A program made the position numbers and the translations under genes. Positions 1-64,000 of a stretch of 64,000 bases of DNA are shown here, piece after piece. Source of the stretch: Amygdalobacter nucleatus (GTDB lineage Bacteria > Bacillota > Clostridia > Saccharofermentanales > Fastidiosipilaceae); contig NZ_JARFNM010000001.1 of assembly GCF_029167365.1 (NCBI RefSeq), positions 1,108,001 to 1,172,000 on the forward strand, written 5' to 3'. Within the stretch, counting starts at the first letter, position 1, and each line of letters begins with the position of its first letter. The notes under the pieces were generated by a model. It searched no databases. It was not told where the DNA came from and saw only the letters and a list, made by a program, of their open reading frames with translations.

Positions 1-1350
1 CAAAACTCGCTTGACCGTCTCATCATAACCCAAAGCTAAACTAGCACGCAAGCTCACAACGTCATTGTAAGTACGACCAAATTCTAACTTATCGGCCAAA
101 TAAACAAGTTTATCGACTAAAGTAGCCTGGGCACGCAAAGTTGTATGATAATACACCGCCTCGATAATTGTTCGATTCGTACAACCAAACTCTTTAGCTA
201 AAACATGAGCTGCAATTGGACCATGCTCAATTTTGCTATTAATATCTTCTTCAGTCAGTTTCGCTTCCACCTCTTTATAATTAGATAATTGGCTATACTT
301 ACAAGCATCATGAAAAAGACCAGAAATGACTACTTCTTCACAAGTCTGTTTTTGCTCATCTGTCAAATTTATATTTGCAAAATTCAGCCAGGGAGCTTCT
401 AAAATGCGCTTAATCTCGCTTAAATTAATAGCCTTTTTCGCTTCTATCTGATATTTAGCAATCAACAAGGTAAAAGCAAAATACATGACATTCAAGCAAT
501 GTGATTGACGTTTCCAAGGCAAATTTTGTAAATTGTAGTTAATCAAGCGATTAACGAACCTAATTGTTTCTTCAGACAAAATGCTACTTAGATTAGGCTG
601 CTGATACAGGCGATTTTGGGCAATGAAAGCTAGCTCATTTTTGCTCAAAAAATTAGCTTGCAAATTGGGCATAATTTCTTTTAAATCAGGCAAATTGTAA
701 TAATTATTAATCTCACTTGCAATCAGACTATAAGCTTGTGCATACGGTACAGATTTTAATTCTGTTCTTAGTTCAGCTGAACTTATGTCTGGCATATCTA
801 CGTTCATAAGCTCGATCCTGGCCTTGTACTTAGAAACTAACTTATCGCGTAAACTAGAAGCTGCTTGCATATAATGTGGGCGACTTACAACAAATAATGT
901 TGCTACTTTTAGAATTTTTTCCACCTGATACCAGCGTTCGAAATCTTTCAACAGATCAGAACCACCTAGCAAAACAAGCTCACACTCAGAATACAAAGTT
1001 TGCAACTTTTCTAATGTATGCCAAGTATAAGATGGCTCATTTGCCTTAATCTCCCAGTCTAAGATTTCCAAGCGCTTAGCCTGATAAAATTCCTTAATCT
1101 GCTCCTGTTCAGTCTTAGAGATATAGCTAAAATCTTGCTCCAAATCTAATAAATCTTCGAAAGCCAAGTCAATCAGCTGCCATCTATAGCAAGCTGCTAC
1201 CTGCTCAGATTGTTGCTTAAAAGGCGAGCAATAAGCTGGCATCAAAATGACTTTGGAAACGTCTTTCAGTTGACAAGCTAAACTGATTAATTTCAAATGA
1301 CCCAAGTGAATTGGATTAAAGCTACCACCAATCAAAACTATTTTTTGCAT
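1..1350 (-). CDS. nadD: NadD-YqeK fusion: nicotinate-nucleotide adenylyltransferase plus HD hydrolase (partial)
   Basis: The frame is open from the ATG at 1350 to the left edge, so the C-terminus is missing (450 codons visible). The N-terminal half has the nucleotidyltransferase signature GGSFNPIHLGHL at residues 8-19 and the distal ISSAELR motif expected of NadD, which transfers AMP to nicotinate mononucleotide in NAD synthesis. The second half (from about residue 300) carries an HD-domain signature, LFHDACK, like YqeK, a phosphohydrolase usually encoded next to nadD. Here both are in one continuous frame. The start overlaps the 3' end of prfB by 13 bp, so the genes are co-transcribed. Domain identities are from motif recognition; the HD substrate is inferred from YqeK. 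Confidence 0.88.
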   Translation of the reverse strand, partial: MQKIVLIGGSFNPIHLGHLKLISLACQLKDVSKVILMPAYCSPFKQQSEQVAACYRWQLIDLAFEDLLDLEQDFSYISKTEQEQIKEFYQAKRLEILDWEIKANEPSYTWHTLEKLQTLYSECELVLLGGSDLLKDFERWYQVEKILKVATLFVVSRPHYMQAASSLRDKLVSKYKARIELMNVDMPDISSAELRTELKSVPYAQAYSLIASEINNYYNLPDLKEIMPNLQANFLSKNELAFIAQNRLYQQPNLSSILSEETIRFVNRLINYNLQNLPWKRQSHCLNVMYFAFTLLIAKYQIEAKKAINLSEIKRILEAPWLNFANINLTDEQKQTCEEVVISGLFHDACKYSQLSNYKEVEAKLTEEDINSKIEHGPIAAHVLAKEFGCTNRTIIEAVYYHTTLRAQATLVDKLVYLADKLEFGRTYNDVVSLRASLALGYDETVKRVL

Positions 1351-2468
1351 GTCGTTAAGCCTGCTTTTTGCTGCAGATAAGCATAAACAAAGGGTTTCAA
1401 ATTGCCATCCATCACACCTTCAACATCAATATCTTCATATTCTGTGCGATGGTCCTTGACCAAAGTATATGGGCAGAAAACGTAAGAACGAATCTGTGAA
1501 CCCCAGGCAATGTCTAACTGTTCGCCTTTCAAATCATCGATGGAAGCTTTTTGCTGTTCCAAAGCCAATTTGTATAACTTAGCTTGCAACATCTTCATAG
1601 CCGTTTCTCTGTTCTGGATCTGGCTACGCTCAGCTTGGCAGGCAGCCACAATACCAGTTGGTAAGTGTGTTAAGCGGACAGCTGAATCGGTTTTGTTGAC
1701 GTGCTGACCACCTTTACCAGTTGAACGATAAGTATCAACTCTCAAATCTTCGGGGCGAATTGTAATTTCAATTGTTTTATCAAGTTCTGGTAAAACTTCG
1801 CAAGAGGCAAAGCTTGTATGACGTCTACCAGAAGCGTCGAATGGTGAAATACGGACCAAGCGATGCACGCCATGTTCAGATTTAAGCCAGCCATAGGCAT
1901 GTGGACCTGAAACGCTAAAACTGACAGACTTAATTCCAGCTTCTTCACCTTCAACCAAGTTAAGTTCTTTGCATGTAAAGTTCATTTTTTCAGCAAAACG
2001 AGTGTACATACGATACAGCATCAATACCCAGTCTTGCGCCTCAGTTCCGCCAGCACCAGCATGCAAAGTCAAAATTGTATTCTTATCATCTAGCTTATCA
2101 GTGAACAAAGTTTCTAGCTGTAATTCTGTATAAGCATCCTGCCAGTCTTTCAAACCTGACTGAACTTCCTCTAACAACTCTGTCTGCTCATTTGCCTCGC
2201 TTACTTCAGCCAAATCTAGGCCAACTTGTAAGTCATCCAATTGCTGACCTAAATTGAGAAAGGCTGACTGTTGCTTTTTCAAATCAGTCAACTCTTTTTG
2301 CAAGGCTGTTGCCTTAGCTATATCTGTCCAAAAGCCCTCTTCCTGACTTCTAGCTTCCAGTTCTTCAATATAATTACTTAATGTGTCAATTTTTAACGCA
2401 GCCTGCAAAGGTGCCAATTTGGCCCGATCAGCTGTCAAAGTTAATTGTAATTCGTGTGAATCAAGCAC
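1338..2468 (-). CDS. prfB: Peptide chain release factor 2
   Basis: RF2 recognises UGA and UAA stop codons and triggers peptide release on the ribosome. The 376-residue protein has the SPF anticodon-like tripeptide at residues 208-210 and the catalytic GGQ at 253-255. The start is a GTG that shares its first base with the TAG stop of the upstream membrane-protein gene (TAGTG), with AAGGA-type Shine-Dalgarno sequence upstream. Most bacterial prfB genes need a programmed +1 frameshift at a CTTTGA site near codon 25; here the N-terminus reads straight through and no such site is present. Assignment to RF2 rather than RF1 rests on SPF. Confidence 0.97.
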   Translation of the reverse strand: MLDSHELQLTLTADRAKLAPLQAALKIDTLSNYIEELEARSQEEGFWTDIAKATALQKELTDLKKQQSAFLNLGQQLDDLQVGLDLAEVSEANEQTELLEEVQSGLKDWQDAYTELQLETLFTDKLDDKNTILTLHAGAGGTEAQDWVLMLYRMYTRFAEKMNFTCKELNLVEGEEAGIKSVSFSVSGPHAYGWLKSEHGVHRLVRISPFDASGRRHTSFASCEVLPELDKTIEITIRPEDLRVDTYRSTGKGGQHVNKTDSAVRLTHLPTGIVAACQAERSQIQNRETAMKMLQAKLYKLALEQQKASIDDLKGEQLDIAWGSQIRSYVFCPYTLVKDHRTEYEDIDVEGVMDGNLKPFVYAYLQQKAGLTTCKK

Positions 2469-3799
2469 TAATTTAATCCTTCCTTCTCTTCAACTAAGCT
2501 TGTCGTCTTACCAGAGCGCTTTAGGTAATCTACAGCTTGACTTATAAGCCTGTTTAAGTCAGCCAATTGCTGTTTTGAGCGATAGAAATTGCTAGCAACT
2601 TCTTCAGCTTCTTTAGTTAAATAAGCTTCCTTACTAATACATAAGCCGTCTTTAGCTAAGGCAGCCTGCAACTTTCCAGAAATAATCTGCAAATTCTTAC
2701 TTAACAAAGCAGCTTTTTCTTCCACGTTTTGGGTGGATACAACTGGCTCTGCTTGAATAGGTTCAGCTTCAGCTGGCTTAGTTTTAAGTTCTTTAGCTAG
2801 TAAGTTATCAATTGGTTTTTCAAGCGGTAACTTCTTGTCTAATATATCTGACTTAAATGACTTAAATTCCTGGCTGAACAAGGCTTTTTCCAAATCTGAC
2901 TCACCAGCATATTCACGCTTAATCTCAGCCATGAATCTGGCTTTCTCAGCTTCTGTGTATAACGGGTAAACCAGATTATTCAACTTCTTTAAGAAATTAC
3001 CCAAATCCATAATGCCCAAACTTCTAATTTGTGGATAGAAATATTCAGACAAGTAAAGATAGTAAATGAATAAGCAGCGCAGGCAAACAGCCATATAAAC
3101 GGTTCTAACAATCGCCAAAGCCAAATTAAGCAAAATGCCACTTGGCAAAATAGTGATAATAACAAGTTCTGGCACGACTTTGAACATGAAATGCAAGCAA
3201 GTAAAAGTCAAAAGGAAGTTCAGCTTAAAGCCTTGCATCAATTGTCTAGAAACGACAAAAGCTTGCCCTAAGTTGTAGTCGTAATCAATTAAAACTGTTG
3301 GCACAAACAGCGCCTGAGTGATTATGAACAAGCTAAAAGCAATGGCTATTGTTGGCAACATGCTAAATATGTGCACAAAGGCAATCACTGTCAAACTCAC
3401 AAGTAATAAAAAAGCTAAAATGGTCAATAACTTCTTAAAGAAGCGTTTGCAAACAAGCTGCCACTTCATCTTTTTGTAGCAAGCTATCTGCCAAGCCAAA
3501 AAGAAAATACCAGTTAAAAGCATTAAGACATCTAGGCCAAAATCACTCAAATAATAAATCATATTAGCCCGGCTAAACAAAGACAGCAATTGTTTGGAAT
3601 CTAATAATTTCTGCAATGCCAGCATCATATTCTGCCAATCAAGTTCAGCCAACTGATCTAAGACTTTAATTCTCGGATCTCCTGGTGGGAACTGATAAAA
3701 CATGAATAAAGCTAAGCCGAGCAAAACGATATAAAGCCTACTTCCCTTTTTGCTTGGTAATTTATCAAACTTTAAACTTTCAAAAACGATACTAAACAT
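2468..3799 (-). CDS. Multi-pass membrane protein, DUF975-like, with cytoplasmic tail
   Basis: No firm family. The first ~270 residues contain about six hydrophobic segments; a central stretch (SRQLMQGFKLNFLL) resembles the conserved loop of DUF975-type membrane proteins. The last ~170 residues are charged, rich in Lys, Glu, Ala and Leu, and likely form a cytoplasmic, partly coiled-coil tail. The ATG has AAAGGAGA upstream and overlaps the end of rdgB by 8 bp; the stop overlaps the prfB start. It is therefore translationally coupled to both. Function unknown. Confidence 0.7.
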   Translation of the reverse strand: MFSIVFESLKFDKLPSKKGSRLYIVLLGLALFMFYQFPPGDPRIKVLDQLAELDWQNMMLALQKLLDSKQLLSLFSRANMIYYLSDFGLDVLMLLTGIFFLAWQIACYKKMKWQLVCKRFFKKLLTILAFLLLVSLTVIAFVHIFSMLPTIAIAFSLFIITQALFVPTVLIDYDYNLGQAFVVSRQLMQGFKLNFLLTFTCLHFMFKVVPELVIITILPSGILLNLALAIVRTVYMAVCLRCLFIYYLYLSEYFYPQIRSLGIMDLGNFLKKLNNLVYPLYTEAEKARFMAEIKREYAGESDLEKALFSQEFKSFKSDILDKKLPLEKPIDNLLAKELKTKPAEAEPIQAEPVVSTQNVEEKAALLSKNLQIISGKLQAALAKDGLCISKEAYLTKEAEEVASNFYRSKQQLADLNRLISQAVDYLKRSGKTTSLVEEKEGLN

Positions 3800-4427
3800 G
3801 ACTCTCCTTTGCTTGTGGATCTAACGCTAACACCCGTGGTAAATCAGCTAACAAAGCTTGTAAAGCTTTAGCGCGATGACTTATTTTATTTTTAAGCTCA
3901 GCTGGCATCTCAGCCGCTGTCATGCCATACTCAGGCACATAAAAAATCGGATCATAGCCAAAGCCATTATCACCTTTAGCTTCAGCGCTAATTTCGCCAT
4001 GAAATTCACCCGTATAGCCAAACATATCACCCCAAGGGCAAAGCAAACAAAGGCTGCAAACGAAGTGAGCCTGCCAATGCGTAGGAGGAACTTGTCTAGC
4101 GGCTAATTCTTGCCAGATCAAAGTGAATTTCTCAGCATAAGTTGCATCAGCTCCGCCATAGCGAGCTGTATAAATACCTGGTTTGTCGTCCAAAGCTGTC
4201 ACACATAAACCTGAATCATCTGCCAAAACAAAAGCATCAGGATAATATTGAAAGATATTTGCAGCTTTGATCTTGGCATTCTCATAAAAAGTCGTGCCAG
4301 TTTCATTGACATTCTCCAAATAATTCAAATCAGCTAATGAATATATCTGCCACGCAAAATCTTTTAGGAGTGTCCTAAACTCCCCAATCTTGCCCTGATT
4401 GGTGCTAGCAATAATTAATTTGCGCAT
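3792..4427 (-). CDS. rdgB: XTP/dITP pyrophosphatase (RdgB/HAM1 family)
   Basis: Removes non-canonical purine triphosphates (dITP, XTP) from the nucleotide pool by hydrolysis to the monophosphate and pyrophosphate. The N-terminus has the family motif STNQGKIGEF, followed by ADDSGLCV and the C-terminal GFGYDPIF and SHRAKAL motifs. The length (211 residues) is normal. ATG with AAAGGA upstream. It sits between an rRNA methylase gene and a membrane-protein gene it overlaps by 8 bp. Confidence 0.95.
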   Translation of the reverse strand: MRKLIIASTNQGKIGEFRTLLKDFAWQIYSLADLNYLENVNETGTTFYENAKIKAANIFQYYPDAFVLADDSGLCVTALDDKPGIYTARYGGADATYAEKFTLIWQELAARQVPPTHWQAHFVCSLCLLCPWGDMFGYTGEFHGEISAEAKGDNGFGYDPIFYVPEYGMTAAEMPAELKNKISHRAKALQALLADLPRVLALDPQAKESHV

Positions 4428-4491
4428 ACATCTTTCCTTTCATATCAGCCTAAAACAGACATTATTAATATAATACCAGTTTTCTCAGCTT

Positions 4492-6183
4492 CTAAATACT
4501 ATTCAGCCACTGTTTAGGATAGAGAGTTTTGACAAAATCCTGACCTAATTGGAGCCAGCAAGCTGCATAGTTATCAACTGTTAGAAGCACATAATGCGTC
4601 TTAGTTGGCCAAGAGCTTGCTAAATAAGGTGAAACGTCTTCTTTGAGCAAACTTTTACCTTCTAAAATCTTTGTATAAAGCTCATCTGTCGCACTTGTTT
4701 TAACTTCATATTGGCATTGGCCTGTCGTAAATAGCAAAGCCCAGTTATGCGATGGGGTAAATTTGCAACCGTTTTTGAATAGCTTAATTTGCCCTAACCA
4801 GATACCCTCGCTCAAAACATGAATTTTGGAAGCTCGCTTGCTCTTATTATTCAATTCTGCTAAACCATAGCTATCCAAATCTATTAGCCACTCAACAGAC
4901 TCGCCCACTAATTTAAAGTATGGGAATTTAGTAAACAATTCAACATATTGCTCAGCTACTTCTTTTTCGAAAGTTGTCTCTACAAACTCAACTAATAATT
5001 TCTGCAAATTCTTAGAAGTTAGAGTGAGTGTTGGAAGTTGCTTAGATATAGAAGCTTTGCCTTTTTTAGGCTCATCTTTATGTTTAGGTTGAAGAATTGT
5101 CAATTTAGGCTTACTTGCATAGGCATGCAAATCTTGCCAGCTTTGGTTAGCTAATTCTAAATCACCTTGTTTCTGCAACAAGATGGCAAAATGGCCCTCA
5201 CCATAACCAGCTTGTGGGAAAATTCTTAAGCCTTTTGTAAGTTCCTGACAGCCACGATATGGAAAAGCTGACTGTAAGCCAGCTGCTTTTTGCATAAATT
5301 CTGGCGCTTCTAAAACACTTGCGTCAGCATACTTATGTAGAAAGTCATAAATTACCGCTTCATTCTCAGCACAATTAAAAGTACATGTTGAATAAACCAG
5401 TCTGCCACCTCTCTTTAAAGTCTGCCAAGCAGCTTCTAACAAACTAAGTTGTAAATTATGAAAGGCAGCTGGATCTTTGCTCATGCGCGCCTGCAAAGCC
5501 TTATGCTCACGGCGAATCATGCCTTCACCTGAGCAAGGCACATCTAGGACAACGGCTGAAAAATAGGCTTTTAGCTCTTTGGCTAAATCATTCAAATCGG
5601 CATTGACTAAGACATTGTGCCACACAGCAAGCTCATTCAAATTCCTAAGCATTATCTTTGATCTACTTAAGGCTAAATCATTCGACAAGAGACAGCCACT
5701 GCCTAACAAATCGCTAGCTAACTTGCCAGACTTGCCACCTGGCGCTGCACAAAAATCAGCTACTGTCTCATTAGGTTCTACATGTAATAAATTAGCTGGC
5801 AGCATGGCTGAGCTTTCTTGTAGATAATACAAACCAAGCTTGTAGGCTTGACACTTGGCAATTAAATCATTGGCAATAGTTGGCACATAAAAGCCATCAT
5901 CAGCCCATGGCACAGCTTGCCAAAGACCCTTAAACGGAGCAAACTCTGGCCAATTATTGAGAAAGTCTAAGCCTGCTTGCATTTTTTCTTTTCGCGTAAA
6001 TGACTTAGTCATTTGCACTAAAGGCCCCTGTTTTTGAAGCTTGAGAAAATTAAGGCGAATTGCTCTTTTAACTTCTCCTGTACGAGCCAAAGCTGAGGCT
6101 AAATCAGCCATAAATCCTGCTTCTACATATTCAGCTAATGATTGCTCTAATTGCGCCAAAAACTCTGTCAATAAGTTATTCAT
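4492..6183 (-). CDS. rsmF: 16S rRNA m5C methyltransferase, RsmF/RsmB type (NOL1/NOP2/Sun family)
   Basis: A SAM-dependent RNA cytosine-5 methyltransferase. The SAM-binding motif CAAPGGK is at residues 145-151; the two conserved cysteines are in DVPCSGEG (C217) and YSTCTF (C267). The C-terminal ~170 residues resemble the PUA-like and RNA-recognition extension of RsmF/YebU proteins, with a charged Lys-rich linker before it. The 563-residue length fits RsmF rather than the shorter RsmB. The start lies 3 bp after the preceding gene's stop, in the argS-prfB run. The exact target cytosine cannot be read from sequence. Confidence 0.9.
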   Translation of the reverse strand: MNNLLTEFLAQLEQSLAEYVEAGFMADLASALARTGEVKRAIRLNFLKLQKQGPLVQMTKSFTRKEKMQAGLDFLNNWPEFAPFKGLWQAVPWADDGFYVPTIANDLIAKCQAYKLGLYYLQESSAMLPANLLHVEPNETVADFCAAPGGKSGKLASDLLGSGCLLSNDLALSRSKIMLRNLNELAVWHNVLVNADLNDLAKELKAYFSAVVLDVPCSGEGMIRREHKALQARMSKDPAAFHNLQLSLLEAAWQTLKRGGRLVYSTCTFNCAENEAVIYDFLHKYADASVLEAPEFMQKAAGLQSAFPYRGCQELTKGLRIFPQAGYGEGHFAILLQKQGDLELANQSWQDLHAYASKPKLTILQPKHKDEPKKGKASISKQLPTLTLTSKNLQKLLVEFVETTFEKEVAEQYVELFTKFPYFKLVGESVEWLIDLDSYGLAELNNKSKRASKIHVLSEGIWLGQIKLFKNGCKFTPSHNWALLFTTGQCQYEVKTSATDELYTKILEGKSLLKEDVSPYLASSWPTKTHYVLLTVDNYAACWLQLGQDFVKTLYPKQWLNSI

Positions 6184-6186
6184 AAT

Positions 6187-7821
6187 TTAATCTTCTTTGT
6201 TGTTCACTTCCAAATGATAAGCCAACTTATAGGCTAAACGTTTAATAGCATCTTCATCAAAAGCACTTGGCCAATCTAAGTGCTCAATTGCTTCCACTGG
6301 TGTGTATTTAGAACCTAATTTTAGTAAGTTATAGAAAGCTTCCAACCGCTCATCGCTAGTTTTGAATTTGTCAGCTTCATCCCAGAGCATCAAGCCCGAT
6401 AATTCCAACAAAACTTTTAGTTGTTGATCAAACGATTCAGCCAAAAGCTCATTAAAATTGCACGGCAAAATAAATTCTGAATAACGTTTTAGGCCTGGAA
6501 AATAAATCTCATGCAAGCTACTATACAAGTTACGACTTAAAGTAAGTAAATCGTTACTAGCTTGTGGATTAACCAAATATAATTGTTCCTGTAATTCTGT
6601 CAGCAAGCAAATATGCAACAATTTTTCCAAAATTTGCATAACACGCTTGTAGAAATAACTGCGACCGAACAATTTTTCGCTAGTTGGAAAGCAAAGGCTC
6701 TCTAAGACTTGACTTGCATACGACTTAAAAACAGTATCAGGCAATTCATTTTCAATTAAGGAACTATCTGTTTTGTTCACCAACGTAAAGCTCGTGCTTA
6801 CAAGACCTTGATATAGCTCGACCCAATCGGTAATATGCGCAAAGCTATGCAAACAAACTAAAGTTTGACGCCAATTTGCTAAATATAAGCCATTCAAGCT
6901 TAATTTCGTTGCCCGTGTTTTGTAGGGTGTACCCTCGCTATCAATGCTATTAACAGCTAGTTTAACGCAACCTTGTTCCTTAAGCTCACCAAATGACGCC
7001 AAATCAGGCTCAGAGAAAGTAGCTGTAATTAATTGCTGAAAAGCTTTAAACATACTAGCTTGGTTTTGGAAACTTAACCAACCGTTTTGATAAAGCCCAG
7101 CTTTTACTAACAGACCTTTGTATAACGGCACTAGATATTTTTGCACAGCTTGGCGAATTTCCCTCAGCCTCTCAGCACCTAACTCGGATCTGGCTGCAAG
7201 TGAAATAGCTAGCTCTCCGTAGTTGTTATAACCTAATAATTTGGCTTTCCTAGTTCCTAAAGCTAAAAGTTCATTAAACGATCGATTCAAATCAGCTAGT
7301 TCTTTGGCACTTAGCTTGCCAAACTGCATAGGTAAGCATAAAAGTTCATGTCTTATTCTTTTAACTATCTCAGACTGTTTGGCATTAATCTTAAGCGTTG
7401 CATCTTGTTTTAAGAAGTATTGCATCTGCAAATCTAGTAAATAACGTTTGCCAGTTAATTTTGCTAACTCGCCTAAATCGCCACGTAAGATGCTAACCTT
7501 AGCGCCTAAGTAGGCGTGCTGCAACAAACTCATGCTAGCTTCATAGTACGCAAGTTCCGTCTGATAATAGCTATTATTATCTGCCTTAACTTCAGCTTGA
7601 AAAATCAAGTAGCTGACATTTTCATAATATGCCCGATATAATTCATCGCATTTTCGAAGCAATAAGTACTTGTCCGAAGCAGAATTAGCCTTAGCCAATT
7701 CTTGAGCTAAATTGCTGAAATGCGCGGCCAATTTAGTCATATCAACCCTTTGATACTTAAAATCGCTCAAAGCTTGCCAATTATTGCCCTCTTGCCTAGT
7801 TAAAGCAGACACAGCCGTCAT
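6187..7821 (-). CDS. M3-family oligopeptidase-like protein lacking the catalytic HExxH
   Basis: Overall architecture and several segments (a KLLGYNNYGEL helix, later VPLYKGLL) match oligoendopeptidase F-like M3 metallopeptidases, and the length (544 residues) is near normal. The zinc site is degraded: where family members have HEFGH, this protein has HSFAH (residues 325-329), so the general-base glutamate is serine. The downstream zinc-ligand glutamate region reads KSYASQVLESL, with Ser or Lys where the ligand is expected. I infer a non-peptidase role. The ATG at 7821 is chosen over an upstream ATG because an AAGGAAG ribosome binding site lies just before it; it starts 10 bp after the argS stop. 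Confidence 0.72.
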   Translation of the reverse strand: MTAVSALTRQEGNNWQALSDFKYQRVDMTKLAAHFSNLAQELAKANSASDKYLLLRKCDELYRAYYENVSYLIFQAEVKADNNSYYQTELAYYEASMSLLQHAYLGAKVSILRGDLGELAKLTGKRYLLDLQMQYFLKQDATLKINAKQSEIVKRIRHELLCLPMQFGKLSAKELADLNRSFNELLALGTRKAKLLGYNNYGELAISLAARSELGAERLREIRQAVQKYLVPLYKGLLVKAGLYQNGWLSFQNQASMFKAFQQLITATFSEPDLASFGELKEQGCVKLAVNSIDSEGTPYKTRATKLSLNGLYLANWRQTLVCLHSFAHITDWVELYQGLVSTSFTLVNKTDSSLIENELPDTVFKSYASQVLESLCFPTSEKLFGRSYFYKRVMQILEKLLHICLLTELQEQLYLVNPQASNDLLTLSRNLYSSLHEIYFPGLKRYSEFILPCNFNELLAESFDQQLKVLLELSGLMLWDEADKFKTSDERLEAFYNLLKLGSKYTPVEAIEHLDWPSAFDEDAIKRLAYKLAYHLEVNNKED

Positions 7822-7831
7822 ATATTCTTCC

Positions 7832-9601
7832 TTACATCCGTTCAATCTTAGCTAAGCCTAAAATCTTGAAGCCATTTTCAAGGACTTGGCAAGTTGCTTG
7901 ACAGATAGCTAAGAGAATCTGCTTCTGCTCAGCTTCAGCAGTCAAAATATGGTTATTCGTATAGAAGCGATTGAAAGCACGACAGATATTGTTCAAGCTA
8001 CGGGTCAAAACAAATGGCTCATTCTGTTGAATTGCACTCTGCAAAACTTCCTTGTACTTAGACAATTCCTTAACTAAGGCATAAGCACTTTCATCTACGG
8101 CAAAATTGCTGAAATCTTCTAGTGTTAATGTCAAAAGTTTTGATCCCTGATCAGACTTTAGCACCTTATCAGTCAAATTCAAATCAAAGGCTTTGCGTAA
8201 AATTGATTTAGCACGTGCATAGGTGTATTGCAGGTATGGACCTGATTCACCTTCAAAGCTCAAAATCTCTTTCCAATCGAAAACAATATCACGCTCACGG
8301 CCACTCTTTTGGAAGATATACATAATGGCAGAAACACCGATTTTCTCAGCCGTATCTGCTATCTCCTCATCTGACATTTTGTCAGCGCGATTGGCGTTAT
8401 TAGCCTCGATAATCTCTTTTGTCTTGTTGACAGCCTCATTCAACAAATCTTCTAGTAAGACGACTTTGCCCTCACGAGTTGAGAATTTGGCATCTGGGAA
8501 TTTAACTAAGCCAAAGCCAACATGCACACAATTATCAGCAAAGTCATAGCCTGCTTTCTTCAAGACAGCGAATACTTGTTTGAAATGCAAAGCTTGTGGC
8601 GTACCAACGACATAGATGTTTTTGGCAAAGTGCCAACGCTTGTAACGATACATGATAGCAGCCAAGTCACGGCTAGCATAAATGGTTGTACCATCAGATT
8701 TCAAAACTAGGCACGGTGGCAAATTCTCTTCGTCCAAGCGCACAACCTGTGCCCCTTCTGATTCTTCCAACAAATGCTTATCTCTCAAATCTTGTACGAC
8801 AGCTGGAATTAAATCACTGTAGAAGCTCTCGCCATTCCAACAATCAAAATCAACATGTAAACGTTTGTAAATGCGGTTGAACTCAACTAATGACAAGTCC
8901 TTAAAACGCTGCCAGAGCTTCGTTTCGTACTCTTTACCAAGCTCCAAATTTTTAAAGCGTAAACGTGCCTCTGTGTCCAAGGTGCTGTCTAACTTAGCTT
9001 CTTGATGGAATTTGACGTAAATGCGCAAAAGCTCATTGATCGGATTTTGCTCCAAAGCTGCCTCATCACCCCATTTTTCATAGGCCACAATCAGCTTACC
9101 AAACTGCGTGCCATAGTCACCCAAGTGATTCAAACGCACTACATTGTAGGACTGTGTTTCGTATAATCTAGCCAAACTTGCACCAAGAATGGTTGTAAAG
9201 GCGTGGCCAACATGGAAAGGCTTAGCAATATTAGGTGAAGAATATTCAAGTAAAACTGTTTTGTCTTTGCCTAAATCTGTACAGCCGTATTTCGTTTGTT
9301 CTTGATTGATAGTATGTAAGTTACTGTACAAAAAATGCTTACGATCAAAGAAGAAATTCAAGTATGGGCCTTGCACCTTGATCTCACTGATAAATTCCGG
9401 CAAATTCGCCTGCAATTTACTAGCCAAATCAGCAGCAATCATTTGCGGAGCCTTGTGCCAGGTCTTAGCTAAATTGAAGCAAGGAAAAGCTGCATCGCCT
9501 AATTCCATCTTAGGTGGAGCTTCCAAGCAATTTAAAATAGTCTCTTCATCCATTTCAGCATACGGTTTAATAGCTTTAGCCAATAATAACTTGTAGTTCA
9601 T
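7832..9601 (-). CDS. argS: Arginyl-tRNA synthetase
   Basis: Class I aminoacyl-tRNA synthetase charging tRNA-Arg. The HIGH signature is HVGH (residues 130-133) in the context SSPNIAKPFHVGH, typical of ArgRS; the KMSKS position reads FSTREGK, as usual in this family. An N-terminal tRNA-binding domain and a C-terminal DALR anticodon-binding domain (ending near the ITxxxN-type helix) complete the 589 residues. The gene heads the argS-M3-rsmF-rdgB-prfB run. No T-box leader is visible in the 160 bp upstream. Confidence 0.97.
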   Translation of the reverse strand: MNYKLLLAKAIKPYAEMDEETILNCLEAPPKMELGDAAFPCFNLAKTWHKAPQMIAADLASKLQANLPEFISEIKVQGPYLNFFFDRKHFLYSNLHTINQEQTKYGCTDLGKDKTVLLEYSSPNIAKPFHVGHAFTTILGASLARLYETQSYNVVRLNHLGDYGTQFGKLIVAYEKWGDEAALEQNPINELLRIYVKFHQEAKLDSTLDTEARLRFKNLELGKEYETKLWQRFKDLSLVEFNRIYKRLHVDFDCWNGESFYSDLIPAVVQDLRDKHLLEESEGAQVVRLDEENLPPCLVLKSDGTTIYASRDLAAIMYRYKRWHFAKNIYVVGTPQALHFKQVFAVLKKAGYDFADNCVHVGFGLVKFPDAKFSTREGKVVLLEDLLNEAVNKTKEIIEANNANRADKMSDEEIADTAEKIGVSAIMYIFQKSGRERDIVFDWKEILSFEGESGPYLQYTYARAKSILRKAFDLNLTDKVLKSDQGSKLLTLTLEDFSNFAVDESAYALVKELSKYKEVLQSAIQQNEPFVLTRSLNNICRAFNRFYTNNHILTAEAEQKQILLAICQATCQVLENGFKILGLAKIERM

Positions 9602-9764
9602 ACTTTCTCCTCGGCAATGTGGTAGCCGTCAATATTTTCTTAGACAATTTGCCTGATTAATTTTATAATCATAAAGAATATGATTTATTATAACAAACTT
9701 ATCAGCAATACCGCATAGGCGCTCTCATGAAACTGAATAAGCTTTGGTTAACATAGAGGTTATA

Positions 9765-10757
9765 ATGACTGATTTTACTGATACAAATAAAGATGACTTA
9801 ATCAACAATCGCCCACGCATTGCTAAAACTAGCTGGTACAAGGGCAAAATGCCTCGGACAAAGGCACAACTTTTGGCTGAAAGAAAAGCCGAAGCGGCCA
9901 TCATGGACAAAAATGCTGTGGAGCAACAAATTAATAACCGTGAATCAGCTCCAGCACAAGTGCCCTCTCAAGCTGCTTCTATGAATCGCCATAGTTCAAT
10001 CAAATATGTGCTTGCTGTAACAAGCGGTAAAGGCGGCGTTGGCAAATCAATGCTCGTCTCTACTTTGGCTGTTTCATTACAAAATTTAGGCTTAAAAGTC
10101 GGCATTTTGGACGCTGACGTTACAGGTCCATCTATCCCGCAAGCTTTCGGCTTACAAGAGCAAGCCTACGCTTCTTCCTTAGGCTTAATGCCAGAAGAAA
10201 GTGATAATGGCATTAAAGTTATGTCAGTAAATTTGATTCTAGATAATAAGAGCGATCCAATTGCTTGGCGGGCGCCGATAATCAATACCGCTATCAAGCA
10301 ATTCTGGTCAGATGTGGTCTGGGGAGATTTGGACATTCTGTTAATTGATATGCCACCTGGAACAGGTGATGTTCCTTTGACTGTCTTTCAGGCCATTCCG
10401 ATTACAGCAGCCATTGTCGTATCATCGCCACAATTGTTAGTACAGACGATTGTCGAAAAGTCAATCAAGCTCTTAGACAAACTCAAAGTGCCACTGATGG
10501 CAATTGTTGAAAATTTCGCTTACTTTGAGTGTCCTAATTGCAATTTGCATACTGAATTATATGGGCCATCACAATTAAAGACGTTAAATGCTGATAATAA
10601 GGCTAATTTGACATGGCAAATTCCAATTTTGCCAGACTTAGCTAAGCAAATTGACGCTGGCACTATAAGCAGCTATCGTAATGACCATTTCTATAATTTG
10701 GCTCGGCAAATCTACGCTTGTTTGCAAGATAATTACGGTCAACTTAATCAAGTGTGA
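9765..10757 (+). CDS. mrp: Mrp/NBP35-family ATP-binding protein
   Basis: Scaffold or carrier ATPase for iron-sulfur cluster assembly, or a related Mrp function. A deviant Walker A motif SGKGGVGKS lies at about residue 86-94, followed by DADVTGPS and the DMPPGTGD switch. A CPNC motif near residue 256 is the expected cluster-binding pair. The N-terminal ~80 residues are a charged extension. I place the start at the ATG at 9765, preceded by GAGG, rather than an in-frame TTG at 9744. Transcribed divergently from argS; its 3' end abuts the convergent YdcF-like gene. Confidence 0.92.
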   Translation: MTDFTDTNKDDLINNRPRIAKTSWYKGKMPRTKAQLLAERKAEAAIMDKNAVEQQINNRESAPAQVPSQAASMNRHSSIKYVLAVTSGKGGVGKSMLVSTLAVSLQNLGLKVGILDADVTGPSIPQAFGLQEQAYASSLGLMPEESDNGIKVMSVNLILDNKSDPIAWRAPIINTAIKQFWSDVVWGDLDILLIDMPPGTGDVPLTVFQAIPITAAIVVSSPQLLVQTIVEKSIKLLDKLKVPLMAIVENFAYFECPNCNLHTELYGPSQLKTLNADNKANLTWQIPILPDLAKQIDAGTISSYRNDHFYNLARQIYACLQDNYGQLNQV

Positions 10758-10758
10758 G

Positions 10759-11502
10759 TTAATTAGCAAAATTCAAATCAATATAAATGTTGATGACTGC
10801 TTTCACGCGACTTAGAGCCTCACGTACGAAATTGTATACTTGGGTTGGCCAACTGAAGTTATAACTATCAGCTGGGAAGCCATAAGCTCTGAGCTCTAAT
10901 TTGCGTGCCAAAAAGCAGGCACGTGGTAAATGATATTCGCTTGTAACGATTAACAGAGTCTCATTGGCGTAATTAGTTTGGTAGTTTTGACAAGATTTCA
11001 AAGTATTGATCCCTTCTTTGTCGAGGATGATTTTTTGCTCATTGACACCCAATTTATGTAAATAATTAGCCATAGCTTTAGCTTCATCATAATTCTTAGC
11101 ATGGCTACCTGAAACAATTATCTTTAATTCTGGCTTATCCTCTACTTGGCTATTTGAGCTATTTGTTTCAACACAAGCTATACATTTCAAACTATTTGTC
11201 TGTTGCTTGGCTTGAGTAAGGTAAATATAGGCCTGATAAGCTGCATCTAGACGTTGTTTTAATAAGGGTGATACAGTCCCATCTGGATATACTCTCGCAC
11301 CTAAAACCATAATCTTGTCCACATTCAGGCCAGAAAGTGATTGTAAATCAGGTTCAATGTAGGGTTTGCTTAGTTTATGGACAAGTGAAAATGCTGCTAG
11401 GCAAAGCAGGCTAACTAAAAAAGTTAGGCATACAAATAAAGCAAGCAACCTAGAGATTACTCGCTTTAGATGACAATTGTATTTTCTAATACGCCCTAAC
11501 AT
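10759..11502 (-). CDS. YdcF/SanA-like DUF218 membrane-anchored protein
   Basis: One N-terminal membrane segment (about residues 14-40) is followed by an extracytoplasmic DUF218 domain: MVLGARVYPDG, LKQRLDAA, an SGS element, then EAKAMANYL and TLKSCQNY, matching the SanA/YdcF/ElyC fold. The family is linked to envelope integrity, but enzymatic activity is undefined. The ATG overlaps the TAA of the upstream small gene (TAATG), so the two are translationally coupled. Confidence 0.82.
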   Translation of the reverse strand: MLGRIRKYNCHLKRVISRLLALFVCLTFLVSLLCLAAFSLVHKLSKPYIEPDLQSLSGLNVDKIMVLGARVYPDGTVSPLLKQRLDAAYQAYIYLTQAKQQTNSLKCIACVETNSSNSQVEDKPELKIIVSGSHAKNYDEAKAMANYLHKLGVNEQKIILDKEGINTLKSCQNYQTNYANETLLIVTSEYHLPRACFLARKLELRAYGFPADSYNFSWPTQVYNFVREALSRVKAVINIYIDLNFAN

Positions 11503-11903
11503 TATTTCTTACTTTTGGAACAGGAAGAAGTCTTCTTAGTAGTTTTGCTCTTGCAAGTTGTTTTCTCACTTGCTTTAGCTTCAGCCTTAGCTGCCTTGGC
11601 TACCTTAGCTGCTACCTTGACGCTTATCTCTTCTTCATCAGCTTGCAAAATCTCGCCAGCTCTCTCTGCTCCCAATATACGTTGCATCCACTCTGTTGCA
11701 TCTGCCAGAGACAAGCTCAACAACGTTTCCTTAGGATATGGTGACAATGAACCACCCAAACCATATATAAAGTAGTCATGAGCCGCCTTACGATACAGAC
11801 GCTCTTCAAAGCCGTCAGCTGAACAGTATTGACCGACAATCTGCTCACCTATCATTTGGCTCTTTTCAGTATCATAAACTTTGGTTCCGATCTTAGTACG
11901 CAT
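11502..11903 (-). CDS. Small protein with Lys/Ala/Ser-rich C-terminal tail, unknown function
   Basis: Not recognised. Residues 1-95 look globular (start MRTKIGTKVYDTEK, several aromatic residues, no membrane segment). Residues 95-133 are low-complexity, rich in Lys, Ala and Ser with two Cys, suggesting a nucleic-acid-binding or disordered tail. It is the first gene of a two-gene unit with the YdcF-like gene and has its own promoter candidate at 11965-11993. Confidence 0.7.
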   Translation of the reverse strand: MRTKIGTKVYDTEKSQMIGEQIVGQYCSADGFEERLYRKAAHDYFIYGLGGSLSPYPKETLLSLSLADATEWMQRILGAERAGEILQADEEEISVKVAAKVAKAAKAEAKASEKTTCKSKTTKKTSSCSKSKK

Positions 11904-11964
11904 AAGCGCTCCCTCTATTAATCACAAATATTATCCGCAAATATCAATAACTTGCGATAAGTTA

Positions 11965-11993
11965 ATACTAAAAATATTCTTGTGTACTGACAA
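11965..11993 (-). promoter_or_regulatory. Candidate sigma-A promoter for the 11903/11502 gene pair
   Basis: On the minus strand TTGTCA (11988-11993) and TAGTAT (11965-11970) are separated by exactly 17 bp, about 60 bp upstream of the 133-residue gene. The -35 is a 5/6 and the -10 a 4/6 match. Confidence 0.45.
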
Positions 11994-12054
11994 GCTTTTG
12001 CGTAAAATTTCATCATTTTATACAAATTATTCACTTACTTTTCGCTCAATAAAT

Positions 12055-12084
12055 AACAAAAGCCACAGTCAAAGCTGTGGCTTT
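12055..12084 (-). terminator. Intrinsic terminator of rpsT
   Basis: A 10-bp stem (AAAGCCACAG / CTGTGGCTTT) with a 6-nt loop lies 25 bp after the rpsT stop and is followed on the minus strand by TTTGTTATTTATT. Confidence 0.85.
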
Positions 12085-12108
12085 AATATTCTCTAAATCG
12101 AAACTCAA

Positions 12109-12372
12109 TTACTGAGCTTGACGGTTAAGGGCTTTTTGCAAACGAGAAACACGACGTGCAGCTGTGTTCTTGTTCATCTTACCTTGACCAGCTAACTTAT
12201 CAATCTGCTTCTGTGCTTCACGAACTAAGTCTAAAGCGCCTTCACTAGCTGTAGAAACGGCAACATGGGCTTTCTTGATGGCCGTGCGAACTTCGCTCTT
12301 CTTATTCTTATTGACTTCAGTCTTCTTTTCATTGATACTGACGCGCTTGATAGCTTGTTTAAGATTAGGCAT
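12109..12372 (-). CDS. rpsT: 30S ribosomal protein S20
   Basis: A primary 16S rRNA-binding protein of the small subunit. The 87-residue, very basic sequence begins MPNLKQAIKRV and contains the family NKNKKSEVRTAIKKA and GKMNKNTAARRVSRL segments. A strong AAAGGAGGTGT ribosome binding site precedes the ATG. It is monocistronic, with its own promoter (12418-12446) and terminator (12055-12084). Confidence 0.97.
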   Translation of the reverse strand: MPNLKQAIKRVSINEKKTEVNKNKKSEVRTAIKKAHVAVSTASEGALDLVREAQKQIDKLAGQGKMNKNTAARRVSRLQKALNRQAQ

Positions 12373-12417
12373 GTTTTACACCTCCTTTGTTGACGTTACT
12401 AACATAAATGCTGACAT

Positions 12418-12446
12418 ATTATAGCACCTTGCTACAAATTTGGCAA
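12418..12446 (-). promoter_or_regulatory. Strong sigma-A promoter for rpsT
   Basis: TTGCCA (12441-12446) and TATAAT (12418-12423), 17 bp apart, with an extended TGC just before the -10, about 45 bp upstream of the rpsT ATG on the minus strand. Confidence 0.8.
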
Positions 12447-12506
12447 ATTAAAGTCGGTAGTTTGACAGTTGAGAAACGAAGTGAAAATGTAAACATTCGG
12501 AAAATT

Positions 12507-12530
12507 AGGGCTAAAAGCCCTCTTTTTTTG
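12507..12530 (+). terminator. Terminator-like hairpin at the edge of the IS remnant
   Basis: AGGGCT / AGCCCT with a 3-nt loop followed by CTTTTTTT on plus. No plus-strand gene precedes it, so it probably belongs to the end of the decayed insertion sequence, where it would block read-in transcription. Confidence 0.55.
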
Positions 12531-12534
12531 TCAA

Positions 12535-13761
12535 ATTTCTATTCGTATTGGCAACAAGACCACTACAATATCTGTTGAAAGACTTGGTAGTATCGATGAA
12601 ATTAAAGCTAGATGTGGTGACCAAGATCCTATTGAATGGGCTAAAGAGTATACGCGCAAACTAACTATCGCTGAAAAAGATGCTAATAAAGGCATTTTGC
12701 TTAAATATTCTGCTTCCTTTCTTATCGACAAGAACATTCGTCGTTCTTGTAATGTTGGCTACCTCTTCCTTAAAGATATTTACTACAGCCTTGCTTTAGA
12801 CAAAATCTGTAACGCTATTTCTGAAAAATACAAATTCTCTTATGACCTTAACGACATCTTTTCCATGCTTGTTTATTCAAGAATTATCTCGCCTGGCTCT
12901 AAGGTTTCTTCGCTTGAAAGTTCTAAATTATTTTTAGAACAGCCTAAATGTGAATTACACCAAATTTACGGGGCGCTTGAATTTATTTCTAAAGAAAATG
13001 ATTTCTTCCAATCCACTCTTTATAACAACTCTCTAAAACTCATTCCTCGCAATAGTGACGTTCTCTATTACGATTGCACTAATTATTATTTTGAAATTGA
13101 AAATGAAGATGACTTTAGAAAATACGGTATTTACAAGGAACACCTCCCTAATCCTATTGTGCAAATGGGAATGTTTATGGATGCTAATGGTATTCCTCTG
13201 ACATTCTCTATGTTTAACGGCAACCAAAATGAGCAGCCTTCTATGACTGCTCTTGAAAGAAAGGTTGTTAGAGATTTCAATACTTCTAATTTTATTGTCT
13301 GTACTGATGCTGGTCTTTCGTCAACAGACAACAGAAAATTCAACAATATTCAAGGCAGAAAATTTGTTTGCACTCAGTCTATTAATAAGCTCAAAGGTTT
13401 TATTAAAGATTTCTGTTTAGACAATGATGGCTGGCATTTACCTAATAGCGACAGGAATTACAAATTAAACGAAATTAATGAGATTGCTGATTTTGACAAA
13501 ATTTTCTACAAAGACAGATGGATTAACGAAAATGGCCTTGAACAGCATTTAATTGTCACTTATTCTGTGAAATACCGTGATTACCAACGCAATATTAGGC
13601 AAAAGCAACTCGATAGAGCTTTTAACTTGGTGAATTCTAAAGCTAATTTAGAAAAAGCTAAGCCTAACGATCCTAAAATAGCTGGCCAAAGTCAAACGAG
13701 CAACTTAAAAATGCCCATAAACCCACTAAATAAGCCAACTTTTCTAACATGTAAAGCATAA
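12535..13761 (+). pseudogene. IS1634-like transposase remnant, truncated at both ends
   Basis: A plus-strand reading frame recognisable as an IS1634-type DDE transposase. Homology-like sequence begins near 12535 (IRIGNKTTTISVERLG) without an ATG or ribosome binding site; an internal TTG at 12697 is only a formal start. The first two catalytic aspartates are present: YYDCTNYYFE near 13072 and CTDAGLSS near 13305. After the conserved KPNDP (about 13676) the frame runs into unrelated sequence and stops, so the C-terminal third with the catalytic glutamate is missing. It cannot be an active transposase. Base composition is AT-rich with little of the leucine and alanine bias of the neighbours, consistent with acquisition. 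Confidence 0.85.
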
Positions 13762-13772
13762 TTTACATAGAA

Positions 13773-15596
13773 TCACATTAAATCCAGTTCAGAGATATCT
13801 GCTTCACAGCAATTTGTAATAATTTTCAAAGCTGTCTTTAGGCCATCGACAGCAGCCGAACTTATACCGCCAGCATAGCCAGCGCCTTCCCCGCAAGGAT
13901 ACAAGCCCATAGCTGAAACTGCCATCAAGGAATCTTTGTCACGTTCAATTCTAAGTGGCGCTGAAGTCCTTGTCTCTGGGGCAATCAAATTACTCTTGCT
14001 AGAAGCAAAACAGTGCATTTGCTTATTCAACTTTAAGATGCCTTTCGCTAGCGCCCTGGTTATTATAGCTGGATATAATTGACTTAAATCCTTTGCCACT
14101 ACCCCTGGTAGATAACTTGGCTTAACATCTAATTGGCAAAGTTCGTGTAAGACTTTATCAGCCTTAACAACTTGTAAATTCTCAGCAAAGTCAGTTTCTT
14201 TGAATAAGGCCGCTTTATCTACTTGGTTCAAACTCTTTTCGACAAAGTCACACACTTTCATATATGGAGCATTGTATGAGCCTATCATCTGATATGCAGC
14301 CTGTTCAACTTGAGCTTGGAAATTCATCCCGGCAAACAAATCTTCGCCAAAATCTTTGCTATTAACAGCACAGATAACAGCTGCATTGGCATTTTCGGCT
14401 GCTCGCTCCTGATAACTCATGCCATTTACACAAAGTGCGCCTGACTCAGATGCACTTGCAATTACCTCGCCACCTGGACACATGCAGAAAGTATAAACAC
14501 GCCTTTCTTCGCCATCGACATCAACTTTACATGCCAAATGATATTCAGCTGGGCCTAATAATTCTGTGAGCAAATTCTCATAATCAGGGCCATACTGCAC
14601 CAAATTAACAGCTTTTTGCTTCTGTTCAATACGGAAGCCTACGGCAAACGCTTTAGCGCTTAACTTCTGACCTTTAGCGTACAAAAGATGATAAAGGTCT
14701 CTAGCACTATGCCCTGGGGCCAAAATAAGTTGTGTACAAACAATTTTCTCACGAGTTGAATCAGCCTTTTCAACTGTAATTGAGCGTAAATTGGGCTCTA
14801 ACTCAATATCGACTAACTTCGTGCTAAATCTAACTTCGCCACCTAAAGCAATGATATGTTGCCGAATTTGCTTAATTATTGGCCTTAGCTTGTCTGTGCC
14901 AACATGCGGATTTTGCCGCCAAAGAATACTCTTATCAGCTCCAAAACTAACTAATACATCCAAAACCAAGCTTAAAAGGTCATCCTTGATTCTCGTACCT
15001 AATTTGCCATCTGAGAAGCAGCCTGCGCCACCTTCACCGAACTGAGCGTTGGAATTTGGGTTGAACTTGCCTTCAGTTTGTAAAAGTTGAAAATCTTTAA
15101 CGCGCTTGTCAATTGCCTCGCCTCGCTCTATGACTATTGGTTTTAAGCCTGCCTCTGCCAACAATAAAGCAGCAAAGATGCCAGCTGGGCCAAAGCCAAC
15201 AACAATCGGTCGCTTAGAATCTGAATTTGCAAGATAGGCTGCACTTCTCTCTCCAAAAGCGCTTAATTTGGCCTGCACTTTTGACCAAACATAATTCGCC
15301 GCTTCACAAGTGACAATATTCTTTTCTAGTAATTGCCGTAAAAGTGTATGACCAGCTATCTCTTCCAAATTAGGCAAAGCCAACTTGTAAATAAAGCTAG
15401 CTTGCATTTTTTTGCGCAAATCAAGCGAACGCTTAAGCACCGTATACTCAAGCTTGACTAGCTCTTTTTTGGCCAACATCGTTAAAAGCTTTTTGTGCAA
15501 TTCCAACTCAATTGCTTTGCTTTCACCTAGTTGCTTAATTTTATCAAGACTAACTTTTAATGATCCGATTGTGTAATTCTGTTTTTTTTCACTCAT
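13773..15596 (-). CDS. FAD-dependent dehydrogenase, COG2509 type
   Basis: A 607-residue flavoprotein. An N-terminal ~100-residue alpha/beta domain precedes the FAD-binding GFGPAGIFAALLLAEAG motif (about residue 134), then the family-specific block NAQFGEGGAGCFSDGKLGTR. A C-terminal GEGAGYAGGISSAAVDG segment matches the family's cofactor-closing motif. The reaction is not established for this widespread uncharacterised family; precursors of glutathione-reductase-like flavoproteins are relatives. No clear ribosome binding site precedes the ATG. It lies downstream of nox, separated by a terminator. Confidence 0.85.
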   Translation of the reverse strand: MSEKKQNYTIGSLKVSLDKIKQLGESKAIELELHKKLLTMLAKKELVKLEYTVLKRSLDLRKKMQASFIYKLALPNLEEIAGHTLLRQLLEKNIVTCEAANYVWSKVQAKLSAFGERSAAYLANSDSKRPIVVGFGPAGIFAALLLAEAGLKPIVIERGEAIDKRVKDFQLLQTEGKFNPNSNAQFGEGGAGCFSDGKLGTRIKDDLLSLVLDVLVSFGADKSILWRQNPHVGTDKLRPIIKQIRQHIIALGGEVRFSTKLVDIELEPNLRSITVEKADSTREKIVCTQLILAPGHSARDLYHLLYAKGQKLSAKAFAVGFRIEQKQKAVNLVQYGPDYENLLTELLGPAEYHLACKVDVDGEERRVYTFCMCPGGEVIASASESGALCVNGMSYQERAAENANAAVICAVNSKDFGEDLFAGMNFQAQVEQAAYQMIGSYNAPYMKVCDFVEKSLNQVDKAALFKETDFAENLQVVKADKVLHELCQLDVKPSYLPGVVAKDLSQLYPAIITRALAKGILKLNKQMHCFASSKSNLIAPETRTSAPLRIERDKDSLMAVSAMGLYPCGEGAGYAGGISSAAVDGLKTALKIITNCCEADISELDLM

Positions 15597-15617
15597 GTTA
15601 ATTATGATATGTTATTT

Positions 15618-15662
15618 AAGGCAAAAAGCAAAGCCGACACAGTATTATCACTATGCCGGCTT
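15618..15662 (-). terminator. Intrinsic terminator downstream of nox
   Basis: On minus AAGCCGGCATAGT pairs imperfectly with ACTGTGTCGGCTT around a 6-nt loop, followed by TGCTTTTTGC. It separates nox from the COG2509 gene. Confidence 0.7.
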
Positions 15663-15714
15663 AAATATTCTGCCTAATTCAGTCAAGCTAATAGGGCTAT
15701 TTAACCTATATAGC

Positions 15715-17061
15715 TTATTTAGCTGTATAAGCAGCCATTGTGATGTAGTTGTAGGGCTTGTTGAAATGTGGCAAGAAGAAAATATCTGTCAAAGCTAAAC
15801 GATCAATCGTGATTTTCTCTTGAATAGCCAATGAGAACAGATGGATACCCATGCTCATATCGTACTTAGAAGCCATCTGGCAACCAATTACTTGGCGATT
15901 GTCTTTGCGATAGACGATACGAATCTTAACTTTCTGATTCTCAACTTCCATGAACTCAGGGCGTTGCAAATCTTCGAAATCTGTATACAAAGCTTCGATA
16001 CCTAACTTCTCAGCTCGTTCAGCTGTTAAACCAGTTGAAACCATCTTCAAGTCATAGATGTTGATACCGTTAGAACCCTGAACACCGATGGACTCAATCT
16101 TGGTGCCACCAACATTATGAGCTGCTACTAAGCCACTTCTAACAGCATTAGTTGCTAGAGCAATATAAGTCCAAGCCTCTTGAGCGTTATCATAAATTGT
16201 AGCGCAGTCGCCAACGGCATAAATGTCTTTATCACTTGTCTGTTGATGACGATCAACAATATAAGCACCGTTTCTGAATGTTTCAAGTTGGTCACGCATC
16301 AAGACTGTATTAGGTTTGAAACCGATAGCCAAAACAGCCATATCGCAAGCATGTTCAGCTTTATCTGTGACAACTTTGGTCAAGATGCCATTTTCGCCAG
16401 CAAATTTGACAATTTTTTCATTGAAGCAAAGCTCAATCCCATGCTCTTCTAAGTTTTTATCCATCAAATCAGTAAATGGACGGTCATAATATGTAGATAA
16501 GGAACGATCGGCCATATCGATTAACTTAACTTTTTTGCCATGACGTCTGAAAGCTTCTGCTAGCTCAACACCAACATAGCCAGCGCCAACTACAGCGACT
16601 GTTTCGATCTTTTTGGTAGCTAGAGTGTCAATTGCTAACTTAGCATCTTGATAAATTTTAACGTGTTGAACGTTTTCTAAATCCAAGCCTTCAATACCTG
16701 GAGGATCAATTGGCAGAGAACCTGTGGCTAAAATTAATTTGTCATAGGAGTCAACAATCTCCTTACCACCCTTTAAGCGAACCTTTACAGTTTTGGCCTT
16801 AGGATCAACGTGCAAAACTTCAGCTTCCATATACACCTTGGCACCATTCGCTGTCATTTTCTCAGGGCTGTTATAGAACAAGCCATCGCCGCGACTGATT
16901 TGGCCACCTATCCAAAGGGCCATACCGCAACCTAAGAAACTGATATTGTTGTTACGGTCATAAACTGTAACTTCACAATCTGGATATGAAGAAGTCAAAG
17001 TGTTAATTGCAGCTGTACCAGCATGATTAGCACCAATTACAATAACTTTTGTTTTTGCCAT
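15715..17061 (-). CDS. nox: NADH oxidase (probably water-forming)
   Basis: FAD/NAD(P)-dependent oxidase of the pyridine nucleotide-disulfide family. The FAD motif VIGANHAGTAA is at the N-terminus. The single redox cysteine is C45 in NISFLGCGMALW, the site that cycles through a sulfenic acid in water-forming NADH oxidases. The NAD-binding GAGYVGVELAEA motif is near residue 160. In anaerobes and lactic bacteria Nox removes oxygen and regenerates NAD. AGAGGAGAG precedes the ATG. CoA-disulfide reductase is a related alternative, but the motif around C45 favours Nox. Confidence 0.88.
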   Translation of the reverse strand: MAKTKVIVIGANHAGTAAINTLTSSYPDCEVTVYDRNNNISFLGCGMALWIGGQISRGDGLFYNSPEKMTANGAKVYMEAEVLHVDPKAKTVKVRLKGGKEIVDSYDKLILATGSLPIDPPGIEGLDLENVQHVKIYQDAKLAIDTLATKKIETVAVVGAGYVGVELAEAFRRHGKKVKLIDMADRSLSTYYDRPFTDLMDKNLEEHGIELCFNEKIVKFAGENGILTKVVTDKAEHACDMAVLAIGFKPNTVLMRDQLETFRNGAYIVDRHQQTSDKDIYAVGDCATIYDNAQEAWTYIALATNAVRSGLVAAHNVGGTKIESIGVQGSNGINIYDLKMVSTGLTAERAEKLGIEALYTDFEDLQRPEFMEVENQKVKIRIVYRKDNRQVIGCQMASKYDMSMGIHLFSLAIQEKITIDRLALTDIFFLPHFNKPYNYITMAAYTAK

Positions 17062-17328
17062 ACTTTCTCTCCTCTAATCTAATCAGGCTATTAAATAGCT
17101 CTAATCCCATATCTATGGTTTATAAATGATTATATTATTATCAGTATAATATTTCTGTGATTTCAGTCGCTTTTTCACAAACAAAAATTTACTATTATGT
17201 ATTAAATTAGATTTACATTATCCAATGCAAAAAATTTGCAAACTAAGGCTCATTTTGCAAACTAAAGGTAACCTAGACATTTGTAATTTCATGCTAAAAT
17301 TGCACTTAACAATTGGAAAGGATATGTC

Positions 17329-18660
17329 ATGGCCATTTTCAAAAATTCTCGTCCCTTAGCTAGTGTTTTAGCAAGCAGTCTGTTATTACTTTCAGCTTGT
17401 CAAATTCAAGCAAGTACCTCGATTAAAATTGACCCCTCTTCAGCACAAGAAGCTAAAGAGCCTAGCATGACTTACGGTGTAAAAGATAACTCGATCTACG
17501 AACAGCCTAAAGTCGTTCGTTACAATCCTTATACAGGTGACAAAAAAGTTATTTTCGAAGCACCTCCTACTCCTAGCAATTTGAATCAACCAGCAAGTGA
17601 TGATATAAGTGACGAGGATATTCCAGTTCCCACCTTGCCCAAAGTTGAAATCAAGCAGCGTCTCTCAGCCAAACTAGCTGATGTGTATGGTGAACAGCGT
17701 AGTGCCATGTTCGATGCCCAAGTAGCAAGCTTAAATTTGCAAGAAAGAAAGGCTGTCGATGCGCTTAGGCACATTATCACGGCGCCATTTGCTAAGAATA
17801 ATACAATCGTTACGCCTTTCTATCTGCCATCTTCCCTATCTTCAACTTGGATAGCTGAACGTTGCTATTATGAACTTAGTCATGAATTAAAAGATAGGCA
17901 AGTTAAATGTAGTGCCTTGGCTGACTTAGCGCAAAAACATTGGCAATACACCCCAAATTGGGCTAGCGTCAACAGTCAATTCATCAGCTACGATGCCTCT
18001 AAACAAGTGTTTAATCTAAAAGATGCAAACGCCTGGTCACAAGCACGCTTCTTAGGAACTGACTTGATTGACCTTTCTATAAAGTCCAATGCGGACAATT
18101 TTTATATAACAGCACATGAAATTAGATATGAAAGCCTTAACAACTTATTGAACAACAATGAGCAAAAATCCATCTTGCGTGACGCTGGCATCATCACTTG
18201 TGGTGATTGGTTGATTGGTTATTATGACAATCGTTTTCCAGAGACGCACGTCAGAAATGGCGGTATAATTTTTGCTAATTATTATTGGCTAGATGCTACA
18301 TGTTATGAATTAGCAGCTGATAGCAACAAAAAAGACTATTATTTGCTCGGTAAAAGCATGGCCATTGGTAATAGCGATAACAAAAGCTATAAGCCACGTC
18401 CTTGCCAACCAGTAGCAAGCAAAAGTATAAACTTCCTACCAGCACAATTGAATTTGAAAGCTAAGGAACATTATCTAGCCGCTGCCTTACCTAAGCGCCC
18501 GCAATTCAATGAACAAGTTGTGGCAAGCTACACTAGCAACGACAAATTGCTTTACTTGAATATCCCATTCAATAACTATGTACTAGCTTTCAGTTTAGAT
18601 AGAGAAAATGCTAAGAAGCCAGCTTTCATTCTGCAAGCGAAGTTAAAGGCAATGAATTAA
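17329..18660 (+). CDS. Predicted lipoprotein, unknown function
   Basis: The N-terminus is a lipoprotein signal peptide with lipobox LLSAC (Cys24), so the mature protein is expected on the outer face of the membrane. The next ~100 residues are low-complexity and acidic; the rest looks globular with many aromatic residues and no motif I recognise. AAAGGA precedes the ATG. Its stop overlaps the stop of the convergent aldose-epimerase-like gene by about 3 bp. Confidence 0.75.
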   Translation: MAIFKNSRPLASVLASSLLLLSACQIQASTSIKIDPSSAQEAKEPSMTYGVKDNSIYEQPKVVRYNPYTGDKKVIFEAPPTPSNLNQPASDDISDEDIPVPTLPKVEIKQRLSAKLADVYGEQRSAMFDAQVASLNLQERKAVDALRHIITAPFAKNNTIVTPFYLPSSLSSTWIAERCYYELSHELKDRQVKCSALADLAQKHWQYTPNWASVNSQFISYDASKQVFNLKDANAWSQARFLGTDLIDLSIKSNADNFYITAHEIRYESLNNLLNNNEQKSILRDAGIITCGDWLIGYYDNRFPETHVRNGGIIFANYYWLDATCYELAADSNKKDYYLLGKSMAIGNSDNKSYKPRPCQPVASKSINFLPAQLNLKAKEHYLAAALPKRPQFNEQVVASYTSNDKLLYLNIPFNNYVLAFSLDRENAKKPAFILQAKLKAMN

Positions 18661-19571
18661 ATTAAAGCTTGAGCTATATACTCTAAGGTGCATGTGGATT
18701 TGGGCTCTAGCTTTATGCGATCTTGCCACTTCTCCAAATCACAAACTTGGCCATCTAAGCCAACGGAACTGGACCATGGCTCTAGGCAGATAAAGTCGCT
18801 ACCTGTAAGTGGCTGATAAGGTTGCCAAACGCCCAAAACTGGCAAATTAGAACTTAGGTGTAAGATAGCTTTTTTAGTCTTATTATGAACGAGCTCAATT
18901 TCTGTGCCATTTGTTTGGAAAAACCAACACTGATCTTCGAAATCTTTAACCTGCCATGCCCATAAGTTATCTTTTAATGCCATATTTAAGTTAGCTAAAA
19001 GCAATTGTAAACCACTTAAATAACTAAGCTGCAAGCGTTGAACTTGCTCTTTGTGTGGAAAAGCAAGCGCAAAATCATTAAGTTGACCTAAATTTTCAGG
19101 CAATTTAAAAGCCGGATGGAAACCAGCGGCACAATAAAGCGGCGTCTCTTCCAAATTATAAATTTTTAGAGCTTGTTTAAGTTTGCTACCAGCTAGGTAA
19201 AAATAAGCTTCTAGTTTGAACCTAAACGGATAAAGCTCAAAATCTGCTTTAGTTGATGTATATGTTAAACATAGGCAAGCTTCATTGGCGTGCTTATAAC
19301 TTTTGGCTGCCTCATAAGTAAATTCACGCTCTCTGACAAAGCCATGTTTGGGCATCTTATATTGCTCATGCTTGTAAATATAGCTCTGTTCGTGTAAGCC
19401 ACCTACAAACGGAAAAAGCAAGGGAGCTTGCCCTTGCCATACATGATCAGATTGATGTAGCCATTCTTGTTTCTTAGCTGGCTGCCAGCTTGTAAGTTCA
19501 GCACCCAAAGCCTTGACAGCTAATTTGGCATTATCAGTTTCCAGCGTATAAACTTTAGCATTCACTTGCAT
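18657..19571 (-). CDS. Aldose 1-epimerase-like protein (LacX/GalM superfamily)
   Basis: About 304 residues of galactose-mutarotase fold. Recognisable blocks are LLFPFVGGL, KHGFVRE (His near residue 93) and AAGFHPAFKLP, in the order found in LacX-type proteins. The family interconverts sugar anomers, but substrate cannot be predicted. The ATG at 19571 follows GGGAG; a TTG one codon upstream is formally possible. Lies just downstream of the DUF1002 gene on the same strand, 30 bp apart. Confidence 0.82.
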   Translation of the reverse strand: MQVNAKVYTLETDNAKLAVKALGAELTSWQPAKKQEWLHQSDHVWQGQAPLLFPFVGGLHEQSYIYKHEQYKMPKHGFVREREFTYEAAKSYKHANEACLCLTYTSTKADFELYPFRFKLEAYFYLAGSKLKQALKIYNLEETPLYCAAGFHPAFKLPENLGQLNDFALAFPHKEQVQRLQLSYLSGLQLLLANLNMALKDNLWAWQVKDFEDQCWFFQTNGTEIELVHNKTKKAILHLSSNLPVLGVWQPYQPLTGSDFICLEPWSSSVGLDGQVCDLEKWQDRIKLEPKSTCTLEYIAQALI

Positions 19572-19601
19572 CAATTAAGCTCCCTTGTTTGCATTTACAG
19601 C

Positions 19602-20921
19602 TCAAGCTGATTTCTTAGAAAGTTCAGTAGCTAAGTTGTTGACCGTTACCATCACTTCTTGCCAAACATCGTTGATGAATTTGACAATTCTGTCCCAGAA
19701 TCCAGCTGCGACAGCATCTTTGTAGAATTGATCGAATACAACTTGTAACTTGTTACCCAAAATCTCTAATTGCTCACGCACAACTTGTGAACTCAAAGCA
19801 TTAGTGTTTTGGAAGCCCTCAAATACTTGTGTTAATTGTTCAATTTGTTCTGGCTTAACGATGTTGCCAATTTTGTACTTGTTTAAGTTTTCGTTGATCA
19901 ACTTAGCAATTTCTGAGCTTGCCAATTTGCCACCAACTTTAGCTGCCTTACTCTGGATAGCTAACTTCGTATCCAAAACAGCTCTATCCAAGCTAGTTGG
20001 ATTGTAATTTGGATTTGCAATATGGCTTTGGTTGATTGCATTGACAGTCTTTAATTCAGCTTGTGAAGCTTGCATTTGCTTAGGATCGAAATTTTCGCCT
20101 TTCAACTTAAATGCCTTGTAAACACCTGTCAAAGCTGACTCACCAGTAACTGGACGCATAGAAGCAACCATAATCTGACAATCATGCACACCAGCTGAAA
20201 TTGCAGCATTGGTGTAAATTGCATCTGTGATTTGGGTAATGTTTTGTGGTGTCACGATTTTGACACGGACGCCATAACCTTTTTCCCGCTTCTGCACAGC
20301 TACAGATGAAATCATATCGCTGTCGGCTGCTGTTGAACCTAAGTATTGGTACAAATCGCTACTGTCGACGCTTGTTTCACCAAGAGCTTGGACATTGCCA
20401 AGGCCAAACATCTCTCTTGTTCTGCTAATTTCATCAATTGACAAAGCAGCTCCATAAACTACAACTGGTGTCTTCCAGACTTTCTCATATTTGTTAGCAT
20501 CTTTTTCTTGCTCTTTAGCTAAAGCAGAATTATCAGCTTGGCTCTCTGTAGCCTTAGCTGTAGTTTCAGAAACAGTCTCACTACTAGCTGTTTTTGCTTC
20601 TTTAGTCTGCTCTTTTTTATCAGAGTTGTCTGAAGCTGTTCGCTTTTGACCTAAGACAGGTTGTGGGTCTTTTTTATCGCCAACATTTGCTTGGTCAAGA
20701 GTTTTTGCTTGTTCGCCTGCTTTTTGTTCGCCTGCTTTTTGTTCGTCTGCTTTTGGGGCTTCTACAGTCTTTTCTTCATTATTTGATGTCTTGTCTTCAT
20801 TTCCTACTACTTTGGCTGGTTCGTTGGACTCAGCTGCATACAAATTAGCAACTGGTGTTAAGCAAAGTAAAGCTGCTAATGTTGTAGCTGACAAATTTCG
20901 CCATAATTTTTGTTTATGCAT
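19602..20921 (-). CDS. Secreted DUF1002 (YpuA-like) protein
   Basis: A signal peptide (residues 1-30, ending NLYAAES) is followed by ~120 residues of low-complexity Lys/Glu/Ala/Thr linker including a short KAGEQ repeat. From about residue 152 the DUF1002 domain is clear: VVYGAALSIDE, DLYQYLG, VKIVTPQNIT, AAISAGVHDCQIMVASMRPVTG and SALTGVYKAF. DUF1002 proteins are extracytoplasmic and of unknown function. GAGG precedes the ATG. Confidence 0.85.
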   Translation of the reverse strand: MHKQKLWRNLSATTLAALLCLTPVANLYAAESNEPAKVVGNEDKTSNNEEKTVEAPKADEQKAGEQKAGEQAKTLDQANVGDKKDPQPVLGQKRTASDNSDKKEQTKEAKTASSETVSETTAKATESQADNSALAKEQEKDANKYEKVWKTPVVVYGAALSIDEISRTREMFGLGNVQALGETSVDSSDLYQYLGSTAADSDMISSVAVQKREKGYGVRVKIVTPQNITQITDAIYTNAAISAGVHDCQIMVASMRPVTGESALTGVYKAFKLKGENFDPKQMQASQAELKTVNAINQSHIANPNYNPTSLDRAVLDTKLAIQSKAAKVGGKLASSEIAKLINENLNKYKIGNIVKPEQIEQLTQVFEGFQNTNALSSQVVREQLEILGNKLQVVFDQFYKDAVAAGFWDRIVKFINDVWQEVMVTVNNLATELSKKSA

Positions 20922-21068
20922 ATAAACCTCGTTTCCGCACGTTCAAACGATTTAATATATTCACTAACGTGCTTTTCCTCAAAGGCATATTATAGCCGTT
21001 TGCAAGCTGAGTACTAAACTTTAGCTACGAGCTTTATAAAAATTCTACAATTTTTTCATATTTGCTGT

Positions 21069-22859
21069 TTAAGCTTCTGGCAAACTATAAATATTTTTCC
21101 ACTTATGATAAAGCTCTTTAAACATATCGGGATTTTCTTCTTTTAACTCCAAAGCAAAGGCATGTACACCAAATTCATTCAAATTAGCTTCCAATGTCGA
21201 CATGGCAATGGCTGAGCAATGGTCGGATGTTCGCTCCAAATCGCTCGTAATATCATTCATGATAAAGCCTAATTCAATCGTGCATAAGCCAGATTGCAGG
21301 CGTTTAACATGGCGAATTTTGATTTTGCGGTCAAGATAGTCAACGACTTCCTCTAACGGTTCAACTAATTTAGCCCGCTCAGGATCTTGTGTACTAAAAA
21401 CGGTGAACGTGGAATCCATAATTTTCAAAACAGCCCGTTCCAAGACGTGTAATTCTGCATCGGCTTCTTTGGAAAATTTTAACTTTTTGCTATTCATCTC
21501 AGATGCAGCCTTGGCAATATGCAAGGCTCGGTCACCAATTTGCTCAAAATACGACAAGCACTGCATGACCATCGTCAAATGATTGTTGTCGGCATCTGAC
21601 ATTCTGTGAGTAGACAACTTGAGTGTATATTTAACTAAGGCATCTTCAATTTTGTCGGTCAAAGCCTCTAGCTTAATAACTGTTTCATATTCAGATTCGC
21701 TATAGTTATCGATCAAATAAATTGCTTTTTCAATGGCAAATTTGGCATATTGGCCCATAGCCAGGGTCGTTGTCAATGTCTGTTGTACCGCAAAAGCTGG
21801 TGTATTCAAGAAGCGATCGTCCAAGGCCTTAAGAATCTCTTTTTCATTCATAATGTCAGAATCGTTCGCCCTTTTATCTGGCAAAATCCGCTCAACAACC
21901 TTAAGTACCAAAGGCATAAAGGCATAATGTAGACAAGCATTCAAAATATTGAAACTTGTATGGAAAATCGCAATTCCAACTGGTGTAGCTAAGTCATTTA
22001 AGGTAGATGGTGTATAGAAATATGTAAGTATATAAAAGGCGCTGCCTAAAATAGCAACGCCATCTATCTTAAAAAATAAATTTGTCAACGCTACACGTTT
22101 ACCATCAGTAGAAGCACTCAAAGAAGAAATCAAAGCCGTTACGCAAGTACCGATGTTACAACCTAGAATAACTGGGATTGCCAAATTGTAATCAAGTAAG
22201 CCTGTCACGGCAAAAGCTTGCAACATACCGACGGAAGCTGAGGAGCTTTGGATAATAACCGTAATTACAATACCAAAAATGATGGCTAATAATGGGTTAT
22301 TCAATCCCAACATAAATTCAGCAAAAGCTGGCGAATCTTGCAATGGTTTTACAGCTGCTTTCATCACGTCCATACCGTACATGATTAAAACAAAGCCTAA
22401 CATGATAGAGCCAATATTATAACGTTTGGTATTTTTAATAAAGACGACAAAGATGACGCCAACCACTGCCAATAACGGCAAATAGCTTAAAGGGTTCAAA
22501 TACGTCAATAATGAAGTACCAGCTTCTTGCCCTTTGTTCAAAGAACTCAAAGATAAAAGCCAAGCGGTAATGGTTGTTCCGATATCAGCGCCCATACTGA
22601 CGTATAATGCTTGAAGTAAACCCATCAACTGAGAGTTGACCAAACCAATTATCATAACGATAGTCGCCGCACTAGATTGAATGATCATAGTGACTGCTAA
22701 GCCCAATGTCAAAGCTTTCCAACGACTTGAAGTTAATTTTTCGAGTAAAACCTGTAGTTGATTACCAGCTAAACGAGTTAGGCCGCGGCCCATAACGTGC
22801 ATACCATAGAGGAAGAAAGCAACGCCCCCAAGCAAATCCAACACTCTAAAAAAATCCAT
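21069..22859 (-). CDS. Na+/phosphate cotransporter with C-terminal PhoU-like domain
   Basis: Two repeats of the Na/Pi-cotransporter signature, QSSAAT (residues 61-66) and QSSSAS (near residue 204), lie within 8 or more membrane segments. Residues ~360-560 form a helical PhoU-type domain that in this family regulates or couples transport. The 596-residue length is usual for NptA-like proteins. AAGGTGAG precedes the ATG. Monocistronic by position. Confidence 0.92.
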   Translation of the reverse strand: MDFFRVLDLLGGVAFFLYGMHVMGRGLTRLAGNQLQVLLEKLTSSRWKALTLGLAVTMIIQSSAATIVMIIGLVNSQLMGLLQALYVSMGADIGTTITAWLLSLSSLNKGQEAGTSLLTYLNPLSYLPLLAVVGVIFVVFIKNTKRYNIGSIMLGFVLIMYGMDVMKAAVKPLQDSPAFAEFMLGLNNPLLAIIFGIVITVIIQSSSASVGMLQAFAVTGLLDYNLAIPVILGCNIGTCVTALISSLSASTDGKRVALTNLFFKIDGVAILGSAFYILTYFYTPSTLNDLATPVGIAIFHTSFNILNACLHYAFMPLVLKVVERILPDKRANDSDIMNEKEILKALDDRFLNTPAFAVQQTLTTTLAMGQYAKFAIEKAIYLIDNYSESEYETVIKLEALTDKIEDALVKYTLKLSTHRMSDADNNHLTMVMQCLSYFEQIGDRALHIAKAASEMNSKKLKFSKEADAELHVLERAVLKIMDSTFTVFSTQDPERAKLVEPLEEVVDYLDRKIKIRHVKRLQSGLCTIELGFIMNDITSDLERTSDHCSAIAMSTLEANLNEFGVHAFALELKEENPDMFKELYHKWKNIYSLPEA

Positions 22860-23000
22860 CTACTCACCTTATACAATTGTTCAGCATTTGTGTATCTAAA
22901 ATCATGAGCAAATCATCTGCCATATTAATCTAAAGCATAACCAGCCCTTAAACTACATTCTAACACTGTTTAAAGCTAAATTGGCAAAAATAATTTCGCT

Positions 23001-23041
23001 TAAAATAAAAAGTCGATCTTGCCAAAATGCCAAGACCGACT
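23001..23041 (-). terminator. Terminator downstream of the surface-protein pseudogene
   Basis: On minus AGTCGGTCTTG / CAAGATCGACT with one mismatch, followed by TTTTTATTTTA. It lies just past the anchor-tail pseudogene, consistent with a once-complete transcription unit. Confidence 0.75.
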
Positions 23042-23086
23042 AGTTAAGCTGACTAACAAATCAGTTATGTTAAGTTTTTAGGTAAG

Positions 23087-23366
23087 TTAATGTTGGCGCT
23101 TCTTAGTTACATATAGGCTTGCTAAAGCTAAGATAGTTAAGCCTAATTCACTAACTGAACTTACAAGTTCACCTGTCTTTGCCACTACACCAACCTTGAG
23201 CTAAACTTTAGTCGTAGGTACATATGGAATTGGCGATATTTCTGGTGTCGGCAGTGTCGAAGCTTCGGTGGGTGTTTTTGGCATCTTCAGCCAAACAAAG
23301 TCAAGATAAACTACCAAACGAAGCCATGGCACTGACAAGCAATGCCATACATCTACGTACTAACAT
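23087..23366 (-). pseudogene. Remnant of an anchored surface-protein gene
   Basis: On minus, an ATG at 23366 with AAGAAGGGG upstream begins a signal-peptide-like sequence (MLVRRCMALLVSAMASFG) that meets a TGA after about 21 codons. In another frame, overlapping, comes a Pro/Thr linker (TLPTPEISPIPYVPTTKV), an in-frame TAG, then KVGVVAKTGE, a hydrophobic helix and the charged end VTKKRQH before TAA at 23087. This is the head and tail of a cell-surface protein with nearly all of the middle deleted plus a frameshift and a stop. The tail resembles that of the large protein at 27684-32243. Confidence 0.7.
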
Positions 23367-23468
23367 AGCACACCCCTTCTTAAACGTATGCTTCGAACGT
23401 AGAGCTTATTCACTACTTGATTATGTTAACGCCATTAAAAAAGAAATACAGTCCGTACAATTTCTAAA

Positions 23469-23714
23469 TTAATTAGCTTTCTTCTTCCTGCGTGACTTAG
23501 CTGGGCAAGTATACGACTCATCACCCGTCAAATCAAAAATCTCATATATGGAGCAAGCAAAAGTCTGTGCCAATGTATTAGCAGCTAAAAGAGTTGGCGC
23601 AATCTTGCCTGTTTCCAGTTTATTAATCGTAACGCGCGACAAGCCAACTAGTTCGCCTAACTTTTGCTGGGATAAATTTAAGGGCTTCCGCATTTCTGCA
23701 ATTCGGTTACGCAT
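23469..23714 (-). CDS. XRE-family HTH transcriptional regulator
   Basis: An 81-residue protein that is essentially one Cro/C1-type helix-turn-helix: LNLSQQKLGELVGLSRVTI, then LETGKIAP and a short helix CSIYEIFDL. The C-terminal tail is basic. Small XRE proteins of this YozG-like kind usually act as dimeric repressors. AGAGGA precedes the ATG. Targets unknown; the only close neighbours are the surface-protein remnant and the divergent M24 gene. Confidence 0.88.
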   Translation of the reverse strand: MRNRIAEMRKPLNLSQQKLGELVGLSRVTINKLETGKIAPTLLAANTLAQTFACSIYEIFDLTGDESYTCPAKSRRKKKAN

Positions 23715-23962
23715 ACCACAATTCCTCTCAAAACAATCTCATTGAAATTTTAGGAAAAAGTTAAATCAAACGTCAATCATAATCAGGAAGCGGACACTTT
23801 TATTTTATGGTGATAATTCATCAGCAAATTAAAGCTATTATTAAGTTTACACAAGCAAAATTTATTTTAATTTTCATGAAATAAGCTGGTACTTTTTAGG
23901 TTTTTACCAACTGATTTTATGTAATTAGTGACGAGAACATCATTAATCGTAGCTAAAGCTAA
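23715..23962. other. Intergenic region without recognised gene
   Basis: AT-rich stretch between the XRE gene and the M24 peptidase gene. I see no ORF, RNA gene or convincing terminator here; a promoter candidate follows at 23963-23993. Confidence 0.5.
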
Positions 23963-23993
23963 TTGCCCAGACCTAGCGAACCTAGTGTATAAT
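23963..23993 (+). promoter_or_regulatory. Candidate promoter of the M24 aminopeptidase gene
   Basis: TATAAT (23988-23993) with TTGCCC (23963-23968) 19 bp upstream, giving a 5' leader of about 55 nt. The spacing is longer than ideal. Confidence 0.4.
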
Positions 23994-24056
23994 TCATAGA
24001 CATAACATTGCTGTCACCTAATATTTGATAGCAAAATTTATTTTTGTGAGGTAACT

Positions 24057-25829
24057 ATGAATAAAGCTGAGAAATTACTTGCGTTACGCAAATTGATGCA
24101 AGAGCACAATTTAACTGCTTTCATCGAATTTGCTGGCGATGATCACCAAAGCGAATATTTCGCTGACTATTATCACAGCCTCGAATGGATTTCAGGTTTC
24201 AGTGGTGAAAATTCTATTGTCGTTGTCACAGCGAACGAAGCTCTTGTCTGGGCTGATGGTCGTTATTGGATCAGTTGCGCCAAAGAAATTAGTGGTAGCG
24301 AATTTAAGATGATGAAAATGGGTTGGCCAAACGTCCCTACAGCCAAAGAATATTTACTCAGCTTACCTGTCGGAAGCCGTATAGGTTTTAACGGTGCTAT
24401 TTTACCAGCTCAAACTATCTTAGCTTATCAACCAGATTTTGCTGAACACAAATTTGAATTGGTTGATGTCGATCTAATCGGTCAATTGTGGCAAGATCGT
24501 CCAGCTCTTCCAAGTGATCAAGCTTGGTTCCATGAACTTAAATATACTGGCCTTTCAGCTAGTGAAAAATTAGCTGACTTTAGAAAACGTCTTTCAGCTA
24601 AATATGCTGACCATTCTGTCATTTCTTCCCTAGACGATATTTGCTGGCTCTTTAACATCCGTGCTAACGATATTCCATCCTGCCCTGTCTTGATCAGCTT
24701 CGCTTTGATCACACCAGATGCTGCTTATCTCTACTGCGATAGTAAGAAAATTAGCGCTGAACTTGAGAAAATCTTGAACGAACAAGGTATTACCCTCAAG
24801 CCTTATGAGCAAATTTACACAGATATTAAGCACTTACCAAAGACTGCTCGTGTTTACTTCGAAAGCAAGATGGTCAACTATCGCATTTATCAAATATTGA
24901 GCAAGAACTACAAAATAATCGATGGTATCAATATCTCAACTTACCAAAAAGCGGTTAAGAATGAAACAGAAATTGCTAACTTAAAGGGTATCTTCCTCCA
25001 AGATTCAGCTGCCATCTGTAAGTTCATGCATTGGTTGGATACACATATTGGCAAAGAAGAAATCAAAGAACTTGATTGTGCTGATAAGCTCCTTGAATTT
25101 AGACAGGAACAGCCAGGTTTCATCGAACCAAGTTTCGACACTATCCCTGCCTACCAATCAAATGCTGCTATGTTACACTATCATGCTACACCTGAAAATC
25201 AGGCAACTTTAGAGAATCATGGTTTCTTCCTGCACGATTCAGGCGGTCAATATTACGGCGGTACAACTGATATTACACGTACCCAGGCTGTTGGTCCTTT
25301 GACAGAGGAAGAAATTTTCGACTATACACAGGTTGTTAAAGGCTGCGTGGACACAATGAGTGCTCACTTCTTACGTGGCACAACTGGTATTAGCTTGGAC
25401 GGTATCACCCGTTATCCAATGTGGCAGACAGGCACTGACTACAAGTCAGGTACAGGCCATGGTGTTGGCTATTGCTTGAACGTGCATGAAGGCCCACAAT
25501 CTATCTCCACTAGGGGTTCAGGTGTTGCTATGCAGCTTGGTATGTTGACAACTGTTGAGCCGGGCGTATACAAGGCAGACAAGCACGGTATTCGTATTGA
25601 AAATGATGTCTTAACCGTTAAAGACAAGCAGAATGAGCATGGTGAATTCTATAAGTTTGAAATTGTTTCATTCGTGCCTTTTGAGTTAAGAGCTATTGAC
25701 AAGCAATATTTGACCGAAGCTGAGATTAACTGGTTGAATAATTACCATCAAGCTTGCTACGAGAAAATCTCCCCATTCTTAAATGAAGAAGAGAAAAAAT
25801 GGTTGCGTAACGCTACACGTGCAATCTAG
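24057..25829 (+). CDS. Xaa-Pro aminopeptidase (M24B family)
   Basis: A two-metal peptidase that removes N-terminal residues preceding proline. Two creatinase-type N-terminal domains come first (residues ~5-300), then the pita-bread catalytic domain. Metal ligands are all visible: two Asp in HDSGGQYYGGTTDITR (about 394 and 405), His in GTGHGVG (about 468), Glu in TVEPGVY (about 501) and Glu in IRIEND (about 515). The 590-residue, three-domain form is the one shared by many Clostridia and eukaryotic APP1. GTGAGGT precedes the ATG, and a strong terminator follows. Confidence 0.94.
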   Translation: MNKAEKLLALRKLMQEHNLTAFIEFAGDDHQSEYFADYYHSLEWISGFSGENSIVVVTANEALVWADGRYWISCAKEISGSEFKMMKMGWPNVPTAKEYLLSLPVGSRIGFNGAILPAQTILAYQPDFAEHKFELVDVDLIGQLWQDRPALPSDQAWFHELKYTGLSASEKLADFRKRLSAKYADHSVISSLDDICWLFNIRANDIPSCPVLISFALITPDAAYLYCDSKKISAELEKILNEQGITLKPYEQIYTDIKHLPKTARVYFESKMVNYRIYQILSKNYKIIDGINISTYQKAVKNETEIANLKGIFLQDSAAICKFMHWLDTHIGKEEIKELDCADKLLEFRQEQPGFIEPSFDTIPAYQSNAAMLHYHATPENQATLENHGFFLHDSGGQYYGGTTDITRTQAVGPLTEEEIFDYTQVVKGCVDTMSAHFLRGTTGISLDGITRYPMWQTGTDYKSGTGHGVGYCLNVHEGPQSISTRGSGVAMQLGMLTTVEPGVYKADKHGIRIENDVLTVKDKQNEHGEFYKFEIVSFVPFELRAIDKQYLTEAEINWLNNYHQACYEKISPFLNEEEKKWLRNATRAI

Positions 25830-25858
25830 TTATTGTCCAACTTATAACTTAACACAAG

Positions 25859-25888
25859 ACAGCCACCTTTTTAGGTGGCTGTTTTTTT
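25859..25888 (+). terminator. Intrinsic terminator of the M24 gene
   Basis: ACAGCCACCT / AGGTGGCTGT with a short loop followed by TTTTTTT on plus, 30 bp after the stop. Confidence 0.9.
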
Positions 25889-25929
25889 ACAAATTCATAC
25901 AAATGGTTGAGTGAAGTTGGCTCCTAATG

Positions 25930-27156
25930 CTAATGGCCTATCTTAAAAGTATAAAAGCTTAAACTTGCAGCTTTTTTTGTTTTATCTGCTCTCTCACAGT
26001 TATTTGTATAACGCACGCAGAAAGTATCATCACTTCTTTGTAATTCATGCAAAGATACGCCCTCTAAATCTGCATCTAAGATAAGTTGACATGTTTGCGT
26101 TGTTAAATCATAAAGATAAATACTATTAGTCTGTATTGCTAACAGCTTATTGCCAACAAGCTCATAGTCGCTAAAATAATTACGCTTTTTGCTTTCATTA
26201 GCATCTATACTTGCAGCTTTAATATTAAGCAATTTGCCATTCACATAATCTAGAGCGTATAGATGATCTTTGAAATCTCGACTCTCTGCATATACAAGAT
26301 ACTGCTCATTAAAAACTGGATTTATTATCGGACTTGGTAGAAGCACTTTAAGCTGCTTCGTTTTTTTAGTTTGCACATTTAGCTCACTTGCTTCAACAAT
26401 TAAACCACTATTATTTGCAACTTTTAGCTTCGTTTGCGGCTTTGTTTGCCAAGTGAATTTTAATCCATCACTTGAAATTTGCTGAATATCTTTAGCTTCT
26501 TTTACTTCCTTAAATTTTGTATTGACAACATCATAGACAAAGGAGTGCTTATCTTTGCCAGAAAAATCCTCCACGCTAAGAATCAACTTCGCATTTCTCG
26601 CTTCTACTGAAAAACTATATTGGCTAAATTTCTGAAGTTCTTTTTCTAAAATTCGTTTTACTTCGTGCGTGCGTAAATCAAGCAAATTAAACTGCCAATT
26701 AGCTAATCTCCCATCATGGTTGAGATAATTATCTTTGTAGTCGACAAAGAACAAATAATCGCCCACTACCTGTAAATCGCTAATTTCTTTATAATCTGCA
26801 TTACTAAAGCGAAAAATCTCTTTTTCTTCTTCGGTGCTTAAATTATAAGCTCGGATACTTGTCTGATATTCTTTGATAAATTTAGGCACTTTGCCACTAT
26901 TTGTCTGGTCAATAAACAAATGCGCATAATCCAAAACGTAAAAAACACTATCTTTAGATAAAGCAAATCCAGCTACATTCGCCTTTTTAGGCATTTTTAG
27001 CTGCTTATTTTGCATTACAATATCTTGTTTAAGTTGCTTTGAGCTTGCAAACTCAGCACTTGTTAGATAATCAGCTTTGAGAAAGTCCAGTTTTGAACTA
27101 GCATTACAAGCTGTTAATAAACTCAAAATACAGATGATAGATAAGAGGCGCTTCAT
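25930..27156 (-). CDS. Predicted lipoprotein, possibly beta-propeller
   Basis: The ATG at 27156 gives MKRLLSIICILSLLTACN, a classical lipoprotein signal with lipobox LTAC. An in-frame upstream start at 27186 would add ten residues before the signal and lacks a ribosome binding site. The rest is made of repeating beta-strand-like units such as KLLAIQTNSIYLYDLTT, which suggests a propeller like those in DUF5050/TolB-type proteins; no specific function is visible. The leader carries a perfect inverted repeat and lies downstream of a consensus-like promoter. Confidence 0.72.
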   Translation of the reverse strand: MKRLLSIICILSLLTACNASSKLDFLKADYLTSAEFASSKQLKQDIVMQNKQLKMPKKANVAGFALSKDSVFYVLDYAHLFIDQTNSGKVPKFIKEYQTSIRAYNLSTEEEKEIFRFSNADYKEISDLQVVGDYLFFVDYKDNYLNHDGRLANWQFNLLDLRTHEVKRILEKELQKFSQYSFSVEARNAKLILSVEDFSGKDKHSFVYDVVNTKFKEVKEAKDIQQISSDGLKFTWQTKPQTKLKVANNSGLIVEASELNVQTKKTKQLKVLLPSPIINPVFNEQYLVYAESRDFKDHLYALDYVNGKLLNIKAASIDANESKKRNYFSDYELVGNKLLAIQTNSIYLYDLTTQTCQLILDADLEGVSLHELQRSDDTFCVRYTNNCERADKTKKAASLSFYTFKIGH

Positions 27157-27180
27157 GCTTAATACCCCGTCTTTTATAAA

Positions 27181-27216
27181 GGACACTATAGCCCTTTAGA
27201 TTGTTATATAGTGTCC
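27181..27216 (-). promoter_or_regulatory. Perfect 10-bp inverted repeat in the lipoprotein leader
   Basis: GGACACTATA (27181-27190) and TATAGTGTCC (27207-27216) are exact reverse complements, 16 nt apart, 25 bp upstream of the lipoprotein ATG. No T-run follows, so a regulatory hairpin or protein-binding operator is more likely than a terminator. Confidence 0.6.
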
Positions 27217-27368
27217 CAGTATACTTCTACTTATATATTTTAATGTTATCTAGCCATAAATAAGGTATCGACCAAATCTTGCGCTTATTAGATCTGTATG
27301 CTTCATCAATACTAACAGTTCATAAATTCCTACAATAAATTTATTCAGAGTTTCCTCTATTGATTACG

Positions 27369-27396
27369 ATAATACTACATTTTTCTATTTTGTCAA
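27369..27396 (-). promoter_or_regulatory. Consensus-like sigma-A promoter for the lipoprotein gene
   Basis: TTGACA (27391-27396) and TATTAT (27369-27374), 16 bp apart, on minus. It would give a leader of roughly 205 nt that includes the inverted repeat at 27181-27216. The rest of the 27187-27683 gap shows nothing else apart from the terminator at 27613-27646. Confidence 0.65.
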
Positions 27397-27612
27397 CAAA
27401 TATTAAGCTATTAGTGCTATTTTTTATAGCAGTTTAACGATAGCAAATACAATTATCCTAAAAAATGCTTAAATTACAAAACTCCTTACGAATTCTATTT
27501 CAATACTTCGTTGCACTTGACTTGACAATTCAAGGCTGAAAGGGTCATCTTATCTTTCCTTTTTTACACCAACTTTAGATTACACTATCCTTGTGTATGC
27601 CCCGTCAAAATT

Positions 27613-27646
27613 AAAAAAAGTGGCTCTAACTTAATAGAACCACCTT
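27613..27646 (-). terminator. Intrinsic terminator of the large surface-protein gene
   Basis: On minus AAGGTGGTTCTA pairs with TAGAGCCACTT (one mismatch) and is followed by TTTTTTAATTTT, 40 bp past the stop. Confidence 0.85.
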
Positions 27647-27683
27647 AAACTAAATTGCTATTTACTAATATAGCTATTAAAGC

Positions 27684-30600
27684 TTAGTTATTATCATCTT
27701 GCTTCAATTGTTTCTTCTTACAAAGCGCCGCTAAACCTGCAATCACTAAAACTAACAAGGCCGCAGTGTTAGTATTTGCTTTTGACTCACCTGTTTTAAC
27801 GACCTGTCCACGCTTAGGCTGCAATGGAGCTGGCTCTGTACTAGGTTCATATGTTGGCTTAGGCTCTGGCTTTTGTTTTGGCTCTGGGATAACTACAGAT
27901 GAACCAACAGCAACTGTGTATTGAATGGTCTTGTCATCACCCTTAGCCTGCGCAAAGTCTTTGCCAGCTTCTATTTGCTCGGCAACCCAACGATAATTAA
28001 ATGTTTGCGTCTTGTTTCCAGCTGTAGCTGTACCAGTAAAAGTACCTACAACTTCGCCTTTTACCGTAAGATTACCTGTAGCTGTCAGACCCACTTTGAT
28101 ATTAGGTACTTTTAAGTCCAAGGTAAATGGAACTGATTGAACATCAGTATACAAAGCAGAGAATGTAGTGTAGCTTTTCTTCAACGTCATTTTGACGCTG
28201 ATTTTTTTGCCTTCAACCTTAACATCACCATTTTTGATTTCAAATAAATTATTGTCAGTTAATGTGGCTGTAGCTGTTTCTGGCAATGTTAAACCTTCTG
28301 GCAGCGTTAAGGTTGCTGTAAATTCGCTCTTAATACCCTTAGTTGTGATGGTATCTGACTCGTTATTGTTATTATTATCAAACTCATCTTTCAAGGCTTT
28401 GATTTGATTCTTAATACTACTTACATCAAGTCGGCCAGTATATTCAAGCAATTCGCCATTTTTCACCTTATGTAACGCATCATGGCCTGTGTCTTCACCT
28501 ATCAGAATATCGCCACCCAAAGTAAAGCAATTTGGCACTTGCAACGTTAACTGAATCGTCTTGTTATCATTTGCAGCTTGTTTGCAGTCTTTACCACTCT
28601 CAGTCTGCTCTGCTGTCCATTGATAATTAAAGACTTTTTCTTTAGTTCCAGCTGTAGCTGTACCAACAAAGGTACCAATAACTTCGCCTTTTACCGTGAG
28701 ATTACCGGCAGCTGTATCTGCCACTTTAATATTTGGCACTTCTAAGTCTAAAGTATCGCTAACACTAGTTACATCCTTAAATAAATCAGAGAATGTAGTG
28801 TAGCTTTTCTTCAACGTCATTTTGACGCTGATTTTTTTGCCTTCAACCTTAACATCACCATTTTTGATTTCAAATAAATTATTGTCAGTTAACGTGGCTC
28901 TAGCTGTTTCTGGCAATGTTAAACCTTCTGGCAGCGTTAAGGTTGCTGTAAATTCGCTCTTAATATCCTTAGTTGTGATGGTATCTGAGCTGTTATTGTT
29001 ATTCTTGTCAAACTCTTCTTTCAAGAGTTTAATTTTATCCTTAATTGAAGAAACATTTAATTTGCCTTCAAAGGTTAAATTATCACCTGCACTTACAGAA
29101 TAAGGAGCAGAATGTACAGTGTCATATGCCTCGTTACCCTTCTTCACTAATAAGTCGCCACCCAAAGTAAGTTCTGTTGGCTTCGAAACAATAAAGGTGT
29201 ATTGGATAGAATTATCTGTTGCAGCATCATCTTTACCATCTTTTGTTTGCTTACCTTTCCAAGTAAAGCTAAACCTCTTACGAGTATCTCCGAATTTAGC
29301 TACGGCTGAGAAATTACCAGTCACATCACCTGTTGCTGTTAATTTCTGCCCATCTTTCAACTTGTCAAAGTCTTTCAATTTCAAGCCATTAACAGTTAAC
29401 GTAATGAGGCTAGGTGCAACTGTTGCTGCGCCTGTTGAGTTGACAGCAGCTTTTAGTTTTTGATAGTTTGTCATGCCAGCTTTTAATTTGAAAGTAACAA
29501 TGACTTTTTGGCCCTTTACTTCTGTTTTACCAAGTTCAAAGCAATCGCCAAGGCCGTTTGCAACAACCTGCGGATTTTTAGGGATTTCAATTTCATTAGG
29601 TAAAGTCAATTTAGCTGTAAAAGTCGACTTTGCGCCAGTTAAAGTGATTTTAGCAAAGTCGTTCTCTTGTTTATTAAATATAAGTTCGATGCCAGACATT
29701 TGTTGTTTAATAGAAGCTACATTAACAGCACCTGTTAAGCTAAATTCTTTGTCTTTATAAACAGGCTGTGCCTTAGTTGTCTTAGCAGCATCAGCACCAT
29801 ACATGTCTGAATCGAGCGATATGTTTTCCACTGACTTGGTTTCAGTATTTGAATCAACTTTCCATGCCAAGTAATAAGTGGTGTCAGCTATAATTTTAGG
29901 ATTTTTTCCTTTAAGTGTAAGACCAAAGAATGAACTTGTGTAGTCATCAAATCTTATACTGCCATGGCCTGCTTCTTCATTTTTATAGAAGTAATCTGTA
30001 TTCGCTAAAACAAAGCCTGTCTTAGTTGCATTTGTATCTGGTTTTAGTTGATTGTGGTCTAATGTTCCGAGCAAATCAAACAAGTTGTCATTATACTTTG
30101 CCTTTTTATTTAATACAGCAACATCGCCATCATTAGCATCCTTCTCAAGGGTAAAAACATCTTTATTTTGTTTAAAGACAGAATCAGCACTGAATGTTCC
30201 GCCATTAGCTGAGAACTTAACTGTATATTCGCTATCTGTATATTTCGCATAAAGATCAATTTGTGTTTTGCCTTCTGCAAAGGTGACTTTGTCGCCTGCT
30301 TTATATTCAGCACCTGTTCCGTCTGGGTTGCTTGTCCAGCCTGTAAACTGTTTGCCTTCCACTTTGAAATCAGCTTGTGCTTTTACTATCTCATCAAAGG
30401 CCAAAACTTCTGCCTCTGTATCCTCTTTCTTTTTGGAAGCAATATAATTCTTACCTTGCCCGTTGTGGTAAATTACAGTTTTAGCTTCCCACTTAGCATA
30501 AGCTTCAGTATCTGTCGTCAATTTCTCGTCCCAGCTGAATTCCTTTTCTTCACCAGAAGCTGTTTTATAGAACCAGCCTAAAAAATTTACGCCATTTTTG

Positions 30601-32243
30601 TCGGTTGGATCTCCTACTTCTGTATTTCCAGCAACATCATCTAACTTATAGCCACGAATAGTTTTAAGTATTTTATCTGCAGTTGTTTTATCTGAGAAGC
30701 TTGCATCATTGTTATTTAATTTAAAGGTGACTTTGGCTGCTGGAGTCCAAACATATTTATTGCCATCATCAGAAGCATTTTTGACTGAATATTCATAAGC
30801 TTGTCCATTTTTATTGATTGGGTTAAGCTTTTCAACACTGTTATCATTTAATTTGAACCAAGTAAGTTTTTCGTTGCCGTTCTCTTCGCCATTCACTGGT
30901 ATAGCTTTACCACTATGATAATTTGGAGAATAGAAAACTTTGTGCGAACCACCAGTAACGATATAATTCGTTCCAGTTTGACCAAGACCATTATCAGAGT
31001 CTGCTTTCATTGGCGTATTAACAACAGAGTCAGCACCAAAGACTATTTTGGTATTATCATTATCTTGTGCACCAAATAGTGAACCGCTATGTCCATCGCC
31101 TTCAATATAACCACCATTAAAAGTAGCTATTCCTTCATTAGCATTTAAGCCGCCATTACCGTTATTTTTGACAATAATCTTCGCACCATTTTCAACTAGA
31201 ACTTTGTTGCCATAACCAAAGGTAATACCTTTAGCACGCCAATGAGTATTAAAATTTTTCACTTCAAAAATCGAATTGTTCGTAAAATGGAATGTACCAT
31301 TAGTCCATGAATTTTCAAAATAAGCACCTGTCTGGTAATTCACACCTTTACCATCAATTGTGAACTTAGAATTGTCCATGTATAATGGGCCCTTAAAATA
31401 TACAGGCAATCTACACAAATTAATTTCAGAATTAATTACTTTAAAGCCATTCCACTCATATAATTGCCATTTTTTGCCCTCATACTTTTGATTCATTGTC
31501 GCATTTTTAAATTCACTATCAGCACTGTTAAATTCAAAGTAGCCATTCTTGATATTCATCTTCAGTTTATCTTTACTTGTGCCAACAATATTGCCACTTG
31601 TTACAAAAGCAAAACCGTTTTCAGCAAATTCGAAAACATAATCACCATCATTGATTTCAGCGCCTTTTTTAACATTAATGGCTGTATTATAGCCTGACAT
31701 AGTCAACTTTTTACCATCAGCTACAGTTAAGTGACTTCCTTCAGCAAGATCAATACCTGTGCCCGTACCTGTCATGGTCACATCATTCAAGAATTTCAAT
31801 GTAACCTTTTTATTAACGCTAATATTGCTTTCACTCAAATTAACAACATTTAGTGTGCCAGCTTCGGCTAGTATTTCCAAAGCTTTATTAAAAGTTTTAA
31901 CCGGCTTATCTGGTGAACCTGCGTTAATATCATCGCCATTTACACTATCCAAATAAATTTCATTAGCATTAACAGTTGCACGATCCTCGAAATTGCTAGG
32001 AGCTTCGGCAGGAACAGCATTATCAGCTGGTGTGTCTACCTTAACAGGCTCTCCTGCAGCATCAGGTGTGGGAGCTGCGTTGGAATTAGGTTCTGCAGCT
32101 GATGTAGATGATTCATTAGAAGTAGCTTCATCAACAGTATTAGCATCTGTGGCCTGAATAAACTTAGCAGGCAACAAGCCAAGCATCATCACCATTGCTA
32201 ATAATAGGCATAAAAATTTACTTTTGAATACTTTTGTTTTCAT
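27684..32243 (-). CDS. Large repeat-containing cell-surface protein with C-terminal anchor
   Basis: A 1519-residue secreted protein. Signal peptide: residues 1-32. A Ser/Ala/Pro/Glu-rich linker follows to about 88. Residues ~95-460 resemble a right-handed beta-helix (start YLDSVNGDDINAGSPDKPV, DUF1565/pectate-lyase style). Residues ~500-690 contain two or three InlB/Flg_new-type repeats (FLGWFYKTASG, FTGWTSNPDGTG). Residues ~820-1440 hold about three repeats of one domain, the last two offset by exactly 210 residues. A Pro/Glu/Lys linker leads to VVKTGE, a hydrophobic helix and KKKQ. The layout is that of a sortase substrate, but the LP of LPxTG is VV. Likely an adhesin; ligand unknown. Confidence 0.88.
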   Translation of the reverse strand: MKTKVFKSKFLCLLLAMVMMLGLLPAKFIQATDANTVDEATSNESSTSAAEPNSNAAPTPDAAGEPVKVDTPADNAVPAEAPSNFEDRATVNANEIYLDSVNGDDINAGSPDKPVKTFNKALEILAEAGTLNVVNLSESNISVNKKVTLKFLNDVTMTGTGTGIDLAEGSHLTVADGKKLTMSGYNTAINVKKGAEINDGDYVFEFAENGFAFVTSGNIVGTSKDKLKMNIKNGYFEFNSADSEFKNATMNQKYEGKKWQLYEWNGFKVINSEINLCRLPVYFKGPLYMDNSKFTIDGKGVNYQTGAYFENSWTNGTFHFTNNSIFEVKNFNTHWRAKGITFGYGNKVLVENGAKIIVKNNGNGGLNANEGIATFNGGYIEGDGHSGSLFGAQDNDNTKIVFGADSVVNTPMKADSDNGLGQTGTNYIVTGGSHKVFYSPNYHSGKAIPVNGEENGNEKLTWFKLNDNSVEKLNPINKNGQAYEYSVKNASDDGNKYVWTPAAKVTFKLNNNDASFSDKTTADKILKTIRGYKLDDVAGNTEVGDPTDKNGVNFLGWFYKTASGEEKEFSWDEKLTTDTEAYAKWEAKTVIYHNGQGKNYIASKKKEDTEAEVLAFDEIVKAQADFKVEGKQFTGWTSNPDGTGAEYKAGDKVTFAEGKTQIDLYAKYTDSEYTVKFSANGGTFSADSVFKQNKDVFTLEKDANDGDVAVLNKKAKYNDNLFDLLGTLDHNQLKPDTNATKTGFVLANTDYFYKNEEAGHGSIRFDDYTSSFFGLTLKGKNPKIIADTTYYLAWKVDSNTETKSVENISLDSDMYGADAAKTTKAQPVYKDKEFSLTGAVNVASIKQQMSGIELIFNKQENDFAKITLTGAKSTFTAKLTLPNEIEIPKNPQVVANGLGDCFELGKTEVKGQKVIVTFKLKAGMTNYQKLKAAVNSTGAATVAPSLITLTVNGLKLKDFDKLKDGQKLTATGDVTGNFSAVAKFGDTRKRFSFTWKGKQTKDGKDDAATDNSIQYTFIVSKPTELTLGGDLLVKKGNEAYDTVHSAPYSVSAGDNLTFEGKLNVSSIKDKIKLLKEEFDKNNNNSSDTITTKDIKSEFTATLTLPEGLTLPETARATLTDNNLFEIKNGDVKVEGKKISVKMTLKKSYTTFSDLFKDVTSVSDTLDLEVPNIKVADTAAGNLTVKGEVIGTFVGTATAGTKEKVFNYQWTAEQTESGKDCKQAANDNKTIQLTLQVPNCFTLGGDILIGEDTGHDALHKVKNGELLEYTGRLDVSSIKNQIKALKDEFDNNNNNESDTITTKGIKSEFTATLTLPEGLTLPETATATLTDNNLFEIKNGDVKVEGKKISVKMTLKKSYTTFSALYTDVQSVPFTLDLKVPNIKVGLTATGNLTVKGEVVGTFTGTATAGNKTQTFNYRWVAEQIEAGKDFAQAKGDDKTIQYTVAVGSSVVIPEPKQKPEPKPTYEPSTEPAPLQPKRGQVVKTGESKANTNTAALLVLVIAGLAALCKKKQLKQDDNN
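28158..28398. repeat. Direct repeat copy 1 within the surface-protein gene
   Basis: Near-identical to 28788-29028, exactly 630 bp (210 codons) apart, with only scattered differences over the first ~200 bp. Encodes the same part of the repeated domain (LTLPEGLTLPETATATL, KISVKMTLKKSYTTFS). Confidence 0.9.
28788..29028. repeat. Direct repeat copy 2 within the surface-protein gene
   Basis: Partner of 28158-28398 at a 630-bp offset. Near-identity at DNA level implies recent duplication or ongoing gene conversion between adjacent repeats. Confidence 0.9.
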
Positions 32244-32277
32244 TTTTTCTCTCCATTAAATTTTGCTAAAAAAACAC

Positions 32278-32323
32278 AAAAAAAAGACAGCACCATACAC
32301 CTAACCATAAAGTATATCGTGCC
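32278..32323 (-). terminator. Terminator-like hairpin in the leader of the surface-protein gene
   Basis: On minus GCACGATATAC pairs with GTGTATGGTGC (one mismatch, one G-U) around an 11-nt loop; TGTC and then eight T follow, 35 bp before the ATG. It could be an attenuator. The mismatch and the 4-nt gap before the T-run make it weaker than the other terminators here. Confidence 0.4.
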
Positions 32324-32361
32324 GCCAATTGTAAAATTCTAAGTAAAAACAGGCAGTATTA

Positions 32362-32409
<48 letters not shown>

Positions 32410-32414
32410 CAAGA

Positions 32415-32443
32415 ATTGTCTATGTAATTTCATAGCTTGTCAA
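32415..32443 (-). promoter_or_regulatory. Candidate promoter of the surface-protein gene
   Basis: TTGACA (32438-32443) is a perfect -35; GACAAT (32415-32420), 17 bp away, is a 4/6 -10. Predicted start is near 32408, at the edge of the GTCT tract. Confidence 0.5.
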
Positions 32444-32522
32444 CTTTCTTACTTTTCTTAAATGATTATATCTGATAAATTTGCCGTTACGGTAATTTTA
32501 AAGCTTGATTTTTTCAATTAAT

Positions 32523-34475
32523 TTACAATAACGGTCCAAGTGGCCTTAAAGCAACGCCCAAAAGCTTATCTTTGAGTGGCAGATTCTGACAAAATGCCAA
32601 ATTTATCTTACGACATTTCGGCCGTGTTGCCTGAAAATCCAGGAGAATATCTTTGGCCAGCTTACGGTCATAAACAAGCACCGCATTTTCAAAATTCAAA
32701 TACATACTACGATAATCCAAATTAACCGTACCAACGATTGAGAGACAATCATCAATCAGCATCACTTTGGAATGAATGAAACCAGGCAAGTATTCATAGA
32801 GCATGATGCCAGCTTGTAGAAGTTGCGGATAAATCGATCTAGCCAAAATCTGCATAATGCGTTTATCGGCAATAGATGGTAAATAAATCTCAATCTTTAC
32901 GCCTCTTGTAGTAGCTACTGTCAACGCCCTCAACAACTCATCACTCAAGATCAAATAAGGCGTCATAATCTTTATTTGTGCTTTTGCCACATATATAGAC
33001 TGCAAAAACACGTTTTCAGAAATAGAGTTCATAACACTGGGCGCATCAGCATAAGGAATAAGCAAATTACGTAGATTATTCGGTGAAAAATCCTCAGGCA
33101 TAGACTGCACTGTAACCAAATCATGCCCTACGCCGCCTTGTTCAATAGCCAATTCATGCTGCGACCAGGGCAAGTCGTTCTGCCGATCCAAATTTTTGGT
33201 CGAAAGCTTACTTAACGGCTTTTGACTATTAAGCTTATCATCAGTTAAATTCTCTGTCTCAGCTTTAGCTTTCCGTTTGACTTTGGCTTTGGCTAATTGC
33301 CAAGTCTGACGTAACTTATTCCGCGCCTGACTAGCCTTATTGGGCTTTTTCTTAAGCAACGTTACATCATAAGCTTGCACATTAAGTGGTAATTCTAAAT
33401 CACGCTGACTCAAGTTAAAGGCCGCTGCTTCTGGATTCAACAAACTTGCTAAGTCCAAATCATCTTCTTTGTCAGGGTTATAACTAGCTGTGAAATTAGC
33501 TAAGAAGAAAGCCTGCATACGCATCGCAGCTTCACCCTCCACCCGAATTGCCGCATCTTTCCAATGGCCATAAGGTGCGGCTTGGTTGATGTATTCATCA
33601 GCAATATTTAAGCCGCCAGTAAAAGCTATCTCACCATCGACAATTAACAGCTTGCGATGATCACGATGGTTATGATCCATCGTAAGCTGGCCATTAATCG
33701 GCATGAAAACAGCTGTTTTAGCCCCAGCATTTCTTAATGTTTGCGCTAAATCGAAATTCAACAACAAATCACAAGCACCATCGTATAAGAAATAGACCTC
33801 AACACCAGCTTGCAATTTAGCCGACAAAATCTCCAAAAGCTCGTCAAGCATCTGACCATTTTTAATAATATAGAACTCAATACAGATATGCTTCTTAGCT
33901 TGTAAAAGCGCTGCTTTCATATCAGGCCAAGCATAATCGCCTAAACTATAATATTTGACCTTCTGATTCGGATAAATGCGGCTTCCACTGTGGCGAAAGA
34001 TAAGCGCAGCAATATTATAAAAATTGGCTAAGCCCTGTGCTTGTAACAAAGATTTCCACTCTGCCATCAAGCGCCGGCCCCGCATAGTGAAATACTTAAC
34101 GAAAATTTGCTCCTTACTAAAAGTGCGTGCTAACAAAGTGCGTTTTTGCATAAAGCTGCCATTAATAAACAGATAGAAAAGCCATGTGAATAAAGGCGCA
34201 AGCGCAGCTCCTAACAGCCAACAAAATTTGGAAGCTGTCGTAATGTGTTGCACCATAATAAACCAGGCAAAAGCAACAAAGGACACAAAACTAGCTATAC
34301 TGACGAAATTAAAAATATTCGTCTGCACGGTGTAAAAGAGCAACACAAACAAAACAAATTGCATGCAAAGCAAGCTCAGGAACCAATAGATTCGCCTCGA
34401 CTGCACCCTAGCTATAAAACTCTTACTTACTTTCTTGTTCTCTTTTCTAGTTTGTTCATAAAGCTTTTCACTCAT
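32523..34475 (-). CDS. cls: Cardiolipin synthase (phospholipase D superfamily) with basic insert
   Basis: Joins two phosphatidylglycerol molecules into cardiolipin at the membrane. Two N-terminal membrane segments (residues ~28-90) precede two HKD motifs: HRKLLIVDG (near 272) and HSKVMLIDD (near 567). At 650 residues it is longer than the usual ~480-510; the extra ~105 residues lie between the HKD motifs (about 375-480), are rich in Lys, Arg, Gln and Asn, and look disordered. It directly follows murJ, 9 bp after its stop region, so the two are probably co-expressed. Confidence 0.92.
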   Translation of the reverse strand: MSEKLYEQTRKENKKVSKSFIARVQSRRIYWFLSLLCMQFVLFVLLFYTVQTNIFNFVSIASFVSFVAFAWFIMVQHITTASKFCWLLGAALAPLFTWLFYLFINGSFMQKRTLLARTFSKEQIFVKYFTMRGRRLMAEWKSLLQAQGLANFYNIAALIFRHSGSRIYPNQKVKYYSLGDYAWPDMKAALLQAKKHICIEFYIIKNGQMLDELLEILSAKLQAGVEVYFLYDGACDLLLNFDLAQTLRNAGAKTAVFMPINGQLTMDHNHRDHRKLLIVDGEIAFTGGLNIADEYINQAAPYGHWKDAAIRVEGEAAMRMQAFFLANFTASYNPDKEDDLDLASLLNPEAAAFNLSQRDLELPLNVQAYDVTLLKKKPNKASQARNKLRQTWQLAKAKVKRKAKAETENLTDDKLNSQKPLSKLSTKNLDRQNDLPWSQHELAIEQGGVGHDLVTVQSMPEDFSPNNLRNLLIPYADAPSVMNSISENVFLQSIYVAKAQIKIMTPYLILSDELLRALTVATTRGVKIEIYLPSIADKRIMQILARSIYPQLLQAGIMLYEYLPGFIHSKVMLIDDCLSIVGTVNLDYRSMYLNFENAVLVYDRKLAKDILLDFQATRPKCRKINLAFCQNLPLKDKLLGVALRPLGPLL

Positions 34476-34484
34476 GCCTAACTC

Positions 34485-36068
34485 CTAATGCCAAAGCTGT
34501 TTAATGTTCCTAAGCTCATTGACCCCAACCAAAAATGCAAACAAATAATAAGTTGCATAAGCCACAAGGCCACGCGCGCCTAGATAGGCTAAATTAACTA
34601 ATTTATGCCTAAACATTAATGGAGCTAAATAATAATGATCTAAAACTAAATATACAGTTAATGCCATCAAAGCTACCCAGTTCTGCCACAAGAAGAAAGC
34701 AAATTTACGCAATTTTTCCTGCTTGAACTTGTGATGGTAAATGCCCTGTAAAATGCAAGCAATCAAAGCGCTTGCCAACAAGAAAGCCAACGACAAGCCA
34801 GCTACTTGCCCTGTTTGAGCGGCAAAGTAGCCTAGACCTAAAGTCAATAGCAACGAAATCAAAGCATTCAGAAGCGGCACCACTGTAATACTGTGGGCAT
34901 AGAAAGCATAGTTATAAATATAGATAATTGATTGGCAAACAATTACTGGCGCATAGAAAGTCAAGATGCCAGCCGCCGACTTCAAAATCTCATAGTAATT
35001 GGCTAAATCGCCTGTTGCAAATTTAGGTAACTGATTCTTCCACCAGAAAATACCAACCACAATCTCTTGGCGTAAGCTGAAAAAGATCAATGCCGAAGGC
35101 AAGGCAAATAACAACACTAAGCGCAAGGCTTTATTCAACATTTCCCCTGCTTTTACTTGATTATTTTGGCCAATATAAGTGGCTAAAGATGGAAGCATAA
35201 CTTGGCCGATAGCTACCGTGAACACGCCATAAGGCAACATCCAGACAGTTGTCGCATACCTAAGCGCTGTCGCACTACCAGCTGGCATAGCTTTGGTATA
35301 AGCTTGCAAAAAGATATTACTGAATTGCGCAATTGAAGCTGAAAGCATCGTTGGCAAAGCTAACAACAGTAAATGTCTGAAGCCAGGTCTATTAAATTGG
35401 CAATTAAATTTAATATTCGGTAACAGCTGTCTTGCTAATAAAAGCTGCCAAATAAAGTAAACAAAGGCACTCAAGCTTATGCCCACCGCTACATGTAACA
35501 AAGCCTGCTCATTGGCCCGTCCTAACACAATCAAGCTCACGCAAACCAACGAGTTATAAAGAGCTGGTCCTAAAGCCGTGCGCGTGAATAATTTGTGGGC
35601 GTTGAGAATGCCAATTGTCAGCGCTGCACCCATCATGAAGAAAGTTTGCGGGAACAAACGCCTTGCAACTTGCACGGTCAAGCTCAAATTAGTTGTCTTA
35701 CTGATCAAAGCTAAAATTGGATAAGCGGCCACTTCTAAGATGAGCACAGCCAATAACATCAATAAGCTGAAAAAGCTAATAAAGGTGCTGACATCACGCC
35801 AAGTCTTACGCTCATCTTGCGTGCCTAAGGCTTTGGCCAAGGTTGGAATCAACGCTGCTTGAATAGAGCCACCAATCAGTAAATCATATATTAAATCCGG
35901 AATGAGGAAACCTTGGACATAGGCATCCGTTAATTCAGGTTTTTGTAATACCACGCCATAGAGCACCTCGCGCACCTGGCCCGTAACCTTGCTCAAAAGC
36001 AAACCGACAATAACGACTAAAGCCGCTTTTTTGAATGAATTTTTCTTTAATTGCTCACTACTTTGCAT
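34485..36068 (-). CDS. murJ: Lipid II flippase MurJ
   Basis: A MATE-like transporter of the MviN/MurJ family that moves lipid II to the outer face of the membrane for peptidoglycan synthesis. About 14 hydrophobic segments; the N-terminal stretch LLSKVTGQVREVLYG and GSIQAALIPTLAKAL are the family's conserved blocks. The ATG at 36068 (AGGT upstream) is preferred to the GTG one codon earlier. Confidence 0.93.
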   Translation of the reverse strand: MQSSEQLKKNSFKKAALVVIVGLLLSKVTGQVREVLYGVVLQKPELTDAYVQGFLIPDLIYDLLIGGSIQAALIPTLAKALGTQDERKTWRDVSTFISFFSLLMLLAVLILEVAAYPILALISKTTNLSLTVQVARRLFPQTFFMMGAALTIGILNAHKLFTRTALGPALYNSLVCVSLIVLGRANEQALLHVAVGISLSAFVYFIWQLLLARQLLPNIKFNCQFNRPGFRHLLLLALPTMLSASIAQFSNIFLQAYTKAMPAGSATALRYATTVWMLPYGVFTVAIGQVMLPSLATYIGQNNQVKAGEMLNKALRLVLLFALPSALIFFSLRQEIVVGIFWWKNQLPKFATGDLANYYEILKSAAGILTFYAPVIVCQSIIYIYNYAFYAHSITVVPLLNALISLLLTLGLGYFAAQTGQVAGLSLAFLLASALIACILQGIYHHKFKQEKLRKFAFFLWQNWVALMALTVYLVLDHYYLAPLMFRHKLVNLAYLGARGLVAYATYYLFAFLVGVNELRNIKQLWH

Positions 36069-36124
36069 CACATTTACCTGAACTAAATATCTGTCTCAAT
36101 CATAGCACTAAATAAGTCTGAACT

Positions 36125-36670
36125 TTAAGCGCATTTAGCTAAGATTGCCAAGAGCTCCTCCATTGCCCAAACACAAACGGCTAAACGCACTTTGTTACGC
36201 TCTGGCACGAACAATTCTTTATAAGTTCTGACATTAATCTCACCTGTATCTTTGTCACGTCTTGTAATAGCCATATAGACGGTGCCACATGGTTCTTTCT
36301 CAGACCAGTTTGCATTCTCAGGGCCGGCAAAGCCGCTCACTGCAATCGCTATATCAGCCGCTTGGACTTGCCTTAAACTGTTTGTCGCCATTTCGCGCAC
36401 ACAATTAGCAGACACAGCTCCGTCTTTAGCCAAAACTTCACTATCTACGTTTAGTAACTGTTGCTTCATCTCATCTAAATAACAAACATATGCGCCTAAT
36501 AAATAGGCACTGGCCCCTGCAACATCGGCTAAATGGGAAGCTAGCATACCAGCTGTTAAAGATTCAGCCGTTACAATTTTTAATTCACGTTCCGTCAAAA
36601 TAGAAGCTAACTTTTGACTATATTCTGCCAATTTAATAATCAGCATATCGACGTTAAGTTCACTTACCAT
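36125..36670 (-). CDS. CinA C-terminal domain protein (NMN amidohydrolase-like)
   Basis: A stand-alone CinA-C domain of about 181 residues: TAESLTAGMLASHLAD, GASAYLLGAYVCY, and AVSGFAGP are characteristic. In PncC proteins this domain deamidates nicotinamide mononucleotide in pyridine nucleotide recycling. The competence-damage N-terminal domain of CinA is absent. The ATG at 36670 follows AGGTGA and starts 2 bp past the stop of the upstream phosphatase gene. Confidence 0.88.
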   Translation of the reverse strand: MVSELNVDMLIIKLAEYSQKLASILTERELKIVTAESLTAGMLASHLADVAGASAYLLGAYVCYLDEMKQQLLNVDSEVLAKDGAVSANCVREMATNSLRQVQAADIAIAVSGFAGPENANWSEKEPCGTVYMAITRRDKDTGEINVRTYKELFVPERNKVRLAVCVWAMEELLAILAKCA

Positions 36671-36672
36671 AA

Positions 36673-37260
36673 TTAACAATCACCTACTTCTCTGCTCGGT
36701 ACAATGCTACGTTCATAGATAAAGTTACCATTTTCATAGCGATAAACTTGTATAGCACAGTTCAGAAACTCTGCATTTGTTCCTTCTTTGAATTGACAGG
36801 CTTGATAAAAAGCTAAATTGACGCAGCCATGGGCGACAATTAAGATGTTCTCAGCTTCAGTTTTAGCAATTTCTGCAATAGTTGTCAGTACCCGTTTTTC
36901 AAATTCAGCATAACTTTCGCCCCCAAACAAGGCATATGTGTCTTTTGGCAAGCGATAGAAAATTTTCGGATCTTGCAAACACTCTCCCTCACCCTCGAAC
37001 ACACCAAAATCCCATTCTTTTAGGCCAGTTAGATAAGTGTAAGGTTGGTCGATCATCGTCTCCAAAGTTTGCCGAGCTCTTAAAGCCCGTGAACAATAAA
37101 TTTTATCGAACTTAATGCCTTGCTGCTTGAGATAAATTCCAGCTTGTTTAGCCTGTTTAAGCCCAAGTTCTGTTAATTTTGCATCACAAGAGCCTTGAAT
37201 AATCTTTAACTTATTGAATTGAGTTTGGCCATGCCTAACTAAATATAGATGTTTTACCAT
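36673..37260 (-). CDS. Histidine phosphatase family protein (phosphoglycerate mutase-like)
   Basis: 195 residues with the phosphohistidine motif LVRHGQTQFN (R9, H10, G11), the SRALRARQT segment, the acid EWDFGVFEGE and the second histidine in IVAHGC. All active-site residues expected of the family are present. Substrate could be a sugar phosphate or a cobalamin-pathway intermediate; nothing nearby decides. It overlaps the upstream paralogue by 7 bp and the CinA-C gene follows immediately. Confidence 0.9.
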   Translation of the reverse strand: MVKHLYLVRHGQTQFNKLKIIQGSCDAKLTELGLKQAKQAGIYLKQQGIKFDKIYCSRALRARQTLETMIDQPYTYLTGLKEWDFGVFEGEGECLQDPKIFYRLPKDTYALFGGESYAEFEKRVLTTIAEIAKTEAENILIVAHGCVNLAFYQACQFKEGTNAEFLNCAIQVYRYENGNFIYERSIVPSREVGDC

Positions 37261-37883
37261 TGTACATACTCACTTTCGTTAGGAACAGCATTTAGCTGTT
37301 CAGGTGCTAATGTGCAAAAATAAGATTGGTTATACGTTATCTTATCATCGGTAACTGTAAAAGCATGCAAAGAACAAGGCTCAAAATCAGCCTTTCGCAA
37401 ATTACGCTTAGCTTCGTCTGTATGCTGCAAATAAAAGTTATATATTGCGTGTTGACCGCTAATTAGAAGCAATTTGTCGGCTTGAGCTTCTTTTTTTACG
37501 GCAAAGATAGCTTTCTCTAAGCGCTGATTAACTTCACTGGCTGTTTCACCGCCATAGCCATAACGCTTAAAAAAGTCCCCATAATCATCAGCTGGTAATT
37601 TGGGTAATAGAAAATTGCGTTGTGCTTCAAAGACGCCAAAATCCCAATCCATTAAATTGTTAATTTCGGCTTTGATTGTTAAGTTAGCTAACTCAGAAGT
37701 ATAAATTGCCCGCTCCTGTGGTGAAATATAGGCTGTTTTCAAGTCTAAAGTCTGTAAAATATGTTTCAAGCTAGGAATAGGTGCTTCCGCCGTCTTAGCC
37801 AATTTAGCATCAGAACGGCCCTGAATTTTGCCCCGTTCGTCAAACTCTGTTTCAACTGGCACCAATAAATAAACTAAAGTCAT
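37254..37883 (-). CDS. Degenerate histidine-phosphatase paralogue (pseudophosphatase)
   Basis: Paralogue of its downstream neighbour: the same N-terminal fold (MTLVYLLVPVETEF against MVKHLYLVRHGQTQF), the IQGRSDAKL segment and NLMDWDFGVFEAQ acid block. The RHG catalytic triplet at 9-11 is PVE, and the second catalytic histidine (VAHG) aligns with Gly (ISGQ), with a His two residues later. I infer loss of phosphohistidine chemistry while the fold and gene are kept intact, as 209 open codons show. GGAG precedes the ATG. Confidence 0.8.
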   Translation of the reverse strand: MTLVYLLVPVETEFDERGKIQGRSDAKLAKTAEAPIPSLKHILQTLDLKTAYISPQERAIYTSELANLTIKAEINNLMDWDFGVFEAQRNFLLPKLPADDYGDFFKRYGYGGETASEVNQRLEKAIFAVKKEAQADKLLLISGQHAIYNFYLQHTDEAKRNLRKADFEPCSLHAFTVTDDKITYNQSYFCTLAPEQLNAVPNESEYVQW

Positions 37884-37924
37884 GTTCTATCTCCACTCAA
37901 TCAGTCTTCTGTCAATGATAGCAG

Positions 37925-37962
37925 AAAAAATGGACTTGCTGGGCATCTCTGCTAGCAAGTCC
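37925..37962 (-). terminator. Intrinsic terminator downstream of mscL
   Basis: GGACTTGCT / AGCAAGTCC around a 13-nt loop, then ATTTTTT on minus. Confidence 0.85.
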
Positions 37963-37984
37963 ACTATCAACAGCCTAAATAGCT

Positions 37985-38374
37985 TTACTTCTTCAAGAGG
38001 TCACGAATTTCTGTGAGCAACTTAATGTCAGCTGGTGTTTCAGGTACAGCTGGTGCTTCTTCTTTTTGCTTATGTTTTGCCAAACTGATAATTTTAACAA
38101 AACTAAAGATGACAACTGCAATGATTAAGAAATTGAAGACGGCTTGGAAAAATGTTCCGATCAAGATCGGTGTGTTACCGATGTTGAATGAAAGGTTAGA
38201 AAAGTCGATACCGCCTAAAATAATACCGATGATTGGCATCATAACGCAATCAACTAAAGCCTTAACAATATTAGAGAAAGCAGAACCAATGATAACACCT
38301 ACTGCCAAATCTATCACATTTCCGCGTGCGATAAACGCCTTAAATTCTTCTAGTAAACTCTTAAATTTTCCCAT
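37985..38374 (-). CDS. mscL: Large-conductance mechanosensitive channel MscL
   Basis: A pentameric channel that opens under membrane tension and releases solutes on osmotic downshock. The N-terminal amphipathic helix and TM1 read FIARGNVIDLAVGVIIGSAF, diagnostic for MscL; TM2 (FFQAVFNFLIIAVVIFSFVK) and a charged C-terminal helix follow. 129 residues is normal. Own terminator downstream. Confidence 0.97.
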   Translation of the reverse strand: MGKFKSLLEEFKAFIARGNVIDLAVGVIIGSAFSNIVKALVDCVMMPIIGIILGGIDFSNLSFNIGNTPILIGTFFQAVFNFLIIAVVIFSFVKIISLAKHKQKEEAPAVPETPADIKLLTEIRDLLKK

Positions 38375-38483
38375 AGTTCCCCCTAAAAATTAAAACCTAC
38401 TGTTAAATATTTTTTATACATTAATCATAGCATATTTTTAATATTTTTCTTGTTTTCGGTAACTAATTAGGGCGATAAAAGCT

Positions 38484-38514
38484 AAAAAAGGCAACCTTAC
38501 GGCTGCCTTTTTTC
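38484..38514 (-). terminator. Intrinsic terminator of the alcohol dehydrogenase gene
   Basis: On minus AAAAAAGGCAGCC pairs with GGTTGCCTTTTTT around GTAA; 20 bp past the stop. Confidence 0.88.
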
Positions 38515-38534
38515 AAATTTAACATGCTTAAATC

Positions 38535-39686
38535 TTATTTAACCATGAGCTTTCTAAACATAGCAATTACTTGCTCCTTAGTAGCTGAACGCGGGTTACC
38601 TGGATAGCAAGCATCGTTCAAGGCATCTGTTGCCAATTGCTCCAAGTCTTCCTCTTTGATCTTGTCCAAAGTTGTAGGTACGCCCAAATCAGCTTCCAAT
38701 TTCTTAACAGCATTGATAGCAGCTTGACGATACTCAGCTTGAGTCATCTCATCAACACCCTCAACACCCAAAGCACGAGCAACTTCTCTCAAACGCTCGC
38801 CTGTATATTCGCTATTGAACTCCATAGCAATTGGCAAGAAGAGAGCGCAAGCAATACCGTGTGGTGTGTCATAGTGAGCTGACAATGTGTGTGCCATTGA
38901 GTGAGCAATACCCAAACCGACGTTGGAGAAGCCCATACCAGCGATATATTGGCCTAAAGCCATACCAGCCTTAGCTTCCATGTCGCCATCAGCAGCCTTG
39001 CGGAAATTGTTGGACAACAAACGAATAGCTTCGAGATGGAACATATCTGTCATTTCCCAAGCAGCCTTGGTTGTATAGCCTTCGATAGCATGTGTCATAG
39101 CATCCATACCTGTTGCAACAGCCAAGTTACGAGGCATTGAAGCCATCATCTCAGGATCAACTACAGCCACGATTGGCATATCATGTGGGTCAACGCAAAC
39201 GAACTTACGTGCCTTTTGGACATCAGTAATAACATAGTTAATTGTAACTTCAGCAGCAGTACCAGCTGTAGTTGGAACAGCAATGATAGGTGCGCAAGGA
39301 TTCTTAGTTGGTGACAAACCTTCCAAAGAGCGAACATCAGCAAACTCTGGGTTTGTGATAATGATAGCAATAGCCTTAGCTGTATCCATGGATGAACCAC
39401 CACCGATAGCCAAGATGAAATCAGCTTGACTTGCTTTGAAAGCAGCTACACCGCTCTGTACGTTCTCAACTGTTGGGTTAGCTTTAATATCTGTGTAAAC
39501 TTCATATGGGAATTTAGCAGCATCAAGTAAATCTGTTACTTTAGTAGCAACTTTGAATTTCACCAAATCATGATCAGTGCAAACGAAAGCCTTCTTAAAG
39601 CCATGTTGCTTAATCTCTGTCATAATTTCTTGAATGGCACCCGCGCCATGATAAGAAGTAGCATTAAGTGTAATTTTGTGAACCAT
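38535..39686 (-). CDS. Iron-containing alcohol dehydrogenase
   Basis: A group III NAD(P)-dependent alcohol dehydrogenase. Nucleotide-binding GGGSSMDTAKA near residue 98; metal ligands in the GIAHSMAHTLSAHYDTPHG block (His pairs) and an upstream Asp in AVDPEMMASMP. The family includes lactaldehyde reductase, 1,3-propanediol and butanol dehydrogenases; substrate is not decidable here. AGGAGGG five bases before the ATG signals strong translation. A TetR gene lies upstream on the same strand with a perfect inverted repeat between. Confidence 0.93.
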   Translation of the reverse strand: MVHKITLNATSYHGAGAIQEIMTEIKQHGFKKAFVCTDHDLVKFKVATKVTDLLDAAKFPYEVYTDIKANPTVENVQSGVAAFKASQADFILAIGGGSSMDTAKAIAIIITNPEFADVRSLEGLSPTKNPCAPIIAVPTTAGTAAEVTINYVITDVQKARKFVCVDPHDMPIVAVVDPEMMASMPRNLAVATGMDAMTHAIEGYTTKAAWEMTDMFHLEAIRLLSNNFRKAADGDMEAKAGMALGQYIAGMGFSNVGLGIAHSMAHTLSAHYDTPHGIACALFLPIAMEFNSEYTGERLREVARALGVEGVDEMTQAEYRQAAINAVKKLEADLGVPTTLDKIKEEDLEQLATDALNDACYPGNPRSATKEQVIAMFRKLMVK

Positions 39687-39843
39687 AAAAACCCTCCTAC
39701 AATGAGCTATCCCGTTAATTTAATAAGCTCATCTGATATGCCTGTATCATAACAAGCGTTACCGCAAAATATAAGTTACACTTTTGCCAATTCGTCACAA
39801 AATTGCAATTATCCTGAAATTTTCTCTAAAGCGCACATAATTC

Positions 39844-39880
39844 AATTGATAAATTGAGCAAGCTGTGCAGTTTATCAATT
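39844..39880. promoter_or_regulatory. Perfect 10-bp inverted repeat between tetR-like and adh genes
   Basis: AATTGATAAA (39844-39853) and TTTATCAATT (39871-39880) are exact reverse complements 17 nt apart. No T-run follows on either strand. A plausible operator for the adjacent TetR protein or another repressor of the dehydrogenase gene. Confidence 0.55.
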
Positions 39881-39895
39881 TAAATTTATAACAAA

Positions 39896-40453
39896 CTAGA
39901 CACCTAACAAATTACCAGTTTGGAAAAGCTTAACTAAAGTTTCTGGTAAAGCAGCTATCATTAAATCGGCTAAATCACTATCGCTCATCTTCATTCCAGC
40001 TAACAGCCACTTAACGGTCATATATACAGATGCATAACAATACATCTCCAACAAAAGCAAATCGTTATTACTTAAAACTTGCTCCCTAGTTAGAATCGAA
40101 GTGTAAAAGTCCAGAATCATTTGAAAATCGTGCTCTTTCAAACAATTTTGCTCATCGACGCGAAAGGCAGCTGCAAAGAAAATAGCTTCCTGACGGATAA
40201 AGGCAAATTTCCTAACTAAGCCCTCCTTAACAGTCTTCCCCTCACGCATAACTTGGAAGGAGGCTGTCAACAAACGATCAAAATACCAATTAACCAATTC
40301 ATACTTATCAGCGAAATTACGATAAAAGGTTTGGCGGGAAACAGCACAAGTAGCCGCTATTTGCTTAACAGTAATATCATCAAAACTTGTACTGGCCATA
40401 CATTCTTTCAACGCTGCAGCCAAACGATACTTAATATCTGTTGCCTTGTTCAT
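39896..40453 (-). CDS. TetR-family transcriptional regulator
   Basis: N-terminal helix-turn-helix: TVKQIAATCAVSRQTFYRNFADKYEL (residues ~25-50 span the core). The C-terminal ~120 residues are the helical ligand-binding and dimer domain, most like the short DhaS-type TetR proteins. Being immediately upstream of an alcohol dehydrogenase gene suggests control of it, possibly with autoregulation. Confidence 0.88.
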   Translation of the reverse strand: MNKATDIKYRLAAALKECMASTSFDDITVKQIAATCAVSRQTFYRNFADKYELVNWYFDRLLTASFQVMREGKTVKEGLVRKFAFIRQEAIFFAAAFRVDEQNCLKEHDFQMILDFYTSILTREQVLSNNDLLLLEMYCYASVYMTVKWLLAGMKMSDSDLADLMIAALPETLVKLFQTGNLLGV

Positions 40454-40569
40454 GACAAACTCCCATCTTTAATATTCCGAATCTCAATACCTTAGGCTCG
40501 ATAAACAACCAAATCTAGTATGATCATAACACAAGCAAAAGAGAAATACACCCAACATACATTAGGTAT

Positions 40570-40610
40570 AAAAAAGCACCTGCGAGAAAATTATGTTTCC
40601 TGCAGGTGCT
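40570..40610 (-). terminator. Intrinsic terminator of the P-type ATPase gene
   Basis: AGCACCTGC / GCAGGTGCT stem with an 18-nt loop, then TTTTTTATAC on minus. Confidence 0.85.
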
Positions 40611-40629
40611 GTTTATTTGTTAAGGTAGT

Positions 40630-43449
40630 TTATTTGCTCTTAACTTTTTTACGTGTATCGTGATGATACAACAATTTGAAAATCTCGCCAGCTACAAATG
40701 GTATTGCACTTAAGACAATTACCACAACCCAGTCAACCAGAGTTAAAGCAACTGTATCAAATACTGGATCTAGGAATGGCACGTAAAGGACAACTAATAA
40801 CAAGAACATAGATAAAAGAACCGAACGGTTCATGACCTTGTTACTAAAGAAGCCGATACTAAAGACAGAGAAGTGTTCTGAACGGCAGCTATAAGCTCTC
40901 AATAGCTCAGCACAAATCAAAGTCGTAAAGGCCATCGTGCGGGCACCAGCTGAAGGCATATGGCCTGGCAAGCCTAAAGGACTAAAGAAGTCAGCGACAT
41001 CCTTAATACCATTACTGATAATGAAATCAGGATAAATGTATCTGCCGTATGTAAAGCCCAAGAAGACACAGATAAAGATAGCTGTAGCTTGTACCACAAT
41101 TGACCAAGTCATCTCTTTATCAAGGATCTTAGCATTACGGGAACGCGGCGGAGCTAACATAATGTCGCGTTCGCCAAACTCTTGACCTAAAGCCAAAGCT
41201 GGGAATGAGTCAGTTACCAAGTTCAACCACAACAACTGAATTGGCTCCAATGGAATCATCTCTGGGCCCAAAATCATGATGCTCAAGAAAATGACCAAAA
41301 TCTCACCGATGTTGCAGGAAAGGAGGAAGCCAACGAACTTACGAATATTTGCGTAAATGATACGGCCCTCTTCTACTGCATTAACAATCGTAGCAAAATT
41401 GTCGTCTGTCAAAATCATGCTAGCGGCACCCTTAGCAACCTCAGTACCAGTGATACCCATAGCCACACCAATATCAGCTTGTTTCAAAGCCGGTGCATCG
41501 TTAACACCATCACCAGTCATAGCACAGATAGCATCTTGCTTACGCAAAGCTTCGACAATTTTCACCTTATGTTCAGGTGAAACACGGGCATAAACAGCTG
41601 TCTGATTAACTCTTTGACTTAACTCATCATCGCTCATCTGACTAAGCTCTTGACCAGTCAAAACAGCATCATCAGCTTGCATCAAGCCCAAATCATGGGC
41701 AATAGCTACGGCTGTATCTTTGTAATCGCCAGTGATCATCTTGACCTTGATACCAGCCTGCTTACAAACAGCAATTGCTGCCTTAGCTTCAGGACGAGCA
41801 GGGTCAATCATACCTGTTAAGCCAACGAAAATCATGCCATTTTCAGCTGAAAAATCAGTTTCAGAACTTTCTTTGTAAGCATAAGCCAAGACACGCAAAG
41901 CTTGCTTAGCCAAGTTAGAGTTATTAGTTAAAATTTCAGCGCGTCTAGCTTCTGTCAACTCAACAAGACCTGATTTTGTCAATTCAAATTGGCAATGAGA
42001 CAAAACAATATCTGGTGCGCCCTTTGTCAACGACAAGCATGAACCTGCAATGCCATTATAGAAAACTGACATCATCTTACGGTTGGAATCAAATGGCAAA
42101 CTAGCTACATATTCATACTTAGCTTGTAAATCTGCTTTGCTATAAGCTAACTTACCACTCAGAGTCAACAAAGCACCCTCTGTTGGATCGCCAATGACTT
42201 TATATGTACCATCAGCTTCATCAAGTGCAGCTTCATTACACAATGTGGCTATTTCTAACAAGCGAGCAAAATTCTTGGACTTATTATCAGTTGTTACTAC
42301 TTCACCACTTGCAGACTTAATTTCACCCACTGGATCATAACCTGTACCACTCACTGTGTACAATTCACTATCTGTATAAACATGGGTAACTGTCATCGCA
42401 TTCTGAGTCAAAGTACCTGTCTTATCAGAACAAATGACATTGACTGAACCTAATGTTTCAACAGCTAGCAAACGTTTAACAATAGCATTATGCTTAGCCA
42501 TTCTGTTCATACCCAAAGCAAGAACGATAGTAACAACAGCTGGCAAGCCTTCAGGAATAGCAGCTACAGCCAAGGAAACAGCCGTCATAAACAAGTTAAA
42601 CGGCTCACCGCCTTGCAACAAGCCAACTAAGAAGGTAATAATCGTGATAACGATGCAAGCCACACCAAGGACTTTACCCAATTGGTTAATGCCAACTTGT
42701 AAAGGTGTCATCTGTTCTTCAATATTGGCCAAACGATCTGCAATGAAGCCAATCTCAGTATCTTCGCCGCTAGCGACAACCATAGCCTTAGCTTGACCAT
42801 AAGTAACAGCAGTTGTTGAGAACAACATGTTCTTGCGATCACCTAATTGTAATTCGCCCTGTGCCTCAAATTCAGCATTCTTTTCAACTGGTACAGACTC
42901 ACCTGTCAAAGCAGCTTCCTCAACTTTTAAGTTGGAACTTGTAAGCAATCTCAAATCAGCTGGTACAACGTCACCTGCTTCAAGTTGCACAATATCACCT
43001 GGCACTAGAAGCTCAGCATTGATCTGCTTTAACTTGCCGTCACGAATAACCTTAGCTTCACTAGTTGTCATTTTCTGTAAAGCTTCGACAGCTTTTTCGG
43101 CTCTACCCTCTTGCACAACGCCCAAAATTGCATTGACGATAACAATTGCAATGATGATCAAAGCTTCTAAAGCATCACCTGTGAAACCAGAAATAATAGC
43201 TGCAACAATCAGAATGATAACTGTAAAGTCTTCAAATTGAGCCAATATTTTGTGCCAGAATGGCTCTTTCTCAACTTCTTTTAATTTGTTATAGCCAACT
43301 TTCTCTAAACGCTGTTTAGCAACAGTTTCAGTTAAGCCTAATTTCTCATCAGTTTCTAAATCGGTGATCAGAGTCTCAACAGAGGCTTGATAAAATTGCC
43401 TTTTGTCAAGTTTCTGTTGTTCTGGCTTTTCTTTCGTTTGCTCTATCAT
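40630..43449 (-). CDS. P-type Ca2+-transporting ATPase (SERCA/PMR1-like)
   Basis: A P2A-type cation pump exporting Ca2+ (possibly Mn2+). Order: N-terminal cation ATPase domain, TGES actuator loop, transmembrane PEGLP in TM4 (AAIPEGLPAVV), phosphorylation site CSDKTGTLTQ (Asp near 343), nucleotide domain, TGDGVNDAPALKQADIG hinge, then six C-terminal TMs including NLVTDSFPALALG in TM6. 939 residues is typical. GGGAGA precedes the ATG; it follows serS by 9 bp. Confidence 0.94.
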   Translation of the reverse strand: MIEQTKEKPEQQKLDKRQFYQASVETLITDLETDEKLGLTETVAKQRLEKVGYNKLKEVEKEPFWHKILAQFEDFTVIILIVAAIISGFTGDALEALIIIAIVIVNAILGVVQEGRAEKAVEALQKMTTSEAKVIRDGKLKQINAELLVPGDIVQLEAGDVVPADLRLLTSSNLKVEEAALTGESVPVEKNAEFEAQGELQLGDRKNMLFSTTAVTYGQAKAMVVASGEDTEIGFIADRLANIEEQMTPLQVGINQLGKVLGVACIVITIITFLVGLLQGGEPFNLFMTAVSLAVAAIPEGLPAVVTIVLALGMNRMAKHNAIVKRLLAVETLGSVNVICSDKTGTLTQNAMTVTHVYTDSELYTVSGTGYDPVGEIKSASGEVVTTDNKSKNFARLLEIATLCNEAALDEADGTYKVIGDPTEGALLTLSGKLAYSKADLQAKYEYVASLPFDSNRKMMSVFYNGIAGSCLSLTKGAPDIVLSHCQFELTKSGLVELTEARRAEILTNNSNLAKQALRVLAYAYKESSETDFSAENGMIFVGLTGMIDPARPEAKAAIAVCKQAGIKVKMITGDYKDTAVAIAHDLGLMQADDAVLTGQELSQMSDDELSQRVNQTAVYARVSPEHKVKIVEALRKQDAICAMTGDGVNDAPALKQADIGVAMGITGTEVAKGAASMILTDDNFATIVNAVEEGRIIYANIRKFVGFLLSCNIGEILVIFLSIMILGPEMIPLEPIQLLWLNLVTDSFPALALGQEFGERDIMLAPPRSRNAKILDKEMTWSIVVQATAIFICVFLGFTYGRYIYPDFIISNGIKDVADFFSPLGLPGHMPSAGARTMAFTTLICAELLRAYSCRSEHFSVFSIGFFSNKVMNRSVLLSMFLLLVVLYVPFLDPVFDTVALTLVDWVVVIVLSAIPFVAGEIFKLLYHHDTRKKVKSK

Positions 43450-43458
43450 AAATCTCCC

Positions 43459-44736
43459 TTATTGACCTAAAATTGTTTTACCATGCATGTATGGTTGCAA
43501 TGATTCTGGCACACGAACTTTGCCATCTTTGGTCTGATATTGTTCCAAAATAGCTGGGAAGACACGGCTTGTAGCCAAGCCAGAGCCATTTAATGTATGT
43601 ACAAATTCAATCTTGCCAGTTTGACTATCACGATAACGCATATTGCCACGACGAGCCTGATAATCTCTAGCATTGGATACTGAAGAAACTTCCTTGTAAT
43701 CATTCATGGAAGGGATCCAAATCTCAATATCATAAGTCCTAGCCATGGAAGCGCTGCAATCTCCAGCTGCCAACTTACTCAAACGATAATGCAAGCCTAA
43801 ACCTTCCAACAACCTGCAAGCTTTCTTAACTAACTCTTCGAAAGCTGCGTCTGAACCAGTCTTAGTTGTGTATTGGAACATTTCAATCTTGTTAAATTGA
43901 TGACCACGAATCATGCCACGCTCTTCAGCACGATAGCTACCAGCTTCACGTCTATAACAAGGTGTGTAAGCAAAGAAACGCTTAGGTAATTCTTTCTCAT
44001 CCAAAATTTCATCACGATACATATTGACCAAAGCTGTTTCAGCAGTTGGCAACATGAAGCTGTTATGCTCATTCTCGTGATCTAACCAGTAAACATCCTC
44101 GACAAATTTAGGGAATTGACCAGCTGTATAACCACTTGCATAGTTCAACATGTGTGGTGGCAAAATCATCTGATAACCATCTTTGAGGTGTTGGTCAACA
44201 AAGTAATTCAACAAAGCCCATTCCAACATCGCACCATCGCCTGTATATACCCAGAATCCAGAACCGGCCATCTTGGCACCGCGATTGTAGTCGATCAAGC
44301 CTAACTTCTCAGCAATATCAACATGATGCAAAGGCTTAAAATCAAATTGTGGCTTTTCGCCATAGACAGAAAGCACCTTATTGTTCTCTTTGCCGCCTGG
44401 CAGCAAGTCATCATCTGGCAAATTCGGTAAAGCTTGTAAAAATATTGCCTGTTTCTCATTAATTGTAGCTAATTCACTATCTAAGTCTTTAATTTGCTCA
44501 GCTACTTTTTTCATATCAGCTAAACGTGTGCTGATGTCCTTGCCCTCTTTTTTCAACATAGGAATTTCAGCTGAAACTTTGTTACGTAAAGCCTTCAACT
44601 CCTCAGTCTGTTGAATCAAACTTCTTCTCTTCTGATCAAGCTCTATAAACTCGCTAAAATCAACATTGCAACCTTTTTTTGCTAATTTTTCTCGAACTAA
44701 ATCGCTATTCTTGCGAATCAACTGAATGTCTAACAT
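43459..44736 (-). CDS. serS: Seryl-tRNA synthetase
   Basis: Class II synthetase charging tRNA-Ser. N-terminal tRNA-binding coiled coil (residues ~25-105), then class II motifs: motif 2 RREAGSYRAEERGMIRGHQF (GMIRGHQFNKIEMF) and motif 3 GSGLATSRVFPAILE. 425 residues. Only ~55 bp separate it from trmL, too short for a T-box leader. Confidence 0.98.
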   Translation of the reverse strand: MLDIQLIRKNSDLVREKLAKKGCNVDFSEFIELDQKRRSLIQQTEELKALRNKVSAEIPMLKKEGKDISTRLADMKKVAEQIKDLDSELATINEKQAIFLQALPNLPDDDLLPGGKENNKVLSVYGEKPQFDFKPLHHVDIAEKLGLIDYNRGAKMAGSGFWVYTGDGAMLEWALLNYFVDQHLKDGYQMILPPHMLNYASGYTAGQFPKFVEDVYWLDHENEHNSFMLPTAETALVNMYRDEILDEKELPKRFFAYTPCYRREAGSYRAEERGMIRGHQFNKIEMFQYTTKTGSDAAFEELVKKACRLLEGLGLHYRLSKLAAGDCSASMARTYDIEIWIPSMNDYKEVSSVSNARDYQARRGNMRYRDSQTGKIEFVHTLNGSGLATSRVFPAILEQYQTKDGKVRVPESLQPYMHGKTILGQ

Positions 44737-44791
44737 ATCTGCTCCTTTTCACGTCAGAATTACACCTCATTATAACAGAATTGCTTCTAAA

Positions 44792-45322
44792 TTAGTCACC
44801 ACGCCCCGTGACTTCGCCAACTTTCAACAAGCCTGGGAAGTTCTTTTGGCGCATAAATTCATAAGCTGCAATTGCTGCAGCATTGGACAAATTCAAGCAA
44901 CGTGCTTCTGGCAACATGGGCATACGCAAACTTCTTTCAGGATGAGCTAAAAGTAGAGATTCTGGCAAGCCATGTGTCTCACGGCCAAACAAAAACAAGG
45001 TATGATCGGGATAATTAACTTCTGTATAGCAAATTTTTGCTTTGGAAGAAGTGTAATAAATACCACCATCTGGATAACGCTCCAAAAAATCATGAAACAA
45101 ATCATCCAAATGATCCCATAACGTCAAATCCAAATCGAACCAATAGTCTAGGCCTGAACGTTTAATTCGCTTGTCATCGATTTTAAAGCCTAACTTACCT
45201 ACCAAGTGCAATTTCGCACCCAAAGCGACACAAGTTCGCGCAATATTTCCAGTATTGCCTGGAATTTCTGGTTCCAATAAGGCAATTTCTAAACTACATG
45301 CCATATCTTTATTCACTTTCAT
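44792..45322 (-). CDS. trmL: tRNA (cytidine/uridine-34-2'-O)-methyltransferase
   Basis: SPOUT methylase acting on the wobble base of tRNA-Leu. The N-terminal LLEPEIPGNTGNIARTC motif, FGRETHGLPE and LNLSNAAAIAAYE knot motifs are diagnostic for TrmL. The ORF from 45322 follows whiA directly (TAAATG) but lacks a clear ribosome binding site; an internal ATG at 45304 with AAGTGA upstream could be the true start, trimming six residues. Confidence 0.92.
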   Translation of the reverse strand: MKVNKDMACSLEIALLEPEIPGNTGNIARTCVALGAKLHLVGKLGFKIDDKRIKRSGLDYWFDLDLTLWDHLDDLFHDFLERYPDGGIYYTSSKAKICYTEVNYPDHTLFLFGRETHGLPESLLLAHPERSLRMPMLPEARCLNLSNAAAIAAYEFMRQKNFPGLLKVGEVTGRGD

Positions 45323-46420
45323 TTAATTTGCATTATCACTTAAATCTTTAGCTAATTTCTGCAGCTTACGCATCCGATAATATAAACCATTGCGTGTAAA
45401 TTGTTTAGCGGACAAATTAGTCAACTCCTGCAAAGAACATTCAGGATTTTCTAAGCGGAGATCAGCCACAGTTTGTAAGTCAGATGGTAATTTATCCCAC
45501 AGTTTGGAGGCTTTAACTAACTTAATAGCTTCGACTTGACTGAAAGCAGTGTTAACAGTCTTACTCAAATTATAGTTATCACAATTAACTACACGATTAA
45601 CCTCGCCACGCACCTGGCGCTCAACTCGCACATTTTCAAAATCAAGCAATTTTTGCTGCGCACCGATAAATAGCAAGAACTCACTGATCTTATCACCCGT
45701 TCTCAATACTAATTTATGTTTCGTCCTTGCCTTAGCTTGAACTATCTCAGCTTTAGCTGCACTCGGCCGTCTTGGCCGCTTAGCATTAGGATTGATGAAT
45801 TTTAAATCGGTCAAAATCTCTTTCAGCAAATCATAAATACAAGGATGCTGACAAATAAATTCCAATTGGTACGTCAAACTAGGATCTGCCAAAGAGGCAC
45901 TTGCCAAAAATAAGCCTTGCAAAATTGAGCGTTTCTCGTCTAATTCCAAGTTTTTGCTGTAAAACTTAAATTGACCTGTTTCGGTTTGAAAACTGAAATA
46001 ACTCGTCAAAAAATCAAGAATTCTGCGTCTTTCCTTGCCACGCCGAATCAAAAATGTCACGCTGCTTTTATTAGTCTTAATCTCTGGCTTAATGTTAAAT
46101 ACCTGTTCAAGCAAAAGCGAAAGTACCGTTTGTAAGCCAGATTCTCTAACACAGATACGGATTGAAAAAGTCGTATACACAGCCTGAGCTAAAAGGATAA
46201 TAAACAATACAAAATGATCCGCATAGCCAATATCATCGCCATGATGCTTAGAGCGACTGCCATAACTAAACTGACTTTGTATACGATTGTACAAATTTTG
46301 CTTTTCAAACTCACTGAAAGCTAAGGCTTGTTCAGTTAATCTAGCCTGCATAGCCTGACAAATTTCTTGTTTAGTCGCTTGCGAAAAACTAAAATTGGTA
46401 GCTTGCTCTGAATTAGACAT
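45323..46420 (-). CDS. whiA: DNA-binding protein WhiA
   Basis: LAGLIDADG-fold N-terminus joined to a C-terminal helix-turn-helix. The C-terminal half has CDNYNLSKTVNTAFSQ, LPSDLQTVADLRLENPECSL and the NGLYYRMRKLQKLA recognition region typical of WhiA. It is involved in cell division and chromosome segregation in Gram-positives. Overlaps murB by 8 bp. The N-terminal portion is more divergent than usual. Confidence 0.85.
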   Translation of the reverse strand: MSNSEQATNFSFSQATKQEICQAMQARLTEQALAFSEFEKQNLYNRIQSQFSYGSRSKHHGDDIGYADHFVLFIILLAQAVYTTFSIRICVRESGLQTVLSLLLEQVFNIKPEIKTNKSSVTFLIRRGKERRRILDFLTSYFSFQTETGQFKFYSKNLELDEKRSILQGLFLASASLADPSLTYQLEFICQHPCIYDLLKEILTDLKFINPNAKRPRRPSAAKAEIVQAKARTKHKLVLRTGDKISEFLLFIGAQQKLLDFENVRVERQVRGEVNRVVNCDNYNLSKTVNTAFSQVEAIKLVKASKLWDKLPSDLQTVADLRLENPECSLQELTNLSAKQFTRNGLYYRMRKLQKLAKDLSDNAN

Positions 46421-47543
46421 GCTCTACCTCACAGTCTGCAAAATCAGCAGCTGTAAAATCACCAAAATAGCGCACTTCCGTCTCAAGTAACACATCATTT
46501 TGAGCTTTAATCACAGTTTGTACATGGTGAATTACCTTGCAGACATCCTTCGCTGTACACATACGACTGATATTCACAATAAAGCCTGCATGTATAGTTG
46601 AAACTTCTGCTCCGCCAATCCTGTAACCCTTCAAATTAGCGTCACTGATCAGCTTGCCAGCATAAAATGGCACTGGCCGCTTAAAAATCGAACCAGCACT
46701 TGGCAAATCCAAAGGTTGCATCGTACAACGCTTTTCTGTCAATTCAGCTATTTTGGCATCTATGTCTGCTTTATCGCCGCGTTTGAGTAAATAGCTAACG
46801 CCTAAAATCACAGCACCTTGCATTTCTTTGCGCATAAAATAACTAGAGCGATATGCCAATTCCATGTAACTTGGGCGAATTTCCACTATGTCACCAGTTT
46901 TAGCTAAATAGCGTACTCCGACAATACAATCACTCACAGAACCGCCGTAAGCTCCAGCATTCATGTAAGTAGTTCCACCTAAAGTGCCTGGAATACCACA
47001 AGCAAACTCTAAACCTGTATAGGACTTAGCAGCTAACTGTCTAACCAGCTCTTTCAAAGTTTGGCCAGCTTGTGCGTGTACTAAGCAATAATTCGCTAAA
47101 TCTGTCTCAGAAAAATCAGCTTGCGCTTGTCTTTTTTGGCGTAAAGCTTCCTCGATATAAGGATAATCCCATGTATTGTAATCAGCTTGTAGAGCCACAC
47201 GTGAAAATTTGGGGCCTAAATATAAAACCAAAGCTGAAACACCTGCATCAGCCACTAACAAATTGCAGCCTTGACCAATTATAGCCAATGGTAGCTCTAA
47301 TTTATGTGCTTGCAAATAGCAAAACAAGTGCACCAATTCAGCTTCTGAAGTAATTTCTAAAAATAATTTGGCCAAACCGCCAACTGCAAAATTGCAATAA
47401 TCATTCAGGCGTACATTTTTACGAATATTAGGGAATGTAAGCAAAAAGTCTGACCACTCTTTACTTTGCGTAGCTTGCATATACTTTGCTTGTCGTTCTT
47501 TTGTCGCCTCTAATGCCGCTATCTCTTGCGCAAATAACTCCAT
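46413..47543 (-). CDS. murB: UDP-N-acetylenolpyruvoylglucosamine reductase
   Basis: FAD-dependent reductase producing UDP-MurNAc, the second committed peptidoglycan step. FAD site: ACGIPGTLGGTTYMNAGAYG near residue 185; catalytic/substrate loop PSAGSIFKRP near 286. Tyr-type (type II) organisation. At 376 residues it is longer than usual (~300) because of a ~45-residue N-terminal extension and an insert around 130-150. GGAG precedes the ATG. Confidence 0.95.
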   Translation of the reverse strand: MELFAQEIAALEATKERQAKYMQATQSKEWSDFLLTFPNIRKNVRLNDYCNFAVGGLAKLFLEITSEAELVHLFCYLQAHKLELPLAIIGQGCNLLVADAGVSALVLYLGPKFSRVALQADYNTWDYPYIEEALRQKRQAQADFSETDLANYCLVHAQAGQTLKELVRQLAAKSYTGLEFACGIPGTLGGTTYMNAGAYGGSVSDCIVGVRYLAKTGDIVEIRPSYMELAYRSSYFMRKEMQGAVILGVSYLLKRGDKADIDAKIAELTEKRCTMQPLDLPSAGSIFKRPVPFYAGKLISDANLKGYRIGGAEVSTIHAGFIVNISRMCTAKDVCKVIHHVQTVIKAQNDVLLETEVRYFGDFTAADFADCEVEHV

Positions 47544-47577
47544 ATCATTCTCCTAAAATCACAAACTAAAGCTTAGT

Positions 47578-48516
47578 TTAAATTAAAACCGTTTTATCTT
47601 CTGTGTTACCAAACAAACGTTCAAGCAATGCTTCAGCAGCATTGTAACCCATCTGCTTTTGTCTAAAGTTGATGGCTGCCACTTCGGCAATAATTGCCAA
47701 GTTACGACCTGGACGCACTGGAATAGTGATAGATGGCACTTTAATACCCAAAATATCTGTGTATTCCTCTTGTGTGCCCAAACGTTCATAGACTTTATTC
47801 TCGTCCCAAAGCTCCAAATTAATCACGAAGTTGATTGAATCTTGCATCTTAACAGATGAAACACCGTACAACTCCTTAACGTCCATGATACCTAAGCCGC
47901 GAATCTCAATGAGGTGCCTGATCATCTCGGGGGCCTGGCCAACTAAAGTTGTATCACTGACACGTCTAACTTCAACCAAATCATCTGCAATCAAACGATG
48001 TCCACGCTTAACAATTTCCATAGCCGTCTCAGACTTACCAACGCCACTTTCACCTAAAATCAAAATGCCTTCACCATAAATCTCAACCAAAACGCCATGC
48101 AAAGTTGTATGTGGTGCCAACTCTAAATTCAAGAATTTGATCAAAGCACTGATAAAATCACTTGTCGCTTGTGAAGTACGCAAAATCGGCACGCTGTAAC
48201 GCTTAGAAGCCACCAACATCTCCGTGCCAACTTCCAAATCTCTTGAGACAATCAAGGCTGGAATACCTCTTGCAAACAAATTAGACAAACGTACTAAGCG
48301 TTCTTTGGGCTCACATTGCTCCAAATAAGCCATCTCCATATTGCCGATTAATTGTAGGCGATTAGCACCAAAATGGTCAAAAAAGCCCGTTAATTGTAAG
48401 CCTGGTCTAGTTACATCCGCTACCTGAATCACTACATCATCTAAATCAGTGTAGCTCGTGATAACTTCCAATTTAAATTCATCAATAATCCGTTTTAAGC
48501 TGACTGAAACTGCCAT
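47578..48516 (-). CDS. hprK: HPr kinase/phosphorylase
   Basis: Bifunctional enzyme phosphorylating Ser46 of HPr, the switch for carbon catabolite repression in Gram-positives. N-terminal domain ~130 residues; Walker A GESGVGKS (near 157-164) and the HprK signature MDVKELYGV plus EIRGLGIMDV follow. 312 residues is normal. Sits upstream of murB-whiA. Confidence 0.97.
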   Translation of the reverse strand: MAVSVSLKRIIDEFKLEVITSYTDLDDVVIQVADVTRPGLQLTGFFDHFGANRLQLIGNMEMAYLEQCEPKERLVRLSNLFARGIPALIVSRDLEVGTEMLVASKRYSVPILRTSQATSDFISALIKFLNLELAPHTTLHGVLVEIYGEGILILGESGVGKSETAMEIVKRGHRLIADDLVEVRRVSDTTLVGQAPEMIRHLIEIRGLGIMDVKELYGVSSVKMQDSINFVINLELWDENKVYERLGTQEEYTDILGIKVPSITIPVRPGRNLAIIAEVAAINFRQKQMGYNAAEALLERLFGNTEDKTVLI

Positions 48517-48544
48517 ACCACTTTCCCAACCTTTGGTTAATTAC

Positions 48545-49744
48545 CTATTTTTGCTTAAACTGCAAATTGTAATATGCCAAAGCTCGTAGCCACTCTTTTT
48601 GCCCATCTCTGAGCTTAAGTAGCTCCTCTTGGCTATACCTCTCGGCAATATAACGCTGTAAACGCTTCGCTAACTCTAAATCATTAGCTTCAAGCAAAAA
48701 CTCAGTTAGATATATGTTACCACTATTCCTAGCTAAAACAGTATCAAATATCTGAACAAATAGTTGTCTAAACTTAACTATAAGCTCTGCATCAGGTTTG
48801 GCTTGCAAATTTTGTTGATAGAAAGTCTGCAAAGCTGCCTTTTTGGCTCCAAATAAAGCCTGATCAGCTGCAAAAAGTAAATTAAATTGCACCAACAATT
48901 TTGCATCAGTAGCTAAAATATTAGGTTGATTCACCTTATTAAGCTCCGTTAAGAAAGCTTGACCAAGTTCAATTAATATTGGTAAGTAAGCATTTGCAGA
49001 ATGCTTGGTAAATGAAACAAGCAAACTGCTCATCTCATCACTCATTGCATCAATCTGTGGCAATAAGCGTAAAAGAACTGGCACTTGCTCAATGACAATT
49101 TGCCAAACCTGAGCCATGCTAGCTCTATTCACAAATGTGGGCCAGAACTTATCATCAGCCAAATAAGTTGAAGTTATATTATATAAACTTTGCAGCAGAC
49201 GTAGACAATTGTAATTAGCCTGCGCTTCTAAAGTTATGAGCGGCAGATTGAGCAAATCTAAAGCTTCTATATCGTCATTTTTAACTTGCATAACTAAATC
49301 TGTAAGTTCCGCGACATTTGTTTCAGGTTTGAACGTAGCTGAGAGCTGGCTTAAATTGTGCTCTAATTTGATCGGTCTAGCATCACTTATCAAGTCATCA
49401 AATTCAGCTACCTTACTCACGTATTCTTCAATTGGCATCTGCCAAGTATTTGCCAGTAAACATTTAAGCAACAAAGGCTGCTTAATAACTAAATAGCTAT
49501 ATTGCCTAGGCCAAAAAGCAAAGTTGGCATACGCTAATAACGCAATCTGCTCCTTCTCATCTAAACGTTTTAAAAGCTCAGCTAGAACATAATTAAAATT
49601 GTAATTAGCCAATTTATTGGCTAAAACCTCAGGCGTAACAAAGCTTTCTAACAGTTCCTCTAAACAATTAGCTTCAGCTGTTTGTAAAATTAAGCAAGCC
49701 TGATACGCTGGTTTGAACGCTTGAGCATTCACACTAAGTTGCAT
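48545..49744 (-). CDS. Conserved-looking protein of unknown function
   Basis: Not recognised. 399 residues, strongly helical and leucine/alanine-rich, without signal peptide or membrane segment, so probably cytoplasmic. GTGAGG precedes the ATG. Lies between hprK and a GH13 gene, 17 bp after the latter, so probably one transcript with both. Confidence 0.7.
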   Translation of the reverse strand: MQLSVNAQAFKPAYQACLILQTAEANCLEELLESFVTPEVLANKLANYNFNYVLAELLKRLDEKEQIALLAYANFAFWPRQYSYLVIKQPLLLKCLLANTWQMPIEEYVSKVAEFDDLISDARPIKLEHNLSQLSATFKPETNVAELTDLVMQVKNDDIEALDLLNLPLITLEAQANYNCLRLLQSLYNITSTYLADDKFWPTFVNRASMAQVWQIVIEQVPVLLRLLPQIDAMSDEMSSLLVSFTKHSANAYLPILIELGQAFLTELNKVNQPNILATDAKLLVQFNLLFAADQALFGAKKAALQTFYQQNLQAKPDAELIVKFRQLFVQIFDTVLARNSGNIYLTEFLLEANDLELAKRLQRYIAERYSQEELLKLRDGQKEWLRALAYYNLQFKQK

Positions 49745-49761
49745 TTTCTCGCCTCACATTC

Positions 49762-51510
49762 TCACTTTAGCAAAAAAGCAGCAAAGCCACGAGCACCTAA
49801 TCGGGCTGTTGCTTTCACATAGGCTTTGGCCAACGTAGCCTCTTTATCAAGCAAATTCAAATTGTCAAATTTTGGATACTGCCGTAAATCAATTTCCGTT
49901 TCAGACAGATTAAATATGACAACTAACTTCTCCTCACCTAACTCACGCTTAAAGGCATATAAGTTATCTGTGACTAAAAGTGTTCGATAATTACCATAAA
50001 TCACAACTTGTTCTTTACGTAAATCAGCTAATTGCTTGATAAAATCACATTCATCAAAATAAACATTCTGCCAAGGCATAGCCCTACGGAAATCAAGCTC
50101 TTCATAGCCAGAAACGCCTAACTCGTCGCCATAGAATACACATGGTACGCCTGGACTTGTGAAAATATAAGCCTCAGCCTGCCGCCATTTCCTTAAATCC
50201 AAGTCACAATAGGACAAAAAGCGTGGTGCATCGTGACTATCCAACAAATTCAGCTGGCCTAATTGGATACCAGTTGGATAACGCATTAACATTTGACTAA
50301 TTCTAGCATCAAACTCAGTTGGATTAAATTTGCCCAAGGCAAAGAAATCACGGCAATGATTGCGGAAAGCATAATTCATAACCGAATCAAACATATCTCC
50401 CTGCAACCAACGCTCTGAACTCTCCCAAATTTCACCAATTAATACAGCGTCTTGTTTGACTGATCTTGCACGATTTTTGAAAGCTTGCCAGAAAGCCTTA
50501 TCTACTTCATTGGCCACATCCAAGCGCCAGCCATCAACATCAAATTCTTCTAACCAATAAACACAAACACGCAGGAAATAATCCCTAACTTCAGGATTAG
50601 ATGTATTTAATTTAGGCATCTTAGGCTCATAGGCAAAGCTTGCATAGCTTGGCTTTTCACCATTTTCAGGTCGTTTGACTGGGAATTTCAAATCATAATA
50701 CCAATCTTTGTAACGCGAATTTTCGCCATTCTCCACCACATCATTAAAAGCAAAGAAATACCAGCTACTATGGTTAAACACGCCGTCGATGATGATATGC
50801 ATATCTCTAGCATGCAAAGCTACAACTAGCTCCTTGAACTCTGCATCTGTGCCCAAATTTGGCGAAACATGAAAATAATCAAGTAAATCATAGCGATGAT
50901 ATTCGGCCGCTGTAAAAATCGGATTTAAATACAGGCAATTAAAGCCAAGCGATTTAATATAGTCAATATTTTCGATTATGCCACGTAAGTTGCCGCCCAA
51001 ACGAGTATGTAAGACCTGACCTGTACGTTCATCAGCTAATTCTGTAGCCTGGACATGCAAATTAGCTTTGGAGCTTGCAAAGCTATCTGGGAAAATGTTA
51101 TAGACAACAGCATGCTTGAACCACTCAGGCACTGTACTGACTTCCTCACGTCTTAAATATGGGAACTGATAAAGTTCACGCCTGTCAGTAGCTAACTCTT
51201 TATAGAAATTGCCATCATAAAAAATTAGCTGCTCATCACCAGAATCCAACAAAAAATAATAGCAAACACGTCTGTGCAATGAAGCAAAAGTAGCTTCAAA
51301 ATAGCTAAAATAAAGGTCAGAATGAGCTAGCTCCATAGGTACAGCCGTAAACAAAAGCGGCTCACTTGGCTGCATACGATCAGCATAATACAACGTACAT
51401 TTTTGCAAATTATTTAAAGCAGCACGCAAACGAATCGTTAAACTCGTTTCACTGTTCATAAAAGCATATTCAGATAAGGGCTTATGCAGAATGGCACAAC
51501 GATTAATCAT
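49762..51510 (-). CDS. GH13 alpha-amylase family protein (neopullulanase/cyclomaltodextrinase-like)
   Basis: Cleaves alpha-glucans or maltodextrins. Residues ~10-120 look like a CBM34 N-terminal domain. The GH13 regions are DGVFNHSS, GWRLDVANE (nucleophile Asp near 327), IGEIWE (acid Glu near 358) and LLDSHDAPRF (Asp near 423). With no signal peptide it should be cytoplasmic, fitting intracellular maltodextrin breakdown alongside glgA later in the window. The ATG at 51510 (GAGG upstream) is preferred to a TTG two codons earlier. Confidence 0.92.
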   Translation of the reverse strand: MINRCAILHKPLSEYAFMNSETSLTIRLRAALNNLQKCTLYYADRMQPSEPLLFTAVPMELAHSDLYFSYFEATFASLHRRVCYYFLLDSGDEQLIFYDGNFYKELATDRRELYQFPYLRREEVSTVPEWFKHAVVYNIFPDSFASSKANLHVQATELADERTGQVLHTRLGGNLRGIIENIDYIKSLGFNCLYLNPIFTAAEYHRYDLLDYFHVSPNLGTDAEFKELVVALHARDMHIIIDGVFNHSSWYFFAFNDVVENGENSRYKDWYYDLKFPVKRPENGEKPSYASFAYEPKMPKLNTSNPEVRDYFLRVCVYWLEEFDVDGWRLDVANEVDKAFWQAFKNRARSVKQDAVLIGEIWESSERWLQGDMFDSVMNYAFRNHCRDFFALGKFNPTEFDARISQMLMRYPTGIQLGQLNLLDSHDAPRFLSYCDLDLRKWRQAEAYIFTSPGVPCVFYGDELGVSGYEELDFRRAMPWQNVYFDECDFIKQLADLRKEQVVIYGNYRTLLVTDNLYAFKRELGEEKLVVIFNLSETEIDLRQYPKFDNLNLLDKEATLAKAYVKATARLGARGFAAFLLK

Positions 51511-51602
51511 GTTCAAACCTCACTACTAATCAGGCACAAAATCTATTTACTGCTATTCTACCCCAAAGCTCGCTCATGGCTCAACTGAGAAAGAAAGGCA
51601 CG

Positions 51603-51632
51603 AAAAAAAGGGGGAAACAATGTTTCCCCCTT
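51603..51632 (-). terminator. Intrinsic terminator of the tRNA cluster
   Basis: GGGGGAAACA / TGTTTCCCCC stem with a tiny loop, followed by TTTTTTT on minus, right after tRNA-Cys. Confidence 0.9.
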
Positions 51633-51635
51633 CGA

Positions 51636-51707
<72 letters not shown>

Positions 51708-51726
51708 AAAAAAGCTCCGAAGTAGA

Positions 51727-51798
51727 AGCGGGATACGAGACTTGAACTCGCGACTTTCACCTTGGCAAGGTGACACTCTACCACTGAGTTAATCCCGC
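51727..51798 (-). tRNA. tRNA-Gly (GCC)
   Basis: Acceptor GCGGGAT / ATCCCGC, anticodon GCC in loop TTGCCAA, discriminator U. CCA not encoded. Confidence 0.95.
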
Positions 51799-51847
51799 AT
51801 CAATCGGAGCTTAATTAGTATAGCACTCATAAACTTTATTGTCAAGA

Positions 51848-51919
51848 TGACCCGTAGCAGAATTGAACTGCTGTCTTCGCCGTGAAAGGGCAATGTCTTA
51901 ACCTCTTGACCAACGGGCC
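51848..51919 (-). tRNA. tRNA-Glu (TTC)
   Basis: Acceptor GGCCCGT pairs with ACGGGTC (one G-U); anticodon TTC; discriminator A. CCA not encoded. Confidence 0.95.
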
Positions 51920-51925
51920 AATAAA

Positions 51926-51999
51926 TAGCGGTAGTAGGATTCGAACCAACGACACTCCGGGTATGAACCGAATGCTCTAGCCAACTGAGCTATACCGCC
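51926..51999 (-). tRNA. tRNA-Met, elongator (CAT)
   Basis: Acceptor GGCGGTA with a G-U first pair, anticodon loop TTCATAC, discriminator A. The body matches Gram-positive elongator tRNA-Met rather than initiator. Confidence 0.92.
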
Positions 52000-52078
52000 G
52001 TAACTTCGAATCACTAAAGTCTTAGCGACTGAAGCGCTTTGCTATTATAGCATGAGCATTTTTCTAATGTCAAGTACC

Positions 52079-52112
52079 TTTTTTAAAAGAGCCGTCACTT
52101 TAGTAACGGCTC
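52079..52112 (-). terminator. Intrinsic terminator of rplL
   Basis: GAGCCGTTAC / GTGACGGCTC (one mismatch) then TTTTAAAAAA on minus, 17 bp past the rplL stop. It closes the rplJL unit before the tRNAs. Confidence 0.88.
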
Positions 52113-52128
52113 AATCTTAAGTAGCAAA

Positions 52129-52509
52129 TTACTTCAATTCGACTTCGCCGCCAGCTTCCTTAATCTTGTTAGCGATCTCGTCAGCTTCAGCCTTCTCAAC
52201 ATTCTCCTTCAATGTCTTAGGAGCGCCATCAACCAAGTCCTTAGAATCCTTCAATCCCAAACCTGTGATAGCTTGAACAGCCTTGATAACTTTGATCTTG
52301 GAAGCACCAGCTGATTTCAAAATAACTGTGTACTCGCTCTTCTCTTCTTCTTGACCACCAGCAGCACCACCAGCAGCAGGAGCAGCAACTGCAACTGCAG
52401 CAGCAGATACGCCGAATTCTTCTTCGATAGCCTTGACTAATTCATTTAATTCCAAGACTGTCATTGCTTTAACATCTTCTAAAATTTGAGTAATTTTCTC
52501 GTTTGCCAT
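52129..52509 (-). CDS. rplL: 50S ribosomal protein L7/L12
   Basis: Acidic stalk protein that recruits translation factors. N-terminal dimer domain, Ala/Gly-rich hinge ([16 protein letters not shown]), and the C-terminal [16 protein letters not shown] / [12 protein letters not shown] domain. AAGGAGG precedes the ATG. Last gene of the ribosomal block. Confidence 0.98.
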
Positions 52510-52550
52510 ATTATCCTCCTTATATCATCAATCTCGATAAAACTCTGGCA

Positions 52551-53081
52551 TTAAGCTTCAGGAGCGCTAGCAGTCTCTGGTGCAGCTTCTCCTTGTTTTT
52601 CACTAACAGCCTTCAAAGTCATAGCCAATTTTGTAATTGGGCTGACTAAGCTGTAAGCTAACTTAGTACGCAAGGTTGTCATATCAGGAATATTAGCTAA
52701 TTCCTTGATCTTATCAACAGACAAAACTACACCGGCGTTAGCGCCACCCTTGAGTACTGGTAATTTAAATTTCTCGTTATACTGCTTCAACAAGCGAGCA
52801 GGAGCTACAGCATCTTCATTACTAATAGCAAAAGCTGTTGGGCCTTGCAACAAATCGCACAAGCCTTCCAAACCAGCTTCCTTAGCTGCGATCTTAGCTA
52901 AACGATTCTTGTAGATATGGTATGAAACCCCATTCTCACGTAAAGCCTTACGCATCTCAGTATCTTGTTCAACAGTCAAGCCACGATAATCAGCCAAAAC
53001 GATTGTCTCAGCATTGCTGAACAATTCTTTAAGCTCATTAACAACAGCTTGTTTACTTTCAAAAGCCTTAGAACTTGGCAT
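52551..53081 (-). CDS. rplJ: 50S ribosomal protein L10
   Basis: Base of the L7/L12 stalk. Family features are SKAFESKQAVVNELKELF, ADYRGLTVEQ and the C-terminal stalk-binding helix. 176 residues. AAAGGAGGAG precedes the ATG. Preceded by an L10-type leader with an attenuator-like hairpin, the usual autoregulatory site. Confidence 0.98.
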   Translation of the reverse strand: MPSSKAFESKQAVVNELKELFSNAETIVLADYRGLTVEQDTEMRKALRENGVSYHIYKNRLAKIAAKEAGLEGLCDLLQGPTAFAISNEDAVAPARLLKQYNEKFKLPVLKGGANAGVVLSVDKIKELANIPDMTTLRTKLAYSLVSPITKLAMTLKAVSEKQGEAAPETASAPEA

Positions 53082-53100
53082 TCAGTCTCCTCCTTTACAT

Positions 53101-53127
53101 AAAAAAATCTCTTACCAAAGCAAGAGA
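53101..53127 (-). terminator. Attenuator-like hairpin just upstream of rplJ
   Basis: On minus TCTCTT / AAGAGA with an 8-nt loop, followed by seven T and then the rplJ ribosome binding site. In position to terminate or permit transcription depending on the L10 leader. Confidence 0.65.
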
Positions 53128-53210
53128 GCGAAGCAAATAATAAACATATAGTGCTCACCTCAGCAGGATATTAAGCGCTAGAGCGCACCGGCTATCTTTG
53201 GTACAACTAC
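53128..53210 (-). ncRNA. Ribosomal protein L10 leader RNA
   Basis: The untranslated region contains GTACCAAAGATAGCCGGTGC, then TTAATATCCTGCTGAGGTG, the conserved kink-turn and CUGCnGAGG element of L10 leaders. L10(L12)4 binding to this structure represses the rplJL operon. Boundaries are approximate. Confidence 0.82.
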
Positions 53211-53230
53211 TGTAGTGTAACATAGCATAT

Positions 53231-53261
53231 AAAAAGAAGCAAGGCCTAAAAGCCTTGCTTC
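53231..53261 (-). terminator. Intrinsic terminator of the rplK-rplA unit
   Basis: Perfect GAAGCAAGGC / GCCTTGCTTC stem, 6-nt loop, followed by TTTTT on minus. It separates rplKA from rplJL. Confidence 0.9.
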
Positions 53262-53282
53262 AATAATTAAATCAACAAGTCG

Positions 53283-53978
53283 TTAAAGGCTTGAAACAAC
53301 CTTAACGCCAGGACCCATTGTAGATGTGATAACACAACTCTTAACATATTGTCCCTTAGCTGCTGCTGGCTTAGCACGCCAAATAGCGTTCATCAAAGTC
53401 CTGAAGTTCTCCTCCAAAGCACTAACCTCAAATGATGTCTTACCAATTGGGCAGTGAATGATGTTAGCCTTGTCCAAACGGAACTCGATCTTACCAGCCT
53501 TAGACTCTTTAACAGCTTTAGCTACATCTGGTGTAACTGTGCCAGCCTTTGGGTTTGGCATCAAGCCCTTAGGACCTAAGACACGGCCTAATCGACCGAC
53601 AACACCCATCATATCAGGGCTTGCAATAACAACATCAAATTCAAACCAGTTCTCTTTTTGAATCTTCTCAGCTAATTCCATACCGCCAGCATAATCAGCA
53701 CCAGCAGCAATAGCAGCATCCTTGAGCTTCTCATTGCAGAAGACTAAGACGCGTACTTTCTTACCAGTACCATTAGGCAAAACTACGGCACCACGAACTT
53801 GTTGATCAGCGTGACGTGAGTCAACACCCAAACGAACATGTAATTCGACTGTCTCATCAAATTTACGCTGAGCAGCTTCACTCATCTCTTTGACAACAGA
53901 AACTGCTTCACTTGCAGGGTAAACTTTGAAACGGTCGTACTTTTTAACAGCCTCTAAATATTTCTTACCACGTTTCAT
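53283..53978 (-). CDS. rplA: 50S ribosomal protein L1
   Basis: Binds 23S rRNA at the L1 stalk. Start [15 protein letters not shown] at 53978, preceded by AAGGAG seven bases upstream; the longer in-frame ORF would overlap rplK and lacks a site. Conserved [21 protein letters not shown] and [10 protein letters not shown] are present. About 231 residues. Confidence 0.97.
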
Positions 53979-53982
53979 GCGC

Positions 53983-54423
53983 TTACTCCTTATCCGGTTT
54001 ACCATCAACAACAATACCCATGCTACGAGCTGTACCAGCAATCATGCTTGCACAAGCCTCGACGCTTGCTGCGTTGGTATCAACGATTTTGATCTTAGCT
54101 AAGTCTAAGCATTGCTGCCATGTCATTGTAGCAACTTTAGTCTTGTTAGGAACACCAGAACCGCTCTCGATCTTGCATTCTTTACGTAACAGAGAAGCTA
54201 CTGGTGGTTTCTTCGTTACAAATGTAAATGTACGATCTGCGTATACGGTAATAACAACCGGAATAACCATGCCTGCTTCATTCTTTGTAGCAGCGTTAAA
54301 ATCCTTAACGAACTGGGCAATATTCAAACCATGTTGACCCAGTGCTGGTCCGACCGGTGGCGCAGCAGTTGCTTTGCCAGCTTCAATCTGCAGCTTAATA
54401 AAAGCTGTAACTTTCTTGGCCAT
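53983..54423 (-). CDS. rplK: 50S ribosomal protein L11
   Basis: GTPase-centre protein binding 23S rRNA. N-terminal [20 protein letters not shown] with the flexible proline hinge, and C-terminal [10 protein letters not shown] are typical. 146 residues. Starts 50 bp after nusG. Confidence 0.98.
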
Positions 54424-54475
54424 AGGCCACCTCCCAAATATTTATAAGCAAGCAATGCTTGCTTAGATTTTCTAA

Positions 54476-55126
54476 TTATACAGCAAGTACTTGTGTAAAT
54501 TCCAGTTCAACCGGAGTCTCACGACCGAACATAGAAACAACAACAATAACTTTCTTCTTCTCGTGGTTGATCTCTTGTACAGTACCGATAAAGCCTTCCA
54601 AAGGACCATGAATGACCTTGATTGGATCGCCAACTTTGTAATCCACAATTGGATCCCAGTCTGTTTCAACGCCAACGATTGCTAATTCTTCAGCTGTCAA
54701 AGGAATTGGGTCGCCATCTGGGCCAACAAAGCCTGTAACGCCACGTGTGTTACGAACGATATACCAAAGTTCATCGCTCATTACCATCTTAAGAAGCACA
54801 TAACCAGGATAGACCTTGCGCTCATAAGTATGGCGCTTGCCGTCTTTAATCTCAACTTGCTCCTCAGTTGGCACTGAAACTTCTTGAATCAAGTTCTCCA
54901 AGCCACGATTCTGGATAACTTGTGTCAACGTTGCCTTAACTTTATTCTCATAGCCTGAATAAGTATGTACTACATACCATTTTGCTTCTGGCAAGGCATC
55001 TTTCGTCTCTTGATCAACTGGATTAGTTTCAGTATTTTCCGCAGCCTTATCAGTATCTTGTAAAGCAGCATCGGCAGCTAATTCAGAAGTTGCCTGTTTA
55101 TCTGCATCATTCAAAGCTTGCTCCAT
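54476..55126 (-). CDS. nusG: Transcription elongation/antitermination factor NusG
   Basis: Binds RNA polymerase and couples it to ribosomes or Rho. NGN domain starts at KWYVVHTYSGYENKV; C-terminal KOW motif in GDPIKVIHGPLEGFIG. Unlike typical ~180-residue NusG, it has an acidic, low-complexity ~45-residue N-terminal extension. The ATG at 55126 has GGAG at proper distance; a second ATG overlapping the secE stop at 55138 is possible. Confidence 0.96.
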   Translation of the reverse strand: MEQALNDADKQATSELAADAALQDTDKAAENTETNPVDQETKDALPEAKWYVVHTYSGYENKVKATLTQVIQNRGLENLIQEVSVPTEEQVEIKDGKRHTYERKVYPGYVLLKMVMSDELWYIVRNTRGVTGFVGPDGDPIPLTAEELAIVGVETDWDPIVDYKVGDPIKVIHGPLEGFIGTVQEINHEKKKVIVVVSMFGRETPVELEFTQVLAV

Positions 55127-55137
55127 GCCTCTCTCCA

Positions 55138-55491
55138 TTACTTAGTTGTAGCTGCTACGCTTGCCGTAGTTGTTTCTGGCTTAACAGTTTCACTAACTTT
55201 AACTGTTGACTCTGTTGCTTTATCTTCTTGTTTAGTCTGTGCTACAACAGGCTGTTTCTTAACAGGTTCATTAAAGCCTGTGATGTCTAGTACAAGGCGC
55301 ATAGCCGTGTCAACGACAAAGATCAAGAGGGCTGAAATAAAGCAGAGAACCAAGACTGTCACAACTGACTGTTGGAATGTCTTCTTAGTTGGCCAAACGA
55401 CCAGCTTAAGCTCTGTATAAATACCGAGGAAAAATTTCTTTAGTTTATCTACTGCTGAAACCTTGCCCTGTTTTTCTGAATTCTTAGCCAT
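55138..55491 (-). CDS. secE: Preprotein translocase subunit SecE
   Basis: Essential membrane subunit of SecYEG. Amphipathic helix KLVVWPTKKTFQQ then one TM (VVTVLVLCFISALLIFVV), the SecE core. A ~45-residue Thr/Lys/Glu-rich tail after the TM is unusual; typical SecE is ~60-75 residues. Start at ATG 55491 with AAGGAG; a GTG two codons upstream is less likely. Confidence 0.93.
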   Translation of the reverse strand: MAKNSEKQGKVSAVDKLKKFFLGIYTELKLVVWPTKKTFQQSVVTVLVLCFISALLIFVVDTAMRLVLDITGFNEPVKKQPVVAQTKQEDKATESTVKVSETVKPETTTASVAATTK

Positions 55492-55514
55492 TTTCACTCC
55501 TTATAATAACGAAA

Positions 55515-55679
55515 CTACTTAGTTTCCTTATGTACTGTATGCTTTCTACAGAAACGGCAGTATTTTTTCAACTCTAAACGATCTTTTGTATTGGACTTAT
55601 TCTTCTTAGTTGAATAGTTGCGTTGCTTGCAATCTTCACAAGCTAAAATAATCTTGTCTCTCACTGCTGCTTTAGCCAT
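55515..55679 (-). CDS. rpmG: 50S ribosomal protein L33
   Basis: Small 23S-binding ribosomal protein, 54 residues from the ATG at 55679 (GGAGG upstream). Both CxxC pairs (CEDC, CRFC) are intact, so it is the zinc-binding type. First gene of the secE-nusG run. Confidence 0.97.
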
Positions 55680-55764
55680 GGTCTTTCCTCCGAATTTAAT
55701 CACAAAAAATAAAGCCCTTACAGGCGTTATTCAAATATAGCAGAAATTACAAGACGTGTCAAAC

Positions 55765-55793
55765 AAAAAGCAGATAATTCATCAATTATCTGC
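55765..55793 (-). terminator. Intrinsic terminator of tRNA-Ser
   Basis: Perfect GCAGATAATT / AATTATCTGC stem with CATC loop region, then TTTTTG on minus, 13 bp past the tRNA. Confidence 0.85.
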
Positions 55794-55805
55794 CCCTAAA
55801 AATAA

Positions 55806-55896
55806 CGGAGAGCAGGGGATTCGAACCCCCGTTACGCTATTGTACACGTAAACACGATTTCCAATCGTGCGCCTTCGACCGCTCGGCCAACTCTCC
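55806..55896 (-). tRNA. tRNA-Ser (GGA)
   Basis: Class II tRNA with a long variable arm (91 nt), anticodon GGA in stem CACGA/TCGTG, acceptor GGAGAGT, discriminator G as required for serine. CCA not encoded. Confidence 0.95.
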
Positions 55897-55927
55897 ACGC
55901 AACCACAATAAATTAGCATAGCACAGC

Positions 55928-55958
55928 AAAAAAAGCAAGCGCACCCAGAAGGTGCGCT
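55928..55958 (-). terminator. Intrinsic terminator of the 86-residue gene
   Basis: AGCGCACC / GGTGCGCT stem, 5-nt loop, followed on minus by TGCTTTTTTT. Confidence 0.85.
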
Positions 55959-55972
55959 CACTATTTCACTAT

Positions 55973-56233
55973 TTACTTAGTTTGAAAATTATCCTCGCCA
56001 AACAAATTCAAGCGGAACAAGTATGACTCATCATCAACGTTATCGCAGACAATCTTAGCTTCTGCTAATTTGCCGCCTTCAATCAAGCGGACCAAACCGA
56101 TCATCTGGCTTAATTTGCTCTTCAAATTAAACTTATCGCCTTCATCATTAATCAAATAAACATTACCCTTGCAATTGTCCAATGCTTGCATGAACTTCTG
56201 CACATCGATGTCATTCATCAAAAATTCTCTCAT
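55973..56233 (-). CDS. Small conserved-looking protein of unknown function
   Basis: 86 residues, no signal or membrane segment. The pattern NCKGNVYLINDEGDKFNLKSKLSQ then GLVRLIEGG resembles small clostridial proteins of unknown role (sometimes annotated by accident as poly(A) polymerase). Followed by its own terminator; no informative partner nearby. Confidence 0.7.
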   Translation of the reverse strand: MREFLMNDIDVQKFMQALDNCKGNVYLINDEGDKFNLKSKLSQMIGLVRLIEGGKLAEAKIVCDNVDDESYLFRLNLFGEDNFQTK

Positions 56234-56400
56234 ATTTTCACCTCGTTAACCATCTAATAATCTGTCCGCCAGATACTCTAATTTTAACAAAGCTAGCGGT
56301 ACTGTCAACAAAATTGCTGAAAAAAGGCCATTTTTTCAATAATTGGTAATTATTTATACACTAATAGCTTAATTAGCCAGCCACTTTGACTTTAGTTCAC

Positions 56401-56637
56401 TTATCTCCCCTGCATGTAATAGCGCAACCATGCAACAATGATAAGCATAAATAACACAATACCTAGTAACAAATAAACTACATGATAACTATTGCCCGTC
56501 AAAAGGACCAACAAACAAAATAGCACTGTCGCTACTAGCATCAACATCATTAATAAGCCGAATGCCGTATGCATTAAAATTGTGCAAAGGCTAGCTAATT
56601 CAGCTGATAAACTGCTTTTTTTCTTGCGTCTTGGCAT
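56401..56637 (-). CDS. Small two-TM membrane protein, unknown function
   Basis: 78 residues: a basic N-terminus (MPRRKKKS), then two hydrophobic segments (about 25-45 and 52-72) and a short basic tail. It lies between murD and the 86-residue gene. Nothing more can be said. Confidence 0.6.
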   Translation of the reverse strand: MPRRKKKSSLSAELASLCTILMHTAFGLLMMLMLVATVLFCLLVLLTGNSYHVVYLLLGIVLFMLIIVAWLRYYMQGR

Positions 56638-56682
56638 TATACCCTCATTTCCTTATGACTTTACTTCTATAGCTTACCATGC

Positions 56683-58287
56683 CTATATTCTCTCAGCTTG
56701 TTGTTTAATTTCATTAACAAAATCTAATCCACGTTCTGTAAAGTCTTTGTATGTATTATAACTAGCTGCTGCTGGCGAAAGCAAAATGCCTCTATCTGCT
56801 TCTGTAATTTCATAGGCTAATTTAACTGCTGCATGCATGTTCTCAACTTTAATAGCTTTCGTCTTTGCCCCTAGATTTTGCAGGCAATCAACAATCTTCC
56901 AGCCTGTATCTTTCAAAGCGATTACATTAACTTTTTTATCTTTTAGGAAGTCAATTAAGCTAGAATAATCTAAGCCTCGATCTAAGCCCCCTAAAATGAT
57001 TGTTTGGCAATTTGGCAAAGCCTGCAATGCTTTTATCGCAGCCAAAGGAATTGTGCTAATTGAATCGTTGTACACTTGATGGGTTCTATAAGTACCTACA
57101 TATTGTAAGCGATGCTCTAAGCCTATAAAATTCTTTAGGCATTGATTAATTCCTGCCACTTTTGTTTGGCTAAATTTAGCCCAAAGCTTTTTGAGCAAGC
57201 TTGTATTCAAGCTTGAATTGTTCGTCCGTTCATAATCGATACAGCTATGAGCAAAGGTAGCTATAACAGCCAAAATGCTATCAAGTTGTATATGCACAAC
57301 CTCTAATTGCTTAGAAAAAGCTAACTTTAACTTCTCTGTCTTTGCGTTTGCTTGGTCTAATTGACCTAACAGTGTAAGTTCTTTATTAGTAAGATCATAG
57401 TAAAAGGCAAAGGCTGTAGCTGGTACTTTCATATCTTCATATAATTTTTGCAAATTTTGAAGATCAGTTAAATTACGGCATAAGAAAAATACACGTTGCT
57501 CTTTCTTAAGCTCAGCTAAAGCCAACTCTAGCAATATCGGCTCATAAGCTGGCAAAACCACAATCTGTCCTGGCTTAGCAAATTTGAGCAAGTTTAATTT
57601 TGCTTGGTAATATTCAGCCAAGCTATGGTAATGATCCAAATGTTCAGGATAAAAGTTCGTCAAAAGTGCAACTGAACTTGCATGGCAGGTAAATTCGAGT
57701 TGATGACAAGATAGTTCCAAGGCAGCTACTTTAGACTCTAAGCTAAAAATCTGTTCAAAGGCCGCGATGCCGATATTGCCTAGGAGCACTGAATCAAAGC
57801 CTGTAATTGCTAACAACTCTTTGATTAAAGTTGTCGTAGTTGATTTGCCTTTAGTTCCACTTACAGTCACTGTCTGCTCGCCATAAAGTTGCAAGAATAA
57901 GTCAACTTGGCAGCTTATTTCTGTTTTAGGGGCAGCTTTTAAGCTTGCTAATTCACGTGTATGTTCTGGCGCAGGCAAATATTCTAAACCCTTAAACGAA
58001 ATACCAGGGCTCTTCAAAACCAAATCAAATTGTGCCATAGACTTTAAGTAGTCAGGACCACTAAAATCTTGCACACTTAAATTATAAGTTTGATTAGCTT
58101 TTAAAACGCAATTACGACACACTTCAACATTTTGATCTGCCACACCTAAGCTGTCTACGCCTAAAGCTGCATAATTTTCCAAAATAAACTTTAAGCTAGC
58201 TTTTCCCTCACGGCCCAAGCCCAAAACTAACACTTTTTTACCAGAAAAACGTGTCTTTAGTTTGCTTAAAACTTCTTCCTTGTTCAT
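56683..58287 (-). CDS. murD2: UDP-MurNAc-L-Ala ligase, MurD2-like (probably adds L-Glu)
   Basis: Mur ligase with ATP-binding GTKGKSTTTTLI (near residue 150) and central-domain motifs. In canonical MurD the C-terminal D-Glu-binding motif reads NDSKATN; here it is NDSISTIP (about residues 407-414), the form I associate with MurD2, which adds L-glutamate. The ATG at 58287 has GGGGGA upstream and starts 1 bp after the stop of the MurL-like gene, so coupling is near certain. If canonical instead, it would add D-Glu directly. Confidence 0.82.
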   Translation of the reverse strand: MNKEEVLSKLKTRFSGKKVLVLGLGREGKASLKFILENYAALGVDSLGVADQNVEVCRNCVLKANQTYNLSVQDFSGPDYLKSMAQFDLVLKSPGISFKGLEYLPAPEHTRELASLKAAPKTEISCQVDLFLQLYGEQTVTVSGTKGKSTTTTLIKELLAITGFDSVLLGNIGIAAFEQIFSLESKVAALELSCHQLEFTCHASSVALLTNFYPEHLDHYHSLAEYYQAKLNLLKFAKPGQIVVLPAYEPILLELALAELKKEQRVFFLCRNLTDLQNLQKLYEDMKVPATAFAFYYDLTNKELTLLGQLDQANAKTEKLKLAFSKQLEVVHIQLDSILAVIATFAHSCIDYERTNNSSLNTSLLKKLWAKFSQTKVAGINQCLKNFIGLEHRLQYVGTYRTHQVYNDSISTIPLAAIKALQALPNCQTIILGGLDRGLDYSSLIDFLKDKKVNVIALKDTGWKIVDCLQNLGAKTKAIKVENMHAAVKLAYEITEADRGILLSPAAASYNTYKDFTERGLDFVNEIKQQAERI

Positions 58288-58288
58288 A

Positions 58289-59908
58289 TTAGTCCCCCAT
58301 AATTTCAGCATAATTTGTCTGTAAAATTTGCTTAAACTCAGCTGGAATCAACTTCGCTTCCTGCCACTCTAATGGATCTTCTCCAAGATAAATGTAAGAA
58401 CCTGCTTGATATTTAATAAATGGACAACGTCCTTGCATAACCCAGTTCTTTGCCTCTTTGAGCAAGCAATCTTCCTCTGCTTTAGCTTGATTTAATAAAA
58501 TTGCCATAACATAGCTAACTTCATTCACCGTGCCTACGCATTCAAACGGCTTGACCTCAGTTACACCTAATAAGCCAGCCAAATCTGGAAGCAATGCTTT
58601 ATTTTTGAGCAGATTTGCATTAAATATCGCTTCTAAGCGCTCTTTAGTTATATAAGGGCTTAAAATCAAATACACAAACAAGCATTTTGCACACTCTCCA
58701 CACCACATATTCTCTCCCTGCCTAGAACCTAAATTGCAGGAACGGAAAAATGTGTAATAAGCTGGAAACTTAGCAAATATTCTTGCAATAGCTAATTCAT
58801 TGAAGACTCTTAAAAAGCTAAAATAATACGCACAATTGCCAAGATAAGTCTGGGCATAAGTTTGGAAACTAGCTTCAAATTGACTTGTCTTAGAATACTG
58901 ATGATTAATCTCGCTACCCTTGACTGTTGCGGCATTGCTTGATGCTTCATTGGACAGGGCTATATAAGGTATATCAGTTAAATACGCAACTAAATAGCTA
59001 TAAAAAGCAACTATGCCTGAAAATGGTGTATGCCCATTCAAAAAGCCTAATTTGTTCAAGTCAACTATTCTTCTATCCAAATTACGCTTAATAAAGAAGC
59101 AATCGGCTTTTTTAACATCGGCCAATTTCAGTGAATCTAAGCAAGCTTGACTTGGATTAATCGCAAAGCCATAACGCTTGTATGGGGCTTTTCTTAAAAG
59201 CTCTAAGCTGACAACTGAGTCTTTGCCACCGCCAACTGGAATTAAAACAGCTTGTTGCTCTTTCCTAGACTCTATCGGCAAAATACTTGCCTTAGATAAG
59301 CTATCTACAATCTGCCAGCTAACATCAATTTTTTCCTTAAAACTAGTTTTGGCCATGAGCTCATTCAAAGCTTGTACAGTTTCACCTGTAAAACTGGAGA
59401 TTGTTGCAGTTAGCTTATTTTCTTTTCCTAAAAAAGTCAAAAGTTCAGCCTTGTGACAATTTATTTGGTTACGATATAGCATTTCACCTAAGCCGTTATA
59501 AAACCAATCTAGCCATACAGCCTTTGCTTCTGCCTTTAAGCTAGTAATGTCCATTTTGTAGTATTTTGGGCAAAAGCATTTCCAATAAGACAAGCTCTCC
59601 ATACAGCCTATTTGAAATAATAATGCTTCTAATTTCTGCCTATCAGCTAGTTTGTCTCTAAGTGCCTTAGATGCAGGTAAACGCAAGCTAAAAGATGGTG
59701 CAAATTTAAATAAAGGCGCTATCTCAAAATCATAAACTACCTTTAGTTCAATTTCTGTCTCTAGCTCTTCCACCTTATAAGCAAAACGAGCATAACGAAA
59801 GATAAGTCCAGATTCTCTAAAAGCACTAAATTTAGCTTGAGCTGAACTTGCTAAAATGGCATCTAAATTAAAAGTTCTTAACTCAGCTTGTTCACTTGGC
59901 ATTGTCAT
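58289..59908 (-). CDS. murL: MurL-like UDP-MurNAc-L-Ala-L-Glu epimerase
   Basis: 539 residues with an N-terminal family-specific domain and a PP-loop ATPase motif PVGGGKDS at residues 224-231, followed by a CGECAKC cysteine cluster near 405 and conserved SNEASSNAA / SQFEASF segments. MurL (known from Xanthomonas) uses ATP, releasing AMP and pyrophosphate, to epimerise the terminal L-Glu of UDP-MurNAc-L-Ala-L-Glu; a PP-loop fits that chemistry. Its head-to-tail coupling with a MurD2-like ligase supports the assignment. Could otherwise be an unrelated PP-loop protein. Confidence 0.75.
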   Translation of the reverse strand: MTMPSEQAELRTFNLDAILASSAQAKFSAFRESGLIFRYARFAYKVEELETEIELKVVYDFEIAPLFKFAPSFSLRLPASKALRDKLADRQKLEALLFQIGCMESLSYWKCFCPKYYKMDITSLKAEAKAVWLDWFYNGLGEMLYRNQINCHKAELLTFLGKENKLTATISSFTGETVQALNELMAKTSFKEKIDVSWQIVDSLSKASILPIESRKEQQAVLIPVGGGKDSVVSLELLRKAPYKRYGFAINPSQACLDSLKLADVKKADCFFIKRNLDRRIVDLNKLGFLNGHTPFSGIVAFYSYLVAYLTDIPYIALSNEASSNAATVKGSEINHQYSKTSQFEASFQTYAQTYLGNCAYYFSFLRVFNELAIARIFAKFPAYYTFFRSCNLGSRQGENMWCGECAKCLFVYLILSPYITKERLEAIFNANLLKNKALLPDLAGLLGVTEVKPFECVGTVNEVSYVMAILLNQAKAEEDCLLKEAKNWVMQGRCPFIKYQAGSYIYLGEDPLEWQEAKLIPAEFKQILQTNYAEIMGD

Positions 59909-60015
59909 GACGTTTATCCTTTGTAATTCATTAAGTTATCATTATAGAATAAATCTAATATTGGTTAAAGTTCCCACTCAGCCATAGAAATTGCTCTTTG
60001 TATTAAATTTAGGGT

Positions 60016-60046
60016 AAAAAAAAGAGCTCCATGTTATGGAGCTCTT
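60016..60046 (-). terminator. Intrinsic terminator of the tRNA-Tyr/Ile2 pair
   Basis: AAGAGCTCC / GGAGCTCTT stem, 7-nt loop, then TTTTTT on minus, next to tRNA-Tyr. Confidence 0.88.
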
Positions 60047-60048
60047 AA

Positions 60049-60130
60049 TGGGGAAGGACGGATTCGAACCATCGAAGTCGTAGACAACAGATTTACAGTC
60101 TGCCCCCTTTGGCCACTCGGGAACTTCCCC
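60049..60130 (-). tRNA. tRNA-Tyr (GTA)
   Basis: Acceptor GGGGAAG / CTTCCCC, long variable arm (82 nt total), anticodon GTA, discriminator A. CCA not encoded. Confidence 0.95.
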
Positions 60131-60150
60131 ACATATATAATTGTCTTGAA

Positions 60151-60224
60151 TGGGCCCTCAGGGACTCGAACCCAGGACCGACCGGTTATGAGCCGGCTGC
60201 TCTAACCGACTGAGCTAAAGGCCC
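60151..60224 (-). tRNA. tRNA-Ile2 (CAT, lysidine-modified)
   Basis: Acceptor GGGCCTT with one G-U pair, anticodon loop CTCATAA, discriminator A. The body (TTTAGCTCAG, CTCATAA) matches tRNA-Ile2 of Gram-positives and E. coli, where C34 is changed to lysidine by TilS to read AUA. A second elongator Met is the alternative. Confidence 0.8.
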
Positions 60225-60371
60225 GCTGATTGCGACATCGAGAATAATAACAAATTGCTAGTCTAATGTCAAGGCTTTTAAGCTAGCTATGTAAATTAAT
60301 TGTGAACGCAAGAAATTAGTCTACTCTGTTCGGCCATCAACCTGTTAAAAGCTTAATTGTGTCGAAGTAAT

Positions 60372-60400
60372 AAAAAGGCCTACACGTTCTGTGTAGGCCT
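60372..60400 (-). terminator. Intrinsic terminator of gap
   Basis: Perfect AGGCCTACAC / GTGTAGGCCT stem, 5-nt loop, then TTTTTAT on minus. Confidence 0.9.
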
Positions 60401-60434
60401 GAATCTATGCTAAATTATTAATTTACACTAACAA

Positions 60435-61526
<1,092 letters not shown>

Positions 61527-61534
61527 TCACTACT

Positions 61535-61563
61535 ATTATAACCATTGACTCAAAGTCTTGAGT
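61535..61563 (-). promoter_or_regulatory. gap promoter region with 6-bp palindrome
   Basis: TATAAT at 61535-61540 on minus; ACTCAA and TTGAGT arms 4 nt apart lie at 61548-61563, over where the -35 would be. A weak -35 combined with a palindrome suggests regulated expression; the binding protein is not identifiable. Confidence 0.4.
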
Positions 61564-61605
61564 AACTATCGTCAATTTTATATCAAATGCTAGTATATTT
61601 CAATG

Positions 61606-62955
61606 CTAAGCGTCTTTACTCTGTTCTTCTTTTTCGCCCTCAAATTGCTTCTGATTACTTTCATTATTCACATCTTTATCCTTCTGCATACGTGGAAGAT
61701 TCGGCATAATAAGGCGCTTTGACCAGATGGATTTCTCTGGTTTATATTGTGTGACAGCATCAACATCTTTCTCAACTTTGAAAAATGCAACAACACTCTT
61801 TAGCTTATCTGGATTTATTGCCTTGTTACGTGCTTTTTTTTCGGAATCTTTCTCAATCACAACATATAAAACAGCTGCAATCGGCACGGAAACTAATAGC
61901 CCCGGCAAGCCGAAGAAATTTCCGCCTACCAAAACAGCTAAGAAAACCCATACTGCTGGCAGACCAACTTGCGAACCAATCACTAAAGGATAAATTAAAT
62001 TGCCCTCGATCTGTTGAATAATCAACAGTAAAGGCAAAAACAGCAAGGCCTTATGATAATTCACTGTCAAAATCAAAACAAAGCCTAAGCCAGCTGAAAT
62101 ATAAGCACCAAAGATTGGAATTAGTGCAAAAGTACTTACAATTACAGCAACCAATACAGCATACGGCACTTTGAAAATACACATTGCAATAAAGACTAAT
62201 GAGCCTAAAATACTAGCTTCAAGACAGGTTGCAGCAATATAGCGTGAAAACATTTTGCTCGCAAAAATCATTAATTTCAGAAACCTATCTACTTTTGCTT
62301 CGTTAAAATTAGCATAACAAAGTTTGGTCAATTCGCGTCCTAATTGTTCCTTGCCCAAGATAATATAAACAGCAAAAACTAGGCTGATAACAAATATGAA
62401 TGTACTGCTTATGATGTCCAAAGCAACGTTAGACAGACGGCTAATAGCTAACTTCAAGAGATTAGCATAATTCAAACTGAACTGTTCGATTAATTCATCA
62501 ATATTGATATTATTCGCTCTGGCAAATTCAACTAACTGTGGCCGCTTTTCACCTAATTCTTGAATCTTATAACTAAGGTTCCTTACAAAAAGCGGTATCT
62601 GCGAGCTCAAGCGTAAGAGTGTGGCATTAAGTTCTGGCAATAGTAAAGCGAAGAAGGCATACAACAGCATTCCTAAGAAGCACAAAGCTGCTAATAGAGA
62701 TACAGGTCGTTTTAAGCGCAAACGCCAAGTATCATACTTGCCCCATTTATTAGCGAAAAAGTGACGTTCAATAAAGCTAGTTGGAATATTAATAATAAAA
62801 GCTAAGCAGGCACCTAAAATCAACGGTAACAGCTTGGCAGACACGCATAACAGCCAAGCTGGCACATAATTAAGATTCATACTTAGCCAATATATAAAGC
62901 CAACAACCAAAACACAAGCGACAAAATCGCCCATGCTAAAACTCTTCTTCTCCAT
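61606..62955 (-). CDS. AI-2E-family membrane protein (PerM/YdiK-like)
   Basis: Eight or so TM helices with the family's central amphipathic region and C-terminal IPIFGAYISAGLGFVL and LVIGSQVGLPAVWVFLAVLVGG blocks. The superfamily includes AI-2 exporters and small-solute antiporters; function here unassigned. The C-terminal ~80 residues are charged and probably cytoplasmic. The ATG at 62955 is chosen over one ten codons upstream that lacks a ribosome binding site. Confidence 0.85.
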   Translation of the reverse strand: MEKKSFSMGDFVACVLVVGFIYWLSMNLNYVPAWLLCVSAKLLPLILGACLAFIINIPTSFIERHFFANKWGKYDTWRLRLKRPVSLLAALCFLGMLLYAFFALLLPELNATLLRLSSQIPLFVRNLSYKIQELGEKRPQLVEFARANNINIDELIEQFSLNYANLLKLAISRLSNVALDIISSTFIFVISLVFAVYIILGKEQLGRELTKLCYANFNEAKVDRFLKLMIFASKMFSRYIAATCLEASILGSLVFIAMCIFKVPYAVLVAVIVSTFALIPIFGAYISAGLGFVLILTVNYHKALLFLPLLLIIQQIEGNLIYPLVIGSQVGLPAVWVFLAVLVGGNFFGLPGLLVSVPIAAVLYVVIEKDSEKKARNKAINPDKLKSVVAFFKVEKDVDAVTQYKPEKSIWSKRLIMPNLPRMQKDKDVNNESNQKQFEGEKEEQSKDA

Positions 62956-63027
62956 CAGCCCGCCCTTTCCAGACATTAGCTGCAAGTGAAAAGTTGCACG
63001 CTACAAGTCAAGCTCGCTAAAGTAGGT

Positions 63028-64000
63028 TCATTGTAACATACTTTCATATAAGTCACGGTAAGCTAAACTTGCTTTTTGCCAACTGAAGTCAGCAATCATC
63101 GCCTGCTTAATTAAGCAATTTAAGTCCTGATTTTCATTATTTAGTGAAGCTCTATAAACTGCCAAGGCACGTCTGATAACATCTAAGAACTCATTAGCGT
63201 TGATGTTAGCAAACGTAAAGCCAGTACCTGTATGTGTATATTTATTGTAAGGCGTGATTGTATCGCACAAGCCACCTGTTTCACGTGCAATTGGCAAACT
63301 GCCATAGTGCATGGCAATCATCTGGCTAATTCCGCATGGTTCAAAAATTGACGGCATCAAAAAGAAATCTGAAGCTGCATACAGCTTATTAGACAGAGCC
63401 AAATCAAATTTCAAACAAGCTTTAAAGCGCTTAGGATATTTATCAGCAAAATAGCGCAACGACTCCTCATAATGAGCTTCGCCCGTGCCTAAAATGACAA
63501 CTTGACAATCTTCCGTTTGTACAAGCTCTTCGGCTATATAATTCAACAAATCCAAGCCTTTTTGATCAGTTAACCGACTGACCATAGCCAACAATGGCAC
63601 ATCCCGATCTTGTTGTAAGCCAAACAATTTTTGCACTGCTAATTTGTTTTTTGCCTTGCCCTCTTTATATGTTGCGACATCATAATTCGGACAAATATTA
63701 GGATCAGTCGCTGGATCGAATTTGCTTTCATCTATACCATTAGTTATCCCCATCAATTTGTTGCTGTAATAATTGATTACCTGCTCTAAATGTTCGCCAT
63801 AAAAATCATAGCGTATTTCATTAGCATAAGTTTTGGAAACAGTTGTTATCTTGTCAGCATAGACAATACCTGCTTTCAAGAAATTAGCCCAACCATCTTT
63901 GAGCACGCCATAATCATTGAGATAGCTATTATCTAGGCCAGTTAAATCGGCCATTTTCTCATAGCTGCAATAACCTTGGAAGCGCAAATTATGAATGGTA
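63028..64000 (-). CDS. glgA: Glycogen synthase (GT5), partial
   Basis: Adds glucose from ADP-glucose to glycogen. The visible part (starting TIHNLRFQG at the right edge) covers the end of the N-terminal domain and the GT-B C-terminal domain: GITNGIDESKFDP, SRLTDQKGLDLL, and the EX7E-type loop in PSIFEPCGISQMIAMHYGSLPI. The frame is open to the edge; an apparent start at 63987 is just an internal TTG. Confidence 0.95.
   Translation of the reverse strand, partial: TIHNLRFQGYCSYEKMADLTGLDNSYLNDYGVLKDGWANFLKAGIVYADKITTVSKTYANEIRYDFYGEHLEQVINYYSNKLMGITNGIDESKFDPATDPNICPNYDVATYKEGKAKNKLAVQKLFGLQQDRDVPLLAMVSRLTDQKGLDLLNYIAEELVQTEDCQVVILGTGEAHYEESLRYFADKYPKRFKACLKFDLALSNKLYAASDFFLMPSIFEPCGISQMIAMHYGSLPIARETGGLCDTITPYNKYTHTGTGFTFANINANEFLDVIRRALAVYRASLNNENQDLNCLIKQAMIADFSWQKASLAYRDLYESMLQ

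Follow-up and report, generated by a model that had tools for sequence, protein, structure and literature searches.

The window, a stretch of 64,000 nucleotides from Amygdalobacter nucleatus, carries a coupled murL-murD2 gene pair, which very probably forms a working module supplying peptidoglycan D-Glu without free D-Glu, both enzyme activities being inferred and none measured. Gene presence, coupling, the specificity residues of the ligase, the missing alternative D-Glu genes and the exclusion of MurI are shown by the analysis, while the activity of each enzyme and the adenylate mechanism are inferences. In the proposed scheme, MurD2 would join L-Glu to UDP-MurNAc-L-Ala, and MurL, a QueC/QatC-like PP-loop protein, would then adenylate the alpha-carboxylate of the terminal L-Glu, converting ATP to AMP; adenylation would acidify the alpha-proton of this residue, and MurL may thereby invert the attached L-Glu to D-Glu. 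This adenylate mechanism is a hypothesis published for the Xanthomonas enzyme (PMC8788868). As well, one family of the same order likely uses a third, unreported peptidoglycan D-Glu route, in which a MurD2-type ligase works with a PGA_cap protein (CapA/MslH fold) that replaces MurL, although no activity of it has been tested.

Both genes lie on the minus strand. The murL homologue (58289-59908, 539 aa) precedes a MurD-like ORF listed at 56683-58311 (542 aa), for which a start at 58287 is preferred, giving a MurD2 of 534 aa (56683-58287). At the junction (58285-58298), the sequence reads GGGGGA, resembling a Shine-Dalgarno element, followed by the MurL stop codon TAA (58291-58289), a single base and the MurD ATG at 58287, so that stop and start form TAATATG. 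This arrangement behind GGGGGA suggests that MurD probably starts at 58287, one base past MurL, and is probably translationally coupled to it, the choice of start being inferred. The preliminary description, which had recognized a PP-loop MurL-like protein coupled to a Mur ligase, was thus right about both genes. A promoter-like TTAACC-16-TATAAT (59941-59968, minus strand) lies 5' of murL, but this type of site is weak evidence, with 14 sites against 13.3 expected by chance in the scanned stretch. A terminator-like hairpin (55934-55962, minus strand), located 3' of murD2 and of an 86-aa ORF (55973-56233) and ahead of a tRNA-Ser gene, is possibly the end of the transcript, an inference made where such hairpins number four against 3.9 expected. 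The G+C content of the window is 39%.

The MurD of the window matches TIGR01087 with 259.8 bits (cut-off 211.95, E 5.2e-77). According to PMC8788868, Glu197 and Arg358 of Xanthomonas oryzae MurD2, corresponding to Asp182 and Lys348 in Escherichia coli, determine the use of L-Glu, and the double change E197D/R358K makes the enzyme use D-Glu; the residue numbering of MurD in the literature omits the initiator Met. In the alignment, the window MurD has Glu at E. coli Asp182, Arg at Lys348 and Ile at Lys319. The same Glu/Arg combination occurs in X. sacchari MurD2 and in all 12 other MurL-linked MurDs of the order, as opposed to Asn/Lys in all 12 sampled MurI-linked MurDs, and the two groups fall on opposite sides of the MurD tree (MurI-linked 100*, MurL-linked 92). 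Among 71 MurL-linked MurDs from a collection of named genomes, position 348 is Arg in 70 and a gap in one, and position 182 is Glu in 59 and Asp in 12, the latter counting against the module. Two further observations count against it. The window MurD has Ala/Tyr where X. oryzae MurD2 has Pro433/Phe435 (E. coli Ala414/Leu416), positions whose change was reported to leave stereospecificity unaltered, and Arg at 348 is shared with the MurD of Streptococcus mutans, which uses D-Glu (both from PMC8788868).

The preliminary description had based its argument on the replacement of NDSKATN by NDSISTIP. The motif itself is real, and its counterpart in X. sacchari MurD2 is NDSISTTP; as an argument it is weak, since Ile occupies the place of the NDSKATN lysine in 11 of 12 MurI-associated MurDs of the same order as well. 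Loss of this lysine was consequently rejected as a diagnostic of L-Glu use, and the stereo-determinants are instead Asp182 to Glu and Lys348 to Arg.

The MurL protein matches the equivalog NF041275 (MurL_Xanthomonadales) with 232.7 bits (E 5.9e-69), about one third of the curated cut-off of 700, and five tested relatives score 228-252 bits. Neither this match nor that of MurD is attributable to chance. It is, judged by these scores, a homologue outside the curated Xanthomonadales subfamily; the low score and an identity of only 31-33% to X. sacchari MurL count against the module. The window protein has the PP-loop GGGKDS, which does not vary among the 32 aligned MurLs, and NGHxP, SNExS, NHQxSK and SCN...WCxxCxKC are likewise invariant in the 32 rows, X. 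sacchari included. An AlphaFold model built from 31 rows (pLDDT 87.9, pTM 0.87) has as its nearest PDB folds in VIA-align QatC (Z 17.4, 318 residues, 3.7 A) and then QueC (Z 13.0). Foldseek returned no match to the model at E <= 0.001, and a PDB sequence search gave only short PP-loop matches, the longest covering 38 residues. MurL was described in reviews as lacking known conserved domains, and the QatC/QueC match of the predicted fold would place it in a superfamily. The MurL tree shows the window row as a long branch in no starred set. MurL-like genes were also found in four plasmid records, while the peptide patterns of the window MurL gave no match in viral contigs.

The host genome (1.61 Mb, three contigs) contains no other visible source of D-Glu. 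The preliminary description had named, as its check, a search for murI and for a second murD, and neither turned up. TIGR01087 matches six places in the genome, of which only the window MurD exceeds the cut-off; the other five correspond to MurC, MurE (two places), MurF and MurT, and murC, murE, murF/mraY and murT/gatD are indeed present elsewhere. MurT/GatD presupposes D-Glu in lipid II. No MurI was detected, the best TIGR00067 score being 24.8 bits against a cut-off of 146.65. Aminotransferase class IV (PF01063) gave no match either, with a positive control in 13 of 14 genomes, and DapF (PF01678) is missing both here and from all 13 MurL genomes of the order. D-amino-acid aminotransferase TIGR01121 was over cut-off in none of the 118 genomes sampled from the order, but in just one of 14 controls, so this result is little informative. 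With a single MurD and no MurI, PF01063 or DapF, the murL-murD2 pair is the sole visible D-Glu route in this genome, and the earlier proposal that L-Glu is added and then epimerised, bypassing MurI, is supported by this absence together with the Glu/Arg determinants, with the activity still inferred. The genome is just 95.5% complete, which counts against the module.

Within the order sample, MurL occurs in 13 of 118 genomes in a single-protein search (a 10-row profile retrieves the identical set) and MurI over cut-off in 89, with no overlap. For independent genomes, zero overlap would have a chance of 1e-9; these genomes are not independent, and the lack of a kinship correction counts against the module. 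In the family of the window, MurL was found in 11 of the 12 genomes drawn; the twelfth (G034, 84% complete) also lacks a MurD over cut-off, which points to a gap. The named genome collection holds at least 580 loci with MurL relatives, and the best 80 of these belong to Lachnospiraceae, Oscillospiraceae, Erysipelotrichales, other Bacillota and Bacteroidales. Of these 80 loci, 67 have an adjacent MurD, four a fused one and nine none (71 of 80 linked); one locus was scored as adjacent despite about 1 kb separating the frames (L129). None of the 50 testable named MurL genomes, which come from Bacillota and Bacteroidota and are of unknown completeness, has a MurI over cut-off, and weak racemase-like matches were seen in six of them.

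MurL and MurD form one frame of 1019-1070 codons in six of the 13 order genomes (G004, G015, G022, G026, G030 and G041), and the Bacteroidales loci L098, L110 and L131 carry a single-frame fusion too, so that this fusion is known in two phyla; locus L106 and G022 probably represent a single genome. The fusion is strong evidence that the two proteins share one pathway. On the tree it needs six changes, at least three of them forced by starred branches, and shuffled labels do equally.

As well-matched MurL carriers, two reviews name only Proteobacteria and actinobacteria, and one of them adds orthologues of low similarity from cyanobacteria, a fungus and an amoeba. Unlike this view, the MurL route is widespread, including in many gut bacteria, and is not confined to a few genera; nor is its presence in a low-GC Gram-positive exceptional, as the preliminary description had supposed, given at least 580 loci, many in Bacillota and Bacteroidota. 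Searches of the open-licence PMC literature, PMC8788868, PMC5808125, PMC10406935 and PMC11448272 included, turned up no account of MurL from Bacillota or Bacteroidota, of MurL and MurD fused together or of a route pairing MurD with PGA_cap. The pair type itself was already known, but its occurrence in this lineage and at this breadth is not described in the papers found; the fusions extend further, and the MurD-PGA_cap module furthest.

Free D-Glu could still come from the only match in the genome to the Asp/Glu racemase family PF01177 (G000:C1:396931-397524), the presence of which counts against the module. The encoded protein would then act like RacD, MurD would use D-Glu and MurL would have another role. 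This gene exceeds the TIGR00035 cut-off (145.9 against 93.1 bits), and according to PMC12502697 racD of Vibrio counts, alongside murI, among the sources of D-Glu. Its assignment, as far as profile scores can tell, is to the aspartate/cysteate type, with 157 bits to CuyB (cysteate racemase, cut-off 190) against only 24.8 to MurI; TIGR00067 has no match at E <= 0.001 in any of the order's 12 remaining MurL genomes, suggesting that the module does without a racemase, and the window MurD has Glu/Arg rather than the Asn/Lys of MurI-linked MurDs. We consider this explanation very unlikely.

Slightly less probable again is a reading of the MurL-like protein as a paralogue that acts on a different substrate, performing a QueC/QatC-like modification, and merely lies beside murD. 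Such a reading would agree with the unmet NF041275 cut-off, with QatC and QueC as nearest folds, and with the lack of a nearby MurD at MurL-like genes on a Pseudonocardia plasmid and at nine of the best 80 loci; it is opposed by the strict exclusion of MurI, the one-frame fusion with MurD in two phyla and the invariant residues common with the annotated Xanthomonas MurL, and even the genomes of the nine loci without a nearby MurD have no MurI over cut-off. Scavenging of D-Glu from other bacteria, or its production by DapF as in Chlamydia, might suit a small genome, and DapF is able to racemise Glu (PMC5885031). DapF was ruled out as the Glu racemase of this organism by its absence from the genome, as from all 13 MurL genomes of the order, and scavenging leaves the retention of MurL and its fusion to MurD unexplained, which makes this the least credible explanation of all. 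A working MurD2-MurL module remains the preferred reading.

Sixteen of the 118 order genomes have neither MurL nor MurI over cut-off. In the first three of them, one frame of 791-800 codons joins a MurD, with NDSISTIP or DDSISTIP, to a further domain, which Pfam identifies as PGA_cap in the two tested. A search with this domain over the 118 genomes gave 11 matches at E < 1e-140, the next being 2.4e-26, and all 11 genomes are among the 16; PGA_cap is fused behind MurD in nine and is an adjoining gene in two (G051, G117). The remaining five comprise four genomes of 73-86% completeness and one of 96% (G003), whose MurD groups with MurI-linked MurDs, making an undetected MurI likely. The PGA_cap-linked MurDs are nested in the MurL-linked clade (100* in the 14-row set, 98* in the 22-row set), and a tree separating the two was rejected (AU p 0.0015), the group having been defined after the first tree was viewed. 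In their nearest relatives, such as L112, L121, L122 and L104, a MurD of this kind is accompanied by an adjacent MurL, and this PGA_cap protein is missing from all of the best 80 MurL loci. Together, these observations suggest that MurL was seemingly displaced in situ by the unrelated PGA_cap protein. A profile search of 391 genomes of the class gave two matches at E <= 1e-40 (G211, G397), neither adjoining a MurD, so the MurD-linked protein looks confined to one family, in what is a sample and not a census.

The only NCBIfam match of the PGA_cap protein is MslH (NF038314, 53.2 bits, E 1.5e-14; 48.2 bits for a second protein), far below the curated cut-off of 700, which permits only a claim that it works like MslH. 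In the PDB, a sequence search at E <= 0.001 finds nothing but three MslH sequences, from the entries 8gq9, 8gqb and 8ith. A model from eight rows (pLDDT 85.9) has MslH as its closest fold (Z 31.5, 288 residues, 2.9 A), with the next at 15.8, and Foldseek gives 1.7e-17 for MslH against 7.8e-9 for the next. MslH is the lasso peptide C-terminal Trp epimerase, in which two His/Asp dyads beside Ca(II) invert the C-terminal residue, as reported in PMC10406935. Of the dyads His88/Asp91 and His295/Asp11 and the ligands Glu44, Asn87, His259 and His261, seven of eight are invariant in the eight rows (Asp11 by position) and His261 is Gly; these residues are permissive and not diagnostic, because generic PGA_cap proteins share most of them. 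A C-terminal L-Glu on UDP-MurNAc-L-Ala would be an MslH-type substrate, and the PGA_cap protein has a good chance of being an MslH-like epimerase, an activity that is only inferred. Several observations count against this route: nine of the 11 genomes (all but G090 and G117) carry DapF, which could conceivably racemise Glu, weak Asp/Glu-racemase-like matches occur in seven of 11, and three counted PGA_cap MurDs have Asp at 182, as do 12 MurL-linked ones.

The supply of D-Glu is an antibiotic target that is usually equated with MurI. If MurL stands in for MurI in much of the gut Bacillota and Bacteroidota, such bacteria would escape MurI inhibitors, MurD2/MurL inhibitors would strike many commensals rather than a few pathogens, and metabolic models and annotations that treat this gene as a D-Glu ligase would have its stereochemistry wrong. 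Work on structure and mechanism could make use of the natural MurL-MurD fusions, each a tractable two-step enzyme. Moreover, the PGA_cap exceptions allow a direct test of whether an unrelated fold replaces MurL in an essential pathway, and this route would explain what some members of a large family, known chiefly as 'capsule synthesis' proteins, do.

Compared with known systems, MurL shares with QueC and QatC the predicted fold, the PP-loop and the C-terminal cysteine cluster SCN...WCxxCxKC, which we take to resemble the QueC zinc site; unlike them, its inferred substrate is a glycopeptide carboxylate and the inferred outcome epimerisation. PP-loop enzymes of the QueC/QatC type cleave ATP to AMP. 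Such chemistry fits the ATP-to-AMP stoichiometry reported for Xanthomonas MurL and the adenylation of the alpha-carboxylate proposed for it (PMC8788868). The PGA_cap protein resembles MslH in its predicted calcineurin-like fold, in the conserved but not diagnostic residues of both catalytic His/Asp dyads and most metal ligands, and in the expected action on a C-terminal residue, and differs in having 21% identity, Gly for the ligand His261 and a position fused to or beside MurD. The closest known counterpart of the window pair is MurD2-MurL of X. oryzae (XOO_1320/XOO_1319), a system also confirmed in vitro for Micromonospora and Salinispora, according to PMC8788868. Like the Xanthomonas system, the window has murL followed by murD2, coupled and in the order of X. 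sacchari, Glu/Arg and NDSIST-P in MurD2, a GGGKDS PP-loop, and neither MurI nor D-amino-acid aminotransferase. In contrast, its proteins are only 31-33% identical to those of X. sacchari, with a longer N-terminal region and insertions, its MurD has Ala/Tyr instead of Pro433/Phe435, its host is of the low-GC Bacillota type, and its relatives fuse both enzymes.

A MurD with the NDSISTIP-type motif, fused to or neighbouring a PGA_cap protein with a predicted fold like that of MslH, the lasso peptide epimerase, was found in 11 genomes, such as G057 (L171:8502-10898), G106 (L172:5112-7484) and G086 (L173:7679-10078), and at L174-L184. MurI over the cut-off and MurL are both missing from these 11 genomes, and the pairing is proposed as a third route to D-Glu, its activity being inferred.

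Among the best 80 of at least 580 MurL loci, nine, all labelled Bacteroidota (L107, L111, L113, L117, L119, L125, L134, L153 and L162), have no MurD within the stretch fetched around MurL, and no MurI over the cut-off was found in their genomes. As well, a MurL-like gene annotated as hypothetical on Pseudonocardia alni plasmid pPaSha1 (L042, 3797-5197) has no MurD neighbour in a 9-kb stretch; similar genes occur on two further Pseudonocardia plasmids, and the pPaSha1 gene possibly has a different function.

The Amygdalobacter genome encodes an aspartate/cysteate-type racemase (L001:1444-2184; G000:C1:396931-397524). The racemase gene immediately follows one that looks like an asparagine synthetase gene and is flanked on its opposite side by a recombinase-like gene, both neighbours being identified by eye. 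DapF was not found in this genome. Its MurE (L004:910-2658; G000:C1, near 89.5 kb) is divergent, scoring 234 bits against TIGR01085 (cut-off, 257.3), and therefore the third stem-peptide residue cannot be deduced.

The murL-murD2 unit is bordered by co-oriented genes for tRNA-Ser (55805-55897), tRNA-Tyr (60048-60131) and tRNA-Met (60151-60224), all on its own strand.

Finally, the structural model of the window MurL (58289-59908) resembles QatC (Z 17.4, 318 residues aligned), which belongs to the anti-phage system qatABCD. The aligned residues take in part of the N-terminal half, and, judging from this model, MurL and QatC may share a common multi-domain ancestor.
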